Assembly (NCBI RefSeq): GCF_000827125.1
Contig: NZ_CP010311.1
Location: 2,625,001 to 2,689,000 of the forward strand
Length of the DNA stretch: 64,000 nt
Direction of reading: 5' to 3'
DNA from: Geoalkalibacter subterraneus
GTDB taxonomy: Bacteria > Desulfobacterota > Desulfuromonadia > Desulfuromonadales > Geoalkalibacteraceae
The translations under genes were made by a program, and so were the position numbers. Under the pieces are notes generated by a model. It had not been told where the DNA came from. It worked only from the letters and a program-made list of their open reading frames with translations, and searched no databases. Shown piece by piece: positions 1 through 64,000 of this stretch; position 1 is the first letter of the stretch; the number at the start of each line of letters is the position of its first letter.

Positions 1-623
1 TGTTTCTGCAACTCGCGCCCGACCAGAAGGTTGAATTTCTGATCAGTCCCTCCCAGTTCGACATCCGCCTCGAGGGCAACAGAATCCCACCCCTGCACCA
101 GGGGATAGAGGAACTCATGGATAGCGATCGGCTGCTGCCCCTGAAACCGCTTGTGGAAATCATCCCGCTCCAGCATGCGCGCGACAGTATGCCGCGCGGC
201 CAGCTGAATCAGATCCGCGGCGGTCATCTTGCCCATCCACTCACTGTTGAAAACAAGCCGGGTTTTTTCCGGGTCAAGAATCTTGAATACCTGCTCCTGA
301 TAGGTGCGAGCGTTGTCCAGAACCTGCTCGCGGGTCAGCGCCTTGCGGGTTTCATTCTTTCCCGTGGGGTCGCCGATCATGGCGGTGAAATCACCGATCA
401 GAAAACAGATCTGATGCCCAAGATCCTGAAACTGCTTGAGCTTCTGGATCAAAACCGTATGGCCGATATGCAGATCAGGGGCGGTGGGATCAAAACCCGC
501 TTTGATGCGCAAAGGGCGACCGACCTCGATCGCCTCCCGGAGCTTTTCCTCAAGTTCTGACTCCACCAGGATCTCTACCGCGCCACGGCGGATCACATCC
601 ATTTGCTGTTTGACTGATAACAT
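1..623 (-). CDS. tyrS: Tyrosyl-tRNA synthetase, N-terminal part (cut by window edge)
   Basis: Charges tRNA-Tyr with tyrosine in the cytoplasm. Reading leftwards from the ATG at 621-623, about 207 residues are visible before the window ends. They contain the class I synthetase signature DLHIGH (HIGH at residues 52-55) preceded by KAGFDPTAP, and [13 protein letters not shown] further on, all typical of bacterial TyrS. The C-terminal KMSKS region and the S4-like domain lie outside the window. The gene is 38 bp downstream of ymdB on the same strand, so the two are probably co-transcribed with rny. Confidence 0.95.
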
Positions 624-661
624 GGCAATCACCTTCAATGTCATCGCCCCGGTGAAGGGGC

Positions 662-1444
662 TCAGGATACTTCTTGAAAAATGCGCTCAATGGAACGCGC
701 ACATCCGTTATCTGCATCGACATCAAGCAGAACGGCACAAAGGACGGGATGCTTCTTGGCAACCTCAAAGCGCATGGGCACCTGCTTGAGGAATTTTTCA
801 ACAGCAATCTCTTTCTGGATGCCGATCACCGAGTCGAGACTCCCCGTCATCCCCACGTCGGTAATAAAGGCCGTGCCGCCACCGAGAATCCGCTCATCAG
901 CGGTCTGAACATGGGTATGCGTTCCGACCACAGCGGACACACGGCCGGCGAGATAATGCCCAAAGGCGATCTTCTCGCTGGAGGCCTCGGCATGAAAATC
1001 CACCAGAATGACCTTGGCCCGATCGCGCAAACCTTCCAACAGCCGGTCGGCCGCGCGAAAAGGACAATCCAGGTTGTTCATAAAGACCCGGCCCTCAAGA
1101 TTGACCACAGCGACCGGCGTGCCATCGGGCACAAAAAACACACCGCTCCCATAGCCCGCAAGCCCCGGCGGATAATTGGCAGGGCGCAGCACCCGAGACT
1201 CGCGCTCCAGCAGATCGAAGGCCTCTTTTTTGTCCCAGATATGATTGCCTGAGGTCAGTACATGAACGCCAAGGGCAAACAGTTCACGGGCGATCTCAGC
1301 GGTCAGGCCGAAGCCGCCGGCGGAATTCTCACCATTGGCCACCACCAGATCCACCTGGTGACGGTCAACCAGGTGATCAAGCCGGCGCTTGAGAGCCTGG
1401 CGACCCGGACGCCCGACAATATCTCCGACAAACAGAATTTTCAA
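662..1444 (-). CDS. ymdB: YmdB-family metallophosphoesterase
   Basis: Member of the TIGR00282/YmdB family, calcineurin-like metallophosphoesterases that act on 2',3'-cyclic nucleotides in the studied members. The 260-residue length is normal. Metal-binding signatures are visible: FVGDIVG at the N-terminus, [29 protein letters not shown] and the C-terminal GTHTHVQT. I infer a TTG start at 1442-1444, because the conserved MKILFVGD begins there with a G-rich ribosome site just upstream. It sits between rny and tyrS; in other bacteria ymdB is also a neighbour of rny, which supports a link to RNA turnover. Confidence 0.93.
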
Positions 1445-1475
1445 AAAGCCCCCCCTTCACGCCGGATTGTAAACA

Positions 1476-1515
1476 GGCATGGCCCCAAACCTGTGATTCA
1501 GACAGGGGCCATGCC
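1476..1515 (-). terminator. Strong stem-loop between rny and ymdB
   Basis: The 11-base arms GGCATGGCCCC (1476-1486) and GGGGCCATGCC (1505-1515) are perfectly complementary, and there is extra pairing of CCTGT with ACAGG in the loop. It lies in the 140 bp between the rny stop and the ymdB start. There is no good U-run after it, so it may be a 3'-end stabiliser or RNA-processing structure rather than an efficient terminator. Confidence 0.5.
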
Positions 1516-1584
1516 AAGTATCAGCGACGCACTGATCCGTTTTGGATATGAATGCTCAACCCTTACAAAATCTTGGAGAGAGCG

Positions 1585-3147
1585 CTACTTGGCGAACTCC
1601 ACCGCGCGGGTCTCGCGGATGACGTTGACCTTGATTTGTCCGGGATAAGTCATTTCATCTTCGATCTTCTTTGCGATATCCTTTGCCAGCACAAAAGACT
1701 GGGCATCGGACACATTGTCGCTCGACACCATGACACGAATCTCACGGCCGGCCTGGATGGCGAAGCAGCTGCTCACCCCTTCAAACGAGGTACCGATGCG
1801 CTCCAGGTCCCCCAACCGCTTGACATAGGTCTCAAGAGTTTCCCGACGCGCCCCGGGGCGTGCGCCGGACAGGGCATCGGCGGCCTGAACCAGGATCGCC
1901 AGGACAGATTCGGGCTTTTCATCTTCATGATGCGCGGCCAGCGCATGCACGATTTTGGGGGTCTCACCGTATTTGCGCGCCAGGTCCGCACCGATTACCG
2001 CATGGCTGCCTTCGATTTCATGATCGACGGCTTTACCGATATCATGCAGCAATCCGGCCCGTTTAGCTTGTTTGACATTGATATTGAGTTCGGAGGCCAT
2101 AATGCCGCACAGGAAAGCGACCTCAAGGGAGTGCTGCAGAACGTTCTGTCCATATGAAGTGCGGTATCTGAGGCGACCGATCAGCTTGATGATCTCAGGG
2201 TGGATGCCGTGCACACCGACGTCGAAGGTCGCTTGCTCCCCGGCATCACGGATGGCTGTTTCCACGTCTTCCTCCGATTTCTGCACCACCTCTTCGATAC
2301 GTGCAGGATGAATGCGTCCGTCGGATATGAGCCGCTCGAGAGAAAGACGCGCCACCTCACGTCGCACGGGATTGAAGCCGCTGATAATGACGGCCTCCGG
2401 GGTATCATCAATAATCAGGTCGATCCCGGTCGCGGCCTCGATCGCGCGGATATTGCGTCCTTCGCGACCAATGATGCGTCCCTTCATTTCGTCGCTGGGA
2501 AGAGGCACGACACTGACTGTCTTTTCCGCTACGAAGTCCCCTGCATACCTCTGGATAGCCAGAGCAAGGATTTCCTTGGCCTTTTTGTCGGCTCGCTCCC
2601 TGGCCTCCTCTTCAATCTGCTTGACCATGCGGGCCGCATCATGGCGAGCCTCACTCTCCATAGTGTGGATCAGGTGCTGCTTGGCTTCCTGCGCGGTCAT
2701 GCCGGCAATCAATTCAAGCTTCTCCCCCTGCTGGCGTACAAGCTCATCCAGTTCCCGGTCACGCGCCGCCAGCCGCTCTTCCTGTTGCGCAACGCCTCGC
2801 TCACGCTTGAGCAGTTCCTCTTCCCGCGCATCAACCTGGCCGACCTTCCGGTCCAGATGTTCTTCTTTCTGTAAAAGGCGTTTCTCCTGGACCTGAATTT
2901 CCCGGCGCAATTCCCGCGCCTCGTTCTCTGATTCCGTTTTAGCCTGCAGGATAGTATCCTTGGCCTGCAAACTTGCTTCTTTGCGAATATTGTCGGCGTC
3001 CTTGCGTGCTTCCTCGATTAATTGAGCCGCAGCTTTTTCAGCATCAGCCAGACGCCCTTCCGACAATTTGCGCCGCACGACATTGCTGCCGAAGGCGCCA
3101 GCGGCCACGGCAACCACAATCAACAGGATGGTCAGTTCTATACTCAA
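1585..3147 (-). CDS. rny: Ribonuclease Y
   Basis: Membrane-anchored endoribonuclease that starts mRNA decay. The 520-residue length and domain order match the family: an N-terminal transmembrane helix (about residues 4-23, [14 protein letters not shown]), a long charged coiled coil to about 190, a KH RNA-binding domain ([15 protein letters not shown], about 220-235) and an HD domain with the catalytic pair [10 protein letters not shown]. The inferred start is TTG at 3145-3147, preceded by GGAGG. In many Gram-negative bacteria RNase E does this work; RNase Y here fits the Desulfobacterota. It is upstream of ymdB on the same strand. Confidence 0.96.
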
Positions 3148-3184
3148 AGTCTTGATCCTCCTTGCCCTTTATAGATTAGCCCGG

Positions 3185-3754
3185 TCATTGCCGGGATTGC
3201 TCGCAATAGCGACAGCCCGCTTCCGTCACCACGGCATGCATGCGCACATCGTGAGCGTCGTAAGGCAGAGCCGTCATCCACTGAAAATCAAAACACAGGC
3301 CGGCCAGGCGGCAGGATTGAGGCGCCGCCCGCAAAGCCCGGTCGTAAAAGCCCTTGCCATAACCGAGCCTGTGGCCAACCCGATCAAAGGCGACCCCGGG
3401 GACCACCAGCAGGTCGATCTCACCAACATCAACCCGAGGCCCTTCGCCCGGCTCAAGCACACCGAAATAGCCATGCACTAAATCGCTCCGCGAGACAACC
3501 TCAACAAACTCAAGGTCGTCACCACACACGCGCGGATAGACAATGCGCTTTTTCTGCTGGCGTGCCTCGGCAAAAAGCGCTTCAGTGTAAACCTCATTCT
3601 GAACAGGGCTGTAAAGAGCCAGGGTGTCTGCCTCACGAAACAGGTCCAGAGCCATCAGATAGCTTTGGATCTCCAGGCTCAGTGACATGCATTGGTCAGC
3701 CGGCAAGCGACGGCGCTGACGAAGCAAGGTTTCACGAATCGTGGTTTTGGGCAT
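3185..3754 (-). CDS. fau: 5-formyltetrahydrofolate cyclo-ligase
   Basis: Converts 5-formyl-THF to 5,10-methenyl-THF using ATP, recycling an inhibitory folate. The 189 residues match the family in length. They contain the conserved C-terminal signature VVPGVAFDRVGHRLGYGKGFYDR and an N-terminal basic segment with LRQRRRLP. The symbol fau (ygfA) is used because of the location: in many bacteria this gene lies directly downstream of the 6S RNA gene and zapA, and the same order (zapA, structured gap, this gene) is seen here. Confidence 0.92.
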   Translation of the reverse strand: MPKTTIRETLLRQRRRLPADQCMSLSLEIQSYLMALDLFREADTLALYSPVQNEVYTEALFAEARQQKKRIVYPRVCGDDLEFVEVVSRSDLVHGYFGVLEPGEGPRVDVGEIDLLVVPGVAFDRVGHRLGYGKGFYDRALRAAPQSCRLAGLCFDFQWMTALPYDAHDVRMHAVVTEAGCRYCEQSRQ

Positions 3755-3914
3755 GACGGCCCCCGGACAAACCCGGTGATCGCCGCAGGACGGATCGGAC
3801 GGTAAAAGGTGGAAGAAACGGCAGGATCAGCCGAAAGCGAAGAGATTATCGAGGCAAGCGAAAAAATGTCATGCCGGCAATCATGTTAATAAAGCAGGAT
3901 GATGACCCTTTTTA

Positions 3915-4138
3915 AGCTTTTAGTGGAAAGCAAGCATTAACAGGGACAACCTGAACGCCCTTTGGCATCCTCCGGAGAGAAAGCCTTTGCCACAACAATA
4001 GTCCCAATTCGCCTTCGGATTTATTCACCGGAGCAAATAAGCTCCCGGGAAAAACGGACCTGATGTCCGCATTAAATCTGCCGTTGGACCACTTTTGCCC
4101 GTACAACCTTCAAACAGAGATTACCGGCTTCAAAAGCG
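3915..4138 (-). ncRNA. ssrS: Probable 6S RNA locus (boundaries approximate)
   Basis: A 476-bp gap separates zapA from the cyclo-ligase gene, which is the classic position of 6S RNA. The leftward strand shows a sigma70-like promoter TTGTAT (4168-4173), 17 bp, TAACTT (4145-4150). Local hairpins follow: CGGAC/GTCCG (4055-4069), GGAGC/GCTCC (4030-4045), and TGGCA/TGCCA arms around 3963-3993. No convincing protein is encoded. I could not fold the whole molecule by eye into the long duplex with a central bubble, so the assignment rests on synteny, the promoter and general structure. Confidence 0.4.
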
Positions 4139-4230
4139 ATGGAAAAGTTATCAACTCACAATTGCCTATACAATAGCACCCGACTTCGGGCAGAAAGCGC
4201 GCGAAGAACGGTTCTTTGTATATGATATAT

Positions 4231-4524
4231 CTATCCTAACATTTCGTCAGAATTTGCGCTACCACCCGGCTGCTCGTTTAGAACCCGATCAATACGGTCG
4301 ATGAGCTGCTCAACTTCCTGTATCTGCGCCTCATCAGCTCTTTTCATCCGCAGAAAAGAACCCGCGACATTGAGGAGAGCAAGAACCGCAGCATCCAGAG
4401 AATCTACCGCACGGTGACGGCCCGTAACCTCATCCAGAGATTGCCGCACAAAATCAACCACTTCACGCACCTGATCGCTCGTCGCATCGGTGCGCAGGGT
4501 ATACTGCTGCCCAAGAATGGTCAC
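4231..4524 (-). CDS. zapA: Cell division protein ZapA
   Basis: Small FtsZ-binding protein that promotes Z-ring bundling. The 97 residues begin with the typical ZapA strand MTILGQQYTLRTD, followed by a helical dimerisation region with AVLALLNVAGSFLRMK and a C-terminal coiled-coil helix. The start is GTG (4522-4524). It follows the zapB-like gene by 14 bp and precedes the 6S-like locus, matching the conserved zapA-ssrS-fau order. Confidence 0.88.
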   Translation of the reverse strand: MTILGQQYTLRTDATSDQVREVVDFVRQSLDEVTGRHRAVDSLDAAVLALLNVAGSFLRMKRADEAQIQEVEQLIDRIDRVLNEQPGGSANSDEMLG

Positions 4525-4538
4525 CTGATGAGAGGTTT

Positions 4539-4730
4539 TCAGTGGCCCGACTCCTCCCGCTCTTCAAGCTTCGCAAGAATTCTGTCAAGCTCTCGACCAA
4601 ACGTCTCGCGCTCTTCGAGAAGTTTCTCCTTCTCAGCCTGCAGTCTCTGACATTGAGCATCGAGACCGCGGACGCGTTCCAAAAGCTGATCGACCCGTTG
4701 TTCGAGGCGGTGTAAAACATCTATTTCCAT
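4539..4730 (-). CDS. zapB: ZapB-like coiled-coil cell division protein
   Basis: A 63-residue protein that is almost entirely heptad-repeat coiled coil (LHRLEQRVDQLLERVRGL, then QAEKEKLLEERE). It directly precedes zapA on the same strand. Size, composition and position fit ZapB, the FtsZ-ring factor that works with ZapA. Sequence identity cannot be judged by eye for such a simple coiled coil, so the name rests partly on context. An ATG start with a nearby AGGA and a strong promoter 30 bp upstream support a real gene. Confidence 0.7.
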   Translation of the reverse strand: MEIDVLHRLEQRVDQLLERVRGLDAQCQRLQAEKEKLLEERETFGRELDRILAKLEEREESGH

Positions 4731-4759
4731 ATCAAATCCTATCTAGAGGTCAACCATCG

Positions 4760-4788
4760 ATATTAAAAAAACACCACGGACAAGTCAA
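4760..4788 (-). promoter_or_regulatory. Sigma70-type promoter for zapB-zapA
   Basis: On the minus strand TTGACT (4783-4788), a 17-bp spacer and TAATAT (4760-4765) make a near-consensus promoter about 30 bp ahead of the zapB-like start codon. Confidence 0.7.
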
Positions 4789-4898
4789 GCATTCTATCCA
4801 GCTCTGGATATTCGATAAACTCGCCCGCCCCTGGACTGGCTCAACCAGAGCGGCACACAAAATCCAAACTGGTTATTTACACGGCTCCAGGAATTTAG

Positions 4899-4924
4899 GC
4901 CGGAATAAGCGAAGCGTTTCCGGC
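4899..4924. repeat. REP-like palindrome
   Basis: Perfect 7-base arms GCCGGAA (4899-4905) and TTCCGGC (4918-4924) flank TAAGCGAAGCGT. The motif resembles bacterial REP/BIME units. It lies in the 550-bp stretch between the zapB-like gene and the transposase. I see no supported gene in that stretch (4731-5282); it also holds a run of ten A residues near 5024. Confidence 0.55.
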
Positions 4925-5159
4925 AACCCGACCCAGCAGCAAACCTCGTAGCATGCCTGGGGCGGCTGACGCCTTATCCCGGTCTGCCTAATCCACGTTT
5001 GAGTAAGCGGACAACCAGAATCCAAAAAAAAAATCCAACACCGGGCCGGGAAGGGGCCATTTTTCGAAAATTTGCCTTCTTCGCCGCGCCCTTCAGGATT
5101 GCCCTTCTCGACCCCCGGGCTCCCCTGTAGGCCCTCCTGGATGCCTCGCACGATCCCCC

Positions 5160-7100
5160 TCGCGCGTTTCGCCCAAAAACCGCTCAGATCATGAATTTCG
5201 AAGCAGTTTTATCTTTTAAAAACAACCACTTACGCATGTTGCCGATTTGCTTTTCGCGCCATTTTCTGCTAGCGTTCCAACCATGAACCTACACGACCGT
5301 GCTTCCAGAAATATCGCCCGTCGACTCTCCTTTCAGACCGCCGCCAAAGACCAGGCCGGCATTGCCCTGGATCTGGCGGCGGGTAAGGACGTGCCGGAGG
5401 TTTATCACCTCAGTGACGCCGGCTTCTTCGACGAGTTCTTCTATTTCCTCGAAGAGATCGGGGTCATGCCTCGCCTGCTGGAGCTTGACCCGAAAGTCTC
5501 CAGCCGCCCGACGACCGTCCGCTTTCCTGCGGTCATCCTCATCTATCTGATGCGCATCGTCGCGGGCCTGGCGTTCTATTGGCACATCGAACCGGTGGTT
5601 CTGCACTCGCAGGCATTGATGCGCCTGGTGGGGTTCAACGGCCGGGAGATTCTGGAGGGGACGAGCCTGCGGGGGCGTAAAAAGCCCACCGCCGAGACCT
5701 CCCCGGAGGCTGCCGATAGCCCGGACGGCTCCGGACAGAGCGAGCCGGGCAGCCCGATCCGTGGCCCGGTCTGCGCCGATTCGATTGCCACCTACATCCA
5801 AGCGATTGCGGCTTCCGCGCTGGAGAGGCTCTTCAACACGGTGGTGGCGGTGCTGGCCGCTCGTTCGTTCTTTCCCAAGACCGTGCATGCGACACTCGAT
5901 GCTTCGGAAATCCAGTCGACTCAGCGCTGTGAGGGCTGCGGCATGGTCTCCAAGGAGAAGCCGCCGACGCTGCGCCTGCGCAAGGGGCGCATCAAGAAGG
6001 TGCTGGAACGGGTCTTCGGGTTCAAGATCTGGGTGATCTGGGAGCCGGTCAGCGGCTTGCCGCTGGCCCTGCGCTTTGCCACCATCGAGACCGCCGATGT
6101 GACCCTGGCCCGGGAGGTGGTCGCCCAGGCTCTGAGCAATCTCGGCGGGCAGGCCACCTTGTCGTCGCTGGCCTTTGACCGGGGGTTTACCGATGGCGCC
6201 TTCTGGTGGTGGCTGCACCAGCAGGGGATCCACTTCTATGTCCCGGCCAAGAAGAACATGGCGGTCTATGCCGATGCCCTGGCCTGCGCTGCAAACGGGG
6301 TCCGCCAGAGCCGGCAGAAGACCCGCTCGGTCGGGCACGGCAAGAACAAGACCAGCGTGGTCGATCGCTGGGAGGCGGTCGGGATCGACGGACTCACCTC
6401 GGCCGGCTTCTATGGCGAGCACGGCAGCGGCTCCCACGAACATGCCGCAAACTTCTCGGCCAATCCGATCAACGCGGTGGTGGTCGTGGATGATCCCTAC
6501 TGCCGAAACAACCCCGGTTGCGACACCATGGTGATTCTCACCAACGCTGCGGTCGCCAAGCCGCTTTGTGCCTACGATCGCTACGACCGCAGAAGCGAGA
6601 TGGAGAACGCCCTGTTCCGGGAGGCGAAGCAGGCATGGTTCATCGAGCGGCCGGCAAAGAATACCGCCAGGGCGTTTCGGGCTCATGTCTACCTCACCCT
6701 GCTCACCATGGCGCTCTCCACGGCGTTTCGCACCTGGCTGGAGCAGCAGGACAAAAAAGAGCGCGCCGGGGAGCAAACCGGCATCCGCAAGTACCGGCAG
6801 CAGGTCCGTCAAGACAACGGCAACAAGGTCATTGTCTTCGACGAGGGGCGCTATGCCATCTTCGAGGTCTATGAGCTCGTCATTCTCTGCGGCAGAACGG
6901 TGGTCAGACCGCGAGGAGTGCCGGAGAGCATAACCACAACGGATATCCTGCGCAAGTACGGGGCGATTAAGGAATAGTCCCAATCCGCCAGCCACCCCAC
7001 TTCCATCGCCCCATCCCTGCATTCCCTTTTTGGCTCGATCGTCTCAGTGCCCCCACGCAGACAGCCGCAAGGCGCCGCCCGTTGCATTTCGCAAGCCAGG
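5160..7100 (+). mobile_element. IS4-type insertion sequence (ends not resolved)
   Basis: A single rightward transposase gene interrupts an otherwise leftward block of cell-division and secretion genes (ftsY, zapB, zapA). I searched the flanks for terminal inverted repeats and a target-site duplication and found none that is convincing, so the coordinates are only an envelope. The 280 bp from 6978 to the ftsY stop codon holds no gene that I can support. Confidence 0.5.
5283..6977 (+). CDS. IS4-family DDE transposase
   Basis: A 564-residue transposase of the IS4/DDE type, which catalyses cut-and-paste DNA movement. A likely first acidic residue is in LDASEIQST, the second in LAFDRGFTDGAFWWW, and the third in the C-terminal signature YDRRSEMENALFREAK, which resembles the IS4 Y-(2)-R-(3)-E pattern with one extra residue before the lysine. 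A Cys pair (CEGCGM) lies near residue 215. I chose the ATG at 5283 over an upstream TTG because the similarity to a normal protein start is better. The reading frame is intact, so the element may be active. The opposite strand also has a long open frame, an effect of high GC. Confidence 0.82.
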   Translation: MNLHDRASRNIARRLSFQTAAKDQAGIALDLAAGKDVPEVYHLSDAGFFDEFFYFLEEIGVMPRLLELDPKVSSRPTTVRFPAVILIYLMRIVAGLAFYWHIEPVVLHSQALMRLVGFNGREILEGTSLRGRKKPTAETSPEAADSPDGSGQSEPGSPIRGPVCADSIATYIQAIAASALERLFNTVVAVLAARSFFPKTVHATLDASEIQSTQRCEGCGMVSKEKPPTLRLRKGRIKKVLERVFGFKIWVIWEPVSGLPLALRFATIETADVTLAREVVAQALSNLGGQATLSSLAFDRGFTDGAFWWWLHQQGIHFYVPAKKNMAVYADALACAANGVRQSRQKTRSVGHGKNKTSVVDRWEAVGIDGLTSAGFYGEHGSGSHEHAANFSANPINAVVVVDDPYCRNNPGCDTMVILTNAAVAKPLCAYDRYDRRSEMENALFREAKQAWFIERPAKNTARAFRAHVYLTLLTMALSTAFRTWLEQQDKKERAGEQTGIRKYRQQVRQDNGNKVIVFDEGRYAIFEVYELVILCGRTVVRPRGVPESITTTDILRKYGAIKE

Positions 7101-7257
7101 CCAGCCGGCGCCTCCAAGCTCCCTCCGATATTCCGGATCGATACAACCCTACTTTGTCCGGGGTGTGCCCTGCTCAAGCCCACACAACGCTGTCAAATGG
7201 TGTGATTCGGGCCGTGGCTGTTCCGGCTCACTCGGTTTGTCGAATATCCAGTCCAGC

Positions 7258-8736
7258 TCAATCCCTGTCAAAAAGTGCGGCGGCAAACATCGCCGGATCG
7301 AAGGGGCGCAGATCCTCCACCCCCTCGCCGATGCCGATATATCTCACGGGGAGCTTGAGTTCATTGCTGATGGCCACAACAATTCCACCTTTGGCCGTGC
7401 CGTCGAGTTTGGTCAGGGCAATGCCGCTGACAGCGACCGCCTCGCTGAACAGCTTGGCCTGGTTCAGGGCATTCTGCCCGGTGGTGGCATCGAGAACAAG
7501 CAGGGTTTCATGAGGAGCGCCGGGGATTTCGCGATCCAGAACCCGCCGGATCTTCTTGAGCTCTTCCATCAGATTCGCCTTGGTGTGAAGCCTTCCAGCG
7601 GTATCAAGGATCAGAACATCCGCCTTACGCGCCACTGCCGCCTTGGCCGCATCGAACGCAACCGCGGCAGGGTCGGCGCCTTCGGAGTGGCGAATCACTT
7701 CAACACCGCTGCGCTCGCCCCAAATAGCCAACTGCTCGGAAGCCGCAGCACGGAAAGTGTCGCCGGCCCCCAATACAACACTGCGCCCTTCGTTTTTAAA
7801 CTGTCGGGCCAGTTTGCCGATTGTCGTCGTCTTGCCCACCCCGTTGACGCCCACTACCATAAGCACGAAGGGTTTTGCCGCATCAAGGTCGAGGGGACCG
7901 CAGGCTTGCTCTTCAAGGCGACGGGTCAACTCTTCCTGCATGGCACTGCGTACGGCTTCGCCGTCAGCCAGTTCATTGCGATCCAGACGGTCTTCGAGAA
8001 CCGCCACCAGGTCCTGAGTGGTTTTCATACCCAGATCCGCAGTAATCAGGATCTCCTCCAGATCTTCGATCAGATCGGCGTCGATCTCCTTTCGCCCACG
8101 CAGCAGGGTATCAATGCGACCGACCAGCGAAGCCTGGGTTTTGGACAGTCCCTGGCGCATCCGTTCAAAAAGACTGACCCTGGGCTCTTCAGGAATTCCT
8201 TCAACTTCCGGCGCCGCTTCCCGCTCCTCGGGAAGAACAACAGGCGCCTCCTCAGGCACAAGTTCCTCCTCCGCAACCGGTTCAGGCGCGACCTCTTCAG
8301 GGCGGACCTCTTCAACTTCAGCCTCTGCCTCGGCGGGAGGTTCAGCAGCCGGGGCTTTTCCCTCTTCAGGCTCCGCCCTGAGTTCCTCTTTGGGCGCAGG
8401 CGTCTCCTCCTCTTCTTCTGGGACTGGCGGCCTGAGAGCTTCTTCCGGCTCGAGCCCGGGTGGCGCTTCGCGCTTGAGCGCCTCACGCCGTTTGCGCCGT
8501 CTGCGCCGGAAAACAAGGAGGATAAAAAGAAGAACAACCAGAACGACCAGGAGATACAGCAACCCCAGTGCCACCAGGAAACGATATTCTTCAGGCACCC
8601 CATAGTGCCCCAGCATCAATGCGATATTGTCCAGAAGCTGCGCAAGCCAGACCATGGCATGCTGCAGAGCCTTATCTGCCCATTGACCCGCCTGGGTCAG
8701 GGTTTCGCTCAATTTTTGTTTAATCTCTTCCAACAC
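7258..8736 (-). CDS. ftsY: Signal recognition particle receptor FtsY
   Basis: SRP receptor GTPase that docks ribosome-SRP complexes at the membrane. The 492-residue protein has an unusual N-terminus: a hydrophobic transmembrane stretch (about residues 52-78, VALGLLYLLVVLVVLLFILLV) and an Arg-rich stop-transfer, then about 110 acidic Pro/Glu-rich residues (the A domain), then the NG domain. G-motifs are visible: GVNGVGKTTTIGKLA, DTFRAAA, DTAGR and TKLDGTAKGG. The GTG start at 8734-8736 is preceded by GGGAG. A palindromic element lies 24 bp upstream of the start codon. Confidence 0.96.
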   Translation of the reverse strand: MLEEIKQKLSETLTQAGQWADKALQHAMVWLAQLLDNIALMLGHYGVPEEYRFLVALGLLYLLVVLVVLLFILLVFRRRRRKRREALKREAPPGLEPEEALRPPVPEEEEETPAPKEELRAEPEEGKAPAAEPPAEAEAEVEEVRPEEVAPEPVAEEELVPEEAPVVLPEEREAAPEVEGIPEEPRVSLFERMRQGLSKTQASLVGRIDTLLRGRKEIDADLIEDLEEILITADLGMKTTQDLVAVLEDRLDRNELADGEAVRSAMQEELTRRLEEQACGPLDLDAAKPFVLMVVGVNGVGKTTTIGKLARQFKNEGRSVVLGAGDTFRAAASEQLAIWGERSGVEVIRHSEGADPAAVAFDAAKAAVARKADVLILDTAGRLHTKANLMEELKKIRRVLDREIPGAPHETLLVLDATTGQNALNQAKLFSEAVAVSGIALTKLDGTAKGGIVVAISNELKLPVRYIGIGEGVEDLRPFDPAMFAAALFDRD

Positions 8737-8760
8737 GGCTCAATCTCTCCCTTATTTTTA

Positions 8761-8912
8761 TGATGCACTCGCAAAAATTTTAAGGATGGCTAAGCAAAAA
8801 TTTCGTCCTACAAGGCCTGGTGGTTTTTCAGGGGCGAAGGCATACATCAGGTATGTCGAGGTCCTGAAAAAACGCCGTAACGCCGTAGGACGGACTTTTT
8901 GCGACGCCATCA
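8761..8912. repeat. MITE-like nested palindrome
   Basis: A 152-bp non-coding element between ftsY and the roadblock gene. The termini TGATGCACTCGCAAAAA (8761-8777) and TTTTTGCGACGCCATCA (8896-8912) are inverted repeats matching at 14 of 17 positions. Inside are three more nested pairs: CGTCCTAC/GTAGGACG (8804-8811, 8885-8892), TTTTTCAGG/CCTGAAAAA (8824-8832, 8863-8871) and CATAC/GTATG (8841-8855). The whole element could fold as one long cruciform or RNA hairpin. It has no coding capacity. Confidence 0.75.
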
Positions 8913-8978
8913 TTTTATGACCGGAACACATGACCGGCCTGCATATCTGAGCTGCGGGTTTTGGCGACCTGCTTACCG

Positions 8979-9338
8979 TCAGGCAACCTCTTCATGAAGT
9001 TGTGGAGCATAGGCTTGCAGGACATGCCGTGCACGCGCCAACAGCCCCTCGCTCTCCAGCGTCAGGACAATAAAATACTCCTCAGTAACCGGCATGACAA
9101 GAATGAGACGGTTGTCGGCATGAATGGCGACCTCTTCCACTCCCGGCTCTCCAAGACGGGCAGCCGCCTGACGCAAAGAGTCAAGGATAATGCCGTGATG
9201 CGCTCCAAAAACTTTCAATTCGAAATCATCCATGCGGGCCGCATGGGCGACTGCTTCACCTTCCCAATCGGCAAGAACGACGCCCAGAGCGTCAGGAAGT
9301 TCGCCCAAAAGGTTCCGAAGAAGAGCATTTAAGGACAT
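8979..9338 (-). CDS. Roadblock/LC7-domain protein
   Basis: A 119-residue soluble alpha/beta protein with the roadblock pattern: an N-terminal helix (MSLNALLRNLLGEL), then ALGVVLADWEGEAVAHAA, a central helix containing DSLRQAAARLG, and strands VEEVAIHADNRLILVMPV and YFIVLTL. Such domains act as partners of small Ras-like GTPases (for example MglB with MglA), but no MglA-type GTPase lies next to it. It is upstream of ftsY on the same strand, separated by the palindromic element. Function unknown beyond the fold. Confidence 0.7.
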   Translation of the reverse strand: MSLNALLRNLLGELPDALGVVLADWEGEAVAHAARMDDFELKVFGAHHGIILDSLRQAAARLGEPGVEEVAIHADNRLILVMPVTEEYFIVLTLESEGLLARARHVLQAYAPQLHEEVA

Positions 9339-9519
9339 AATTTTTCGCTCCTGTCAATCTGAGGCACCGGGGACGTCGACAAAAATCGATGGACGAGAGA
9401 ACCCACAATGAAGCGAGTCTCGATCATCCGCTGCCCGCTAATGAGACGGCAAGATTCGTGAGGGGGATATTAGCAATGGCTAAACCCCATGTAAAGGACA
9501 GTTTCGCATGCATCAGAGC

Positions 9520-9549
9520 TTGCCTACTCGCCGCTTTAGTGGGTACTAT
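9520..9549 (+). promoter_or_regulatory. Putative promoter for the AsmA-like gene
   Basis: TTGCCT (9520-9525), 18 bp, TACTAT (9544-9549), about 85 bp ahead of the chosen start codon. The rest of 9339-9634 is a divergent intergenic region in which I see no gene. Confidence 0.4.
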
Positions 9550-9634
9550 TAAAAATGATCTTCAGCATAAAGAAACAAAAGAGAATATCCGGCTTCACCC
9601 ACACAGGATCTTACATTTTCAGGTAACGACTTCA

Positions 9635-12600
9635 ATGCTTCGACGCCATCCACTGCTCGTCGCAGTCGGCCTTCTGCTCGTTGCGGCTGCGACAGCACTG
9701 GCCTTCGCCGTTGCGACCTTTGATTTAAATAATTATCGCAGCATGCTCGCTGACCGCCTCAGTCAGCAGTTGGGCCTCCCTGTGTCTATCGGTGAAGCGC
9801 GCTTTGCCCTGCACAAGGGGATCAATCTCGACTTCAGCAGCATACGCATCGGCGATGAAACCAGCGAATACGACCTCCGCGCCGAGCATCTGTTTCTGCG
9901 ACTCAAATTGCGCCCCCTGCTGCAGCGCCAGATTTCTTTCACCGCTATCGAGATCATCTCCCCAACGGTCAGGATTCATTCATCATCTGCGACAAGAGCC
10001 GGTGAGGAGGACCCTGCCCCTCTTTCCATCCTTTCCTTGCTGCATGAAACAAAAGTAAAATTTCTAACGATCCGCGACGGCCGATTCCACTGGCAGCGGC
10101 AGAGCGACACACAGAAATCATGGGCAGCCTCATCCCTGCGACTCGCCAGTATCGACCTGACACTTGATGATATCGGGCCTGATGCAACGACCCGTGCCCA
10201 GTTCAAGGCCGACCTCCACCCGCAGGATTCCGAGCCTGTCCGCCTCAAAGCAGAGGTTGAGGTCCTCCCGGCAGACAATTGGGCCGACTGGAAGGGATGG
10301 CACGGGGAACTCGATCTACAGGTTCGCCACCTCGACCCGACTCCCTTTCTGAAAAGACACCTTCCTGCTTCAACTCTGGATGGCAGGGGAAATCTGACTG
10401 TTTCGGCCCAGGGTTCGGTGCGCGAAGGGCTTGATCTGAATGCTGTACTGGAAGGTTTGCACCTGTCCGCAGACGATGAAGCCCAATCCCTCCCCCTCCT
10501 GTTTGAATCCTCCGGCCGCGCTGAAGTCCGGGACGGCATCTGGAATCTGAGTTCGAGCACAGTCCGTCTCAATGACCTTAACCTGCAAGGTTCCCTTGTT
10601 CTTGAAGTCGAGCCCGAGCATCCTGAAAAAGCGCATCTGCAAGGAGAGCTTTCCAGCAACACGTTCTCCGCGGTAACCCTTCATCACATGCTTGCGGCCC
10701 TAGGCGCAGGCAATGCTCTCGACGCTCTTCAGGATACGGGTTCGCTGACCGTTGAAGCGCTGCGTTTCGATGGCCCGATTCGTGAGGCTTCCAATGCAGG
10801 CCTCGAATCAACGGAACTATTGAGGTATGCAGCCGTTCACGGTGAAAACCTGGCATGGGAAACGGCAGCAGGACCCGTCGAGAAGAACCGGCTGCAGCTG
10901 GTCTATGAGAACAGGCAACTTCGGATCACGCAAGGAAATTTCGTCTGGCAGGAGATTCCATGGTCGCTGAGTGGCCATATCGAGGAGCTTGCACCCGGGG
11001 CAACGCCACACCTGAACCTTAAAGGCGAAGCCCGAGCCGACATCAAGAAGCTGACACAGCTGCTTCCGAAACCAATTCCATCGGAACTGAACCTAAGTGG
11101 GCCGGCCGCAATCTCCCTGGAGGTCACAGAGAGTCCTTCCAGACCTAAATTAAATCTCGATCTCAACCTCTCCGAGGTTGCCGCACGCTGGGGAAAGGCA
11201 GTCCGCAAACCACCGGGCATGCCGACCACCCTTGGGCTGCAGGGCACCCATGAAGGAGAGAAACTCCAGATTCGCGGCGGGCATGTGGCTCTGGGAGGGC
11301 TTAAGGCGAATTTCGAGGGGGAGGTTGTCCTCAAAGGCGCCACCCCGTTTCGCTTTATCGTCCAGCTCTCCCAGTCCGACCTCGCAAAACTCGAACAACT
11401 GCTGCCGGCGGTTGAAGATTTCAGGCTGCAGGGCACGTTGAGCGGCGACCTTCTTTTGAGCGGCACCAGGGACCGTCTCGATCCACCTCAGGGCGAATTC
11501 ACGCTCAAGGGGGGCGGAGCTCACTTTTTCAATGTCGTTGCCGACCTCAACCGCACCCAGGGAGAGATCTTCCTTTCCGGTCGGACAGTCAATGCCCCCA
11601 AGCTGAAAACCTACCTGGGGGAATCAGCCTTCGATGTCGCGGCACAGATCCCCGATTTGGCCGATTTTCGTCTGCTTATTGACCTGGAGGGGCAGAACCT
11701 CCGCCCGCAGGACCTGATCTTCAGAGGAGGCAAAACCAACCTGACCTCGGTTTACGGGCAGATGGCAATCGATACCAGAGGGATTTATTTCACTCCTGTC
11801 TACGCCCGCACCGGCGGCGGCACCCGCGCCGCTGTCAGCGGCGGAGTCCACGGCTACAGCAAGCCCAAGGTCGAGTTGTCCATCAACGCCGAATATGGCA
11901 ATGTGGACGAGATTCTTGAATTCTTTTCAGGGCCGCCGCGCCAGGTGGGAAGCGACAAGAAGGAGACAGAACAAACTACGGTTGACATCAAAGTTAAGAC
12001 AGAGGCGGGCACTTTTCATAAAATCGAATTCGCACAGGCCGAGGCGGACATTCATTATCGGGCGGGAATATTGCAGATCTACCCGCTTCACGCGGACCTC
12101 GCCCCCGGTTACTACGTAGGTCGGGTTGTCTGGGCCGAACCACCCGGCGCCGCTGCCCTGCTCAAAGTTTCAGGGCATCTGGAAGATGTCAATGCCGAAG
12201 AAGCCCAGAACATTCAAAGTGACGCCCCAGGGTTGATCACCGGCACGCTCCGCGGTGATTTCTACCTCGAAGGAGACAGTCATAATTTCATTGAAACCAG
12301 CCGCGGAGGGTTTTCTCTGGAGTCGCACAACGGGATCTTGAGGCGGTTCAATGTTCTGTCCAAGGTTTTCTCGCTGCTCAACGTGGCACAGATTTTTTCT
12401 TTTCAATTGCCGGATATGGCGCGCGAAGGGATGCCGTACCAGAGAATATCCGCCAATTTCAGCCTGCGCAACGGCATATTGACCAGTGAGGATCTTCTGG
12501 TGGACAGCAATGCCATCAATATGTCGATGGTCGGAGAGATTGATCTGGTGGATAACGAGATAGATGCCGTCCTCGGTGTCAAACCACTGCAAACGGTGGA

Positions 12601-12817
12601 TTCCGTTATTTCAAAAATTCCCATTGCAGGCTGGATTCTCACGGGGGAGGATGAGTCACTGATTATGACTCATTTTCGTGTAAAGGGGGACCGCAGAAAC
12701 CCCGAGGTCAAAGCGATCCCCGTCACATCGATTTCAGAGAAAGTTCGCGGCGTTTTTAAGCGGGTGCTGGGGTTTCCGGCAAAGGTTTTCTCCGATCTGG
12801 AAAAGGCAACTCAGTAG
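9635..12817 (+). CDS. AsmA-like outer-membrane assembly/lipid-transfer protein
   Basis: About 1,060 residues. After a short basic N-terminus there is a signal-anchor helix (PLLVAVGLLLVAAATALAFA), then FDLNNYRSMLADRLSQQLG, the opening hallmark of AsmA proteins, followed by long repetitive beta-rich sequence and an AsmA-like C-terminus (GILTSEDLLVDSNAINMSMVGEIDL, DNEIDAVLGVKP). AsmA/TamB/YhdP relatives are thought to bridge the periplasm and move phospholipids or help outer-membrane assembly; that role is inferred. I start the gene at the ATG at 9635: an in-frame upstream extension of 82 codons (from 9389) lacks a signal sequence and looks non-coding. It converges with menG. Confidence 0.85.
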   Translation: MLRRHPLLVAVGLLLVAAATALAFAVATFDLNNYRSMLADRLSQQLGLPVSIGEARFALHKGINLDFSSIRIGDETSEYDLRAEHLFLRLKLRPLLQRQISFTAIEIISPTVRIHSSSATRAGEEDPAPLSILSLLHETKVKFLTIRDGRFHWQRQSDTQKSWAASSLRLASIDLTLDDIGPDATTRAQFKADLHPQDSEPVRLKAEVEVLPADNWADWKGWHGELDLQVRHLDPTPFLKRHLPASTLDGRGNLTVSAQGSVREGLDLNAVLEGLHLSADDEAQSLPLLFESSGRAEVRDGIWNLSSSTVRLNDLNLQGSLVLEVEPEHPEKAHLQGELSSNTFSAVTLHHMLAALGAGNALDALQDTGSLTVEALRFDGPIREASNAGLESTELLRYAAVHGENLAWETAAGPVEKNRLQLVYENRQLRITQGNFVWQEIPWSLSGHIEELAPGATPHLNLKGEARADIKKLTQLLPKPIPSELNLSGPAAISLEVTESPSRPKLNLDLNLSEVAARWGKAVRKPPGMPTTLGLQGTHEGEKLQIRGGHVALGGLKANFEGEVVLKGATPFRFIVQLSQSDLAKLEQLLPAVEDFRLQGTLSGDLLLSGTRDRLDPPQGEFTLKGGGAHFFNVVADLNRTQGEIFLSGRTVNAPKLKTYLGESAFDVAAQIPDLADFRLLIDLEGQNLRPQDLIFRGGKTNLTSVYGQMAIDTRGIYFTPVYARTGGGTRAAVSGGVHGYSKPKVELSINAEYGNVDEILEFFSGPPRQVGSDKKETEQTTVDIKVKTEAGTFHKIEFAQAEADIHYRAGILQIYPLHADLAPGYYVGRVVWAEPPGAAALLKVSGHLEDVNAEEAQNIQSDAPGLITGTLRGDFYLEGDSHNFIETSRGGFSLESHNGILRRFNVLSKVFSLLNVAQIFSFQLPDMAREGMPYQRISANFSLRNGILTSEDLLVDSNAINMSMVGEIDLVDNEIDAVLGVKPLQTVDSVISKIPIAGWILTGEDESLIMTHFRVKGDRRNPEVKAIPVTSISEKVRGVFKRVLGFPAKVFSDLEKATQ

Positions 12818-12860
12818 GACGCAGGGGGCAAGCATCACCTTCGATGCGGGAAAAGCCCCC

Positions 12861-13577
12861 TCAGGAACCGCGCTTTTCCCCTACATACACGCTTGCAATC
12901 CCGCCGGTCTGGTCAACATGACGGATATTGGCAAAACCGGCATCCGCCATCATCGCCTTGAATTCTTCCCGCGAGGGAAATTCCAGCACGGAATCGGGCA
13001 GATACTGATAAGCGCTGCGTTTGGAGAAAAGGCCGCCGATAAAAGGCAACAGGCGTAGAAAGTAAAAATAGTAGAGTTTTTTGAAAAGGGCATTTGTCGG
13101 GGCTGAAAATTCGAGAATCACCACCCGACCGCCAGGCTTGAGCACCCGCCACATCTCACGCAGCCCGGCGGCGCGGTCCACCACGTTGCGGATACCGAAT
13201 GCGATGGTCACACCATCGAACACCCCAGCAGGGTGGGGAATCGTTTCACAGGGCGCGTTGACCAGAAAAATCCGCTCGGAGAAAGGGGACTGAGCGACCT
13301 TCTCGCGGCCACGCACCAACATTCCCTGAGTGAAATCCTCGCCGACAATCTTTACCGAATCAGGGGTTTGGCGGGCAATCTCCAGGGCCACGTCCCCGGT
13401 TCCGGTGGCGAGGTCCAGCACGCACCCGTTGTCCGGAATCTCCAGACAGCCAACGGCAAAAGTCCGCCAGCGGCGGTCGATTCCCAAAGACAACAGACGA
13501 TTGAGCAGATCGTAACGGGGAGCAATCGCATCGAACATCTCGCGGATGCGGCGCCCCTTATCAGAAAGCTGAAACAT
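12861..13577 (-). CDS. menG: Demethylmenaquinone methyltransferase (UbiE/MenG)
   Basis: SAM-dependent C-methyltransferase for the last step of menaquinone (or ubiquinone) synthesis. The 238-residue protein shows the family signatures: FDAIAPRYDLLNRLLSLGIDRRWR, the SAM-binding loop VLDLATGTGDVALE, and FGIRNVVDRAAGLREMWRVLKPGG. I use the ATG at 13575-13577, which has AGGAG about 10 bp upstream, in place of a longer upstream frame. In an anaerobe of this type the quinone is most likely menaquinone. It faces the AsmA-like gene and diverges from the Nudix gene. Confidence 0.93.
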   Translation of the reverse strand: MFQLSDKGRRIREMFDAIAPRYDLLNRLLSLGIDRRWRTFAVGCLEIPDNGCVLDLATGTGDVALEIARQTPDSVKIVGEDFTQGMLVRGREKVAQSPFSERIFLVNAPCETIPHPAGVFDGVTIAFGIRNVVDRAAGLREMWRVLKPGGRVVILEFSAPTNALFKKLYYFYFLRLLPFIGGLFSKRSAYQYLPDSVLEFPSREEFKAMMADAGFANIRHVDQTGGIASVYVGEKRGS

Positions 13578-13699
13578 GAATATCATCTCCTGGCGGTATT
13601 CTCGGTGCCTGTTTTGTATCACAAGCCGCGAAAGCGCGCCAGCCAATTTGCCGAAGACCTCTCACTATGCACGATTATGGTCAACAAGGAGAACATGCC

Positions 13700-14119
13700 A
13701 TGCCGCCACTTCTGGTCACCGCCGCCATCATCCGGTGCGAGGATCGCATCCTGCTTACCCGGCGCCCTCCTCATGTGCGCCTCGGCGGATGGTGGGAATT
13801 CCCCGGGGGCAAACTTGATGCAGAAGAGTCGCCGCAAGAAGGCTTGAAGCGCGAGATTATCGAAGAATTAGGGATCGAAATCGAAGTCGGCCCCATCTTC
13901 GAGGTGGTATACTACCGTTACGAGCGAGGGCCGGTGCTGATCATGGCCTATGAATGCAGACAGTGCGACGACCGCCCGATTCGCAATATCGAAGTCTGTG
14001 ACCACCGCTGGATCCTGCCGACGCAACTCGACCAGTTCGAGATACTGCCGGCGGATCAGCCCATTGTCGAAAAACTGCAAACCATCGGCATGACAGCCTC
14101 TGGAATACAGATCCCATAG
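13700..14119 (+). CDS. MutT-like Nudix hydrolase
   Basis: A 139-residue Nudix hydrolase; such enzymes cleave nucleoside diphosphates linked to another group, and MutT members remove oxidised dGTP. The Nudix box is complete, from GGKLDAEESP (about residue 36) through REIIEELGI (residues 51-59). The start of the protein (LLVTAAIIRCEDRILLTRRP) and the WWEFPGGK motif are most like MutT/(di)nucleoside polyphosphate hydrolases. The ATG at 13700 has GGAG 8 bp upstream and is preferred over an ATG 11 codons earlier. Substrate cannot be told from sequence alone. Confidence 0.85.
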   Translation: MPPLLVTAAIIRCEDRILLTRRPPHVRLGGWWEFPGGKLDAEESPQEGLKREIIEELGIEIEVGPIFEVVYYRYERGPVLIMAYECRQCDDRPIRNIEVCDHRWILPTQLDQFEILPADQPIVEKLQTIGMTASGIQIP

Positions 14120-14132
14120 CAAGCTTTTAAAT

Positions 14133-14161
14133 TTGACAAAAATAAAACAGCGTATTAGTTT
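14133..14161 (+). promoter_or_regulatory. Putative promoter for the symporter operon
   Basis: Consensus -35 TTGACA (14133-14138), 17 bp and a weak -10 TAGTTT (14156-14161), in the 117-bp gap ahead of the DUF4212 gene. Confidence 0.4.
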
Positions 14162-14236
14162 CGTGGCAGCTCAACCTGATTGGATATAACAACGGATCAG
14201 GCCAATTTATCAAACCAAGGAAGGAGAATTCAATTC

Positions 14237-14542
14237 ATGGATTCACCCCCCCGGTTGGAAGTCAATTTTTTCCGGCCCAGCACGCCGAACATGCAGAACG
14301 AAGTCGGAGTTGCCCGCATTGTTCTGCTGTTCTGGTTTATTCTGAGCTGCGGCGTTCCCATGGCAATCTGGCTGGCAGGGCTGGGAGACCCCAGCGGCCT
14401 GGGCCGCTCTGTGCTGACCGAGACGCGCTTTCTTGGTTTTCCTCTGCACTACTGGCTGGTAGCGCAGGGATGCACCATCGGCTACGTGCTGCTGTGTAAA
14501 TTGTATTGCATGCTGTGGGACAAAAAAGTCCGCAGGAGATAG
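14237..14542 (+). CDS. DUF4212 protein, small subunit of sodium/solute symporter
   Basis: A 101-residue membrane protein with two transmembrane segments (IVLLFWFILSCGVPMAIWLAG and FPLHYWLVAQGCTIGYVLLC), ending in a basic tail (DKKVRRR). Size, topology and its place directly before a large SSS-family symporter match DUF4212, which is thought to be an accessory subunit of acetate/solute symporters. The ATG at 14237 follows AGGAG. It is separated by 30 bp from the symporter gene and is clearly in the same operon. Confidence 0.88.
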   Translation: MDSPPRLEVNFFRPSTPNMQNEVGVARIVLLFWFILSCGVPMAIWLAGLGDPSGLGRSVLTETRFLGFPLHYWLVAQGCTIGYVLLCKLYCMLWDKKVRRR

Positions 14543-14572
14543 TTCCCCCGCATCGCTGGAAGGTTTGATGCA

Positions 14573-16285
14573 ATGAAAAGATTTTTCTTTTGGATGGCCC
14601 TGGGATTGTTTCTTTTCGCCGCCGCACCGCTGTGGGGCGCGGGCGAAGAAATTTTTCAGATCGAGAGAGGGTTCAAGCTGGTTCCAGCCCTGATCATGGT
14701 CGCCACTCTCTGCGTTTATATCGGGGTGGGTTTTCTATCCAAAGTTTCGACCACTTCCGGTTACTGGGTCGCGGGGCAGGGAATCGGCAAATACGGCAAC
14801 GGCGCCGCCATCGCTTCCGACTGGATGTCTGCTGCTTCATTCATGGGAGTGGCCGGGCTGCTCTACCTCAAAGGCTGGTTCGGCCTGGGTTACATCATCG
14901 GCTGGACCGGCGGCTACGTCCTACTATTGGTCCTGCTGGCAGCACAGATCCGTCGCTTCGGCAAATATACGATTCCGGAATTTCTTGGTGACCGCTATGA
15001 CTGCCACTCGGTGCGGTTAATCGCGGCCACCGTGACCGTCATCATCGCCATTACCTACTCCACGGCCCAGTTCAAAGGGATTGGCCTGATCTGCGGCTGG
15101 ATCTTCGGTATGAGCTACACCGCCAGCGTCTTTTTCGCCGCCGGCGTGGTGTTGGCTTACCTGCTGATCAGCGGCATGTCGGGCGTCACGCGCAACCAGC
15201 AGATTCAGTACGTGGTGCTGATCTCGGCGTTTCTGATTCCGCTGTGGATTCTGATCAAAAAGGCGGGCGGAGCCGGCATCCTGCCCCAGCTTGAATATGG
15301 TGCAGTGCTTTCAGGGCTGATGGAAGGCCAGGTTGCTTCATCGGCGGGCGGTCAGCTTGCCGGCAATGAATTCGCCGAAGCGTCCCGGGCGTTTCTTCCC
15401 TGGGGCACGGGGGGCAATATTTATCATTTCCTGGCACTGGTCTTTACCCTGATGGTGGGCACGGCTGGCCTGCCTCATATCATGATCCGTTTTTACACGG
15501 TCAAAAATGAAGATATAGCGCGCAAATCGGTGCTCTGGGGATTGTTCTTCATCGGGCTGCTCTACTGGTCCTCTCCGGTTTATGCGGTGATGGGAAAATT
15601 CTGGAATCCCCTGGGCGGGCAGGCGGTCGCGGATGTTATCATCCTGAGCGCACCGGAGCGGGCAGGACTGGGTCCTGCCTTCCTCGGCTATCTCGCATCG
15701 GGAGCCCTTGCGGCTGGCATCTCTACCGTCGCGGGTTTGCTGGTGGCCGGCGCTTCCGCAGTCGCACACGACTGGTATGCCACCATTTTTCGCCCTGAGA
15801 GCACCGACCGACAGCAGCTTTTCGTCGGCCGTGTGATTACCGCGGCTCTGTGCGCAATCGTGGTATTGACAGCCCTCAACCCGCCAGCGCTGATTGCCCA
15901 GATTGTGGCCATGGCTTTCGCCATAGCGGGAAACACCATTTTCCCCGCCTGCGTGCTGGCGGTGTGGTATTCGCGTTCCAACAAATACGGCGCCCTGGCA
16001 GGAATGATTTTCGGACTGGCCATGACCCTGATCGCCATGGTCGGCTGGGTGATGCGGGTGCCGCTTTTCTCTGCCGACGGCCTACTGCCGGCGACCTCCT
16101 CGGCCCTGATCGTCTGTCCCCTGGCGTTTCTCATCAATATTGTGGTTTCCAACATCACGCATGAGCGCATCAGTGACGAATCGGCACAACGCAGTGACCG
16201 GGTGCTGCGAAAACTGCACAATGTCCCAATACCTGTCGCCGGCCCTGATCCCGATGAACATTCGTCACGCCGGCGCATCCATTAA
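14573..16285 (+). CDS. Sodium:solute symporter (SSS family, ActP-like)
   Basis: A 570-residue integral membrane protein with about 13 hydrophobic segments and a possible N-terminal signal peptide (FFFWMALGLFLFAAAPLWG). SSS-family features include YWVAGQGIGKYGNGAAIASD and SDWMSAASFMG near the start, and GTAGLPHIMIRFYTV in the middle, typical of ActP-like acetate or short monocarboxylate transporters. Pairing with DUF4212 upstream and a DUF294 signalling protein downstream is characteristic of the subfamily often annotated as VC_2705-like. The substrate is probably acetate or a similar carboxylate, but that is an inference. Confidence 0.92.
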   Translation: MKRFFFWMALGLFLFAAAPLWGAGEEIFQIERGFKLVPALIMVATLCVYIGVGFLSKVSTTSGYWVAGQGIGKYGNGAAIASDWMSAASFMGVAGLLYLKGWFGLGYIIGWTGGYVLLLVLLAAQIRRFGKYTIPEFLGDRYDCHSVRLIAATVTVIIAITYSTAQFKGIGLICGWIFGMSYTASVFFAAGVVLAYLLISGMSGVTRNQQIQYVVLISAFLIPLWILIKKAGGAGILPQLEYGAVLSGLMEGQVASSAGGQLAGNEFAEASRAFLPWGTGGNIYHFLALVFTLMVGTAGLPHIMIRFYTVKNEDIARKSVLWGLFFIGLLYWSSPVYAVMGKFWNPLGGQAVADVIILSAPERAGLGPAFLGYLASGALAAGISTVAGLLVAGASAVAHDWYATIFRPESTDRQQLFVGRVITAALCAIVVLTALNPPALIAQIVAMAFAIAGNTIFPACVLAVWYSRSNKYGALAGMIFGLAMTLIAMVGWVMRVPLFSADGLLPATSSALIVCPLAFLINIVVSNITHERISDESAQRSDRVLRKLHNVPIPVAGPDPDEHSSRRRIH

Positions 16286-16296
16286 GGCATCGCACT

Positions 16297-16524
16297 TTGA
16301 AGTTTTTCACTCGCAAGCGATGCTCCCTGCTGTTCGCCGGGGCAGGATTGGCCCTGATGGGGATCGATCTGATACTGACCCGTGATTTTTTTACACACAT
16401 CGGTGAATTGATGGCGGCCAGCCTGCTGTGCTTCGCCGCGGCCATCTATCTCGACCGCTCTCCACGCGCCAAAGATCCCTCGCGCAGCCAGGATGCGCCA
16501 CAGGAATCCCAAGACCCGGATTAA
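16297..16524 (+). CDS. Small two-helix membrane protein
   Basis: A 75-residue unrecognised protein starting with TTG at 16297-16299, 11 bp after the symporter stop codon, with AAGG upstream. It has a basic N-terminus (KFFTRKR), two hydrophobic helices (LLFAGAGLALMGIDLIL and ELMAASLLCFAAAIYL) and a charged, Ser/Pro-rich tail. Position suggests translational coupling to the symporter and a role as a further small subunit, but I know of no named family. It ends before the promoter and terminator of the next gene. Confidence 0.6.
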   Translation: MKFFTRKRCSLLFAGAGLALMGIDLILTRDFFTHIGELMAASLLCFAAAIYLDRSPRAKDPSRSQDAPQESQDPD

Positions 16525-16536
16525 ACGAAAAAAACA

Positions 16537-16564
16537 TTGCCCTTTCCGGGCATGCTGCTAGTAT
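16537..16564 (+). promoter_or_regulatory. Putative promoter for the DUF294 gene
   Basis: TTGCCC (16537-16542), 16 bp, TAGTAT (16559-16564). The predicted transcript would begin just ahead of the stem-loop at 16586-16612. Confidence 0.45.
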
Positions 16565-16585
16565 TAAGATTGTTTACTTTCACTG

Positions 16586-16612
16586 CCCTCCGAGCATTCC
16601 GGGGGGTTTTTT
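16586..16612 (+). terminator. Rho-independent terminator in the DUF294 leader
   Basis: CCCTCCG (16586-16592) pairs with CGGGGGG (16600-16606) around a 7-base loop and is followed by TTTTTT. It ends the symporter operon and, if the promoter just upstream is real, also sits in the leader of the following gene. Confidence 0.65.
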
Positions 16613-16643
16613 AACGACGCCATTTTCCACCGGGGATATCGGC

Positions 16644-18551
16644 TTGATCAGACATCTCAGAGACAGTGAACCCTTCAATATCCTGCCGGACCACCTGTTC
16701 GAGGAACTCCGCAAAGCGGCCGTCCTGAAGAAATTTCCGGCCAACACCCATATTTTCAAGCAGAATGATTACCCCACCGGCTATCTTTATATCATTAAAG
16801 ACGGCCTGGTGGAGATCACCGTGATGAACCCCGGCGGGGTCGAGATGGTGGTGGACTATCGCAAGGAAGGGCAGTTTTTCGGCGCCACACCGATCTTTAC
16901 CGGGGAGCCCTATACCGGCGGCGCACGCACAGTGCGCGCCACGGAGTGCTTCGTCATCAATGCGGATCTGGTGAAGAAGGTGGAGGAAGAATATCCTCGC
17001 ATCGGCGAATATTTTACTCGCATCGTTCTCTCCCGGGTGCGCAACCTTTATTCAGAAATCGTCACAGACCAGACCCAGGACGCCATCACCCAGATGGAGG
17101 CCTACCCTTTCAAAAAGCGCCTGTCGGAAATCATGGCAACGCCACCGGTATGCTGCACGCCGCAGAATACTGCACGGGAGGTGGCCCGTAAAATTTCGGA
17201 GAAACGCGTCAGTTCGGTCCTCGTGTGCGAAAAGGATGGCTCGCTGATGGGGATCATTACCGAGCGCGACCTTGTTGGAAAGGTTCTCAGTCTGCCGAAT
17301 GTCGATCCGGATGCCATTACCGCTGCAACCATCATGACGCCTCAGCCGCATTCCCTCTCCCCCGACACCTATATGTATGAAGCGATGGCCTACATGAGCG
17401 CCCATCGCATGCGGCATCTGCCGATTCTTGACGGCAAACAGGTGGTTGGCATCGTGACGTTGCGCGACCTGATGCGCTTTCGCAGCCAAAAAGCGATGCT
17501 GCTGGTCGGCAATGCGCGTCAGGCCAAGGATCTTGCAACCCTGGCGGCCATTCGCAGCGAGATCGCAACCGTTGGCCGCACTCTGCTGTCCGAAACCCGA
17601 TCCACCCCCGAGGTGATGGAGATTCTGAGCTACATCCACCACACCATCATCCGCCGCACCTTCGACCTGTGCCTGGAAGAGATGAAGCAGCAGGGGAAGG
17701 AACCGCCGGCGATCCGCTACTGCTTTCTGATCATGGGAAGCGGCGGGCGTCGAGAGATGCTGCTGGACCCGGATCAGGACAACGGCTTTATTTTCGAAAA
17801 CTATCCCGATGCCAGGCAGGAGGAAGTCGACGCCTTTTTCGTACCCTTCTCTGAGAAGATCGTCGACGCCCTCGCCGAAGTCGGCTATCCGCTCTGCCAT
17901 GGCAAGGTCATGGTCAACAATCCCCTGTGGCGCGGGCGCTTGTGGGAGTGGGATGAACGCATCGAAGACTGGGTCAACGAGCCGGAGCCGCAGAAGGTGC
18001 GCTACTCATCAATCTTCTTCGATTTCGTCCCCATGGCCGGAGATGGCACCCTGGCCCAGGATCTGCGGGATATCGTGCATCGCCACATCCGCTCCTTCCA
18101 GGGCTTTCTCTATCACATGATGTCTCTGGACCTGCGCTACAAGGTGCCGATCGGCCTGCTGGGACGGTTTGTGCTGGAAAAAAGCGGTGAACATAAAGGG
18201 GAATTGTCTCTCAAGCACGGCGGGACGGTCTATATCGTCGACTGCATCCGCATGTTCGCGCTGGAGCAGGAACTCTCTGAAGTCACCACCTTCGCCCGGC
18301 TGGAGGCGTTGGTGAAAAGAAATGTGTTTGCACCGGAGACTGCGGAGCATATCCGCGCCGCCTTCGAGGCGCTAACTTTTCTGCGGCTGCGAAACGAAAT
18401 CGCCCTGGTACAGGCCGGCCGCAAACCCAGCCACCACATCAACCCCCACAATCTGTCCAAGACCGAACAGGACCTGCTGCGGGAGTCCTTCCAGGCGGTC
18501 GGCAAGCTGCAGGACGCCACCAAGCGCCATTTCGCAAAAACCCCCTTTTAA
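16644..18551 (+). CDS. cNMP-binding / CBS / DUF294 putative nucleotidyltransferase
   Basis: A 635-residue soluble signalling protein. Order of domains: a cyclic-nucleotide-binding fold (about 15-125, with YLYIIKDGLVEITV), two CBS domains (about 155-275, MATPPVCCTPQNTAREVA to GIVTLRDLMRF), the DUF294 nucleotidyltransferase-like domain (about 300-440, GSGGRREMLLDPDQDNGF with the GS and DxD metal-binding pattern), and the DUF294 C-terminal helical domain. These proteins resemble GlnD-type nucleotidyltransferases and often accompany ActP/DUF4212 transporters, so a role in controlling the symporter is likely but unproven. I infer a TTG start at 16644 with GGGGA upstream; no ATG or GTG is well placed. 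Confidence 0.88.
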   Translation: MIRHLRDSEPFNILPDHLFEELRKAAVLKKFPANTHIFKQNDYPTGYLYIIKDGLVEITVMNPGGVEMVVDYRKEGQFFGATPIFTGEPYTGGARTVRATECFVINADLVKKVEEEYPRIGEYFTRIVLSRVRNLYSEIVTDQTQDAITQMEAYPFKKRLSEIMATPPVCCTPQNTAREVARKISEKRVSSVLVCEKDGSLMGIITERDLVGKVLSLPNVDPDAITAATIMTPQPHSLSPDTYMYEAMAYMSAHRMRHLPILDGKQVVGIVTLRDLMRFRSQKAMLLVGNARQAKDLATLAAIRSEIATVGRTLLSETRSTPEVMEILSYIHHTIIRRTFDLCLEEMKQQGKEPPAIRYCFLIMGSGGRREMLLDPDQDNGFIFENYPDARQEEVDAFFVPFSEKIVDALAEVGYPLCHGKVMVNNPLWRGRLWEWDERIEDWVNEPEPQKVRYSSIFFDFVPMAGDGTLAQDLRDIVHRHIRSFQGFLYHMMSLDLRYKVPIGLLGRFVLEKSGEHKGELSLKHGGTVYIVDCIRMFALEQELSEVTTFARLEALVKRNVFAPETAEHIRAAFEALTFLRLRNEIALVQAGRKPSHHINPHNLSKTEQDLLRESFQAVGKLQDATKRHFAKTPF

Positions 18552-18609
18552 CCGGTAGAAGAAGTTCCCGCATTCTGAAGCAGATCTGCTCTGCTCATCT
18601 ATTTTTTCA

Positions 18610-18796
18610 TAAAGAAAGCCCCTCGCAGCGATTATCGCGAGGGGCCTTCTTTTAAGCTGTCAGCCGAGAATCTTCACGATTCTTTTCGGCTCAAGAGTCC
18701 TGCGGTTCAGGACGTCATGTACTCCTCATCAGGAGCGCTTTAAAATTATTTTCGTCTGTGGTTTCCGTTTTCGGGAATCCTCCTTTCTCCTTGCTT
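18610..18796 (-). ncRNA. Candidate structured small RNA
   Basis: The 306 bp between the DUF294 and CYTH genes holds no ORF but is highly structured. Reading leftwards there is a promoter-like TTGAAT (18827-18832), 18 bp, AAATAT (18803-18808), then a GGA-rich single strand. Three consecutive hairpins follow: CTCCT/AGGAG, GTCCTG/CAGGAC and a two-tier stem GCCGA-GAATC/GATTC-TCGGC (together about 18662-18736). A strong GC terminator with a U-rich tail (18618-18645) ends it. Predicted length is about 185 nt. GGA motifs occur at least five times, which could suggest CsrA binding. Alternatively it is the 3' UTR of the CYTH transcript. Confidence 0.45.
18618..18653. terminator. Bidirectional terminator
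   Basis: Perfect 9-bp stem GCCCCTCGC (18618-18626) and GCGAGGGGC (18637-18645), with CTTCTTTT on the right and TTTCTTTATG on the complementary strand. It ends the DUF294 gene and the convergent minus-strand transcript. Confidence 0.85.
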
Positions 18797-18860
18797 GTGG
18801 TTATATTTTTCCACAGAATTTCACAAATTCAAGAGTCACAAGTTATTTTTTATCCGCAAT

Positions 18861-19349
18861 TCAACGATCTGTCTTTTCCGACCGCCAACGGCTGAAAGGC
18901 TTGCGGACCAGGCTGGAATTGTAATAGCGGGGATCACCGGTCACTTCAGCGCCAACCCAGGGCGGCAATTCGATCTGCTGACCCTCTTGCTCAAGTTCCA
19001 CTTCCGCAACACACAACCCTTCATTTTCGCCAACGAAGACATCCACCTCCCAGAGGAGACCACCGAAAGGTACGCAATGACGGGTTTTCTCGATCAAAGG
19101 CCGTATGCACAGCTCATCGAGCATTTCGGCCGCATCCTCCACCGGGATCTCGTATTCGTATTCCAAACGCACAGCGCCGCGGGTCGGCCCCTTGATGGTC
19201 AACACGCCTTGATCGTCGATCAATCTTACCCGTACCACTCCTATCGAGCCGATGGAGACAAATCCCTGGCGCAAAAAAGAACACGAGGTAGCCGCATTCT
19301 TCCAATCCATGCCGTGAATCAGAAATTTTCGTTCAATTTCCAGCGCCAA
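18861..19349 (-). CDS. CYTH-domain protein (triphosphate tunnel enzyme)
   Basis: A 162-residue protein that begins with the CYTH signature ExExK (EIERKFL), followed by alternating charged strands that line the triphosphate tunnel (VVRVRLIDDQGVLTIKG, RLEYEYEIP, EVDVFVGENEGLCVAEVELE). Members include class IV adenylate cyclase and inorganic triphosphatase; the substrate cannot be assigned from this sequence. It follows a cyclic-nucleotide-binding gene by 26 bp on the same strand, at the distal end of the mla cluster. It faces the DUF294 gene, which also carries a cNMP-binding domain. Confidence 0.85.
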   Translation of the reverse strand: MALEIERKFLIHGMDWKNAATSCSFLRQGFVSIGSIGVVRVRLIDDQGVLTIKGPTRGAVRLEYEYEIPVEDAAEMLDELCIRPLIEKTRHCVPFGGLLWEVDVFVGENEGLCVAEVELEQEGQQIELPPWVGAEVTGDPRYYNSSLVRKPFSRWRSEKTDR

Positions 19350-19375
19350 TCAAACATCTCCTGATTATTTTCTAT

Positions 19376-19840
19376 TTAAAAGATCGAGGCGAGCCGATCA
19401 TAGGATTTTTCGAGGCGGATCGTGGTCGCAAGCAGAATTCCTTTAAGCAGACCGACACCCACAGCGGGGTGCTCTTCAAGCAGACGGTCGAACTCTTCGC
19501 GCCCTAGCACAAGCAGATCCGTGTCTTCCAACGCCAAAACGGTGAAGGGCCTTGGATGATCTTCCAGAATGCCAAACTCCCCAAGCACCGTGCCCGGTCC
19601 GTAAACCCCGACCACCACCTGTTTTCCTTCAAACTCGGTATTCTTTTTTTCCTCAATGCGACCCGAGGCAACAAAAACAACGCTGTCGCCCGGATCACCT
19701 TCGCTCCAGAGGATTTCCCCGGCCGGAACCTGCAGACAGGTTAAGCGGAGTTTCAGGATTTCGATTGCATCTTTATCAAGATACCGGAAATAGCGCATCT
19801 CTTCCTTGATCTGGCGACAGACGGCATCGGGAGTCTTCAT
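19376..19840 (-). CDS. Cyclic-nucleotide-binding domain protein
   Basis: A 154-residue protein consisting of one Crp/cNMP-type beta barrel: VPAGEILWSEGDPGDSVVFVASG, then YGPGTVLGEFGILEDHPRPFTVLALED, followed by a C-terminal helix (EEFDRLLEEHPAVGVGLLKGILLAT). There is no helix-turn-helix, so it is not a Crp-type activator by itself. The phosphate-binding loop reads GEFGILEDHPRPFTV, lacking the usual Arg-Ser/Thr-Ala, so cNMP binding is uncertain. It lies 5 bp after mlaC and probably belongs to the mla operon. Confidence 0.85.
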   Translation of the reverse strand: MKTPDAVCRQIKEEMRYFRYLDKDAIEILKLRLTCLQVPAGEILWSEGDPGDSVVFVASGRIEEKKNTEFEGKQVVVGVYGPGTVLGEFGILEDHPRPFTVLALEDTDLLVLGREEFDRLLEEHPAVGVGLLKGILLATTIRLEKSYDRLASIF

Positions 19841-19845
19841 GAAAA

Positions 19846-20451
19846 CTAGGCCTCCTTCGACCGACTTTTCAGGTCCTCAATTTTACTCCGCATCTGTTCG
19901 AAGAGACCGTCCATCCCCTCTTTGCGGGCGATTTCCGTAAAGGTGCCACGGTAATTGCGCACCAGGCTGACTTTCTCCACAATGACATCATAGACCAGCC
20001 ACTCCCCCTGGCGATCCACCAGCTTGTAAGAGATGGGTATGTCGGCGCTGCGGGTCACGATGAGGGTTTCGACCTCAGCCCTGGGCCCGTTGATTTTCTC
20101 CGAGACAAAGCGCACCTCCTCATCGGTATAGCTCTCGATGCGCCCCAGGTAGCTTGCTTCCAGCAGTTCGGAAAAAAGCTCCATGAACGTCTCTTGTTCA
20201 TCGACATTTGCTTTTTTCCAGTAGGGGCCCAGCACCCATTGCGACATGGCCTGAAAATCGAAACGCGCCTTGATCAACTCGGTCAGTCGCTGACGCTGCT
20301 GTTCGCCCCTGATCGCGTCGTCCTTGAGCGTATCGATCACCTGCTCGACCGTCTGCTCGATTTGCGCCAAAGGTCCTGCCTCGGCAGAAAATGCCGCGGC
20401 CGGGGCCAGGCAAAGCAGCAGGCATGCCGCTGTCATCCACTTGCTGAACAT
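19846..20451 (-). CDS. mlaC: MlaC-family periplasmic phospholipid-binding protein
   Basis: Periplasmic shuttle that carries phospholipid between the MlaA outer-membrane lipoprotein and the MlaFEDB complex. About 201 residues from the ATG at 20451, which has GGAG upstream: a signal peptide (MFSKWMTAACLLLCLAPAAAFSA) and the Tol-Tol-Ttg2 domain (ARFDFQAMSQWVLGPYWKKA, YTDEEVRFV, VDRQGEWLVYDVIVE). The position after mlaA and the order E-F-D-A-C support the name. Confidence 0.93.
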   Translation of the reverse strand: MFSKWMTAACLLLCLAPAAAFSAEAGPLAQIEQTVEQVIDTLKDDAIRGEQQRQRLTELIKARFDFQAMSQWVLGPYWKKANVDEQETFMELFSELLEASYLGRIESYTDEEVRFVSEKINGPRAEVETLIVTRSADIPISYKLVDRQGEWLVYDVIVEKVSLVRNYRGTFTEIARKEGMDGLFEQMRSKIEDLKSRSKEA

Positions 20452-20478
20452 AGATTCACTCCTTGTTTCTATGAGCAA

Positions 20479-21240
20479 TCATTCGATAATCATTGCTTCA
20501 CGACGCTGCATATAGCCGTCGCGGATGAACAGGTAGGGATCGAGCTGCTCCGCCTTGATGCTCTCATAAGTATCATCGTCCAGGGAGAGGACATTGAGGC
20601 GGTCGGTCATTTTGACCGCCGTCTTGTGCCAGCTTTCGTCAAACACATAATTCCAGGGATCGAGGAAGAAATCGCCGACGCGCCCTACGGCGTCGCGGGG
20701 GGTGGAAGGCCCGAAAACCGGAAGCACCAGGTAAAATCCGGACGGCACCCCGAAGTAACCCAGCGTCTGGCCGGTATCTTCCTTTTTCATTTCCCATCCC
20801 AGCTGCGTGCGGGCTGGATCGAACAGCCCCGCCACCCCCCAGGTGGAATTGACGACGAAGCGCCCCAGCTCGCGGGTCGCATCCCCGAAGCGGAACTGCA
20901 GCAGAGAATTGGCAAACCGCACCGGCGTCGCCACGTTGTTGAAGAAATTATCGACGGATACCCGCGCGGGCTCCGGCACGAGCCTGAAGCCTCGGGCAAT
21001 CGGCTTCAGCAGGTAGAAATACAGCTTGTCGTTGAACCAGAACATGGCGCGGTTGAAAGGCTCGATGGGGTCATAGACCATCAGGAGTTCTTCCTCGTAT
21101 TCACCGGCAAAGGGATCAAAGGGTTCAGCATTCGCGCTCTCAACAGCCGGGCCCGCACCTCCGGTTTCCGCCGAAAACCCCGGTGCAGAAAAAAGTAATA
21201 CTCCCGACAAAAACCCTGTTAAACAGATAAAACGCCACAT
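20479..21240 (-). CDS. mlaA: MlaA (VacJ) outer-membrane protein
   Basis: Outer-membrane component of the Mla system that removes mislocalised phospholipids. The 253-residue protein has a signal peptide ending around FSAPGFSA, then the family signatures YDPIEPFNRAMFWFNDKLY, NFFNNVATPVRFAN, WGVAGLFDPA and TGQTLGYFGVPSGFYLVLP. No lipobox cysteine is apparent near the signal peptide, so it may be a non-lipidated variant. In many proteobacteria mlaA lies elsewhere; here it is in the operon between mlaD and mlaC. Confidence 0.94.
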   Translation of the reverse strand: MWRFICLTGFLSGVLLFSAPGFSAETGGAGPAVESANAEPFDPFAGEYEEELLMVYDPIEPFNRAMFWFNDKLYFYLLKPIARGFRLVPEPARVSVDNFFNNVATPVRFANSLLQFRFGDATRELGRFVVNSTWGVAGLFDPARTQLGWEMKKEDTGQTLGYFGVPSGFYLVLPVFGPSTPRDAVGRVGDFFLDPWNYVFDESWHKTAVKMTDRLNVLSLDDDTYESIKAEQLDPYLFIRDGYMQRREAMIIE

Positions 21241-21277
21241 TCATCTGATCCTTTCAACCCGCTTTTCCCGTCAGGAG

Positions 21278-21724
21278 TTACTGGCTCTCAAAGATATACT
21301 TGCTGATGAGTTCTTCCAGGTTGATGGCGGATTCGGTTTCTTCGATCTCGCCTCCCGGCTCGATATATTCAGGAAATCCGCCAGGAGAAATGCTGACATA
21401 TCGGTCGCCGATGATCCCTGCTGTACGGATGGAGGCAATGCTGTCCACCGTCAGGCGGACAGCATTGTTTATAGCGAGTTCGACCACCGCTTCGTACATT
21501 TCCGAATCGAGGCGGATGCGGCTGACCTTGCCGACGGGAACGCCGGCCACCTGCACAACAGCCCCCTCTTTGAGACCGGCGATGGAGCCGAATCGCGCTT
21601 CGATCCGGTAGGTATCGCGCTGCAGAAGATCGATGTCGCCCAGACGGATGGAGAGCCAGGCAAAGCATAGAAATCCGGCGACCAGAAAAATGCCGACCGC
21701 CACTTCCAGATTAAACCGTTTCAT
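21278..21724 (-). CDS. mlaD: MlaD-family MCE protein
   Basis: Substrate-binding MCE protein anchored in the inner membrane. About 148 residues: an N-terminal helix (VAVGIFLVAGFLCFAWLSIRLG) followed by one MCE domain with GLKEGAVVQVAGVPVGKVSRI and IIGDRYVSISPG. The start is taken at the ATG at 21722-21724, which overlaps the mlaF stop by 14 bp. This matches MKRFNLEVAVG, a typical MlaD start, in place of an in-frame ATG eight codons earlier. The C-terminus is short, as in single-MCE hexamer-forming MlaD. Confidence 0.92.
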   Translation of the reverse strand: MKRFNLEVAVGIFLVAGFLCFAWLSIRLGDIDLLQRDTYRIEARFGSIAGLKEGAVVQVAGVPVGKVSRIRLDSEMYEAVVELAINNAVRLTVDSIASIRTAGIIGDRYVSISPGGFPEYIEPGGEIEETESAINLEELISKYIFESQ

Positions 21725-22514
21725 AAAGCACGGACTCCTCTTGGTCACTCGAATAGATCGGTCCCATGGTGGTTTCGACGTACTCGCGGATCAGGGCATT
21801 ATCGGAAAGCTGAAACTCCTCCGGCGACATGCACCCCTGCACCACCCCCTCGGCGAGCAATGCAACATAGTCTGCCAACTTGAAAATCTTCGGCACGTCA
21901 TGGCTGACGATGACTGCGGTATATCCCAGCTTCTGCTGGGTCTTATGAAACAGACGATAGATTTCATTGCTCTTATGCACGTCGAGCCCGGTAGTCGGTT
22001 CATCGAAGAAGACGACCTGCGGATTGAGCACCAGTGCCCGGGCCAGCCCCACCCGCTTGCGCATGCCGCCCGAGATCTGCGCCGGGTATTTTTCCTCCGA
22101 ACCTTCAAGATCCATCAGGGCCAGCTTGTCCATCACCTTCTCCCGCACCCAGAGTTCATCGCGGCGGGTGCGTTCCCGCAATGGCAGGGCGACGTTGTCA
22201 AAAACCGTCAAAGAATCAAACAGCGCGGCGTTCTGAAACAGAACACCGAAACGGGTGCGGATCTCTTTGAGTTCACGGGAACGGATACGGTTGATATCCC
22301 TCCCGAATACTCTGACCAGACCTTTATCCGGTTGCATCAGGCCCAGCATGTGCTTGAGGATCACACTTTTGCCCTCGCCGCTTGCGCCGACTATCACGGT
22401 CGTTGTGCCCTTGCGGACCACTAGGTCGATTCCTTTGAGCACGACCTGGCCACCGAAGGATTTATGCAGACCCGACAATTCTATGACAATGTCTTCCGAT
22501 GTTTCTCCCATCAC
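21711..22514 (-). CDS. mlaF: MlaF-type ABC transporter ATPase
   Basis: ATPase subunit of the Mla phospholipid transporter. The 267 residues include Walker A (GASGEGKSVILKHM, about residue 38), the ABC signature ISGGMRKRVGLARAL, Walker B (VVFFDEPTTGLD) and the switch histidine in VIVSHDV. The Walker A GASGEGKS and signature SGGMRKRVG are typical of MlaF. The gene is separated from mlaE by 177 bp containing a palindromic element, an unusual spacing for this operon. Confidence 0.94.
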   Translation of the reverse strand: MMGETSEDIVIELSGLHKSFGGQVVLKGIDLVVRKGTTTVIVGASGEGKSVILKHMLGLMQPDKGLVRVFGRDINRIRSRELKEIRTRFGVLFQNAALFDSLTVFDNVALPLRERTRRDELWVREKVMDKLALMDLEGSEEKYPAQISGGMRKRVGLARALVLNPQVVFFDEPTTGLDVHKSNEIYRLFHKTQQKLGYTAVIVSHDVPKIFKLADYVALLAEGVVQGCMSPEEFQLSDNALIREYVETTMGPIYSSDQEESVLYETV

Positions 22515-22538
22515 TTATCCCGTCGTAACTGTTCAGCA

Positions 22539-22643
22539 TGGGGTCGCAACTCCCATGTCAAGGGACACTTTTCGCCGTCCCTGGCCGTTTGACTGGCGCC
22601 ATCCCTGGCGCCAGACACCCTTGTCATGGGAGCCGCGACCCCA
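22539..22643. repeat. Long palindromic element between mlaE and mlaF
   Basis: A 105-bp imperfect palindrome. The 26-base arms at 22539-22564 and 22618-22643 pair with only three mismatches (outer blocks TGGGGTCGC/GCGACCCCA, CTCCCATG/CATGGGAG, CAAGGG/CCCTTG). Within it is a perfect 9-bp hairpin CTGGCGCCA/TGGCGCCAG (22593-22614). It is non-coding and has no terminal U-run on either strand. It looks like an inserted repeat unit of the REP/MITE kind. Confidence 0.75.
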
Positions 22644-22691
22644 CACAAGGTGAAGATGCATCCCGTCAAAACTTTTTCACCCGCGGCCAGA

Positions 22692-23480
22692 CTACAGCAT
22701 GATCGCTGAGATCAGATAATCCCATACCAGCACCGACACGGAGGACCACACCACCGCGTCGGTCGTTACACGACTGACGCCTTCGGCTCCAAAGCCTCCC
22801 CCGCGCTCGAAATGAAGAAAATAACCTTTGGCCGCACTGATCCATACCAACAGCAGGCCAAAGACGAAGGATTTGATCAACCCCATTTTGACATCAGCCC
22901 AAACGACGCTGTCATACATCCCTTGAAAATAGGCCCCCTGATTGATCCCGAGCAAAACCACCCCGATCAGCCACCCGCCGAAGATGCCGACAACATCAAA
23001 AATTGCGGTCAGAAGCGGCATGGAGAGCAGCGCAGCCACAAACTTGGGGACCATCAGGTATTTGTAGGGATCGATGGCCATGCATTCAAGGGCATCGATC
23101 TGCTCGGAATTGCGCATGATGCCGATCTCGGCGCAGATGGCAGAACCGGCGCGTCCGATGACCATCAGCGCCGCAACCACAGGCCCGAGCTCGCGAATCA
23201 GACTCAGCGCTACCGCCGAACCGAGCATCCCTTCAGAGCCGAACTTGCGCAGCGTGTAATAGCCCTGCAGCGCCAGGACCATGCCGGTAAAAGCCCCGGT
23301 AAAGACGATGACGAAAACGGAACGGGTGCCGATGAAATTAATCTGGCGGAGAATCGGACGAAGTTTATAAGGAGGCTTGAAAATGGAAAACAGGCAGACC
23401 GCCAGAAAAAGCCCCATGCGTCCAAGCTGCTCGAGCACAAATAAACATTGATCGCCCAGTTTTTCAAATAAACGCAGCAT
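22692..23480 (-). CDS. mlaE: MlaE-type ABC transporter permease
   Basis: Permease of the Mla phospholipid transporter. The 262-residue membrane protein has about five hydrophobic helices and the family signatures QINFIGTRSVFVIVFTGAF, FGSEGMLGSAVALSLIRELGP, RAGSAICAEIGIMRNSEQIDALECMAIDP and FGGGFGAEGVSRVTT-like ending (RGGGFGAEGVSRVTTDAVV). First gene of the cluster mlaE-F-D-A-C. No separate mlaB (STAS protein) gene was found. Confidence 0.94.
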   Translation of the reverse strand: MLRLFEKLGDQCLFVLEQLGRMGLFLAVCLFSIFKPPYKLRPILRQINFIGTRSVFVIVFTGAFTGMVLALQGYYTLRKFGSEGMLGSAVALSLIRELGPVVAALMVIGRAGSAICAEIGIMRNSEQIDALECMAIDPYKYLMVPKFVAALLSMPLLTAIFDVVGIFGGWLIGVVLLGINQGAYFQGMYDSVVWADVKMGLIKSFVFGLLLVWISAAKGYFLHFERGGGFGAEGVSRVTTDAVVWSSVSVLVWDYLISAIML

Positions 23481-23558
23481 GCACAGCCATCCATATCAGA
23501 ACTTTAAAATGCCCCGCGAAACCGGAGAAAAAGCAAGCCGAACCAGGACAAATCGGGC

Positions 23559-25970
23559 TTATCCGTTCTTCTCGTCCCCTTTGCCGAACTTGTGCAGCGT
23601 TTCGGCCATTTTCAGCAGGCGCTGATCGACCTTTTGATTGATGGTGCTCTCCGGCCACTTTCCGTCACTGTCCCGTTCGCCGGCAGGCATGCCGGTGAGA
23701 ATTTCGATCCCCTCGTCCACGGTCTCCACCGCCCAGATGTAGAAATCGCCTTTTTCCACAGCCTCTCGCACGTCGCGATCGAGCATCAGGCTTTTGAGAT
23801 TTGAACGGGGAATAATGACCCCCTGCTCGCCTGTCAAGCCCTTGACCTTGCACACAGCGTAATAGCCCTCGATCTTTTCGTTGACACCGCCGATGGGCTG
23901 CACCTTGCCATGCTGGTTGACGGATCCGGTGACCGCGATCCCCTGCTTGATGGGGACATCTGCCAGAGAGGAAAGCAAGGCGTAGAGTTCAGCGCAGGAA
24001 GCGCTGTCCCCTTCAACGCCGGTATAGGACTGCTCAAAGCAGATGGATGCAGAGAGGGCTAATGGCTTGTCCTGGGCGAAGCGCTCGCCGAAGAAACCGG
24101 TGAGGATCATCACGCCCTTGTCGTGAATCGGGCCGGATAGTTTGGCCTCGCGTTCGATATTGACCATCGAACCTTTGCCCAGATAGGTGCGCACCGTCAG
24201 GCGTGACGGCTTGCCGAAGGAATAGTCGCCGAGCTGATAAACAGATAGCCCGTTAATCTGCCCTGTCATTTCGCCTTCCGTGTCCACCAGCAGGGTGCCG
24301 TCTTCAATCAGTTCCTGAATTTTCTCTTCGATCTTGTTGCAGCGGTAGACGCGCGCTTCGATCGCCAGATCAACATGCTTTGAGCCAACCCGGTCGCACC
24401 CCTCCTTTTCCGCGTAGTGAGCTGCTTCCCGAATAAGATTGGCGATTTCGAGAAAACAGGAGGAGAACTTGCCCTGATCCTCGCTCAGGCGTGCGGAATG
24501 CTCGATAGTGCGCGCGACAGCCTGACGATCGAAATGCAGCAGGTCTTCATCGGTGCATTTCGCGCCAATGAAAAGGGCGTACTGCTGGGTGTTCTCCCAG
24601 GTATTTCTCATCATCCGGTCGAAGTCGGCCTTGACTTTGAAAAATTTGCGAAAATCCGGATCATACTGAAACAACAGATAGTACAGCAGTGGTGTGCCGA
24701 TCAGGATGATCTTGCAGGATAGAGGAACCGGACGCGGCTTGAGAGTGACCGTGGCCAGAAACCGGAACTGCTCCGTCATATCCTCGATCTTGACTTCCTT
24801 GTTGCGGATGCAGCGCTTGAGCGCCTCGTAGGAGAACAGGTTGATCAGCACTTCACGGCAGTCCAGGATAAGGTAGCCGCCGTTGGCGCGATGCAAGGCG
24901 CCGGGCTTGATCATGGTGAAATTGGTTGAGGCGTTGCCCATCTGGATGACATGCTCGACACGGCCGAACAGGTTGAAGTAAGTCGGGTTGGCTTCATAGA
25001 CGACAGGCGCGCCTTCGAGTTGGTGATTGTCGACAAACAGATTGACCAGGTAGCGCTCAAAAGATGGCCCCTGCTCCGGCATCTTCATACCCGGCAGCGC
25101 AATCTGCGGCCCCTTGTTGGGTCGTAATTCCTCGATACGCCCCAAGATGTCCTTCTTGCAGTTTTTAAAATGCTCCAGCACCCGCTCCTGATCAGCGTAC
25201 TTTTTCTCCAGTTCCTCAAAAAGCGGCTCCATGCCGTAATTGACGACCTCTTTTTCCATCTCGGCCGTTTCCCGCCGTGCCTGCTCTTCGAGTTTTCGCA
25301 CTTCACGCAGGGTGTCGTTGAGATTGTTCTGTAGAGCCGTGCCGCGCTCGTCAAGTTCAGCCTTTTCCTGGTCGGAGAGTTCTTCGTATTCCTCCTGCGA
25401 AAGGGGGTGCCCCTCCTTCACCGGGACCAGGACCAGGCCGCTGACGGTGCGCTGCAGCATGAATCCTTTTTCCTCGGCCTGATGCTCCAGCTCCTGAAAC
25501 AGTGCCTTATGCTTTTCCTGATGTTCCGAGGAAATCTTGTTCTTCTGCTCTTCGTACTCCTTGCTTTCAAAGACTTTCGGGATCTCTTCCGTCAGACGCT
25601 CCACCAGGCGGTCGACATCCTTCTTGAGCTCCTGCCCTTTTCCGGCCGGAAGGCGGATATAATCGGGGCGGGTCCCATCCTCGAAATCATGCACATAGCA
25701 CCAGTCGTCAGGAACGGGCTGCCCTTTGGAGCGACTGTTGAGTATTTTTTTGATAGAAGACGAGCGGCCGGTGCCCGGTTCTCCAAGGATAAAGATGTTG
25801 AACCCGCTGTCCTTGATGCCAAGACCGAAATCGATGGCCGTCAACGCCCGATCCTGGCCGATGGTCCCTTCAAGGGGGGGCAATTCTCGGGTGGTCTCAA
25901 ATTCGAACTGATTCGGATCGCAATGCCAGGTCAACGCCTGGGGATCAAGTCGCAGATGCTCAATGGACAT
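23559..25970 (-). CDS. Lon-like (LonB-type) ATP-dependent protease
   Basis: An 803-residue relative of Lon with an AAA (AAA_32-like) region and C-terminal Lon protease domain. Ser-Lys dyad motifs are clear: EGDSASCAELYALLSSLA and GSVNQHGKVQPIGGVNEKIEGYY. A coiled-coil stretch of about 110 charged residues (about 160-285) is inserted in the ATPase part. The P-loop reads GEPGTGRSS, with Arg in place of the Walker A lysine, so ATP hydrolysis may be altered or absent. It is followed downstream by mlaE, 78 bp away, but is probably functionally separate. Confidence 0.88.
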   Translation of the reverse strand: MSIEHLRLDPQALTWHCDPNQFEFETTRELPPLEGTIGQDRALTAIDFGLGIKDSGFNIFILGEPGTGRSSSIKKILNSRSKGQPVPDDWCYVHDFEDGTRPDYIRLPAGKGQELKKDVDRLVERLTEEIPKVFESKEYEEQKNKISSEHQEKHKALFQELEHQAEEKGFMLQRTVSGLVLVPVKEGHPLSQEEYEELSDQEKAELDERGTALQNNLNDTLREVRKLEEQARRETAEMEKEVVNYGMEPLFEELEKKYADQERVLEHFKNCKKDILGRIEELRPNKGPQIALPGMKMPEQGPSFERYLVNLFVDNHQLEGAPVVYEANPTYFNLFGRVEHVIQMGNASTNFTMIKPGALHRANGGYLILDCREVLINLFSYEALKRCIRNKEVKIEDMTEQFRFLATVTLKPRPVPLSCKIILIGTPLLYYLLFQYDPDFRKFFKVKADFDRMMRNTWENTQQYALFIGAKCTDEDLLHFDRQAVARTIEHSARLSEDQGKFSSCFLEIANLIREAAHYAEKEGCDRVGSKHVDLAIEARVYRCNKIEEKIQELIEDGTLLVDTEGEMTGQINGLSVYQLGDYSFGKPSRLTVRTYLGKGSMVNIEREAKLSGPIHDKGVMILTGFFGERFAQDKPLALSASICFEQSYTGVEGDSASCAELYALLSSLADVPIKQGIAVTGSVNQHGKVQPIGGVNEKIEGYYAVCKVKGLTGEQGVIIPRSNLKSLMLDRDVREAVEKGDFYIWAVETVDEGIEILTGMPAGERDSDGKWPESTINQKVDQRLLKMAETLHKFGKGDEKNG

Positions 25971-26035
25971 GGAGATATCCTTCCCGAAATAAACATTAAA
26001 ACAGAGCGTTCACAAAGGGTTGTTTTCTTGGCCGC

Positions 26036-26481
26036 CTATTCGTCATCCCCTGTCGCCACGAGCGTGATAGGCGCCTCAAGATAGTCGCGCACGGTATTGA
26101 GAAAATCGGCGGCATCAGCGCCATCGAAGACACGGTGGTCGGCAGAGAGGGTCAGCCGCATGCGCGGGATAACCACAAGATCTCCCTGCCCGGCATCCGC
26201 CACCGGTTCATGCTGCACTGCGCCGACGGCCAGCGCGGCTGCCTGGGGCGGGGTGATGATCGCCGTAAAAGACTCTACACCCAGCATCCCCATGTTGGAA
26301 ACGGTAAAAGTCCCATCACTCATCTCTTCAGCCTTCAGGCGCCCCTGACGCGCTTTTTCAGCCAGGTCCCGCGCCCGGTCACCAATACCACGCACCGACA
26401 GCTCCGCACAATCACGGATGACGGGGCTGTAAAGGCCTTTTTCAGTGGCGACGGCAATTGCAGCATTTAAGCACAAACATC
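26036..26481 (-). pseudogene. Remnant of 2-oxoacid dehydrogenase E2 (C-terminal catalytic part)
   Basis: About 148 codons matching only the C-terminal half of a dihydrolipoamide acyltransferase catalytic domain: NAAIAVATEKGL, TFTVSNMGMLGVESFTAIITPP and the active-site segment SADHRVFDGADAADFL, ending properly at 26036. The lipoyl domain, the subunit-binding domain and the first half of the catalytic domain are missing. Upstream it runs directly, out of frame, into an E1-alpha fragment. Deletion of about 2-2.5 kb (rest of E1-alpha, E1-beta and most of E2) best explains this. An open frame from 26590 exists but its first 35 codons are E1-alpha DNA read in the wrong frame. Confidence 0.85.
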
Positions 26482-27027
26482 CCATCGACCTTAGAACCGG
26501 GAGTTTCATAGGCACAGCTTTTTTTATAGAGTTGATCCACAGCACTGGCACGACCCACGGCGGTTCCGATTCCATACATGTTGTTTTCACACACGAAGAC
26601 CACCGGCACGTTGTAAAGAGCCGCCATATTCATGGCTTCGTGAAAAACCCCTTGATTGGTGGCGCCATCACCGAAGAGGCACACCACCACCTCATCAGAT
26701 TCGCGGTACAGGATCGAATACCCCATACCGACCGCCAGAGGCAGATGCCCGCCGACGATGCCGTACCCTCCCATAAAACGAAGGTCGGCATCGAACATAT
26801 GCATGGACCCTCCCTTGCCCTGGCTGACACCGGTCTTTTTGCATGGCGTGGGCGACACCGACGCCGACAGCCTCCTGGCCGCTGTAAAGATGGAGAAATC
26901 CCCCCATCTTCCCTTGACTGTAGAGTTGCGGGCAGGCTTCCTCGAACTGCCGAATCCGCACCATGTCGCGATAAATCGCAAGAAGTTGATGACCCGACAG
27001 GGAAGCGGCCTCCTGCTTCTCTTTCAT
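26482..27027 (-). pseudogene. Remnant of 2-oxoacid dehydrogenase E1 alpha subunit
   Basis: From the ATG at 27027 about 64 codons match the E1-alpha N-terminus (YRDMVRIRQFEEACPQLY, LYSGQEAVGVGVAHAM). The match then jumps, near 26836, to another frame that continues KTGVSQGKGGSMHMFDADLRF, GGYGIVGGHLPLAVG, LFGDGATNQGVFHEAMNMAAL (thiamine diphosphate motif GDGA) and TPGSKVDGM. About 34 residues normally between these parts are missing, so there is an out-of-frame internal deletion. The gene then breaks off near 26481 where it meets the E2 remnant. It may be from a pyruvate or acetoin dehydrogenase; the fragments do not decide which. Confidence 0.88.
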
Positions 27028-27198
27028 AATTCATCCTTTCGCCGGCTTGGCGAACCAACTCGAGACATTGTCGATCATCTCTATATCATTGGGACTTTCG
27101 GTTAATGGTACCAAGGAAGTCCTGCTTGGCAAGAGGCGACCTTCTTCCTGAAAAAGAGAGATGAAGATATGGCTGGGGAAGGAAGAGCGCGGAGTCTG

Positions 27199-27236
27199 AA
27201 AAAAACGGGCCAACGTATTCTACCGTAGGCCCGTTT
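27199..27236 (-). terminator. Rho-independent terminator of the zinc-ribbon gene
   Basis: ACGGGCC (27205-27211) pairs with GGCCCGT (27228-27234), followed leftwards by a run of seven T on the minus strand. It isolates the zinc-ribbon gene from the decayed dehydrogenase genes. Confidence 0.85.
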
Positions 27237-27287
27237 CCGGTGAGCGTATAAAGTATGGCGAAGCTGCAAAACTGCCCTTAAACCAGA

Positions 27288-27443
27288 TCACCCGATATAG
27301 ACATTGTGGTTGCGGGCGCGGTTGGCCATGATGGTGGGGTCCAGCACTTCACCGCAGGAGCAGCACTTCCATGCTTCAAATGAACGAACGAAATCATAAA
27401 ACTTCTCGGTGTACATCCTTCCTTTGCATTTGGGACATTTCAT
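27288..27443 (-). CDS. Small zinc-ribbon protein (51 residues)
   Basis: A 51-residue protein. Two CxxC knuckles are present, C3-C6 (CPKC) and C27-C30 (CCSC), separated by YTEKFYDFVRSFEAW, so it should bind one zinc. The ATG at 27441-27443 follows AAGGGGG by 8 bp and the gene has its own strong terminator. Similar short proteins of the form MKCPKC...EKFYDFVRSF occur, in my memory, in other Desulfuromonadales, but the function is unknown. It could be a nucleic-acid-binding or regulatory protein. Confidence 0.75.
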   Translation of the reverse strand: MKCPKCKGRMYTEKFYDFVRSFEAWKCCSCGEVLDPTIMANRARNHNVYIG

Positions 27444-27482
27444 CGGATTTTCCCCCTTTTGAAGTTAATCACGAATTTTAAA

Positions 27483-27522
27483 GTGTGACTCAGGCAATAT
27501 CAGCCATCGATAGTGAGTCACT
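27483..27522. terminator. Inverted repeat downstream of the comEA-like gene
   Basis: Arms GTGACTC (about 27484-27490) and GAGTCAC (about 27512-27518), extended to AAAG.GTGACTC and GAGTCAC.CTTT with one mismatch. It lies between the comEA-like stop and the zinc-ribbon gene and is probably a terminator or the upstream regulatory region of the latter. Confidence 0.5.
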
Positions 27523-27621
27523 CTTTCACCAGACGTGCCAACCGACTGGAATCAATAGTAAAAAAGGGGGGGGATTTAGCAATAAATGACAAACTTTGTT
27601 ACTATTTTTCAAGGCGTTAGC

Positions 27622-28179
27622 TTATTTCAAAAAAAATTTCCGCCACTGGGATATTCGCCCTGCTCCAATGCCTTTAACACGTCTCAAGCGATCGATCCGT
27701 TCAAAATCGCCATTCAATTGACGGTCCTGTTCGATCCTCTCTGCCAAACGCGGCCCAATGCCTGGCAATGCCTGCCAATCATCCAGAGACATGCGGTCGG
27801 GGTGCAACGACACGCCAAGCGCCATCCGATGTGCGGCAGACATCCATGAGGTCTCAACTTCCAGTTTATTCAGGGAGTTGCAGGAAAACGCCAGGCGTTG
27901 TCCGTTGGCAACAGAGGCGTCGGGAAAGCTAGATTGCTGAGCGGATCTCACACAATCCAAATCCGTCAACGAAATGACGGCAGGCCACAGCAAACCGTCA
28001 GAGAATTGATAGATGCCCGGACGAGGGACACCGGCGGCAATTTCCACGATGATCTGTGAGGAGGGGGCGGGAGCCGGGGCCGGCAGCTCTTGCACAGAAA
28101 AGAGCAACCGGCCCTGGTTCAGAAGCAGAAAAGTCAGTATCGTGCCGATGAGTAACAGCACGCCCTGGCGAGCGTTCAT
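27622..28179 (-). CDS. Membrane-anchored helix-hairpin-helix protein (ComEA-like)
   Basis: A 185-residue protein with an N-terminal transmembrane helix ([18 protein letters not shown]), a beta-rich middle ([21 protein letters not shown], a SLBB-like start) and two C-terminal helix-hairpin-helix motifs ([17 protein letters not shown] and [16 protein letters not shown]). This is the layout of ComEA, the DNA receptor for uptake in competent bacteria, although many relatives have other DNA-related roles. The start overlaps the cimA stop by 4 bp. Distal gene of the lysC-cimA group. Confidence 0.8.
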
Positions 28180-29753
28180 CCTTCGGCGCGGTAGTCTCGG
28201 ATCAGTTTATACAGAAAGGAATCGATGAGTGCCTGGTAGGAAGCATCGATGATGTTGTCGCTGACACCCACCGTGCCCCACCGCGTTTCCTTGTCGCCGG
28301 ATTCAATGAGGACGCGAGTCACCGAAGACGTACCCTTACCCGCCGGCAGTACCCGGACTTTATAGTCGAACAGTTTGACCTCGCGCAGCTGCGGATAAAA
28401 ATTTCCGAGGGCCTTGCGCAAAGCGTTGTCCAGCGCATTGACCGGCCCGTTGCCCTCGGCAGCCGTATGCTCTATCCGTCCTCCGACCTTGACCTGCACC
28501 GTCGCCTCTGACTGAGGCTTTTCATCTTCATGGCGCTTGCTGTCGATTACACGGAAACCGATGACGGAAAAGAAGTGGCGCATTGTTCCCAATGCACGGC
28601 GCATGAGGAGTTCAAAGGAAGCTTCGGCCCCCTCGAACTGGAACCCCTTGTTCTCAAGGTCCTTGATATTCTCAAGGATTTCCTGAGTGACCGGATCCTT
28701 GCTGTCGAGGTTGATATTGAACTGCTCCGCCTTGGCCAGAATGTTGGAACGGCCGGACAGGTCCGAGACCAGCACGCGCGTCACATTGCCGACAAGCTCC
28801 GGGCGGATGTGCTCATAGGTCTCGGGATGGCGCTGGATCGCGGAGACATGCACGCCTCCCTTGTGAGCGAAAGCCGAATTGCCCACATACGGCTGATGCT
28901 TGCGGGGGATCATGTTGGCCATTTCATAGATGGTTCGCGATACCGTGCGCAGATTGGCCAACTGCTCGTCAGTGACACAGTCATGCTGCAGCTTGAGCTT
29001 AAGCGCCGGGATAATGGAGCAGAGATTGGCATTGCCGCATCGCTCGCCAAACCCGTTGATGGTGCCTTGAACCTGAACTGCTCCACACTGTACCGCCATC
29101 AGGCTGTTGGCTACGGCGCACTCACTGTCGTTATGGGCATGAATCCCAAGAGCCGCTCCGATTTCGGCCTGCACTTTTTCCATAATCGGGGGGATTTCAT
29201 GGGGCAGCGTACCGCCGTTGGTGTCGCACAGCACGATACAGTCGACGCCGGCGTCCTCGGCCGCCTTCAACGTCTTGAGGGCATACTCCGGATTCGCCTT
29301 GTAGCCGTCGAAAAAATGCTCAGCATCGTAAATGACCTCGCCGACATGCTGCTTGAGATAGGCCAGCGAGTCATTGATCAGCTCGAGGTTTTCTTCCAGG
29401 CTGATGCGCAACGCCTCATGGACATGGAAATCCCAGGTTTTGCCGAAGATGGTTACCGTATCGGGTTCAGCCTGAATCAGGGTGCGGATGTTGGCATCTT
29501 TTTCCGGAGTGCTGCGAGCCCGGCGGGTCGACCCGAAAGCCGCGATTTTCACCTGCTTGAGGCGCGCCTTCTTGATCTCTTTAAAGAAGCTGATGTCCTT
29601 GGGATTCGATCCAGGCCAACCGCCTTCAATATAATGAATGCCCAGCTCGTCAAGCTGTTGCGCGATGCGGATTTTGTCCGCCACCAGGAAGGAAACATCC
29701 TCCGCTTGCGTGCCGTCACGAAGGGTGGTGTCGTAGAGGTGAATCAGGCTCAT
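28176..29753 (-). CDS. cimA: (R)-citramalate synthase
   Basis: Condenses pyruvate with acetyl-CoA to citramalate, the first step of a threonine-independent isoleucine pathway. The 525-residue enzyme is of the long CimA/LeuA2 type: [17 protein letters not shown] at the start, a TIM barrel with [19 protein letters not shown] and [15 protein letters not shown], and a C-terminal regulatory LeuA dimer domain. The start chosen is the ATG at 29753, 17 codons inside a longer frame, with GGAGATGCA upstream. Geobacter uses the citramalate route to make isoleucine, which agrees with this gene next to lysC. Confidence 0.93.
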
Positions 29754-29775
29754 TGCATCTCCATCCTTTGCACAA

Positions 29776-29797
29776 GGGGCGACTCGCAGGCCGCCCC
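29776..29797 (-). promoter_or_regulatory. Stem-loop between lysC and cimA
   Basis: GGGGCG (29776-29781) pairs with CGCCCC (29792-29797), a short GC-rich hairpin 23 bp upstream of the cimA start. No U-run follows; it may modulate readthrough or translation. Confidence 0.3.
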
Positions 29798-29832
29798 CGT
29801 TCAATTCCGCGTTTTTTTACCAGGAGTGGCGT

Positions 29833-31065
29833 TTATTCGGCCTTGACGTCTTTCTTCGCCAGATCAAAGGCTTCATGCAGCACCCGCACTGCGAGTTCGG
29901 TGTATTTAGACTCGATCACACAGGATACCTTGATTTCACTGGTGGAAATCATCTGGATGTTGATCCCCTCCTGCGACAGGGTCTGGAACATTTTGCTGGC
30001 GATGCCGGAGTGAGAACGCATGCCGACACCGACAATGGAGACCTTGGCGATGTTTTCATCGCCCTTGACGCCGCTGGCGCCCACTTCCTTGGCCGTCTCC
30101 TCGACGATTTTAATCGCCTTTTTATAGTCAGTCTTGGGAACGGTAAAGGTCAGGTCCGTGTAGCCATCGCTGGAGACATTCTGAATGATCATGTCAACCG
30201 TGATATTGGCGTGGGACAACGGCGAGAAGATCCGTGATGCGATTCCGGGCTTGTCAGGTATGCGGAACACGGAGATCTTGGCTTCATCCTTATTGTATGT
30301 GACTCCCGAAACGAGCACGGTTTCCATATCGGCATCCTCCTTCGTAACCAGGGTTCCTGGATTGTCGTTGAAACTGGAACGGACGTGGATCACCACGTTG
30401 TATTTCTTAGCAAATTCCACCGAGCGGATCTGCAGCACCTTTGAGCCGAGAGAGGCCATCTCCAGCATTTCGTCGTAGGAGATTTTTTCCATCTTCGACG
30501 CTTCGGGCACAAGGCGCGGGTCAGTCGTATAGATGCCGTCGACATCGGTGTAGATTTCGCAGACATCGGCCTTGAGCGCTGCCGCCATGGCAACCGCCGA
30601 GGTGTCCGAACCGCCACGCCCCAACGTGGTGATGTTGCCTTCCTTGTCGATCCCCTGGAAGCCGGCAACAATGATGATCGATCCGTTTTTGAGGTCTTCC
30701 CGGACCTTTTTGTCCTCGATCTTCAGGATGCGCGCCTTGGAATAGGCGCTGTCGGTGATGATCGGAATCTGAAAGCCGAGATAACTTTTCGCCTTGTACC
30801 CCATGGACTGCAGGCACATCGAGAGCAGAGAGATCGAAACCTGCTCCCCCGTGGCAACCATCACATCGTATTCACGTTCGCTGGGGAACTCGCAGACTTC
30901 GTTGGCCAGAGCGACGAGCTTGTTCGTCTCGCCGGACATGGCAGAGACCACCACCACCACATCGTTGCCGTCATCATAGGTCTTAGCGACTCTGCGCGCT
31001 ACATTGCGAATACGCTCGATGGTACCGACCGAGGTTCCTCCATACTTCTGAACCACCAGGGCCAT
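29833..31065 (-). CDS. lysC: Aspartate kinase
   Basis: First step of the lysine, threonine and methionine pathway: phosphorylates aspartate. The 410 residues from the ATG at 31063-31065 (with GGAGGAG upstream) begin [20 protein letters not shown], contain [34 protein letters not shown] and end in two ACT regulatory domains (about 265-405), which implies feedback control by an end-product amino acid. It precedes cimA by 79 bp. Confidence 0.95.
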
Positions 31066-31126
31066 AATCGTTTTCTCCTCCGTATGATGAGTCCCGGGCC
31101 TGGGCGCCCGACACTCAGGTATGACG

Positions 31127-32530
31127 TTATCCGCGGTCGCGGCGGCGCCCGGCTTTGTGAACCGCCAGCCCGGCGACATCTTCCGCCGCTTCCATGATCA
31201 TTTCCGGCAGGGTGGGATGGGCATGAATCGTTTTCCCGCCGAGTTCATGCGCGCTCATTCCCGCGCCCATGGCAGCGGCCACTTCAGCGACCAGGCTTGA
31301 GGCCTCGGCGCCGACGATGGCAGCGCCGAGAATGGCGCCGTCTTTTTTATCGGCGACGATCTTGACCAGTCCCTGGGTTTCCCCCTCGCACTGTGCCTTG
31401 CTTGATGCCTGGTAGGAAAAGCGCCCGCTTTCCACCTCGATCCCCTGCTGTTTGGCCTGGTCTTCGGTCAAGCCGACCTGGCCAATCTCAGGCAGGGTGA
31501 AGATGGCGCTGGGAACGACCCGATAATCAGCTTTTTCATCGCCCCCCATGGCGTTGGCTACAGCGATTCCGGCCTGGTAGGAGGCTACATGTGCCAGTTG
31601 AATGATGTTGGTCGCATCGCCGATCGCGTAGACTCCAGGCACCGAAGTCCGCAACCCGTCATCGACAACAATGGCGCCGTCTTTTGTTTCAACTCCGGCA
31701 TCTTCAAGGCCGAGATTATCGATATTGGGAACACGGCCGACCGCAACCAGAACCTTTTCAGCCTCAACCTGCTTCTCGCCTGAGAGATAAGCCGTGACGA
31801 CGCCATCCTTGGCATCGAGGCGCTCTACCGAGGTTTCGGTATGAACTTGCACCCCCAGGGATTTAAAGGATTTTTCAACCTCCTTGACCACCTGGCGGTC
31901 GCTTTGTTCAAGCAGACCCGGGAGCTGTTCCACGACCGTGACTTTGGTCCCCAGGGCGGCGAAAATTCCGGCGAATTCGCAGCCGATATAACCGCCTCCG
32001 ACAACCATCAGGCTGGCGGGAAGTTCTTTAATAGCAAGGATTTCCCGGCTGGTCAAAACATTTTTCCCGTCTATCGACAGGGCTTTAGGGCGCACTGAAC
32101 GCGAGCCGGTAGCGATGATGATGTTTTTGGCCCGAATGCGCCCGGTGACTTCGGGTCGTTTGATGCAAATCCGCCCCGGCCCTTCAATCAGAGCGTGCCC
32201 ACGGAACAATTCAACCTTGTGCGCCTTGAGCAGCTGTTCAATCCCGCCGACCAGGCGCTTTACGATATTATCCCGCCGTTCAGCTGCCACGGTGTAATCG
32301 AGGGAGGGCTCATCGATCCGGATGCCGTGGTCTTCAGCATGTTTAAGGCGCTGCCAGAAATGCGCCGTGCTGTAAAGAGCCTTGGTGGGGATGCAACCAC
32401 GATTGAGGCAGGTGCCGCCAACCTTGTCTTTTTCGATCAGGCACACACAGGCGCCCTGCTGGGCGGCACGGATCGCAGCGACATATCCACCCGGGCCGGC
32501 ACCGATCACGGCAATATCGAATTCCTTCAT
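31127..32530 (-). CDS. lpdA: Dihydrolipoyl dehydrogenase
   Basis: FAD enzyme that reoxidises lipoyl groups in 2-oxoacid dehydrogenase and glycine-cleavage complexes. The 467 residues carry the FAD-binding [15 protein letters not shown], the redox-active disulfide [13 protein letters not shown], the NAD-binding [14 protein letters not shown], a second FAD motif (YAIGDAT) and the C-terminal active-site HAHPTLPE. It is intact even though the E1/E2 genes 4 kb away are wrecked, so it must serve another complex encoded elsewhere or lack a partner. Confidence 0.95.
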
Positions 32531-33021
32531 GATGCGGTCTCCTTTCGCCAGCGGGCATCGAGAGCCTCAAGCAGATGTCTTTCCGGTGCTGTATGCGCCT
32601 CTATAATCAGGCGCCGACGGAATTCATCCAAACGTATCAGGGTGATAAAAAGACCTGCGCTGCGGTTTTCTTCGAACCGATCCCCCCATTCCACCACGGT
32701 CACCCCATCAGCGTCGAGATAGTCGCTGAAACCGAGATCTTCAAGATCGTCGGCACTTGTCAGGCGGTAGAGGTCAAAATGGTAGAGCGGCAGACGGCCG
32801 CTATACTGGTTCATCAGGGTGTAGCTGGGGCTTGTGACCGGCTCGTCATCGGGGATATCGAGCCCGCGGGCCACTCCCTGGGTAAAACAGGTCTTGCCCG
32901 CCCCCAGATCTCCTGCCAGGCGAATCAGCAAAGGCTTCTCGATCAACCCGCCGAGCAGCATCCCGAGACGAACTGTTTCTTCAGCGCTTTGAGTTTCAAT
33001 GGTGAGAACGTCCCGGGTCAT
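32527..33021 (-). CDS. tsaE: tRNA threonylcarbamoyladenosine biosynthesis protein TsaE
   Basis: ATPase needed for t6A modification of tRNAs reading ANN codons. The 164 residues include the P-loop GDLGAGKTCFTQGVARGL, SPSYTLMNQY and the conserved HFDLYRL and VEWGDRF. It overlaps lpdA downstream and the CBS gene upstream by 4 bp each, so it is translationally coupled. Confidence 0.93.
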   Translation of the reverse strand: MTRDVLTIETQSAEETVRLGMLLGGLIEKPLLIRLAGDLGAGKTCFTQGVARGLDIPDDEPVTSPSYTLMNQYSGRLPLYHFDLYRLTSADDLEDLGFSDYLDADGVTVVEWGDRFEENRSAGLFITLIRLDEFRRRLIIEAHTAPERHLLEALDARWRKETAS

Positions 33022-33467
33022 CGTCCCATCGACCGGATAACATCGAGGCGTGCGACGACTCCGACCACTTTGTCGTCCTCAACCACCGGGATCAGATGCG
33101 CTTTATTCTCGGTCATCAGCGCGGCTACTTCCGAAACAGATGTCTCCGGAGAGCAGGTGACCACCTCGGTCGAACAGATCTCATCGACCTTGCGTGCCGT
33201 GATTTTCTCCACCTCTTTCTTGAAATCTTTCTCGCTTTCGAGATAGATCACCCAATCGAAGATAGAAACCACCGTCGGCAGGTGAAGGGGCCGATCCTGA
33301 GCCACCAGGTCTGTTTCGGTGACCACACCGAAAAGCTGCCCATCCTCCTTGACGACCGGCATGGCGCTGATCCCTTTTTCCATAAAAAGGCGGGCCAGCT
33401 CTTCAATACCGGTATCGGGCTGAACGGAAATGACGTTGCGGGTCATGATATCTTTAGCTTTGAGCAT
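33018..33467 (-). CDS. CBS-domain protein
   Basis: A 149-residue protein made of two CBS motifs (MTRNVISVQPDTGIEELARLF, GVVTETDL, then TCSPETSVSEVAALM and KVVGVVARLDVIRS), separated by an acidic linker helix containing FDWVIYLESEKDF. Stand-alone CBS pairs usually bind adenine nucleotides and regulate a partner protein. It sits between nnr and tsaE with a 4-bp overlap with tsaE; the target is unknown. Confidence 0.88.
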   Translation of the reverse strand: MLKAKDIMTRNVISVQPDTGIEELARLFMEKGISAMPVVKEDGQLFGVVTETDLVAQDRPLHLPTVVSIFDWVIYLESEKDFKKEVEKITARKVDEICSTEVVTCSPETSVSEVAALMTENKAHLIPVVEDDKVVGVVARLDVIRSMGR

Positions 33468-33525
33468 TGCATCGCATCCTTTATCAAGAAGTGAACGTTA
33501 TCCTGCCAAATTTGTCCGAAGGGCC

Positions 33526-35085
33526 TCATCCAGAGCGCCGACCGAGTTCGTATCGCACAGCGGCAAGCTCGTGGGCAATCTCGCCGGCAGTCAGCCCCGC
33601 ACACCCCTCCCGGCAGGCCAGTCGGTCAGCCGCAGCGCCATGAAGATAAGTGGCCAAAACAGCGGCTTCGGCCGCGGGCATCCCCTGCGCCAGCAGGGCT
33701 CCCACCACCCCGGTCAGGACATCGCCCATGCCTCCGGACGCCATGCCGGGGTTGCCGCTGGCGTTGATCCAGGCCGTACCGTCAGGTGAGGCGATCACCG
33801 TACGCGCTCCCTTGAGCACCACAATGACTCCATGACGAAGGGCAAAATCGCGCGCGACCGAAAGGCGGTCCTGCTGGACCTCCTCCACCGGGATCTGAGC
33901 CAAACGCGCCATTTCTCCGGGATGGGGAGTTATGACGGTCGTCCCCGGCCGGCAGGATGACAATCCCTCGAGATGGCCGGCAAGAGAATTGAGCCCATCT
34001 GCATCGATCACCAGCGGCAAATCGCAGTCGCGCACCAAACGCCTGACCAACTCCTGAGCCTGCTCATTCTGCCCCAGACCGGGGCCGACCGCCAATGCCT
34101 GTTTGCCCTGCCAGGCCTCGGTCAGTGCATCAAGTGCTCCCGCCCCCAATGCGCCATCGACCTCAGGCAGCGGCACCGTCATGGGCTCTGTTAATTTTAC
34201 CTCAAGAATATCATGAATTCCCTTTGGCACTGCCGCAGTCACCAAGCCGACGCCGCTTCGCATGGCGCTGTCGGCAGCGAGAGCGACCGCGCCCGATTTT
34301 CCGGTAGAGCCACCGATGATCAGCAGATGTCCGAAGGTGCCTTTGTGGCCATCGGATGGCCGGGGTGGGAGCAGATGGCGGGCAAATTCACCATCAACCA
34401 GGATCTGCGCAGGCGTCTGGCCTTCCAGCAGAAACGCAGGGATGCCGATATCCACTATTTCAAGGGCTCCGACCTGGTCTACTCCGGGATAGACGACATG
34501 CCCGATTTTAGGCAGGGCAAAGGTCACGGTGAGGTCGGCCTGAACGCAGCATCCGAGAATACGGCCGGTTGTGGCATCGAGTCCGCTGGGGATATCCACG
34601 GCGGCAATCGGCGCCGACTCGTCGTTCATCCAGGCAATGGCTCGGGCATATCGACCGCGGACATTGGAGGAAAGCCCCGTGCCAAAAAGCGCATCCACCA
34701 GCAGGCGAGACCCACTGCACTGAGAGAGAGCGGCCGAAAGCCCATCGTCATCGGGCGCAAAAAGAATCTCGCCGCGCACCTTTCGCAGAATCTCGAGATT
34801 AAGGCGGGCGTCTCCCTCCACCGCCGCATCATCCGCCAAGACCAGAGTGCGGACCTGCCAACCACGCTGCAAAAGCGATCGCGCAATGACATAGCCGTCA
34901 CCGCCGTTGTTGCCCTTGCCCGAAATAACGACCGCCGGTCCGGGGTAGAGATGGCGATACCGTTCATTAATCAACCGGGCGGCGCCCTGCCCGGCATTCT
35001 CCATCAGTACCGGACCGGGCAGACCGATCTCCTTGATCGTCTTCTGATCAAGCTCCTGCATCTGTGCGGCACTCAGAACTCTCAT
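33526..35085 (-). CDS. nnr: Bifunctional NAD(P)H-hydrate epimerase / dehydratase
   Basis: Repairs damaged NADH and NADPH hydrates. The 519-residue fusion has an N-terminal epimerase domain (AQMQELDQKTIKEIGLPG, GKGNNGGDGYVIARSLL, VDALFGTGL) and a C-terminal ADP/ATP-dependent dehydratase with GHLLIIGGSTGKSGAVALAA, VITPHPGEMARL and the ATP-binding NPGMASGGMGDVLTGVVGA. The start overlaps the acpS stop by 4 bp. Confidence 0.94.
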   Translation of the reverse strand: MRVLSAAQMQELDQKTIKEIGLPGPVLMENAGQGAARLINERYRHLYPGPAVVISGKGNNGGDGYVIARSLLQRGWQVRTLVLADDAAVEGDARLNLEILRKVRGEILFAPDDDGLSAALSQCSGSRLLVDALFGTGLSSNVRGRYARAIAWMNDESAPIAAVDIPSGLDATTGRILGCCVQADLTVTFALPKIGHVVYPGVDQVGALEIVDIGIPAFLLEGQTPAQILVDGEFARHLLPPRPSDGHKGTFGHLLIIGGSTGKSGAVALAADSAMRSGVGLVTAAVPKGIHDILEVKLTEPMTVPLPEVDGALGAGALDALTEAWQGKQALAVGPGLGQNEQAQELVRRLVRDCDLPLVIDADGLNSLAGHLEGLSSCRPGTTVITPHPGEMARLAQIPVEEVQQDRLSVARDFALRHGVIVVLKGARTVIASPDGTAWINASGNPGMASGGMGDVLTGVVGALLAQGMPAAEAAVLATYLHGAAADRLACREGCAGLTAGEIAHELAAVRYELGRRSG

Positions 35086-35465
35086 GGCTCCTCCAGAATG
35101 ACAACGGCCTGTGCATAGTCCCCGTCATGGCTGTAAGAAAGATGCACGCGACCCACTCCACGGGTCCGGCAGATAAGAGCTGCGGCCCCGGTCAGAACCA
35201 GCGAGGGCTTACCGAGGTCATCGCGCGCAACACTCATATCGTGCCAGGTCATCCCCTCGCGCAAGCCCAGTCCCAGCGCCTTTAAAAACGCCTCCTTGGC
35301 GGCAAATCGCGCGGCAAGATGGGGCGCAGGGTCCTTGCGATCCAGAGCATAGGCCTTTTCTTCCGCGGTAAACAGGCGGTCGATCAGCGCCGTTTTGCCC
35401 TGATGGAGAAAATCCCTGAAGCGACCGATGCGCGCCAGATCGGTGCCGACGCCAAGGATCGCCAT
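35082..35465 (-). CDS. acpS: Holo-[acyl-carrier-protein] synthase
   Basis: Transfers phosphopantetheine to acyl carrier protein. The 127 residues match AcpS: GVGTDLARIGRFRDFL at the N-terminus (Mg-binding Asp), LAARFAAKEAFLKALGLG with the catalytic FAAKEA, and HLSYSHDGDYAQAVV. It lies between nnr and pdxJ with tight spacing. Confidence 0.95.
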   Translation of the reverse strand: MAILGVGTDLARIGRFRDFLHQGKTALIDRLFTAEEKAYALDRKDPAPHLAARFAAKEAFLKALGLGLREGMTWHDMSVARDDLGKPSLVLTGAAALICRTRGVGRVHLSYSHDGDYAQAVVILEEP

Positions 35466-35467
35466 GG

Positions 35468-36193
35468 TCAGCTTCCTTTAATCAGAGCCGCCATGTCACG
35501 CACCGCCCGATCCATACCGACCAGAACGGCGCGCGCCACGATGCTGTGCCCGATATTGAACTCTTCGATGCCCCCAAGGGCTGCGACTTCACGCACATTG
35601 TCGTAATTGAGCCCGTGGCCGGCGTGAACCGCCAACCCCAGCTTCTGGCCGAGCCTGACCGACTGCTCGATCTTGGTCAATTCGGCGCGGCGTACATTGG
35701 CGTCGGCCGCATCGCAGTAACACCCGGTATGAATTTCAATGGCATCCACACCCAGACGATGAGCGGCCTTGATCTGCTCCGGGTCAGGATCGACAAAAAG
35801 ACTGACAGAGATTCCGCCATCGCGCAACAGGGCGACGGGATTTTTCAACGTCTGCCGGTTCTGAACAACGTCGAGGCCGCCCTCGGTGGTCAGCTCCTGT
35901 CGTTTTTCCGGCACCAGGGTGACTTCATCCGGTCGAAACTTCAGCGCGATGCCCACCATCTCGTCAGTGGCGGCCATCTCAAGATTCAGGCGGGAGCGCA
36001 CCGTCCTGCGCAAAACGGCCAGATCCCTGTCCTGAATATGGCGACGGTCTTCGCGTAGATGGATCGTGATGCCGTCGGCACCGGCCAATTCCGCCAGCGC
36101 CGCGGCGGTTACCGGATCGGGCTCATGGGTCTTGCGCGCCTGGCGTACCGTGGCGACATGGTCGACATTGACTCCCAGTCTGGCAGTTTTCAT
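35468..36193 (-). CDS. pdxJ: Pyridoxine 5'-phosphate synthase
   Basis: Makes pyridoxine 5'-phosphate from deoxyxylulose 5-phosphate and aminoacetone phosphate (vitamin B6 synthesis). The 241 residues show [49 protein letters not shown] and [11 protein letters not shown], all PdxJ signatures. The start overlaps the glmM stop by 4 bp, and the pdxJ-acpS order is common in bacteria. Confidence 0.96.
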
Positions 36194-37557
36194 TGTTGTT
36201 TTTTCTCCCCCATGACGCGCTCAACAACTGCGGCAATCTGATGTGCGAGTTCGGTGATCTGGTATTTGTCCTGCCCTTCAAGCATGATGCGCACCAGCGG
36301 CTCGGTCCCGGAAAAGCGGATCAGAACCCGACCGTTTTCACCCAGAACCCGGCGGGCATGATCAATTTCTTTTTTAATTTCAGGGATGCTTTCAAGATCG
36401 GTCTTTTCTGCAACCCGCACATTGACCAGCACCTGAGGCAGGGACACCATCACCTCGGCAAGCTCGGAAAGCGGCTTGCCGCTGCGCTGAATCACCGAAA
36501 GCACCTGGAGCGCCGATAGCATACCGTCGCCAGTGGTGTTGTGTTCCAGAAAGATCAGGTGCCCGGACTGCTCTCCGCCGAGGGAATAGCCGCCCTCGCG
36601 CATGGCTTCAACGACATAGCGGTCGCCCACATCCGTCTTGACAACCTTGCCTCCGGCCTGCTTCAGCGCAATATCGAGCCCCATGTTGCTCATGACAGTC
36701 GCCACGAGAGTATTGTGCGCAAGCTTCTTGCGTTTGATCAGATCGACGGCGCACAGCGCCATGATATGGTCGCCATCCACCACGTTGCCGAATTCATCAC
36801 AGAAAATCACCCGGTCCGCATCACCGTCCAGAGCAATCCCGAGATGCGCCCGGTGTTCCTTGACCGCTTCGGACATAACCTCCGGATGCAGCGAACCGCA
36901 GCCGGCATTGATGTTGGTGCCGTTGGGTGAAACCCCCAAGGGGATGACCTCGGCGCCAAGTTCCTCCAGCACCGCAGGAGCCACGCGATACGCCGCGCCG
37001 TTGGCGCAATCGAGCACAACGCGCAACCCTTTGAGGTCAAGATCCTTGGGGAACGAATTTTTCAGGAACACGACATAGCGCCCCACCGCGTCATCGATAC
37101 GATAGGCTTTGCCGACTTCGGAGGCAATCGGGCGCAGGCTCTCGATCTTCTTGGAGAAAATCAGATCCTCCATTTTCAGCTCGAGAGCATCGGGCAGTTT
37201 GAAACCGTCGTTGGAGAAGAATTTTATGCCGTTATCCTGGTAGGGATTGTGCGAAGCACTGATCACGACCCCTGCATCGGCCCGCATGGAGGAGGTGATA
37301 AAAGCGATACCTGGAGTGGGCAGCGGCCCGACCAGCAACACGTCGACCCCCATGGAGCAGATGCCGGCAGCCAGGGCGTTCTCGATCATGTAGCAGGACA
37401 AGCGAGTGTCCTTGCCAATGACGATGCGATGACGGCGGTTGCCATCCTTGAACAGGTAGGCGGCAGCGCGTCCGAGCTGCATGGCCGTCTCAGTCGTCAT
37501 GGGCGGGATATTGGCGACTCCCCGCACACCGTCTGTTCCAAAAAGCTTTTTTTTCAT
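36190..37557 (-). CDS. glmM: Phosphoglucosamine mutase
   Basis: Interconverts glucosamine 6- and 1-phosphate for cell-wall and lipopolysaccharide precursors. The 455-residue enzyme has [16 protein letters not shown], the phosphoserine loop [12 protein letters not shown] (Ser at about 102), the Mg loop LDGDADR and the C-terminal phosphate-binding [12 protein letters not shown]. The start is placed at 37557, which matches family members; an ATG at 37569 overlapping the cdaR stop is possible. The cdaA-cdaR-glmM order is the classic c-di-AMP cluster. Confidence 0.96.
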
Positions 37558-37565
37558 GACAGATT

Positions 37566-38297
37566 TCATTCACCTTTCTCAAGCGATGTATTCTCGCGTT
37601 TCTCTTCGGGTAATCCTGAAGTCTCATTCTCCGGAGCCTGCTCCGGCTCGGGGGCCAGCGCAACGACATGCACCTGAATTTCAACGGTGCGGTCTTCCTT
37701 GAGCTGTGTGTATCTGCCCTGGTAATCGAGGGGGACGATCAGGGTGAAACTTTCGCGTATTCCCTCAATATCAACCGGTTCCGTCAGCACCTGTGATACG
37801 TCCTTGATTTCGCTCTCGGCTCCTTCGATCACCACCTTTTGCGGTACAATATCATACCCGGCAAGAGTGTAGCCTTCTGCCGGTTCGCCGCGCAACACCA
37901 CCTCCACCGGCACCTTCTTGCCCCTGATTCTTTCAAGCTTGACATCAACAAAGGAGGGAGACAAGCGGGTCACCTTGAGACCACTCGGGATGTTGAGCCG
38001 CTCTTCCAGGCGTTTGAAGGAAGTCAGGCCGGGTTTGAGGTCGGTCAGGTCGACAGAAATGCTGATATCAGCCGGCGACAGATTCATCAACAGTGTGCGC
38101 GGGCCATTGAGCCGTATATCGACGAGATTGGGAACCTCGTTGGCAACCATCAGGCCTTCGGGCACGTTGACCAGCTCAAGGGGAACGGTGTAGCCGACTT
38201 CGACCCTCCGCTCTCCGATGACAAAGAACCACAAGACCAGGGCGAAGACCAGCGAAACGATCTTAAGAATCCAATTTTCGGTCAGGAACTTCAGCAT
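37566..38297 (-). CDS. cdaR: YbbR-domain protein (CdaR-like)
   Basis: A 243-residue protein with an N-terminal membrane helix ([20 protein letters not shown]) followed by extracytoplasmic YbbR domains ([41 protein letters not shown]). CdaR proteins bind and modulate the diadenylate cyclase CdaA in Firmicutes. The gene follows cdaA by 6 bp and precedes glmM with near overlap, supporting the same role here. The tail is Pro/Glu-rich. Confidence 0.9.
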
Positions 38298-38303
38298 AAC
38301 GAC

Positions 38304-39086
38304 CTATTTCTTTTTTCGAGCGTTCTGACTTTCCAGAAGGCGCTTGAGGACACGCTTCAACGACGACGAGTCGAGGTCACGAGTAATGCGCCCACCCACC
38401 ACGATGGAGATGCGCCCGGTCTCCTCCGAGACGACAATGGCCACGGCATCGACTAGCTCGGTCAGCCCGATGGCGGCACGGTGCCGGGTTCCCAGGGCTT
38501 TGCTGATGTCGGGATTCTGGGAAAGAGGCAGAAAGCAGCCGGCCTGCTTGAGCCGCCCCTGCTGAATGACCACCGCACCGTCATGGAGGGGTGAATAGGG
38601 GAGGAAAATGGAGGTCAGAAGATCGCTTGACACCCGCGCATCGAGTTCTGTGCCCACTTCGAGAAAATCCTTCAGCCCCGTATCACGCTCGATCACGATC
38701 AGAGCGCCGATTCGACGATTGGCCATCACGACACTGGCTTTGACCAATTCATCAATCAGTTCACCTTCCTCCCGGTAGGAGAGACCGGAAAAAAACGGAT
38801 TGCGGCCGACATGCATCAGGGCGCGCCGGATATCGTTCTGGAAGATGACAATAATGACAAGGATAATCGAGGAGAGGAAATTATCGAGAAGCCAGTGCAG
38901 GGTATAAAGGCCGCCGACCTGCGAAGCTACATAAACGAACAGAATGACCGCGAGTCCGAGCAGCATCTGCACGGCCCGCGTGCCTTTGATCAGCAGGATG
39001 ATCCGGTAGATGATGAAAGCGACCAGCCCGATATCCAGCAGGTCGAGCCAGCGCAAATTCTTGATAACATCGGAAAACCCGTCCAT
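38304..39086 (-). CDS. cdaA: Diadenylate cyclase CdaA
   Basis: Synthesises the second messenger cyclic di-AMP from two ATP. The roughly 260-residue protein has three N-terminal membrane helices (about residues 17-80) followed by the DisA_N catalytic domain with the two hallmark motifs DGAVVIQQGRLKQAG (DGA) and LGTRHRAAIG (RHR). The start is the ATG at 39084-39086, nine codons inside a longer frame. With cdaR and glmM downstream, this is a standard cda operon, uncommon in Gram-negative bacteria but known in Desulfuromonadales. Confidence 0.95.
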   Translation of the reverse strand: MDGFSDVIKNLRWLDLLDIGLVAFIIYRIILLIKGTRAVQMLLGLAVILFVYVASQVGGLYTLHWLLDNFLSSIILVIIVIFQNDIRRALMHVGRNPFFSGLSYREEGELIDELVKASVVMANRRIGALIVIERDTGLKDFLEVGTELDARVSSDLLTSIFLPYSPLHDGAVVIQQGRLKQAGCFLPLSQNPDISKALGTRHRAAIGLTELVDAVAIVVSEETGRISIVVGGRITRDLDSSSLKRVLKRLLESQNARKKK

Positions 39087-39138
39087 CTCAGCCTGGCCCC
39101 TGCAAAGGATCAAAGAGGTTAAACGGTAAACAGATCAA

Positions 39139-40350
39139 TCATACATAAGGGTGGATCGCCCAGGCTGTCAAAGCGGCATCACGATTCGGGGCGACATCAT
39201 GCACTCGGAAAATACGTGCCCCCTGAGCAACGCCGAGAGCCGTAGTAGCGACAGTTCCGAACAGACGCTCGCACGGCTGAGGGCGGTCGAGAATTTTACC
39301 GAGGAAAGCTTTACGTGAGGTGCCCAGCAGGATCGGCCGCCCCAGGCAATGAAGCTCTGCAAGGCGACGCAGGATTTCCAGGTTGCCGGCTGCGTCCTTG
39401 CCGAATCCGACACCCGGGTCTACGGCGATGCGATCCTCTTCAACCCCGGCGGCATATGCAAGTTCGATCCCCTCGGCCAGGTAGCGGCATACATCCCCGA
39501 GCAAATCAGCATAATCCGTCCGTTTCTGCATGATGTCCGAGCGCCCTCGGGTATGCATGAGGAACAATCCGGCGCCGGTCTGCGCGGCGACGCGCGCCAT
39601 TTCAGAGTCAAAACGCAGCCCACTGACATCGTTGATAAATTCCGCGCCGGCAAGAATGGCCTCATGGGCAACGCGGCTTTTTGTGGTATCCACCGAAATC
39701 GGAACAGCACATTGTGCGGCGATCCGTTCAACGATGGGGACTACCCGCCGCACTTCCTCCTCTTCGTCAACCCCTGTAGATCCCGGGCGGGTGCTTTCCC
39801 CTCCGATATCGATGAGATCGACCCCCTGCTCGACCATGTTCCGAGCCTGTTTCAGGGCGCAATCCGGATCGAGGTAGCACCCCCCATCCGAGAAAGAATC
39901 GGGGGTGATATTGAGAATCCCCATGATACGGGGGCGACTCAAATCCAAGGTGCAGGTGCGCCCCCGCAAAGATGTTGCCGGGCGCTCGGAGCGATCAAGA
40001 AGAAGGCTGAGCGATTGCGCCAATCGGGCTTCCGGTACTCCTCCATTTTTCTGCAGAGCCTGGCAGAGAGCACGCAACCCGGGGCGATCTCCGCACAGCA
40101 GAAGATCACCGCCAGCGGCATTCCCGCCCAGCAACGACGCTGAAGGCACGATCTGCTTGAGAGAAGTGCCGACACTGGCTTGCAGGCAGCGAAACAGCGC
40201 CTGCGAAACATCATGCACCTTAATCAGGTCACCACCAGCCAACAGATGAGGCAGGTAAGACTCCCAGGGGCCTGCCCCAAGGCGGCGCAATTCCGCTAGT
40301 GCCTGCGGCTCACTGGCGATCTGAAGCAACCGCGGAGGCGAAGACGTCAT
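39139..40350 (-). CDS. folP: Dihydropteroate synthase with N-terminal extension
   Basis: Joins p-aminobenzoate to the pterin pyrophosphate in folate synthesis. The catalytic part starts at about residue 140: IMGILNITPDSFSDGG, DIGGESTRPGSTG, PISVDTTKSRVAHEA, DPGVGFGKDAAGN and GTSRKAFLG, ending with RVHDV. About 135 residues precede it (MTSSPPRLLQIASEPQALAE onward) with no motif I recognise; most bacterial FolP proteins are about 270-290 residues. It follows ftsH with a 1-bp separation. Confidence 0.93.
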   Translation of the reverse strand: MTSSPPRLLQIASEPQALAELRRLGAGPWESYLPHLLAGGDLIKVHDVSQALFRCLQASVGTSLKQIVPSASLLGGNAAGGDLLLCGDRPGLRALCQALQKNGGVPEARLAQSLSLLLDRSERPATSLRGRTCTLDLSRPRIMGILNITPDSFSDGGCYLDPDCALKQARNMVEQGVDLIDIGGESTRPGSTGVDEEEEVRRVVPIVERIAAQCAVPISVDTTKSRVAHEAILAGAEFINDVSGLRFDSEMARVAAQTGAGLFLMHTRGRSDIMQKRTDYADLLGDVCRYLAEGIELAYAAGVEEDRIAVDPGVGFGKDAAGNLEILRRLAELHCLGRPILLGTSRKAFLGKILDRPQPCERLFGTVATTALGVAQGARIFRVHDVAPNRDAALTAWAIHPYV

Positions 40351-42222
40351 TTACTCATCAGTCCGGGAATCCTGGTCCACACAACCGCCTTCAGAGGGAG
40401 CAATGGTTTTTCCTTCATCCTCTTTCCCGGCTGACGAAGCACCAAAGACCAGGTCATTAAGCTCGTGGCTGTCAAGGTTTTCACGGTCCAGCAGGGCTTC
40501 GGCCACACGGTCGAGAGCTTCGCGGTTATCTTTGAGGATAGTGCGAGTTCGCTCATAATTGCGCTGAACGATATCGCGAATCTCCCTGTCGATTTCGACG
40601 GCGGTTGCTTCGCTGTAGTTTTTACTGTGGCCCATGTCGCGGCCGAGGAATATTTCGCCTTCTTTTTCGCCGAAGGTCAGAGGGCCAAGGGTCTCACTCA
40701 TCCCCCATTCACAGACCATCTTGCGGGCGATGGCAGTGGCACGCTCAAGGTCATTGGCCGCGCCGCTGGTGATGCTCGGGAAGACAAGTTCCTCGGCAAT
40801 ACGTCCGCCAAGCAAGGTGCAGATGCGAATATTAAGACCATCCTTGGTCTCGTTGTATTTCTCTTCCTGGGGCAGATACATGGTCACGCCCATGGCACGA
40901 CCGCGAGGGATAATCGACACCTTATGCACCGGATCGGAGCCAGGGATGAACAGGGCCACCAGAGCGTGCCCCGCTTCGTGCCAGGCGGTGACCTTCTTCT
41001 CTTCCTCGGTGATCACCATGGAACGCCTCTCGGCGCCCATCATGACTTTATCCTTGGCCGCTTCCAGGTCAACCATGGCAACCTTGTCCTGGTTTTTGCG
41101 TGCGGCCAGAAGAGCCGCTTCGTTCACGAGATTGGCCAGGTCGGCACCTGAAAATCCCGGAGTTCCCTTGGCCAGAACCGCCATATCAACATCTTCCTGC
41201 ATGGGAATATTGCGAGAGTGAACCTGCAGGATCTTCTCGCGGCCACGCACGTCAGGTGGCGGCACGACAACCTGGCGATCAAAACGTCCGGGACGCAGCA
41301 AGGCAGGATCAAGCACGTCGGGGCGGTTGGTGGCGGCAATCAGGATAACGCCCTCGTTGGACTCGAAACCGTCCATTTCAACCAGCAGCTGATTGAGGGT
41401 CTGCTCCCGTTCATCATGACCGCCGCCGAGTCCGGCGCCACGATGACGACCCACAGCATCGATCTCGTCGATGAAGATGATACAGGGTGCGTTTTTCTTG
41501 CCCTGAACGAACAGGTCACGCACACGGCTCGCACCAACCCCGACGAACATCTCAACGAAGTCAGAACCGGAGATTGAGAAAAACGGCACGCCGGCCTCAC
41601 CGGCGATAGCACGGGCTAAAAGGGTTTTACCCGTCCCGGGCGGCCCCACCAGCAGAACGCCCTTCGGGATCTTGCCGCCGAGGCGGGAATATTTCTTGGG
41701 GTCTTTCAGAAAGGAGACGATCTCCTCAAGCTCGTCCTTGGCTTCCTCAACCCCGGCCACATCACTGAACATCACGCGGGCGGTGCTTTCGTTGAGGAGT
41801 TTGGCGCGGCTCTTGCCGAAGCTCATGGCCTTGCCGCCGCCGGACTGCATCTGTCGCATGAAGAAGATCCATACAGCAATCAGCAGCAGAATCGGCCCCC
41901 AGGAAACCAGCAGGGTGAACCAGAACCCCTGGTCTTCAACCGGCTTTGCTTCGATCACAACGCCTTTTTCCTTCAGTTCGGGGATCAGCTCCACATCACC
42001 CGGCGCATAGGTCTTGAACGCGGTTCCGTCGTCATAGAGACCCTCGATCTGTTGCCCCTGGATAGTGACTTTCTGCACCCGCCCTTCATCAACGGCACTG
42101 AGAAAATTGGTGTAGTTGACAGGCTTTAACTCCTGCTCTTTCTGCGTCATCATGTTGAAGAGCAGAATCATCAATAAGGAGATTACCAGCCACAACGCAA
42201 GATTTTTATAAAACTGATTCAC
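40351..42222 (-). CDS. ftsH: ATP-dependent zinc metalloprotease FtsH
   Basis: Membrane-bound AAA protease for quality control of membrane and regulatory proteins. The 623-residue protein starts with GTG at 42220-42222 (GGGGGG upstream), with [19 protein letters not shown], a periplasmic domain, a second helix ([14 protein letters not shown]), then the AAA core: Walker [18 protein letters not shown], Walker [36 protein letters not shown], and the zinc motif HEAGHALV (HEXXH). The C-terminal tail is acidic. Confidence 0.97.
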
Positions 42223-42300
42223 TTTCCCCCCTAATACAGGAAATATATTCGCTTGGTTCGGTTGATATAAAGGTGCTAAACCCGGTTTAACTATCGGGAA

Positions 42301-42329
42301 AAAGTACCACAAAGGACGAGAGTCCACAA
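42301..42329 (-). promoter_or_regulatory. Putative ftsH promoter
   Basis: On the minus strand TTGTGG (42324-42329), 17 bp, TACTTT (42301-42306), in the 124-bp gap between tilS and ftsH. Confidence 0.4.
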
Positions 42330-42346
42330 GTCGGGACTGACCTTTT

Positions 42347-43702
42347 TTACGGCAGTAGCGCGACCCGCAGAATTTTTTTGGTTTTTCCGCCGGGTCGGTA
42401 GTCGTTGCAGCGCCGCAACCCCGCCAGCCACAGGATCTGCCCCTCATGTTCGAGCACGGGGCAGGATCTTCTTATATCCAGTGGTACTTTTTCATCAATA
42501 AAAATATCTTTAAGCTTACGTCGCCCGCTCATTCCCGCAACCGTCATCCGGTCTCCGGCCTCGCGGGAGCGAAGAATCAGAGGGAACGTGACCCGGGCTT
42601 CGTCGAACTCCACCGCGGTGCGGCCATCACACAGGCCCGGTTTCGAGGCCAGAGTAAATTCAACCTGCCAGCCGCCCGGCAGTCTGTACACGCCCGGAGT
42701 CGTAACTTTTTGGCAATAAGGCTCTATAGCTGCAGATGGATGAGTTTCCAGGTGAAGCTCATCATAGCTGCGGAACGCAGTGACTCCGGGCAGGTGAAGT
42801 TCCTTGCGCCCCTGCGCCCCTGCTGCCAATTGAGCCAGGGCGGCAATGTGCTTTTCCTCCACCCCCCGCAGGTCCCCTCGCACGATTTCGACCAGATGAC
42901 GCAGTACGCGGTCACGAAGCGCCGGGTGGAGACGATTGATTTCCTTCCGGGGGACACAGGCAGAACCTGTCGCCAGACACCAGCCGGAAACCGTCTCCAT
43001 GACCTGCCGACGCCAGTAATCCTCCTCACAGCTCAAGCGGCGGGCCAACCGGGCGAGTGCATCTTCAACGCGCGGATTGATCAAGCGGCACAGGGGCAAC
43101 AGGCGATGCCGGATCAGGTTGCGGGTATAGCGCAGGTCATCATTGCTCTCATCATGACAAAACGTCAAACCATGAAAATCGAGGTAACGTCTGATTCGGG
43201 ATCGGGAAACAGACAGCAGGGGTCGCACATAGACTCCACTGACGGGGCGCATGGCGGCCAGTCCTGCCGGCCCGCTGCCCCGCAGCAGGCGGTGAAGAAC
43301 TGTTTCAGCCTGGTCATCTTGGTGATGCCCCAGCGCGATCCGGCGACAATTAAACCGCCGGGCGGTTTCCTCCAGAAATGCTCGCCGCATTTTTCTTGCT
43401 GCCTGCTCAACACCCCCGCGCCGGGCGGCGCTGATTTCAGAACCTGCAGTGCGGTGCAAAACAAACGGGAGGTCCCACAGTCTGCACAGCCCTTCCACAA
43501 AGAGTGCGTCTTTGGCACTTTGCGCACGAAGGCCATGATCGAGGTGCGCGACCACAAGGGAAAGATTCAGGTCTGCGGCAATCTCTTTGAGCAGGTGCAA
43601 CAGTGCCACTGAATCGCTCCCACCCGAGACTGCAACAAGGACCCTGTCACCCTTTTGCAAAAGTTTTTTGTCGACGATTTCGCCGAGCACCTCATTTTTC
43701 AT
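42347..43702 (-). CDS. tilS: tRNA(Ile)-lysidine synthetase
   Basis: Changes C34 of the CAU-anticodon tRNA-Ile to lysidine so that it reads AUA. The 451 residues contain the PP-loop [49 protein letters not shown] and a C-terminal TilS substrate-binding domain. The neighbouring downstream gene ftsH is a common partner of tilS in bacteria. Two CAU tRNAs lie just upstream, but both look like methionine tRNAs. Confidence 0.95.
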
Positions 43703-43720
43703 GGATTATGTGCCGGAATG

Positions 43721-43757
43721 ACAAAGACCCTCCCCGGAGTCCGAGAAGGGTCTTTGT
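43721..43757 (-). terminator. Stem-loop between the tRNA genes and tilS
   Basis: Perfect 11-bp arms ACAAAGACCCT (43721-43731) and AGGGTCTTTGT (43747-43757). It is downstream of the tRNA genes on the minus strand and probably ends or matures the tRNA transcript. Confidence 0.7.
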
Positions 43758-43763
43758 GGTGAT

Positions 43764-43840
43764 TGGTGGCGGTGCAGAGATTCGAACTCCGGACACTGCG
43801 GATATGAGCCGCATGCTCTAACCAACTGAGCTACACCGCC
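43764..43840 (-). tRNA. tRNA-Met(CAT), elongator
   Basis: 77 nt including encoded CCA. The acceptor stem GGCGGTG pairs with CACCGCC, with D arm GCTCAGTTGGTTAGAGC, anticodon stem TGCGG/CCGCA with loop CTCATAT (anticodon CAT), and T loop TTCGAAT. The acceptor stem lacks the C4-G69/C5-G68 pairs associated with tRNA-Ile2(CAT) of E. coli, so elongator Met is favoured. Confidence 0.92.
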
Positions 43841-43886
43841 GAAAAGCGGGATATAAAACCTCCCGTTCAAGGGAAGCGGAAAAACT

Positions 43887-43963
<77 letters not shown>

Positions 43964-44046
43964 ACACGCGAAACAGGAAATTAAACAAATTCGCAGGGCA
44001 AGTCAAGTTATTTTTTACCGCGGCAGAAAACCGCCTCGACCAAACT

Positions 44047-44757
44047 TCAGCGGCGCGTAACAAACCCGTCTATCTTCTCCTGTGCCTTGAGCAGATCGGC
44101 CGCGCCGCGCGCTGTTTCCGCATCGGCAAACGGACCAACCCGCACCCGATACCAGGAGCCCTTGTCGCCAAGATCCGCCTGCTGGATATAGGCGGAAAAG
44201 TCTTTCTTCAAAAGTTTCTCCCGCAGAGCCCGTGCATCGCCTTCGGCGCGAAAGGAACCGACCTGTACCACGAAGCGGCCGTCAGCAACAGGAGGTACAG
44301 ATTGAGCAGCGGGGGGCGCGCCGGCGTCGGCTTTCTCCGTAGAGGCACTTTCGGATTTGCGCTCCGCATCTTCCAGAACGGGCTTCAGGCTATCGCGCGC
44401 CGGGCCCTGCTCTTTCTGCGCCGGCGGTTGATTGATGCCGCTGCCCAGAGGAGGCTCATCACTCTTCGGGAGGGTATCGAAAAAAGTTAGAGACGTTTTC
44501 TCGTCCACGGAGTCTGCCGCGGGGTCTGCCGTTTTCGTCTCGGTATCTGATTCGCGAGACGCGGACTTTTCCACCACAACTTTTTCTGTTGCAGCAGGCG
44601 TGAGAGGTGCGGACGGTATCTGTGGGGAACCGCTCTTGCCGACCATAACGCCGAGGGAGAAGCTGACCAATGAGACCGCCAGCATGGTCACCAGCAGCAG
44701 AACAGCCTGTTTTCTTTCCATGCGACGCTGACTTCGAGTCTTCGTTTCACGCGTCAT
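44047..44757 (-). CDS. SPOR-domain membrane protein
   Basis: A 236-residue protein with a basic cytoplasmic start (TRETKTRSQRRMERKQ), one transmembrane helix (AVLLLVTMLAVSLVSFSLG), a low-complexity linker rich in Ser, Glu and Pro, and a C-terminal SPOR domain (about 165-236, FVVQVGSFRAEGDARALREK, YRVRVGPFADAETA). SPOR domains bind denuded peptidoglycan at division sites, so this is a FtsN-like or DedD-like division or septal protein. The start is the ATG at 44755-44757, with GGAGG upstream. It is downstream of argS. Confidence 0.87.
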   Translation of the reverse strand: MTRETKTRSQRRMERKQAVLLLVTMLAVSLVSFSLGVMVGKSGSPQIPSAPLTPAATEKVVVEKSASRESDTETKTADPAADSVDEKTSLTFFDTLPKSDEPPLGSGINQPPAQKEQGPARDSLKPVLEDAERKSESASTEKADAGAPPAAQSVPPVADGRFVVQVGSFRAEGDARALREKLLKKDFSAYIQQADLGDKGSWYRVRVGPFADAETARGAADLLKAQEKIDGFVTRR

Positions 44758-44776
44758 GATCGAGTACCTCCCGTAT

Positions 44777-46441
44777 TTACATGCTCTCCGGCGCTGAAAC
44801 GCCAAGAAGCCCCAACGCGTTGGCCAGAACCGTGCGTATGCAGTTGACTAGATAAAGACGTGCACGGGTGACATTCTCATCTTCGGAAACCACCCGGTGA
44901 CGATTGTAATAGCTGTGAAACTGAGATGCGAGTTCCTGCAGATAGAATACCACCCGATGCGGTGCAAAATCCCGTGCGGCCCCTGCCACGGTTTCAGGAA
45001 AACGCGCCAGGTATTTAGCCAGCGCAAGCTCTTCCTCCAACTGCAGGCAGTTAAAATCGACCTTTCCCAGGTCAGGAGCGACAATTCCCTGCTCGGCAGC
45101 ATTACGATTGATGCTGCACACCCGGGCATGAGCGTATTGCACATAATAGACCGGGTTATCATTGCTCTGCTGCTTGGCCAGATCCAGATCGAAATCAAGC
45201 TGACTGTCGGAGCGCCGCATCAGGAAGAAAAACCGGCAGGCATCACGACCGACCTCGTCAATGACTTCACGCAGGGTGACGAACTCTCCGCTGCGAGTAC
45301 TCATCGCCACCGGGTTTCCACCGCGTAGCAGATTGACAAGTTGTACCAGGATAATCTGCAGATCCTCCGGATTGCGCCCCAAACCGGCAAGCACCGCTTT
45401 CATGCGCGGTACGTAACCGTGATGATCCGCCCCCCAGACATCGATGGCCAGATCATACCCTCGCTCGAATTTTTCCTTGTGGTAAGCCACATCCGAGGCA
45501 AAGTAGGTCGTTGCGCCGTTGGAACGAACCAGCACCCGATCCTTGTCGTCGCCGTAGTCGGTCGTTCGGAACCAGAGGGCGCCGTCTTTTTCATAGGTCA
45601 GTTTTCGTTCTTTGAGCAGATCGATTCCCCGCTGCACGTCACCGCGATCGTACAGACTCTGCTCGCTGTACCACTTGTTGAAATAAACTCCAAAAGATTG
45701 AAGATCCTCCTCTATCCCGGCGAGTATGCGCTCCCCGCCGAAACGTGCGAAAAACGCCACGGCCTGATCTTCGGGCACATCAAGGTAACGCCGTCCGTCA
45801 CGCTGCGCCACCTCGCGGGCAATGTCGCGAATGTAGTCTCCTTGGTAGCAGTTGTCCGGGAAATCAACAGCTTCGCCAAAACTCTCGCGGTAGCGGAGGA
45901 ATAGCGAACGCCCCAGGGTATCCATCTGGTTGCCCGCGTCATTAATGTAATACTCGCGATCGACCGAATATCCCGCCCACTCCAGAACCGCCGCCACCGC
46001 GTCACCGGTAGCGGCGCCGCGACCATGGCCAATATGAAGGGGGCCCGTGGGATTGGCGCTGACGAATTCCACCTGAACCCTTTTGCCGTTGCCCAACGTG
46101 CTGCGCCCATAATCCCTTCCCGCCCGAGCGACGTCGTCCAACACCCCGTACCAGCACCGCGGAGAGAGGAAAAAGTTGATGAAGCCTGGACCTGCTATTT
46201 CAACTTTATCCCACAGCCCGTCGCCATCTCCGAGCGCATCAATCAACGCCTGCGCGATTTGTCGCGGCGCTTTTTTTTCGGCGCGTGCCATGGCCATTGC
46301 GGCGTTGGTGGCAAAATCACCATGATCGCTGTGATTGGGGACTTCAAGCACGATCTCCGGCACAATTCCGCTATTGAGCGTTCCGCTCCCGAAGCAGGCG
46401 TCCATCGCCTGCTCTATCTTCTTTCTGAGTCGTTGTTTCAT
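44777..46441 (-). CDS. argS: Arginyl-tRNA synthetase
   Basis: Charges tRNA-Arg. The 554 residues include the class I HIGH motif in ANPTGPLHIGHGRGAATGD, INDAGNQ, MSTRSGEFVTL at the KMSK-equivalent site and a C-terminal helical anticodon-binding domain (SQFHSYYNRHRV). The start at 46439-46441 is seven bases after the stop of the small Cys-rich gene, suggesting coupled translation. Confidence 0.96.
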   Translation of the reverse strand: MKQRLRKKIEQAMDACFGSGTLNSGIVPEIVLEVPNHSDHGDFATNAAMAMARAEKKAPRQIAQALIDALGDGDGLWDKVEIAGPGFINFFLSPRCWYGVLDDVARAGRDYGRSTLGNGKRVQVEFVSANPTGPLHIGHGRGAATGDAVAAVLEWAGYSVDREYYINDAGNQMDTLGRSLFLRYRESFGEAVDFPDNCYQGDYIRDIAREVAQRDGRRYLDVPEDQAVAFFARFGGERILAGIEEDLQSFGVYFNKWYSEQSLYDRGDVQRGIDLLKERKLTYEKDGALWFRTTDYGDDKDRVLVRSNGATTYFASDVAYHKEKFERGYDLAIDVWGADHHGYVPRMKAVLAGLGRNPEDLQIILVQLVNLLRGGNPVAMSTRSGEFVTLREVIDEVGRDACRFFFLMRRSDSQLDFDLDLAKQQSNDNPVYYVQYAHARVCSINRNAAEQGIVAPDLGKVDFNCLQLEEELALAKYLARFPETVAGAARDFAPHRVVFYLQELASQFHSYYNRHRVVSEDENVTRARLYLVNCIRTVLANALGLLGVSAPESM

Positions 46442-46448
46442 CTGAAAG

Positions 46449-46628
46449 TCATTCTTTCTCGCTTGTATTTTCCTCGGCGGCCGCCTCTTTTTCCGCCGCA
46501 CGCCGCAGAGCAACGTCCTCGGAAAAATCAGGGCAGTGCAGAGAAGAGTCTCCGCTCATGGTGTGACGCTTGACGCATTGGGAACGCCAGGCGCAGACCG
46601 GGCAGGTCCGGGGTGCATCGTAGGGCAT
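46449..46628 (-). CDS. Small Cys-rich protein upstream of argS (59 residues)
   Basis: A 59-residue frame from the ATG at 46626-46628 with AGGAG about 7 bp upstream. The N-terminal half has cysteines at 9, 12, 18 and 32 (TCPVCAWRSQC and LHCPDF), suggesting a zinc- or iron-binding knuckle; the C-terminal half is Ala/Glu-rich and charged. It ends 7 bp before argS. I do not recognise a named family. Confidence 0.65.
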   Translation of the reverse strand: MPYDAPRTCPVCAWRSQCVKRHTMSGDSSLHCPDFSEDVALRRAAEKEAAAEENTSEKE

Positions 46629-46748
46629 GGATTCTCCTTGAATTTCCTGGTTTTATCTAAAAGAAATCATGCTAGCTCCGCAGACGTACAGGTGTCAAGC
46701 AGGACGCTGGAGGGATCATGCACGGGAAAGGAGCGATCACAGGAGTGG

Positions 46749-47108
46749 TTAGTCGGCCGGATCCTTGTCGGAAGCCTTCGCGGAAGCGGGATCGGGAGTG
46801 CGCGGAAACTGATAAACCAGCTCATCCTCCTTGACCATGCCGAGATTTTTGCGTGCCAAACCCTCCAGATAGAAATAATCGTTGCGCAATCGCTCGACTT
46901 CCTGTCTCAACTCGCGGTTGTCCGCCTCCAGTTGATCAATGCGTTCCTGCAATTCAGCACGGTATTCCAACATGCGGAAGGTTCGCATAATGCCGCGTTC
47001 GCCAAAAAAAGCCAGCGCGAACAACAGCACAATCACGATTCCCATCCACAAAGGGGGGCGCAATTTCAAACGTCGTGGTGTTTCATCACCTGTGTTTTCA
47101 GAGGCCAT
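46749..47108 (-). CDS. ftsB: Septum formation initiator (FtsB/DivIC-like)
   Basis: A 119-residue bitopic protein: a cytoplasmic basic start, one transmembrane helix (WMGIVIVLLFALAFFG), a leucine-zipper coiled coil (LEYRAELQERIDQLEADN) and the FtsB motif LRNDYFYLEGLARKNLGMV. It belongs to the divisome FtsB/FtsL/FtsQ sub-complex. It lies between argS and the comEA-like gene. A 120-bp gap to the Cys-rich gene has no feature that I can support. Confidence 0.88.
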   Translation of the reverse strand: MASENTGDETPRRLKLRPPLWMGIVIVLLFALAFFGERGIMRTFRMLEYRAELQERIDQLEADNRELRQEVERLRNDYFYLEGLARKNLGMVKEDELVYQFPRTPDPASAKASDKDPAD

Positions 47109-47214
47109 GCCGCATCGGTTTTAAAGAAGGTGTGGATGTCCCGGAAGAGGCGCCGGGATCCCGGTGAAGATCGGGCCAGGAAAAGTCGGGAGAGGGCTGA
47201 TGACCACGTTATCT

Positions 47215-47508
47215 TTAGTTAACCGTGATTTTTGAGCGAATACGCTCGAGCGTTGCCGAGCCGATTCCTTCAACGCGGGTCAGATCGTCGACCGACGAAA
47301 AAGGCTCTTTCTCCCGATGGGCCACGATACTGCGCGCCTTGACCGATCCGATGCCGGTCAGGGCCTGCAACTCCACGGCGGTCGCAGTATTGATATTGAT
47401 TATTGCATTTTGCGCCTCGGCAGAGGGTGTTTCATTCTGCGCCAGCGCGGCAAAGCTTCCCCCCAAGGAAAGCGTGACGGTAAAAATCAGTGCAACCAGA
47501 AATTTCAT
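47215..47508 (-). CDS. Secreted helix-hairpin-helix protein (ComEA-like)
   Basis: A 97-residue exported protein: a signal peptide (MKFLVALIFTVTLSLGGSFA) and one HhH pair (ININTATAVELQALTGIGSV and VDDLTRVEGIGSATLERIR). It is a short ComEA-type DNA-binding protein, likely periplasmic. The INTATA start of the HhH domain is typical. It lies between lptD and ftsB. Confidence 0.85.
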   Translation of the reverse strand: MKFLVALIFTVTLSLGGSFAALAQNETPSAEAQNAIININTATAVELQALTGIGSVKARSIVAHREKEPFSSVDDLTRVEGIGSATLERIRSKITVN

Positions 47509-47616
47509 AAAACCCTCCCTGATTCAAAATCAGCATTAAATGGCATCAGCCCCTCCCAAGGGTGTAATAAGTAGCACATTGCATAAAAGACGGTCAACTG
47601 GCAAAAAAGTTCGCCA

Positions 47617-49722
47617 CTACCCACCACCGCCTAGCACGCCGCCAAAATTGGCAATGCGGCCGAGACCCGACAATGAGAGGGTCACCAAAAATTCCGTATC
47701 CTCAAGGCGATCGCGCAAAGTCAAAAACACGCTCCAGCATTGCGCACGATATTCCACGTCGAGAACCTTTTCCAGATCCCTGCCGACCACCAGATCGTAG
47801 CGATGGAGATACCGGAGATGAACGGGATCCAGGAAAGATGTGCGGAGTTCTCCTTGCACATACTCCTGGTCGTCCCGCAGGTAATGGTAGCTGGCGGATA
47901 CGTCATTCCCCCTTCCATCATTCGCACCGAATTCGAGGCGCATATCCGCAACCTTCATAGAATCTCCCGCCGCGGTTTCAAAATCATAGCGGCTGTCGAG
48001 GTTCACATAGCTCCAGCGGGTGGGCCGTAACAGAAGCTCCGTCCGCAGGGCGGAAAATGGCCTGAAGTTATCCAGGGGATTAAGGGGGTCCTGCCGCGAC
48101 TCGACAATGTCGTATTCCTGCGACAAACGGAAATAAAGGAATTCATGATAAAAGGCGGCACCGTCCTGCGGCTCGATGCGGGCGGTCAGGCGATTGGTCA
48201 GACCGTAGGAAATGCGATGGACATGGGCAAGGCGGTCGCTGCGATCGAAATAAGGGAGGTCATCCTCACCGTGACGAGGCACATAGGTATAGGCGATTTC
48301 CGGTGAAATGACATGCTGGATTTTGCTGACATTTCCAGGGCCACCATTAAATACACGGGCGAAGGAAGAGCTCATGCGCACGCCCAGGTCGAAAACGCCC
48401 TTCTGCTCCCAGCGGGAGCCGCTTTCGCCAGAAGAATCTTCATCGGCGTAATAAAACCGCTGGGTAAACCCTATTTCAGGCAAAACCTCCAGAAACCCCA
48501 ACTGGAAGGGGGCCGACAGGGCGGGGCGTAAAAGCAGGCGCTGGCCGCTTTGGCCTTCGTCGCGGTAGAAGTGGTCATAAGTCGTATCCAGCCGGGCAAA
48601 AAGGAAGGATTCGCCAACGGGCTGGAGCAAGGATGAGAAATGGACCTGGGGGAGGCGCTGCAGAGTGCGATCGGTATCCCTGTCAAGGTTGTTGAGGTGT
48701 TTGAGCTGTGCCGTCAGGTTGCGATTTCCCCAGGCGCGGCTGAGAAAAATTTTCGACTCGGTCTTGTCCTTATTGTACTCACCGGCGACCTCTCCGAATC
48801 GAGAGAAATATTCTTCGTCATCGACATACTCTACGGCTGCCACACTGCGGATTTTCCCCGGCAACCACCCCTGGTTGCGCCAGTCGATGGCCAGTGCATT
48901 CTCCCCTTCATCAAAGCCGCTGACATGATAAATTTTCGCTTCTCCTTCCTGGCGACGAAATGCGTAGCGGTACTCCAGCCCTTTGCCGATGCCGAGGTCG
49001 CTGAAGTAATCCAGGTAGAAGGTCATGTCCTGATTCTGCGCCAGGACCTGATAGTAGGCACCCGAGAGCTGCCAGCCGCGGTTTCTGGAATAACCGTAAC
49101 GAGGCATCAGCAGGCCGGATTCACGTTCGGTCTGGACGGGATAAAGCACATAAGGTGTGTAGAAAACGGGAATGTTTTTCAGATAGAACCTGGCATGACG
49201 ACCGCGGGCAAATTTTCCGAGCGTGACTTCGAGATCACTGACGCGGAATTTCCATGCGGGGTTCTCACCGTCGCAGGTGGTAAACTCGCCCTGCTCGATG
49301 CGGTAATCCACGGGACTCAACCGCTCGATGGAATCCCCGGTCACGTGAAGGTTGCGATCCCGCAGAAAAATGGTCCCGTAGGAGAGGCGCCCCCGCCCGC
49401 TATCCAGTTCGAGAGAAAGTTCATCGCCGGTCATCTCACCGCTGGGGTCCAGCAGGCGCACATCACCGCGGGCCCGGGCTTCGCCGGTTTCGGGATGCCA
49501 CCACACCTCATCGGCAAACAAGGTCATCTCTCCCTGTCGCAAAACAACTTCGCCTACGGCCTGATATTCTCCGCTCTGCTGATCATAATCGAGTTGGTCG
49601 GCATCAAGATGAACCGGCTGGTCTTCATCCAGGGAAGGTCCCGCCGCGACAGCAAAACCCGCCATCACGGAAAAAAGAAGGCACACCAGCATGAAAAGAA
49701 AAAAGCAGCGGAACAATCTCAC
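47617..49722 (-). CDS. lptD: LPS-assembly protein LptD
   Basis: Outer-membrane beta barrel that inserts lipopolysaccharide into the outer leaflet. The 701-residue protein has a signal peptide (FFLFMLVCLLFSVMAGFAVAA), an N-terminal OstA/LptA-like jellyroll (LDADQLDYDQQSGEYQAVGEVVLRQ pattern) and a C-terminal barrel with NIPVFYTPYVLYPVQTERESG and alternating strands. Length is short compared with E. coli LptD (784) but usual for Desulfobacterota. It starts with GTG at 49720-49722, overlapping the folC stop by 4 bp. Confidence 0.94.
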   Translation of the reverse strand: MRLFRCFFLFMLVCLLFSVMAGFAVAAGPSLDEDQPVHLDADQLDYDQQSGEYQAVGEVVLRQGEMTLFADEVWWHPETGEARARGDVRLLDPSGEMTGDELSLELDSGRGRLSYGTIFLRDRNLHVTGDSIERLSPVDYRIEQGEFTTCDGENPAWKFRVSDLEVTLGKFARGRHARFYLKNIPVFYTPYVLYPVQTERESGLLMPRYGYSRNRGWQLSGAYYQVLAQNQDMTFYLDYFSDLGIGKGLEYRYAFRRQEGEAKIYHVSGFDEGENALAIDWRNQGWLPGKIRSVAAVEYVDDEEYFSRFGEVAGEYNKDKTESKIFLSRAWGNRNLTAQLKHLNNLDRDTDRTLQRLPQVHFSSLLQPVGESFLFARLDTTYDHFYRDEGQSGQRLLLRPALSAPFQLGFLEVLPEIGFTQRFYYADEDSSGESGSRWEQKGVFDLGVRMSSSFARVFNGGPGNVSKIQHVISPEIAYTYVPRHGEDDLPYFDRSDRLAHVHRISYGLTNRLTARIEPQDGAAFYHEFLYFRLSQEYDIVESRQDPLNPLDNFRPFSALRTELLLRPTRWSYVNLDSRYDFETAAGDSMKVADMRLEFGANDGRGNDVSASYHYLRDDQEYVQGELRTSFLDPVHLRYLHRYDLVVGRDLEKVLDVEYRAQCWSVFLTLRDRLEDTEFLVTLSLSGLGRIANFGGVLGGGG

Positions 49723-50990
49723 GACAGGACGTCCCTTTCAGACAACAAAAGGTCACGAAGTTCAGCGACCAGGTACAGAGAACCGGCGACCACGGCCAGA
49801 GGCGCCTTTGCCCAACTGCGACACAGGTTCTCCAGTGCCTGCGACGGGGAACCGCACACGAGGGCTCGACACTTTCTGCTGTGGAGAAAATCGGCGATAT
49901 CTGTTGCATCAACCGCTTTCTCTATGGACGGCTCAGCAATATAGGCTTCGGCAATATAGGGTAGCCACGGTGTCAGCACATCTTCAGGAGAGCGCGTCCC
50001 GCTCAGCCCGATCACCCAGGGCAGAGGCCCGTAACGGCGTTCCGCCAAAAAAGAGGCCAGGGCACGCGCGCCGGCCGGGTTGTGAGCGCCATCCAGCAGA
50101 ACCGGGGGATTGCCTGGAACAAACTCGAGTCTTCCCGGCCATTGCACCTCCTCAACCGCTTTGCGCACCACTTCTTTATCAAAACCAGCCACTCGGGGCT
50201 GCAACACCTCAAGGGCCGCCAAAGCAAGTGACAGGTTATCATGCTGGTGACGGCCGGCCAGGCGCGGGCAAAGCCCCTTCAACGTCATCTTCAGGCCCTC
50301 ATAATCAAAACCATCGTCCCTTGCAGCCACCTTGAAATCCCGGCCAGCCACGTAAAGAGGTGCGTGCAGTTGGGCAGCAACATTTTCGATTGCAGCGAGG
50401 GCATCAGGCTCCTGGTGCCCCACCACAACCGGGACACCGGGCTTAATAATCCCTGCCTTCTCACGAGCTATGCTCTCAAGTGTTTGCCCCAGATGCTCAG
50501 CGTGATCGACGGAGACGGGAGTAATAATGGAGAGAGCCGGGGTTACGGCATTTGTGGCATCGAGGCGTCCCCCCATGCCAACCTCCAGCACAGCCCAATC
50601 GACCTGTCGAAGCTGAAAGTAGCGTAGCGCGAGAGCCGTTGTGAATTCAAAAAAGGTGGCCGGCACTCCCCGGCTCAATCGGCGCAGTTGCTCAACAAGA
50701 TCGACCACGTCCTGTTCGGCAACAGGTCGACCGTCTACCGTGATCCGCTCGGTGAAACTGTGCAGATGGGGGGAAGTATAAAGACCGGTGCGCGCGCCGG
50801 TTTCAGTTAAAATACGGGCCAGCGCCGCACAGACCGATCCCTTGCCGTTGGTTCCGGCAACGTGAATGATAGGATAAGATTGCTCGGGGTGATGAAGCCG
50901 CGCCAGCAGTTGGTGGATATTGTCCAGCCCGAGTTTGATGCCGAAACGCTGCAGGCCGTAAAGGTAATCGAGCGCCCCGTTATACGGCAA
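49719..50990 (-). CDS. folC: Dihydrofolate/folylpolyglutamate synthase
   Basis: Adds glutamate to dihydropteroate and folates. The 423 residues show the P-loop VAGTNGKGSVCAALA, EVGMGGRLDATNAV, HAEHLGQTLESIAREKAGI and LDGAHNPAGARAL. The inferred start is TTG at 50988-50990, 3 bp after the accD stop. The accD-folC order is common in bacteria. Confidence 0.94.
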   Translation of the reverse strand: MPYNGALDYLYGLQRFGIKLGLDNIHQLLARLHHPEQSYPIIHVAGTNGKGSVCAALARILTETGARTGLYTSPHLHSFTERITVDGRPVAEQDVVDLVEQLRRLSRGVPATFFEFTTALALRYFQLRQVDWAVLEVGMGGRLDATNAVTPALSIITPVSVDHAEHLGQTLESIAREKAGIIKPGVPVVVGHQEPDALAAIENVAAQLHAPLYVAGRDFKVAARDDGFDYEGLKMTLKGLCPRLAGRHQHDNLSLALAALEVLQPRVAGFDKEVVRKAVEEVQWPGRLEFVPGNPPVLLDGAHNPAGARALASFLAERRYGPLPWVIGLSGTRSPEDVLTPWLPYIAEAYIAEPSIEKAVDATDIADFLHSRKCRALVCGSPSQALENLCRSWAKAPLAVVAGSLYLVAELRDLLLSERDVLS

Positions 50991-50993
50991 GGG

Positions 50994-51842
50994 TCAACTC
51001 TTGGTCAGAATGCGCAGGACCTGGGACAGCCTCGCTTTCATCTCCTGGCGGCGCACGATCATATCGACCATCCCGTGCTCGAGCAGATATTCGGAGCGCT
51101 GGAACCCTTCCGGAAGTTTCTGCCGGATCGTCTGCTCAATGACACGAGGACCGGCAAATCCGATCAAAGCGCGGGGTTCGGCAATGTTAAGATCACCGAG
51201 CATCGCGAAACTCGCAGTGACCCCTCCGGTCGTCGGATCGGTAAGAACGGAAATATAAGGCAGCCCCGCCGCCTTGAGCTTGGCCAGCGCGGCACTGGTT
51301 TTGGCCATCTGCATCAGCGAAAGAATGCTCTCCTGCATACGTGCTCCGCCGGAAGAGCTGAAAATCAGTACCGGCGTGCGATCCGCAAGACCGCGTTCGA
51401 TGACCCGGGTGATCTTCTCCCCGACCACCGAGCCCATGCTACCGCCCATGAACCCGAAATCAAACACCGCCACAGCCACCGGCAACGCTTCAATCGTCCC
51501 GGTGCCGCAGACGACGGCATCGCTCATGCCGGTATTCTTCATAGTGGTTTTGATCCGGTCCTTGTATTTTTTCGAATCCTTGAAATCGAGAAAATCGGTG
51601 GAATGCATGCCTGCGTCCATTTCATCGAACGAATCCGCGTCCAGGATAAGGTCGATCCGCTCGCGGGCACTGATTCGAAAATGGTAATCGCATTTAGGGC
51701 AGACATTATGATTGCGCTCAATCTCCTTGGTATAGATGATCTCGCTGCAGTTCTTGCATTTGGTCCAGATCCCCTCCGGCATCTGCACCTGCTTCTGTTC
51801 CACCGGCGCAATGGGCGCCTTCTGCTTTTTGAACCAAGCCAT
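50994..51842 (-). CDS. accD: Acetyl-CoA carboxylase, beta subunit
   Basis: Carboxyltransferase beta subunit for malonyl-CoA formation in fatty acid synthesis. The 282 residues carry an N-terminal four-cysteine zinc finger (CKNC and CPKCDYHF) and the crotonase-like core with [19 protein letters not shown] and [16 protein letters not shown]. The accA partner is not in the window. Confidence 0.96.
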
Positions 51843-51907
51843 GGATTTATCCTTATGAAAGGCCGGGAATCCGCAGCAAAACGGTTCCCCTGAAATTTAT
51901 TTCCTTG

Positions 51908-52729
51908 TCACGGGGTCGCGGCCCCGGACTCTTTTCCGAGCAGTCCCCGTTTCAGCGACTGCACAAATTCAGCGGCGCGGGGCACAAGCTCTGAACTGCC
52001 ACTGTGTTCGTCAACCACTTTTACCAGGGCGCTCCCCACAACCACAGCATCGGCAAAGGCCCCTATTTCGGCCGCCGCTTCAGGGGAATCAATACCGAAC
52101 CCGACAGCAACGGGCACGGGGCTTTGCGCCCTCAAAGCACCAACCGCGGAACGGATCTCTTCGGGATCCGCACGGCGGCTGCCGGTCACACCGGTCATGG
52201 AAACATAATAAATAAAGCCCTCGGCATTGCGGGCCAGCGCCGCCATTCTTTCCGGAGGCGTGGTCGGTGCGATCAGCTGAATCAGATCGACCCCGGCCTG
52301 CTTGAGTGCGGGATGCAGTTCCTCTCGCTCCTCGGCAGGCAGATCAACCAGCAACACACCATCGACCCCGGCCCGGGCGGATTCAGCTGCAAACTCCCGG
52401 ACTCCGAACACAAATACCGGATTGAAATATCCCATCAATACAATAGGAATATCGCTTTCGGCTCGAAAACGAGCCACGACATCAAGGATGCCCCGCAGAC
52501 TCGCTCCCGCAGCCAAAGCTCGTTCACTGGCTTTCTGAATGGTGGGGCCATCTGCCATCGGATCGGAAAAAGGCACGCCGAGTTCGATGATATCAGCTCC
52601 CGCCTTCGCCAGCGCTCTGAGCAGTTCCTCAGTCGTCGCCAAATCGGGGTCACCGGCGGTGAGAAAGGGGATCAAGCCTGTCTCGCCACGCTCCTTCAAT
52701 TTTTGGAAGGTACGGGAAATTCGTCCCAT
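51908..52729 (-). CDS. trpA: Tryptophan synthase, alpha subunit
   Basis: Cleaves indole-3-glycerol phosphate to indole, passed to TrpB. The 273 residues contain GLIPFLTAGDPDLATTEEL, the catalytic-site ELGVPFSDPMADGPTIQ, VLLVDLPAEE, YYVSMTGVTG and VGFGIDSPEAAAEIG. The start is the ATG at 52727-52729, four codons inside a longer frame. It is separated from trpB by a DEAD-box helicase gene and an SRPBCC gene. Confidence 0.95.
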   Translation of the reverse strand: MGRISRTFQKLKERGETGLIPFLTAGDPDLATTEELLRALAKAGADIIELGVPFSDPMADGPTIQKASERALAAGASLRGILDVVARFRAESDIPIVLMGYFNPVFVFGVREFAAESARAGVDGVLLVDLPAEEREELHPALKQAGVDLIQLIAPTTPPERMAALARNAEGFIYYVSMTGVTGSRRADPEEIRSAVGALRAQSPVPVAVGFGIDSPEAAAEIGAFADAVVVGSALVKVVDEHSGSSELVPRAAEFVQSLKRGLLGKESGAATP

Positions 52730-52788
52730 GTCACATCTCAACAGTAAATTTCAACCGTTATAAAAAAAATGCGCCTTGTTTGCAACCA

Positions 52789-53307
52789 TCATCTTGCCCC
52801 ATCAACGTCCACTGTCTCCAGGCGGTTCCGCATGGATTCAAGCACCTGACGATGATAGGATTCAAAATTCTCTCGCCCTGTCAGACGCGCAAGAAAGGCC
52901 TGCGGGCCGCGGATCACACTGTTCAAAGTCACCTCGGTGCCGCCTTGGTGCGCGGAAAGTCGCAAAGCGGTACGTGTGCTGCTGCCGAGGACACCGTCGC
53001 GAATCCAGCTCAGCTGCTTGTGCTTCACGAGCGATTCTATCGTGGCCGGCGGGGTGTCGGCGTCTCCTCGCAGAATCAATTCAAAACGCGCACCCGCCTG
53101 CAGCCTGGGAACCACGCGGGCGGCTTCAACGCCTGGCCACCATTGCGGCCACGCGGATACGGCCGCCAGAAGGTCCCAAGCCTGCTCAAGAGGCACTTCG
53201 ATGATGATGGAATCCTCCACCGAAAAAACAGACTGGCTGGTCGTGGCCATCATGACACCGAAGGCAATCAACGTCAGGGTCAGAAGTACAACGACTTTTT
53301 TCAGCAT
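52789..53307 (-). CDS. SRPBCC-family protein, membrane anchored
   Basis: About 172 residues. One N-terminal hydrophobic helix (LKKVVVLLTLTLIAFGVMMA) is followed by a START/SRPBCC-type ligand-binding fold: EDSIIIEVPLEQAWDLLAAV, WPQWWPGVEAARVVPR, FELILRGDADTPPATIESLV and a C-terminal helix. Proteins of this fold bind hydrophobic ligands, but no specific ligand can be named. Its location within the trp gene set is probably not functional. Confidence 0.7.
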   Translation of the reverse strand: MLKKVVVLLTLTLIAFGVMMATTSQSVFSVEDSIIIEVPLEQAWDLLAAVSAWPQWWPGVEAARVVPRLQAGARFELILRGDADTPPATIESLVKHKQLSWIRDGVLGSSTRTALRLSAHQGGTEVTLNSVIRGPQAFLARLTGRENFESYHRQVLESMRNRLETVDVDGAR

Positions 53308-53365
53308 TGCATTGCCCCACATCCCCCGAAGACCCTAAAAGGCCCTCGGATACAAGCCTTACCCG

Positions 53366-54643
53366 TCAAGATCCTGCCGGTTTTCCCCCTGCGGGTTTGC
53401 GCCGCGGCCGGCGACGGCGGGAAGACTTATTTTTTTCAGCACCGCTGGTTTTCTTTTCCGGTACCGGAGCCTTTTTGCGCGGATGGGGTCGTTTATAGTC
53501 CCAGATAAAATCGTTTTCCCCCGGGATGCAACTCGGCACTTTGCGGCCGATATACCCTTCAATGTCCGGCAGGTGCAGAACCAGGTTCTCATCCGCCAGA
53601 GAGAAAGCCTTCCCCTGAGCACCGGCACGCGCCGTCCGTCCGATCCGATGAACATAGTCTTCCGGGTCTTCCGGCAGATCATAGTTGATGACATGACTGA
53701 CATCGTCGATATGAATCCCGCGTGATGCCACGTCGGTCGCCACCAGCGCACGCAGGCGCCCCTGCTTGAAATCATCAAGGATGCGAATCCGCTTCTTCTG
53801 CGGGATATCGCCCGAGAGAACGGCGGCCTTGAAATCATTCACCTTGAGGCGCTCGGTCAGATGCTCGGCTTCCTTTTTAGTGTTGACGAAGATCATGATT
53901 CGGTCGGCATTCTCTTCCTGTGCCAGCAGGCCGAGCAGCAGCGGGAATTTTTCCCGTCGCGACACGTGAAACAGGAGCTGTTCGACCAGCTCGGCAGTGA
54001 CCTGTTCCGGCTCGACCTCAACCTGTTCTGCCACATTCATGAATTCGTAGGCCAGCTCCCGCACGCGATGGGACATCGTGGCCGAAAAAAGCATGGTCTG
54101 CCGCTGGTCGAAAGGGGGGAGCCGACGCAGGATAAAGCGCAGGTCGCGGATAAAGCCCATATCGAACATGCGGTCGGCCTCGTCGATCACCAGGAATTCG
54201 ATATGGTTGAAACTGAAAACCTTCTGTTTGGCATAATCGATCAGTCGCCCCGGAGTGGCCACGATCACATCGACCCCGTCGCGCAGCGCGTCGCGTTGTT
54301 TCTGATAATCAACACCGCCGAATATCGGCTGAACCTTAAAAGGGCAGTGCGCTCCCAAGGCTTGGGCGTCGTCGTGAATCTGCGCGACAAGCTCGCGGGT
54401 CGGCGCAAGAATGAGCGCCCGTGGATTCGAGCCCGTCTTGCGAGGATTGCGCAACATGCGGGTGAAGAGTGAAATGAGAAAAGCCGCCGTTTTGCCGGTG
54501 CCTGTCTGGGCTTTGCCGGTCACGTCGTGCCCGGCCAGCGCCAACGGAATTGACTCCTCCTGGACGGGAGTCAGATCGGTGAATCCCACCGCCTCGATCC
54601 CTTGACGGACTTCAGCTGGCAGATCTAGTTCGGTAAATTTCAT
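53366..54643 (-). CDS. DEAD-box ATP-dependent RNA helicase
   Basis: RNA-unwinding enzyme, closest in layout to RhlE/RhlB types. The 425 residues show all motifs: the Q motif, AQTGTGKTAAFLISLF (I), PTRELVAQI (Ia), DEAD box VIDEADRMFDMGFI (II), LFSATM (III), RIMIFVNTKKEAEHL (IV), ATDVASRGIHIDDV (V) and HRIGRTARAG (VI). A basic C-terminal tail (KNKSSRRRRPRRKPAGG) probably binds RNA. It sits between trpB and the SRPBCC gene. Confidence 0.95.
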   Translation of the reverse strand: MKFTELDLPAEVRQGIEAVGFTDLTPVQEESIPLALAGHDVTGKAQTGTGKTAAFLISLFTRMLRNPRKTGSNPRALILAPTRELVAQIHDDAQALGAHCPFKVQPIFGGVDYQKQRDALRDGVDVIVATPGRLIDYAKQKVFSFNHIEFLVIDEADRMFDMGFIRDLRFILRRLPPFDQRQTMLFSATMSHRVRELAYEFMNVAEQVEVEPEQVTAELVEQLLFHVSRREKFPLLLGLLAQEENADRIMIFVNTKKEAEHLTERLKVNDFKAAVLSGDIPQKKRIRILDDFKQGRLRALVATDVASRGIHIDDVSHVINYDLPEDPEDYVHRIGRTARAGAQGKAFSLADENLVLHLPDIEGYIGRKVPSCIPGENDFIWDYKRPHPRKKAPVPEKKTSGAEKNKSSRRRRPRRKPAGGKPAGS

Positions 54644-54694
54644 GGACTTCCTTTTTGTGCCTCTCGCTGTTCAGCGGAGGGCCTGATTAAAAGA

Positions 54695-55888
54695 CTAGAG
54701 ATCCACGCCCATCGCCTCGGCAACGGTGTGAATATCCTTGTCGCCCCGCCCCGAAAGGCAGAGAACGATGATTTTTTGTGGTGACAGCTTCGGCGCAATC
54801 TTCATCACATACGCCACGGCATGAGCACTCTCCAGAGCCGGAATGATGCCTTCAAGGCGGGTCAGTTGCTCAAATGCCTGCAAAGATTCCTCATCCGTGA
54901 CCGAAACGTATTCGGCCCGGCCGATTTCATGCAAGTGGGCGTGCTCGGGCCCGACCCCGGGGTAGTCGAGTCCGGCGGAGATAGAATGGGCATTGGTAAT
55001 CTGACCGTCATCATCCTGGAGCAGGAAGGTTTTATTGCCGTGCAGCACGCCGACCCGTCCAGCGCCGATGGAGGCAGCGTGCTTTCCGCTTTCAATCCCA
55101 TACCCGGCGGCCTCGACTCCAATCAGGCGGACATCGCGGTCCTGCAGAAAGGGGTAGAACATCCCCATCGCATTGGAGCCGCCGCCGATGCAGGCCACCG
55201 CCACATCCGGAAGGCGCCCTTCGCGTTCCAGGATCTGGCTTTTTGTTTCTTCGCCGATGACGGCCTGAAAATCACGCACCATCTGAGGGTAGGGATGGGG
55301 GCCCGCTACGGTACCGATGACATAGAAGGTATCGCGCACATGGGTCACCCAGTAGCGAAGCGCCTCGTTCATGGCGTCCTTGAGAGTTGCGCTGCCGCCC
55401 GTCACTTCGTGCACCTTGGCGCCCAGAAGCTTCATGCGAAACACGTTCAGGGCCTGACGGCGGATATCCTCCTTGCCCATGAAGATCTCGCACTCCAGGC
55501 CGAACAGGGCCGCCACCGTCGCGGTCGCGACGCCATGCTGCCCGGCGCCGGTTTCAGCGATGACCCGTTTTTTCCCCATGCGGCGCGCCAGCAGAATCTG
55601 CCCCACCGTGTTGTTCACCTTGTGGGCACCGGTATGGTTGAGGTCTTCACGCTTGAGATAGACACGGGCGCCCCCCAGACTTTCGGAGAAGCGGCGGGCG
55701 TGATAAAGCGGCGTAGGCCGCCCCACGTAGTGGGTCAGATAATCGCGGAACTCCTGCTGAAAGGCAGGATCCTGACAGGCTTCGCCATAGGCCAGCTCGA
55801 GTTCAATCAGCGCGGGCATAAGTGTTTCGGCCACATAGCGACCACCGAACTGACCGAAATGACCTCGCTCATCAGGCATTTTGCTCAT
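54695..55888 (-). CDS. trpB: Tryptophan synthase, beta subunit
   Basis: PLP enzyme that condenses indole with serine. The 397 residues include [34 protein letters not shown]-type sequence, with the Schiff-base lysine in [37 protein letters not shown] and GVEAAG. This is the standard TrpB1 type. The start overlaps the trpF stop by 4 bp. Confidence 0.96.
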
Positions 55889-56529
55889 TGATCAGACCTC
55901 GTTTGATTGACATTGCGAATAAACGCTTCGACCTTGAGTGGATCCTTCCTGCCCGGTGCACTCTCGACCCCGCTGGAGACATCGACAGCAAAGGGGTGAA
56001 CGACGGAGATGGCCTCGGCAACGTTGTCCGGATCAAGCCCCCCCGCCAGAATAACAGGACGGCACCGCGCAGCCTCTGCCGCCAGCCCCCAATTGCAGCA
56101 TTGTCCGGTTCCGCCATAACTGTTGGAGACCCAGGCATCGAGCAGCACACCGCAGTCGGAGAAACGCTCCACCATCAGCAACGAAGTGCGATCTCGTAAA
56201 CGCAGGGCCTTGATCACCCGCCGTCCGGCAATCCTGCACTGGTCGGGCTCTTCATCCCCGTGCACTTGAATCATATCCAGTGAACACATTTGTGCAATGC
56301 GCTCAATGCGTGAGGGCTCTTCGTTGACGAACAAACCCACCGTCGAGACAAAGGGGGGAAGACGCCGGACGATTTCACAGGCATCCTCAGGCGCAATGCA
56401 GCGCGGGCTGCGATCGTAGAAGACAAAGCCGAGGGCGTCCGCACCGCAGCGCGCGGCATGCAATCCGTCCTCAACGGAGGTGATACCGCAGATCTTGATA
56501 CGTACCCTTGCTTCATTGCACCCGCTCAC
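55885..56529 (-). CDS. trpF: Phosphoribosylanthranilate isomerase
   Basis: Third step of tryptophan synthesis. The 214 residues contain [17 protein letters not shown] with the catalytic cysteine, [28 protein letters not shown] and a C-terminal [13 protein letters not shown] and [14 protein letters not shown]. Start taken as GTG at 56529; the true start could be a few codons in. It overlaps trpB by 4 bp. Confidence 0.94.
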
Positions 56530-56541
56530 CCGCGCACCACC

Positions 56542-57894
56542 TTAACCGACTTCAGGGAGATTGGCCAGGGATGAGCGGATCAGCTCTTCGGGATAAGCGT
56601 AATCTACGAGCCGCCCGGCCAGATAATCTTCGTAAGCCGTCATATCGAAATTTCCGTGACCGGACAGGCAGAACAGGATGGTGCGCTCGCGCCCTTCCTC
56701 CCGGGCACGCACCGCTTCATCCACCGCCCCTTTGATGGCGTGGGACGATTCAGGTGCCGGCACGATCCCTTCGCTGCGCGTAAAAAGCAGCGCCGCCTCA
56801 AAGCAGGCATTCTGCGGATACGCGACGGCATCGACAATCCCTTCATGCCGCAGCTGGCTGACCAGGGCGCTGTCGCCGTGGTAGCGCAGCCCTCCAGCGT
56901 GAATGCCGGGCGGCACAAAATCATGTCCCAGTGTATACATTTTGGTGATGGGGGTCAGCTTGGCGATATCGCCGTAGTCATAAGCATAGACGCCCTTGGT
57001 CAAGGTGGGGCAGGAAGCCGGTTCCACCGCTACCAGGCGAATGTCCTGACCGTTGGCCTTGTCGCGCACAAAAGGAAAGGCGATACCGGCAAAGTTGCTG
57101 CCGCCGCCGCAGGCACCAAAAATCACATCGGGCTTTTCCCCGGCCATCCGCAACTGCTCTTTTGCCTCCAAACCGATAACAGTCTGGTGGAGGCACACAT
57201 GGTTGAGAACGCTGCCGAGGGCATAATTGGTGTCGTCGTGGGTGGCCGCATCCTCAACCGCTTCACTGATCGCGATGCCGAGGGAACCGGGTGTATCGGG
57301 GCTCTCTTCGAGAATGCGCCGCCCAACCTCGGTGAGTTCACTGGGCGAAGGGATCACATCCGCGCCCCACACCTCCATCAGATTCTTCCGATAGGGTTTC
57401 TGTGTGAAGCTGACCCGTACCATGTAGACTGTCGTTTCAATTCCGAAGAAAGAGTTGGCCAGGGCCAGCGAGCAGCCCCACTGCCCTGCCCCGGTTTCGG
57501 TCGCCAGGCGCTTTATCCCTGCCTGCTTATTGTACCATGACTGAGGGATCGCGGTATTGGGTTTGTGAGAACCCGCCGGGGACACCCCTTCATACTTGTA
57601 ATAAATGCGCGCCGGGGTCTTCAGGGCCGCTTCCAGGCGATGGGCGCGGTACAGGGGAGACGGGCGCCAGAGCTGGTAGACTTTACGCACCTCTTCCGGG
57701 ATCTCTATCCAGCGCTGTTCGCTGACCTCCTGCTCGATCAGGGACATGGGGAAAATAGGCGTCAGATCTTCAGGGGCGGCTGGAGCCCCCGTGCGCGGGT
57801 TGATGACCGGCGCCAGTGATCCGGGCATATCAGGAATCACGTTGTACCAGGCCTTGGGAATCTGATCGTCCCTTAAAACAATTTTGGTCTGCAT
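56542..57894 (-). CDS. trpB2: TrpB-like (TrpB2) tryptophan synthase beta paralogue
   Basis: A second beta-subunit-like PLP enzyme, 450 residues, of the TrpB2 class. It has the long N-terminus typical of TrpB2 ([21 protein letters not shown]), [35 protein letters not shown] with the PLP lysine, [13 protein letters not shown] and [13 protein letters not shown]. TrpB2 enzymes usually lack the surface for TrpA and may use indole directly. It lies between trpC and trpF, so both trpB forms are in one operon. Confidence 0.94.
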
Positions 57895-57895
57895 T

Positions 57896-58693
57896 TCAAA
57901 CCTTCTCCTTCACAGCACCCAGCAGGCTTTGCAGTTTTGTCGCGATATCGTTGCACCGCATGAGGCTCTCGCCCACCAGAAACGCGTCGGCACCTGCCCT
58001 CTGCAACCGTTCGATGTCGGCACGACTGTTGATGCCGCTTTCGGAAACAATCAGTCGCCCCGGGGGCACTTGAGGCAAGAGGCGTTCGGTCACGGCAAGA
58101 TCGGTCACGAAAGTGGACAGGTTGCGGTTGTTGATGCCGATCAACGGGGCAGATGTTGACAGCGCCCGCTCCAACTCAGACTCATCGTGAACTTCAAGGA
58201 GCACATCGAGGCCGAGTTCCACTGCCAGCTCACTGAATTCATTCAGGCGCGAATCAACGAGAGCTGCGGCGATCAGCAGGACCGCGTCCGCCCCCGCATT
58301 GCGCGCTTCGTAAAGCTGGTAGGCATCAATGATAAAATCCTTGCGTAAAAGCGGCAGCGGTACGGCGGTGCGAATCAGGGAGAGATAAGACAGATCGCCC
58401 ATGAAGAAATCGCGGTCCGTCAGAACCGATAGACAGGCTGCGCCGGCGCGATAATAGACCCGGGCAATGGCAAGAGGATCAAAATCGACGCGGATCACCC
58501 CTTTGGACGGCGATCCTTTTTTTACCTCCGCTATGATGGCCGTTTGCTCGCGCGCCCTGTCGGCAAGGGCGGTCGCAAAAGAACGCACCGGCTCCTGATC
58601 CGCCACACGCTTTTTCTGCTCAATCAGCGGCACGCGGCTGCATGCTTCGGCAACCTCTTCGCGCTTGCGCTCCAGTATACGATCAAGTATCAC
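57896..58693 (-). CDS. trpC: Indole-3-glycerol phosphate synthase
   Basis: Fourth step of tryptophan synthesis. The 265 residues contain [86 protein letters not shown] and [15 protein letters not shown]. The start is GTG at 58691-58693, 14 bp after trpD. Confidence 0.96.
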
Positions 58694-58707
58694 GAAAAAC
58701 CTTTCTT

Positions 58708-59763
58708 TCAGGTTATTTCATTGGTCAGGCGGACCAAGCCTTCGAGCCGCTCCAGAGCCCGGCCGCTATCCACCGCTTCCGCCGCCATTTTCAGCCCCTG
58801 CGGGATGTCATCGGCAATTTCAGCCGCGCACAGAGAGAAGGCGGCATTCAGGATAACGATATCGCGGCGTGGACCTTTGTCCCCCTTGAGGATGCCGCGT
58901 ACGATTTCGGCATTGCAGGCCGCATCTCCGCCGCGCAGTTCGTCCAACTTGCAACGCTTGAGGCCGAAATCCTCCGGGGCAACATCATAAGCGTTAACCT
59001 TTCCCCCGTTGATTTCGGCAATATAGGTAGGCCCTGTCAGCGTCACCTCATCCATCCCGTCGCAGCCGTGCACCACAAAACCGCGGCGGCAACCCAGACG
59101 CGAGAGGACCTGAGCCATGGGAGTGACCAACGACGGGCGATAGACGCCAAGCACCTGGCGGTTGGCCCCGGCCGGGTTGGTCAAGGGGCCGAGAATATTG
59201 AAAATGGTGCGGATACCGATCTCTTTGCGTGGCCCGATGGCGTATTTCATGGCGCCGTGCAGCGCCGGGGCGTACAGAAAACCGATGCCGAGTTCGTCGA
59301 TGCAGTTTTCGACCACCGACGGCGACACCTCGAGATTGACCCCCAGATGCTCCAGGACATCGGCACTGCCGCAGGCCGAAGACACGCTGCGGTTGCCGTG
59401 CTTGGCCACCTTGACTCCGCAGGCGGCGACAATGAACGCCACCGTGGTCGAGACATTGAAGGTCTTGGTACCGCTGCCGCCGGTCCCGCAGGTGTCGAGA
59501 ATCGTCTCGCGATCGATATTGATTTCATCGCGGTCAAGATCGAGTACCCCGCCGACACGGATCGGGGTGGCATGGGCACGCATGACTTTGGCGGCGCCGG
59601 CAATCTCCTCCACCGTCTCCCCCTTCATGCGCATGGCGGTGATAAAGGAGCCGATCTGAGCCGGAGTGGCTTCACCTCCCATGATCTGGTCCATCACTTC
59701 TAACATTTGCGCCTCCGGCAGGTCGTTTCCTTCGACAACTTGCGCGATTGCCTGTTTTATCAT
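58708..59763 (-). CDS. trpD: Anthranilate phosphoribosyltransferase
   Basis: Transfers phosphoribosyl to anthranilate. The 351 residues contain the glycine-rich [17 protein letters not shown] (PRPP site), [48 protein letters not shown] and [13 protein letters not shown]. It follows trpG in the operon and is not fused to trpG. Confidence 0.96.
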
Positions 59764-59793
59764 GGCCGCTCCGTTTCTTATTCAGTGACCTTT

Positions 59794-60360
59794 TCAGGTC
59801 ATCTCCAGAAAATTTTCCAACTGGCGCTTCCCTGTCAGGGTCAGAATCGATTCGGGATGGTATTGAATTCCCCACAGCGGCTGTTCACGATGGGTCACCG
59901 CCATGATTTCGTTTTCCTCCGTCCAGGCACTGATTTCCAAACAGGCCGGCAGCGTATCCCGCTCAACGATCAGAGAATGGTAGCGCGTGGCGGCAAAAGG
60001 GTTGTCGATCCCGGCAAACAATCCTTTCCCGTCATGAAAAACATCGCTGGTCTTGCCGTGCATCAAGCGCCCCGCACGAACCACGCGGCCACCCAGCGCC
60101 TGTCCAATACACTGGTGACCAAGGCAGACACCAAGCGTAGGAATGCGTCCGAGAAATCTGCGGATCGCTGAAACGGAGATGCCCGCCTGGTCCGGCGTAC
60201 AGGGGCCCGGGGAAACGACGAGCCGCCGTGGTGCTTTACGCTCGATCTCCTCCAGAGAGATCTTGTCATTGCGGTAAATCTCGACCTCTTCCCCCAGTTC
60301 ACGGAAATACTGCACCAGGTTATAGGTGAAGGAATCGTAGTTATCAATCATCAGCAGCAT
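59794..60360 (-). CDS. trpG: Anthranilate synthase, glutaminase component
   Basis: Supplies ammonia from glutamine to TrpE. From the ATG at 60358-60360, 188 residues show MLLMIDNYDSFTYNLVQYF, SPGPCTPDQAGIS, the nucleophile cysteine in GVCLGHQCIGQALGG, and the His-Glu in GIQYHPESILT. A longer frame upstream is trpE DNA in the wrong frame. It may also serve p-aminobenzoate synthesis, as in many bacteria. The start is one base after the trpE stop. Confidence 0.95.
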   Translation of the reverse strand: MLLMIDNYDSFTYNLVQYFRELGEEVEIYRNDKISLEEIERKAPRRLVVSPGPCTPDQAGISVSAIRRFLGRIPTLGVCLGHQCIGQALGGRVVRAGRLMHGKTSDVFHDGKGLFAGIDNPFAATRYHSLIVERDTLPACLEISAWTEENEIMAVTHREQPLWGIQYHPESILTLTGKRQLENFLEMT

Positions 60361-60361
60361 G

Positions 60362-61855
60362 TCAGTCGAGTCCTTGCCGGGCAATCTCAATGCTTTGAAC
60401 GACGGCTCGCGCCTTGTTGACCGTTTCCTGAAACTCGGATTCAGGATTGGAGTCTGCAACGATCCCCGCACCCGCCTGAAGGTGGATCCGGCCATCCTGA
60501 ACAACCAGGGTCCGGATTGCGATGGCCATATCCATATTCCCCGAAAAAGAGAAATAACCGACGGCACCGCCATAAATCTCACGGCGGCAGGGCTCAAGCT
60601 CATCGATAATCTGCATGGCACGGACCTTGGGTGCTCCGCTGAGCGTTCCAGCAGGGAAGGCGGCCCGGAACACATCGAAGGAATCAAGCTCGTCCTGCAC
60701 CCGCCCTCGAACATTTGACACGATATGCATAACGTGGCTGTAGCGCTCGACCGTTTTGAACTCACTGACCTCAACTGAGCCTGTCGCGCAGACCCGCCCG
60801 AGATCGTTGCGGGCCAGGTCGACCAGCATTACATGTTCAGCACACTCCTTTGGGTCAGCCAGGAGTTCATCGGACAACCGTTCGTCATCTTCGGGGCTCT
60901 TCCCTCTAGGGCGGGTTCCGGCGATGGGGCGAACTTCGGCCCGATCACCCTCCTTACGTACGAGAACCTCGGGTGAGGCACCAATAACCAGAGTGTCGTT
61001 GAATCGCAGGTAAAACATGTAGGGGGAGGGATTGACGGTACGCAGAGCACGATAGATATCAAAAGGCGCCACATCCAGCGCAGCGGTGAACCGCTGGGAA
61101 AGGACCACTTGGATGATATCGCCGGCGAGCACATACTCTTTGCAGCGTTCTACGGCGTCAATAAATTGAACTTTAGAAAAGTTGGACTCAAGCTGCAGTG
61201 GGGATAGAGAAGGATCTCCACCTGAATGCAGGGAATAGGCGGAACTCGCGTTCCGCAATCGGGCTACCATCGCGTCCACCCGATCGAGACCTTCCTGGTA
61301 CAACTTTTTCAGATCGCGGCCCGAATCAAGGTGGACGTTGGCAACAACGAGAATCTTTTGTTTTTTACTGTCAAAAATATAAAGATCATCCGCCAGGAGA
61401 AAGCAACTGTCATAGGCATCAATCTCGCGCGGTTTTGAGGATGGCAGGTTCTCGATAAAACGAACCATATCATAACCGAGGTATCCGACAGCGCCGCCGC
61501 TGAATCGTGGCAAACCATCGACCTCAACCGGCTGATAGATAGAGATCCACTCCTTCAGGCGCTGAAGGGGGTCATCGCAATGTCCCTGTTCAAGGATCTT
61601 GTCGCCGGATAAAATCTCGTAAAAAGTATCCTTGGAGCGGTAAAGACGCCCTTCTCCGGCTGCGAGAAAAGAGTAGCGACCCCACTTTTCACCCCCCTCG
61701 ACGCTTTCAAGTAAAAAGGCGTTACTGCAGCCACGGTTGATCTTATAGAAGGCAGAGACCGGCGTTTCCATATCGGCGAAAATCTCCCGAAAAACCGGGA
61801 TCAGGTTGCCTCGCTGGGCAAGTCGGGTGAATTCTTCGATGGTGGGGGAAATCAT
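60362..61855 (-). CDS. trpE: Anthranilate synthase, component I
   Basis: Converts chorismate to anthranilate with TrpG. The 497 residues include an N-terminal regulatory LLES.EGG-like tryptophan-binding segment (LLESVEGGEKWGRYSFLA), and the catalytic chorismate-binding domain with IAGTRPRGKSPEDDERL, LVDLARNDLGRVCATGSV and FPAGTLSGAPKVRAM. The start is the ATG at 61853-61855 with AGGAG upstream. First gene of the trp operon. Confidence 0.95.
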   Translation of the reverse strand: MISPTIEEFTRLAQRGNLIPVFREIFADMETPVSAFYKINRGCSNAFLLESVEGGEKWGRYSFLAAGEGRLYRSKDTFYEILSGDKILEQGHCDDPLQRLKEWISIYQPVEVDGLPRFSGGAVGYLGYDMVRFIENLPSSKPREIDAYDSCFLLADDLYIFDSKKQKILVVANVHLDSGRDLKKLYQEGLDRVDAMVARLRNASSAYSLHSGGDPSLSPLQLESNFSKVQFIDAVERCKEYVLAGDIIQVVLSQRFTAALDVAPFDIYRALRTVNPSPYMFYLRFNDTLVIGASPEVLVRKEGDRAEVRPIAGTRPRGKSPEDDERLSDELLADPKECAEHVMLVDLARNDLGRVCATGSVEVSEFKTVERYSHVMHIVSNVRGRVQDELDSFDVFRAAFPAGTLSGAPKVRAMQIIDELEPCRREIYGGAVGYFSFSGNMDMAIAIRTLVVQDGRIHLQAGAGIVADSNPESEFQETVNKARAVVQSIEIARQGLD

Positions 61856-61880
61856 GTAAACTCCTGAGGATAATCGGAGC

Positions 61881-61910
61881 ACAATAGCATCTTCAGGTCA
61901 AACCGGTCAA
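61881..61910 (-). promoter_or_regulatory. trp operon promoter
   Basis: On the minus strand TTGACC (61905-61910), 18 bp, TATTGT (61881-61886), 26 bp ahead of the trpE start. The leader is too short for an attenuator with a leader peptide. A CTCC/GGAG pairing overlaps the ribosome site, which may affect translation. Confidence 0.6.
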
Positions 61911-61952
61911 CAACGTCCAGGAGTGCCGAACCGCCGTTTTAAGCCACAGACT

Positions 61953-61983
61953 AAAAAAGGCAAGGGAAAAACCCTTGCCTTTA
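61953..61983 (-). terminator. Terminator of the rpsD-rpoA-rplQ operon
   Basis: Perfect 8-bp stem GGCAAGGG (61959-61966) and CCCTTGCC (61972-61979), a 5-base loop, and a T-run TTTTTT on the minus strand. It lies 22 bp after the rplQ stop. Confidence 0.92.
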
Positions 61984-62005
61984 TTAGTGCATATACCTGA
62001 TGTCT

Positions 62006-62464
62006 CTAAGCTTCTTTGGCTTGCTCGTCGGCGCCTTGAGGCGTGCCTTCGGATTTTTCTGCAGAAGAAGAACCCTCATCTCCGGTTCCGGTCGGCTGTG
62101 CGGAATATTCCTCTTCGACCAGCTCGATGATGGACAAGGAGGCGTTGTCGCCAGGGCGGGAGCCCAGCTTGATGATGCGGGTGTAGCCGCCGGGACGCTC
62201 CTGGTAACGGGGCGCAAGACGGTCGAAAAGCTTAGCAACGACTTTTCTGTCCTGCACGACCTGCAGCGCCTGCCGACGGGCATGCAGGTCACCGCGCTTG
62301 GCGAGTGTGATCATGCGGTCGGCAAGCTTGCGCAGTTCCTTGGCCCGAGCATCGGTTGTCGTGATCCGATCGTGCTCAAGCAGAGAAGTCACCATGTTGC
62401 GCATCATTGCGCGACGGTGGCTGGAGTTACGACCGAGCCTTTTTCCTGCCTTATTGTGACGCAT
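62006..62464 (-). CDS. rplQ: Ribosomal protein L17
   Basis: Large-subunit ribosomal protein. The 152-residue protein starts [17 protein letters not shown], then [26 protein letters not shown] and [12 protein letters not shown]-like sequence ([19 protein letters not shown]). The C-terminal 35 residues are an acidic, Gly/Ser-rich extension ([17 protein letters not shown]), longer than the E. coli form. Last gene of the alpha operon. Confidence 0.97.
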
Positions 62465-62497
62465 TGCTATTTCCTCACTTTCTTACTGTCGGTTCGA

Positions 62498-63514
62498 TCA
62501 ATCTTCCTCGTCACCCTTCTGAATCATGCGAAGATATTCAGGGTCCGGGAAGTTCTCCAGCTTCATTCCAAGCGACAGGCCCATCTCGGCCAGGATGTCC
62601 TTAATTTCATTGAGTGACTTACGTCCAAAATTCTGGGTTTTGAGCATTTCAGCCTCAGACTTTTGAACGAGATCGCCGATCAGCTGGATATTGGCGTTTT
62701 TGAGACAATTAGCAGCGCGCACGGAAAGCTCAAGTTCATCCACACTGCGATACAGATTTTCGTTGATCTTCTTGCCTTCCTCTTCATTTTCCTCTTCCGG
62801 AGGCTCAATGCCTTCGTCAAAGTTGATGAAGAGCTGCAGGTGCTCCTTGAGAATCTTTGCGGCAAAGGCCACAGCGTCATCAGGGCGAACACTGCCGTCG
62901 GTCTGTACTTCCAGCACAAGCTTGTCGTAGTCGGTAATCTGACCGACACGAGCATTGCTGACCGTGAAGTTGACCTTCTTGATCGGAGAAAACAGGGCAT
63001 CCGTCGCAATGGATCCAACCGGGGCTTTTTCGTCCCGGTTACGCTCGGCGGGCACGTATCCCTTACCAAGCTTGACCGTCATGTCCATCTCTACATCGGC
63101 ATCATCCCCGCATGTGGCGATGTGGTGCTCGGGATTCATGATTTCGACATTGGAGTCGGTAATGATATCCCCTGCCTTAATGATTCCTGAGCCCTTTTTG
63201 ACTATGCGGATGCTGCGATCCTCGTGTCCATGAAGACGCAGCCTGACCCCTTTAAGATTCAGAATGATATCGGATGCATCCTCAGTCACACCGGGAACAG
63301 AAGAAAATTCATGCAAAACGCCCTTGATACGCACTGACGTAATCGCAGCTCCCTGCAGCGAAGAAAGCAGGATGCGGCGAAGAGAGTTCCCCATGGTCGT
63401 GGCGAATCCACGCTCAAAGGGCTCAGCAGTGAATTTTCCGTAGGTGTCGCTGAGGGTATCCGTGTCAACCTGGAGACGCTTGGGCTTAATCAGGTCTCTC
63501 CAGTTTTTATACAT
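62498..63514 (-). CDS. rpoA: RNA polymerase alpha subunit
   Basis: Core RNA polymerase subunit that assembles the enzyme and contacts promoters and activators. The 338 residues contain [41 protein letters not shown], and the C-terminal domain with [16 protein letters not shown] and [20 protein letters not shown]. The inter-domain linker is acidic ([13 protein letters not shown]). It lies between rpsD and rplQ, the usual order. Confidence 0.98.
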
Positions 63515-63557
63515 ACTTGATCCTCCCTTGCGATTTCGCTACCTGAAAAGGCAACGA

Positions 63558-64000
63558 TTACTTGGAGTAGAGCTCGACGATCAGCTTCTCTTGGAAAGCA
63601 GGAGTCGTCAACTCTTCACGTACCGGCAAGGACTTCAGGCTGCCTTTGAAAGCAGGCCGGTCGAGTTCGAGCCAGGAAGGAACGCCGCGACGCATGACCC
63701 CGTCAAGAGCTTCATTGACACGGGCGACTTCGCGGCTCTTCTCTCGCAGTTCGATCACGTCACCGGGGCGAACCAGGAAAGAAGGAATATTGACCTTGCG
63801 GCCATTGACCTTGAAGTGGTTGTGTCGAACAAGCTGACGGGCCTCCTTGCGTGAGGTTGCAAAGCCCAGACGGTACACAATACTGTCAAGACGCCGCTCA
63901 AGGAGGATCAACAGGTTTTCACCGGTTACGCCCTTCATGCGGTCGGCACGCTTGAAATAGGCACGGAACTGCCCCTCAAGAAGACCGTAGGTCCGCTTCA
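63558..64000 (-). CDS. rpsD: Ribosomal protein S4, C-terminal part (cut by window edge)
   Basis: Small-subunit ribosomal protein. The frame runs to the window edge, and visible residues include [20 protein letters not shown], then [19 protein letters not shown], and the S4 RNA-binding fold [20 protein letters not shown]. The protein ends KLIVELYSK at 63558. The N-terminal zinc-knuckle region lies outside the window. Confidence 0.96.

Follow-up and report, generated by a model that had tools for sequence, protein, structure and literature searches.

The 64,000-nucleotide stretch of DNA analysed here (the window) comes from the oil-reservoir bacterium Geoalkalibacter subterraneus Red1, and positions 27027 to 26036 of its minus strand very probably hold a dead remnant of the pyruvate dehydrogenase operon pdhA-pdhB-pdhC, which two deletions have broken. 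The start and the middle of pdhA (E1-alpha) lie in two frames and are followed by the end of pdhC (E2) in a third. The features of the region are as follows.

23559..25970, minus strand: Lon-type protease gene (AAA_32, LonB lid, Lon_C), intact, directly downstream of the remnant, as in relatives
26036..26467, minus strand: pdhC (E2) remnant, last 143 codons (26467-26039) and stop (Pfam 2-oxoacid_dh, tblastn)
26464..26470, minus strand: deletion scar 2, where pdhA runs into pdhC in another frame (tblastn, alignment diagonals)
26466..26834, minus strand: pdhA middle, 123 codons in the second frame, including GDGATN (Pfam, tblastn, orthologue alignment)
26833..26840, minus strand: deletion scar 1 (alignment diagonals and overlapping fragments)
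26833..27027, minus strand: pdhA (E1-alpha) remnant, codons 1-65, in the frame of the intact gene's start (Pfam, tblastn, orthologue alignment)
27288..27443, minus strand: small open gene, 51 aa, two CxxC pairs, upstream of the remnant and conserved in relatives
31127..32530, minus strand: lpd (E3, dihydrolipoyl dehydrogenase), intact

Pfam models matched the three pieces, each in a frame of its own: E1_dh positions 1-46 (E 6.9e-07), E1_dh positions 71-201 (E 4.1e-38) and, for 2-oxoacid_dh, positions 97-231 of 232 (E 2e-49). Searches by tblastn with the intact PdhA, PdhB and PdhC of three genomes of the same family (G001, G003 and G004) returned the same three blocks, and no match to PdhB was found in 25900-27300. 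No in-frame stop occurs inside any of the pieces, the middle piece of pdhA carries GDGATN, which we take to be the thiamine-diphosphate motif, and SADHRVFDG is present in the pdhC remnant. The initial annotation had described E1-alpha in two frames and the C-terminal part of E2 in a third, with the rest of E1-alpha, all of E1-beta and most of E2 gone, and the Pfam and tblastn results agree with it on each of these points. A functional pyruvate dehydrogenase complex (TIGR03182-type E1) has a complete E1-alpha, an E1-beta, and an E2 with lipoyl, E3-binding and whole catalytic domains; the remnant locus has 188 of about 328-346 E1-alpha codons, split over two frames, no E1-beta, and an E2 of which 2-oxoacid_dh positions 1-96, the first 40 % of the catalytic domain, are missing. 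Judged by these missing parts, no working E1 or E2 could come from the remnant. Its disrupted frame and missing essential parts, together with the intact orthologues that relatives carry next to the same neighbour gene, are the marks of a pseudogene formed by deletion. The E1-alpha and E2 parts do stand head to tail with no gap, as they would in a real gene fusion of the two, but they occupy three different frames, and no intact homologue of such a fused form was seen among the matches listed for each half in 57 relatives, so that a fusion is extremely improbable. The 51-residue protein encoded upstream, found at 76-90 % identity in loci of relatives, is likely a zinc ribbon.

Aligned with the same-family genomes, the remnant fragments are collinear with two gaps. 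The first loss measures 95 bp (about 32 codons) within pdhA against each of four same-family genomes, as read from alignment diagonals, and shifts the frame because 95 is not a multiple of three; the loss that had been annotated near 26836 is thereby upheld, at a size slightly below the 34 residues first given. The second loss could be sized in three genomes only and comes to about 2,310 bp (G004), 2,390 bp (G003) and 2,424 bp (G001), that is about 2.31-2.42 kb, a spread that arises because the length of the E2 linker varies. It took the end of pdhA, all of pdhB and the first two thirds of pdhC, which cost E2 its lipoyl and E3-binding parts as well as the first 40 % of its catalytic domain. 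The third frame assigned to E2 was correct, and its joint, formerly put at about 26481, lies at about 26466. At scar 1 about 8 bp fit both arms and at scar 2 the arms overlap by about 2 bp, which suggests microhomology-type deletions. The comparison shows that the operon was broken by two deletions, one of 95 bp in pdhA and one of 2.3-2.4 kb running from pdhA into pdhC, whose joints have little homology or none; we infer their order and their mechanism, which may have been slippage or end joining at microhomology. The window's own genome was the only one of its genus in the comparison, so the deletions could be specific to the sequenced strain or culture.

An assembly or sequencing error, with an operon that is in reality intact and gaps that are artefacts, is very unlikely. 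The fragments are hardly eroded, as would be expected had nothing happened, but losses of 95 bp and 2.3-2.4 kb with clean joints are not the indels that PacBio and Illumina data of this kind usually leave, and therefore speak against such an error. A search of the genome for a second copy of the missing parts found none. The assembly is a finished one, built from PacBio reads at 250x and polished with Illumina reads at 100x (PMC4357744).

The operon is kept by four of the five same-family genomes. In G001, G003 and G004, pdhA, pdhB and pdhC are complete on one contig and lie directly upstream of the same lon-type gene, and in G005 (Geoalkalibacter sp. CSMAG_1185) the operon is split over two contigs. 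The fifth genome, G002, which is 81 % complete, gave no pdhA match and a best E2 match of only 39 %; either G. subterraneus is not alone in its family in this loss, or the G002 draft is incomplete. The operon of Geoalkalibacter ferrihydriticus Z-0531 (G003) has the same genes, order and lon-type neighbour, and the three blocks of the remnant align to its proteins; that of Desulfuromonas soudanensis WTL (G018) agrees with it in gene content, gene order and position upstream of that lon-type gene. Both are complete, whereas the window's operon is without pdhB and much of pdhA and pdhC. The intact pdhA-pdhB-pdhC cluster that the initial annotation proposed to look for in relatives is therefore present, beside the same lon-type gene. 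Of the genes that neighbour the remnant on its upstream side in the window (HHH, cimA and lysC), none turned up in G001, G003 or G004 within the 3.4-4.6 kb that was read ahead of pdhA. In the order-level relatives G013, G015, G016 and G049 the operon is flanked by the HHH gene and cimA on one side and by the lon-type gene on the other, and both flanks of the window are common only to order-level relatives such as these. A contig search with the lon-type protein returned four loci only, including that of G005; such a search may omit the genome that holds the window, or ones very close to it. A pdhA orthologue at 69 % identity or more is present in 14 of the 88 order genomes of at least 90 % completeness, the remnant not being counted. 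In the G016 draft the lipoyl domain and the core of E2 (L077 7775-9086) lie in different frames, and pdhA and pdhB match over their full length.

The surviving codons look as constrained as those of the intact orthologues. Where 14 intact orthologues are all invariant, the window differs at 0 of 32 positions (piece 1), 0 of 79 (piece 2) and 2 of 40 (piece 3), and the intact genes, each left out in turn, have 0-2, 0-4 and 0-9 changes, the maximum of 9 belonging to G025, without which the range for the third piece is 0-2. Taken together, the three pieces give a dN/dS of 0.054-0.083 against four family members (0.057-0.131 among those four), and the E2 piece alone gives 0.093-0.150 (0.086-0.182 among family members), values that are rough since synonymous sites are near saturation in the family comparison. 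Most of the divergence would have been gathered while the genes still worked, because the invariant-site and dN/dS values match those of intact genes. Constraint at this level points to a recent loss; the lack of any clear relaxation of selection fits that reading and would also fit an undetected function. As a clock, erosion gives no age, none above that of intact genes being measurable. The earlier view of a hardly eroded remnant, left by recent deletions of an operon that is intact in relatives, is in keeping with the synteny, the alignment diagonals, the invariant sites and the dN/dS values.

By family, the lost operon is predicted to have encoded a pyruvate dehydrogenase. The PdhA of G001 scores 455.1 bits against TIGR03182 (pyruvate dehydrogenase E1-alpha; cut-off 393.85), and its PdhB 441.3 bits against NF006667 (pyruvate dehydrogenase E1-beta subfamily; cut-off 321). 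Acetoin dehydrogenase was considered and rejected, as the E1-alpha and E1-beta of the intact orthologue pass the cut-offs of the pyruvate dehydrogenase models. The initial annotation had proposed the loss of a lipoyl-dependent pathway for pyruvate or acetoin oxidation; pyruvate stands, acetoin is unlikely on the TIGR03182 score, and loss of the lipoyl-dependent pathway as such is not supported by the genome. Intact in G. subterraneus are SucA (1235 bits, cut-off 764), SucB (518 bits, cut-off 449, with a Biotin_lipoyl domain) and Lpd (520 bits, cut-off 408.8), so that one lipoyl-dependent enzyme has been lost and lipoyl metabolism has not. Across the genome, E1_dh matches SucA and both pdhA fragments, and weakly a split transketolase; Transket_pyr has four matches, namely SucA, DXS, a transketolase and that split one; SucB is the only 2-oxoacid_dh besides the remnant; and no AceE exceeds the cut-off. 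These E1_dh, 2-oxoacid_dh, Transket_pyr and AceE scans revealed no rescue copy of the missing parts elsewhere in the genome. The split transketolase consists of two separate genes of 289 and 314 residues (G000:C1:599092-600406; L092 555-1424 and 1492-2436), and a full-length transketolase is encoded elsewhere in the genome.

A full pyruvate:ferredoxin oxidoreductase (1843.6 bits, 1201-residue frame) is encoded by G. subterraneus, and pyruvate oxidation is most likely now carried by this intact enzyme, which would have made the dehydrogenase complex dispensable. A pyruvate:ferredoxin oxidoreductase exceeds the cut-off in 53 of 58 genomes, that of G. subterraneus included, and the dehydrogenase is therefore one of two routes in the order.

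Several Desulfuromonadales without pdhA and pdhB keep an E2-like gene at the same slot (loci L082, L083 and L096-L104, and the orphan rows of L108-L137). In most of the loci read, this orphan E2 gene follows lysC, cimA and the HHH gene, and in some it precedes the lon-type gene (G010, G024 and G045); for G051, G012 and G021 no slot neighbours were found in the DNA read and the placement comes from the E2 sequence alone. One orphan E2 protein matches 75 of 200 class genomes at 1e-45, 45 of them in the order of G. subterraneus, and these 45 comprise 13 genomes with a pdhA orthologue at 69 % or more, the window's genome, and 31 without, nine of which have E1-alpha matches at 38-53 % elsewhere. 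Thirty loci were read with up to 1.5 kb before the match, less upstream DNA being seen where the E2 frame is long, and pdhB lies upstream in nine and is absent in 21, one of the latter being cut by a contig end. Eight further order genomes (G064, G075, G077, G078, G079, G080, G082 and G088) have an E2 match and no close pdhA, as seen by search.

A tree of 37 E2 rows forces at least four changes between the pdhABC and orphan states on well-supported branches, a smaller tree forces at least two for the orphans and three for the pdhABC type, and both states occur within genus g7 (G009, G055) and within genus g46 (G092 as against G089 and G090). We favour repeated loss of pdhAB over its return to the same slot, which is less probable. 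The trees are without G005, whose pdhC is split over two contigs, and the larger comparison is also without G025 (long branch), G062 (contig end) and G033; G016 is counted as pdhABC type although in the draft a break ahead of the lipoyl domain disrupts its E2 frame, and the 23 orphans do not include G040 (E2 broken in frame) or G030 (E2 runs off the contig). The comparison genomes are mostly drafts, start codons were chosen mechanically, and the orphan group is defined by sequence alone. The orphan E2 of G040 (L107 8775-9871) is broken in frame compared with that of G029 of the same genus, and is either a draft error or a fresh pseudogene.

The lipoyl motif is largely confined to the pdhABC type. 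With ETDKA taken as that motif, it is present in the E2 frame at eight of nine loci with pdhB upstream, the ninth being the broken draft frame of G016, and at one of 21 loci without pdhB upstream (G029). Over the wider set, 12 of 13 pdhABC-type proteins and two of 23 orphans (G029 and G055) retain the lipoyl lysine; among the other 21 orphans, nine have another residue at the aligned column, one of them (G010) uncertain because a lysine stands in the next column, and 12 have no lipoyl domain in frame. The core itself is conserved, with 46 of the 67 residues invariant in the 13 pdhABC-type proteins also invariant in all 23 orphans, the presumably catalytic His and Asp of DHRxxDG among them. Between orphan cores dN/dS is 0.048-0.073 in five near pairs and 0.134 for G010-G024, the seventh pair being saturated, and these values indicate purifying selection on the cores in the pairs measured.

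Whether an E1 partner remains differs among the orphan genomes. G010 and G012, both drafts rated 100 % complete, gave no AceE over the cut-off and no E1_dh match beyond a SucA-size frame and a weak one in a transketolase-sized frame, and seem to keep the E2 core without a pyruvate dehydrogenase E1. Nine orphan genomes (G021, G024, G029, G034, G035, G040, G045, G051 and G052) carry AceE or a relic of it, and other E1-alpha genes occur in many, so that in such genomes the core may act in trans; these genes, and the lipoyl lysine in G029 and G055, weaken the orphan reading. In those orphan frames that were scanned, no fused E1 was seen. In G034, G051, G012 and G035 (among L096, L099, L101 and L103) the opposite strand has a TRAP transporter DctM gene within 2 kb, a TAXI-type NMT1_3 gene lies near the orphan E2 on the opposite strand in L102, and a sensor-kinase-like gene overlaps the end of the G034 E2 on the same strand; neighbours differ among the loci read, and no single one stands out as a partner. 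In the G021 draft (L105 1-1400) an aceE-like end in a broken frame lies directly upstream of the orphan E2, followed by apparent pieces of an E2 lipoyl domain and E2 core, and this broken stretch is perhaps a second, independent pyruvate dehydrogenase remnant.

The E2 remnant of the window might itself be read as a functional orphan core of this kind. Relatives without pdhAB do keep an E2 core here under purifying selection, the E2 codons of the window are not eroded, and no working pdhA or pdhB stands upstream of them, pdhB being absent and pdhA broken; the remnant is in this respect like the orphans (G010, G024, G034, G051, G052 and others), which also miss pdhA and pdhB and keep E2. The orphans, however, have the whole catalytic domain, ten that were scanned being nearly whole with a profile start at positions 4-11, whereas the remnant is truncated and does not hold the domain whole in one frame. 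The first start of its open frame sits in out-of-frame pdhA sequence, the E2 part itself has its first in-frame start codon at 26395, and in the trees the remnant groups with the pdhABC type of its own family and not with an orphan lineage. A working orphan core in the window is accordingly most improbable, and the remnant is better regarded as the debris of the operon.

A precedent for a lipoyl-less E2 core acting in trans, relevant to the orphan cores and not to the remnant, is OdhA of Corynebacterium glutamicum, which is described as E1o fused to an E2 transferase domain without a lipoyl domain, whose core uses the lipoyl groups of another E2 in trans (PMC10581250). As so described, OdhA differs in being fused to E1 and part of a hybrid complex, unlike the orphan frames scanned. 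Among the titles and abstract openings listed in literature searches, no paper on the G. subterraneus remnant or on orphan E2 cores appeared.

There is about an even chance that the E2 core has repeatedly outlived the complex at this slot, serving as a free acyltransferase or a scaffold, with G. subterraneus a lineage in which the core broke too. The remnant itself is ordinary reductive evolution, and it corrects any expectation of an NAD-linked pyruvate dehydrogenase in this electrode-respiring type strain, pointing to a ferredoxin-linked route. The wider comparison matters more: in several families the E2 core is apparently kept by selection without a lipoyl arm or an E1 partner, and these orphan cores make the question of what an E2 core does alone directly testable.
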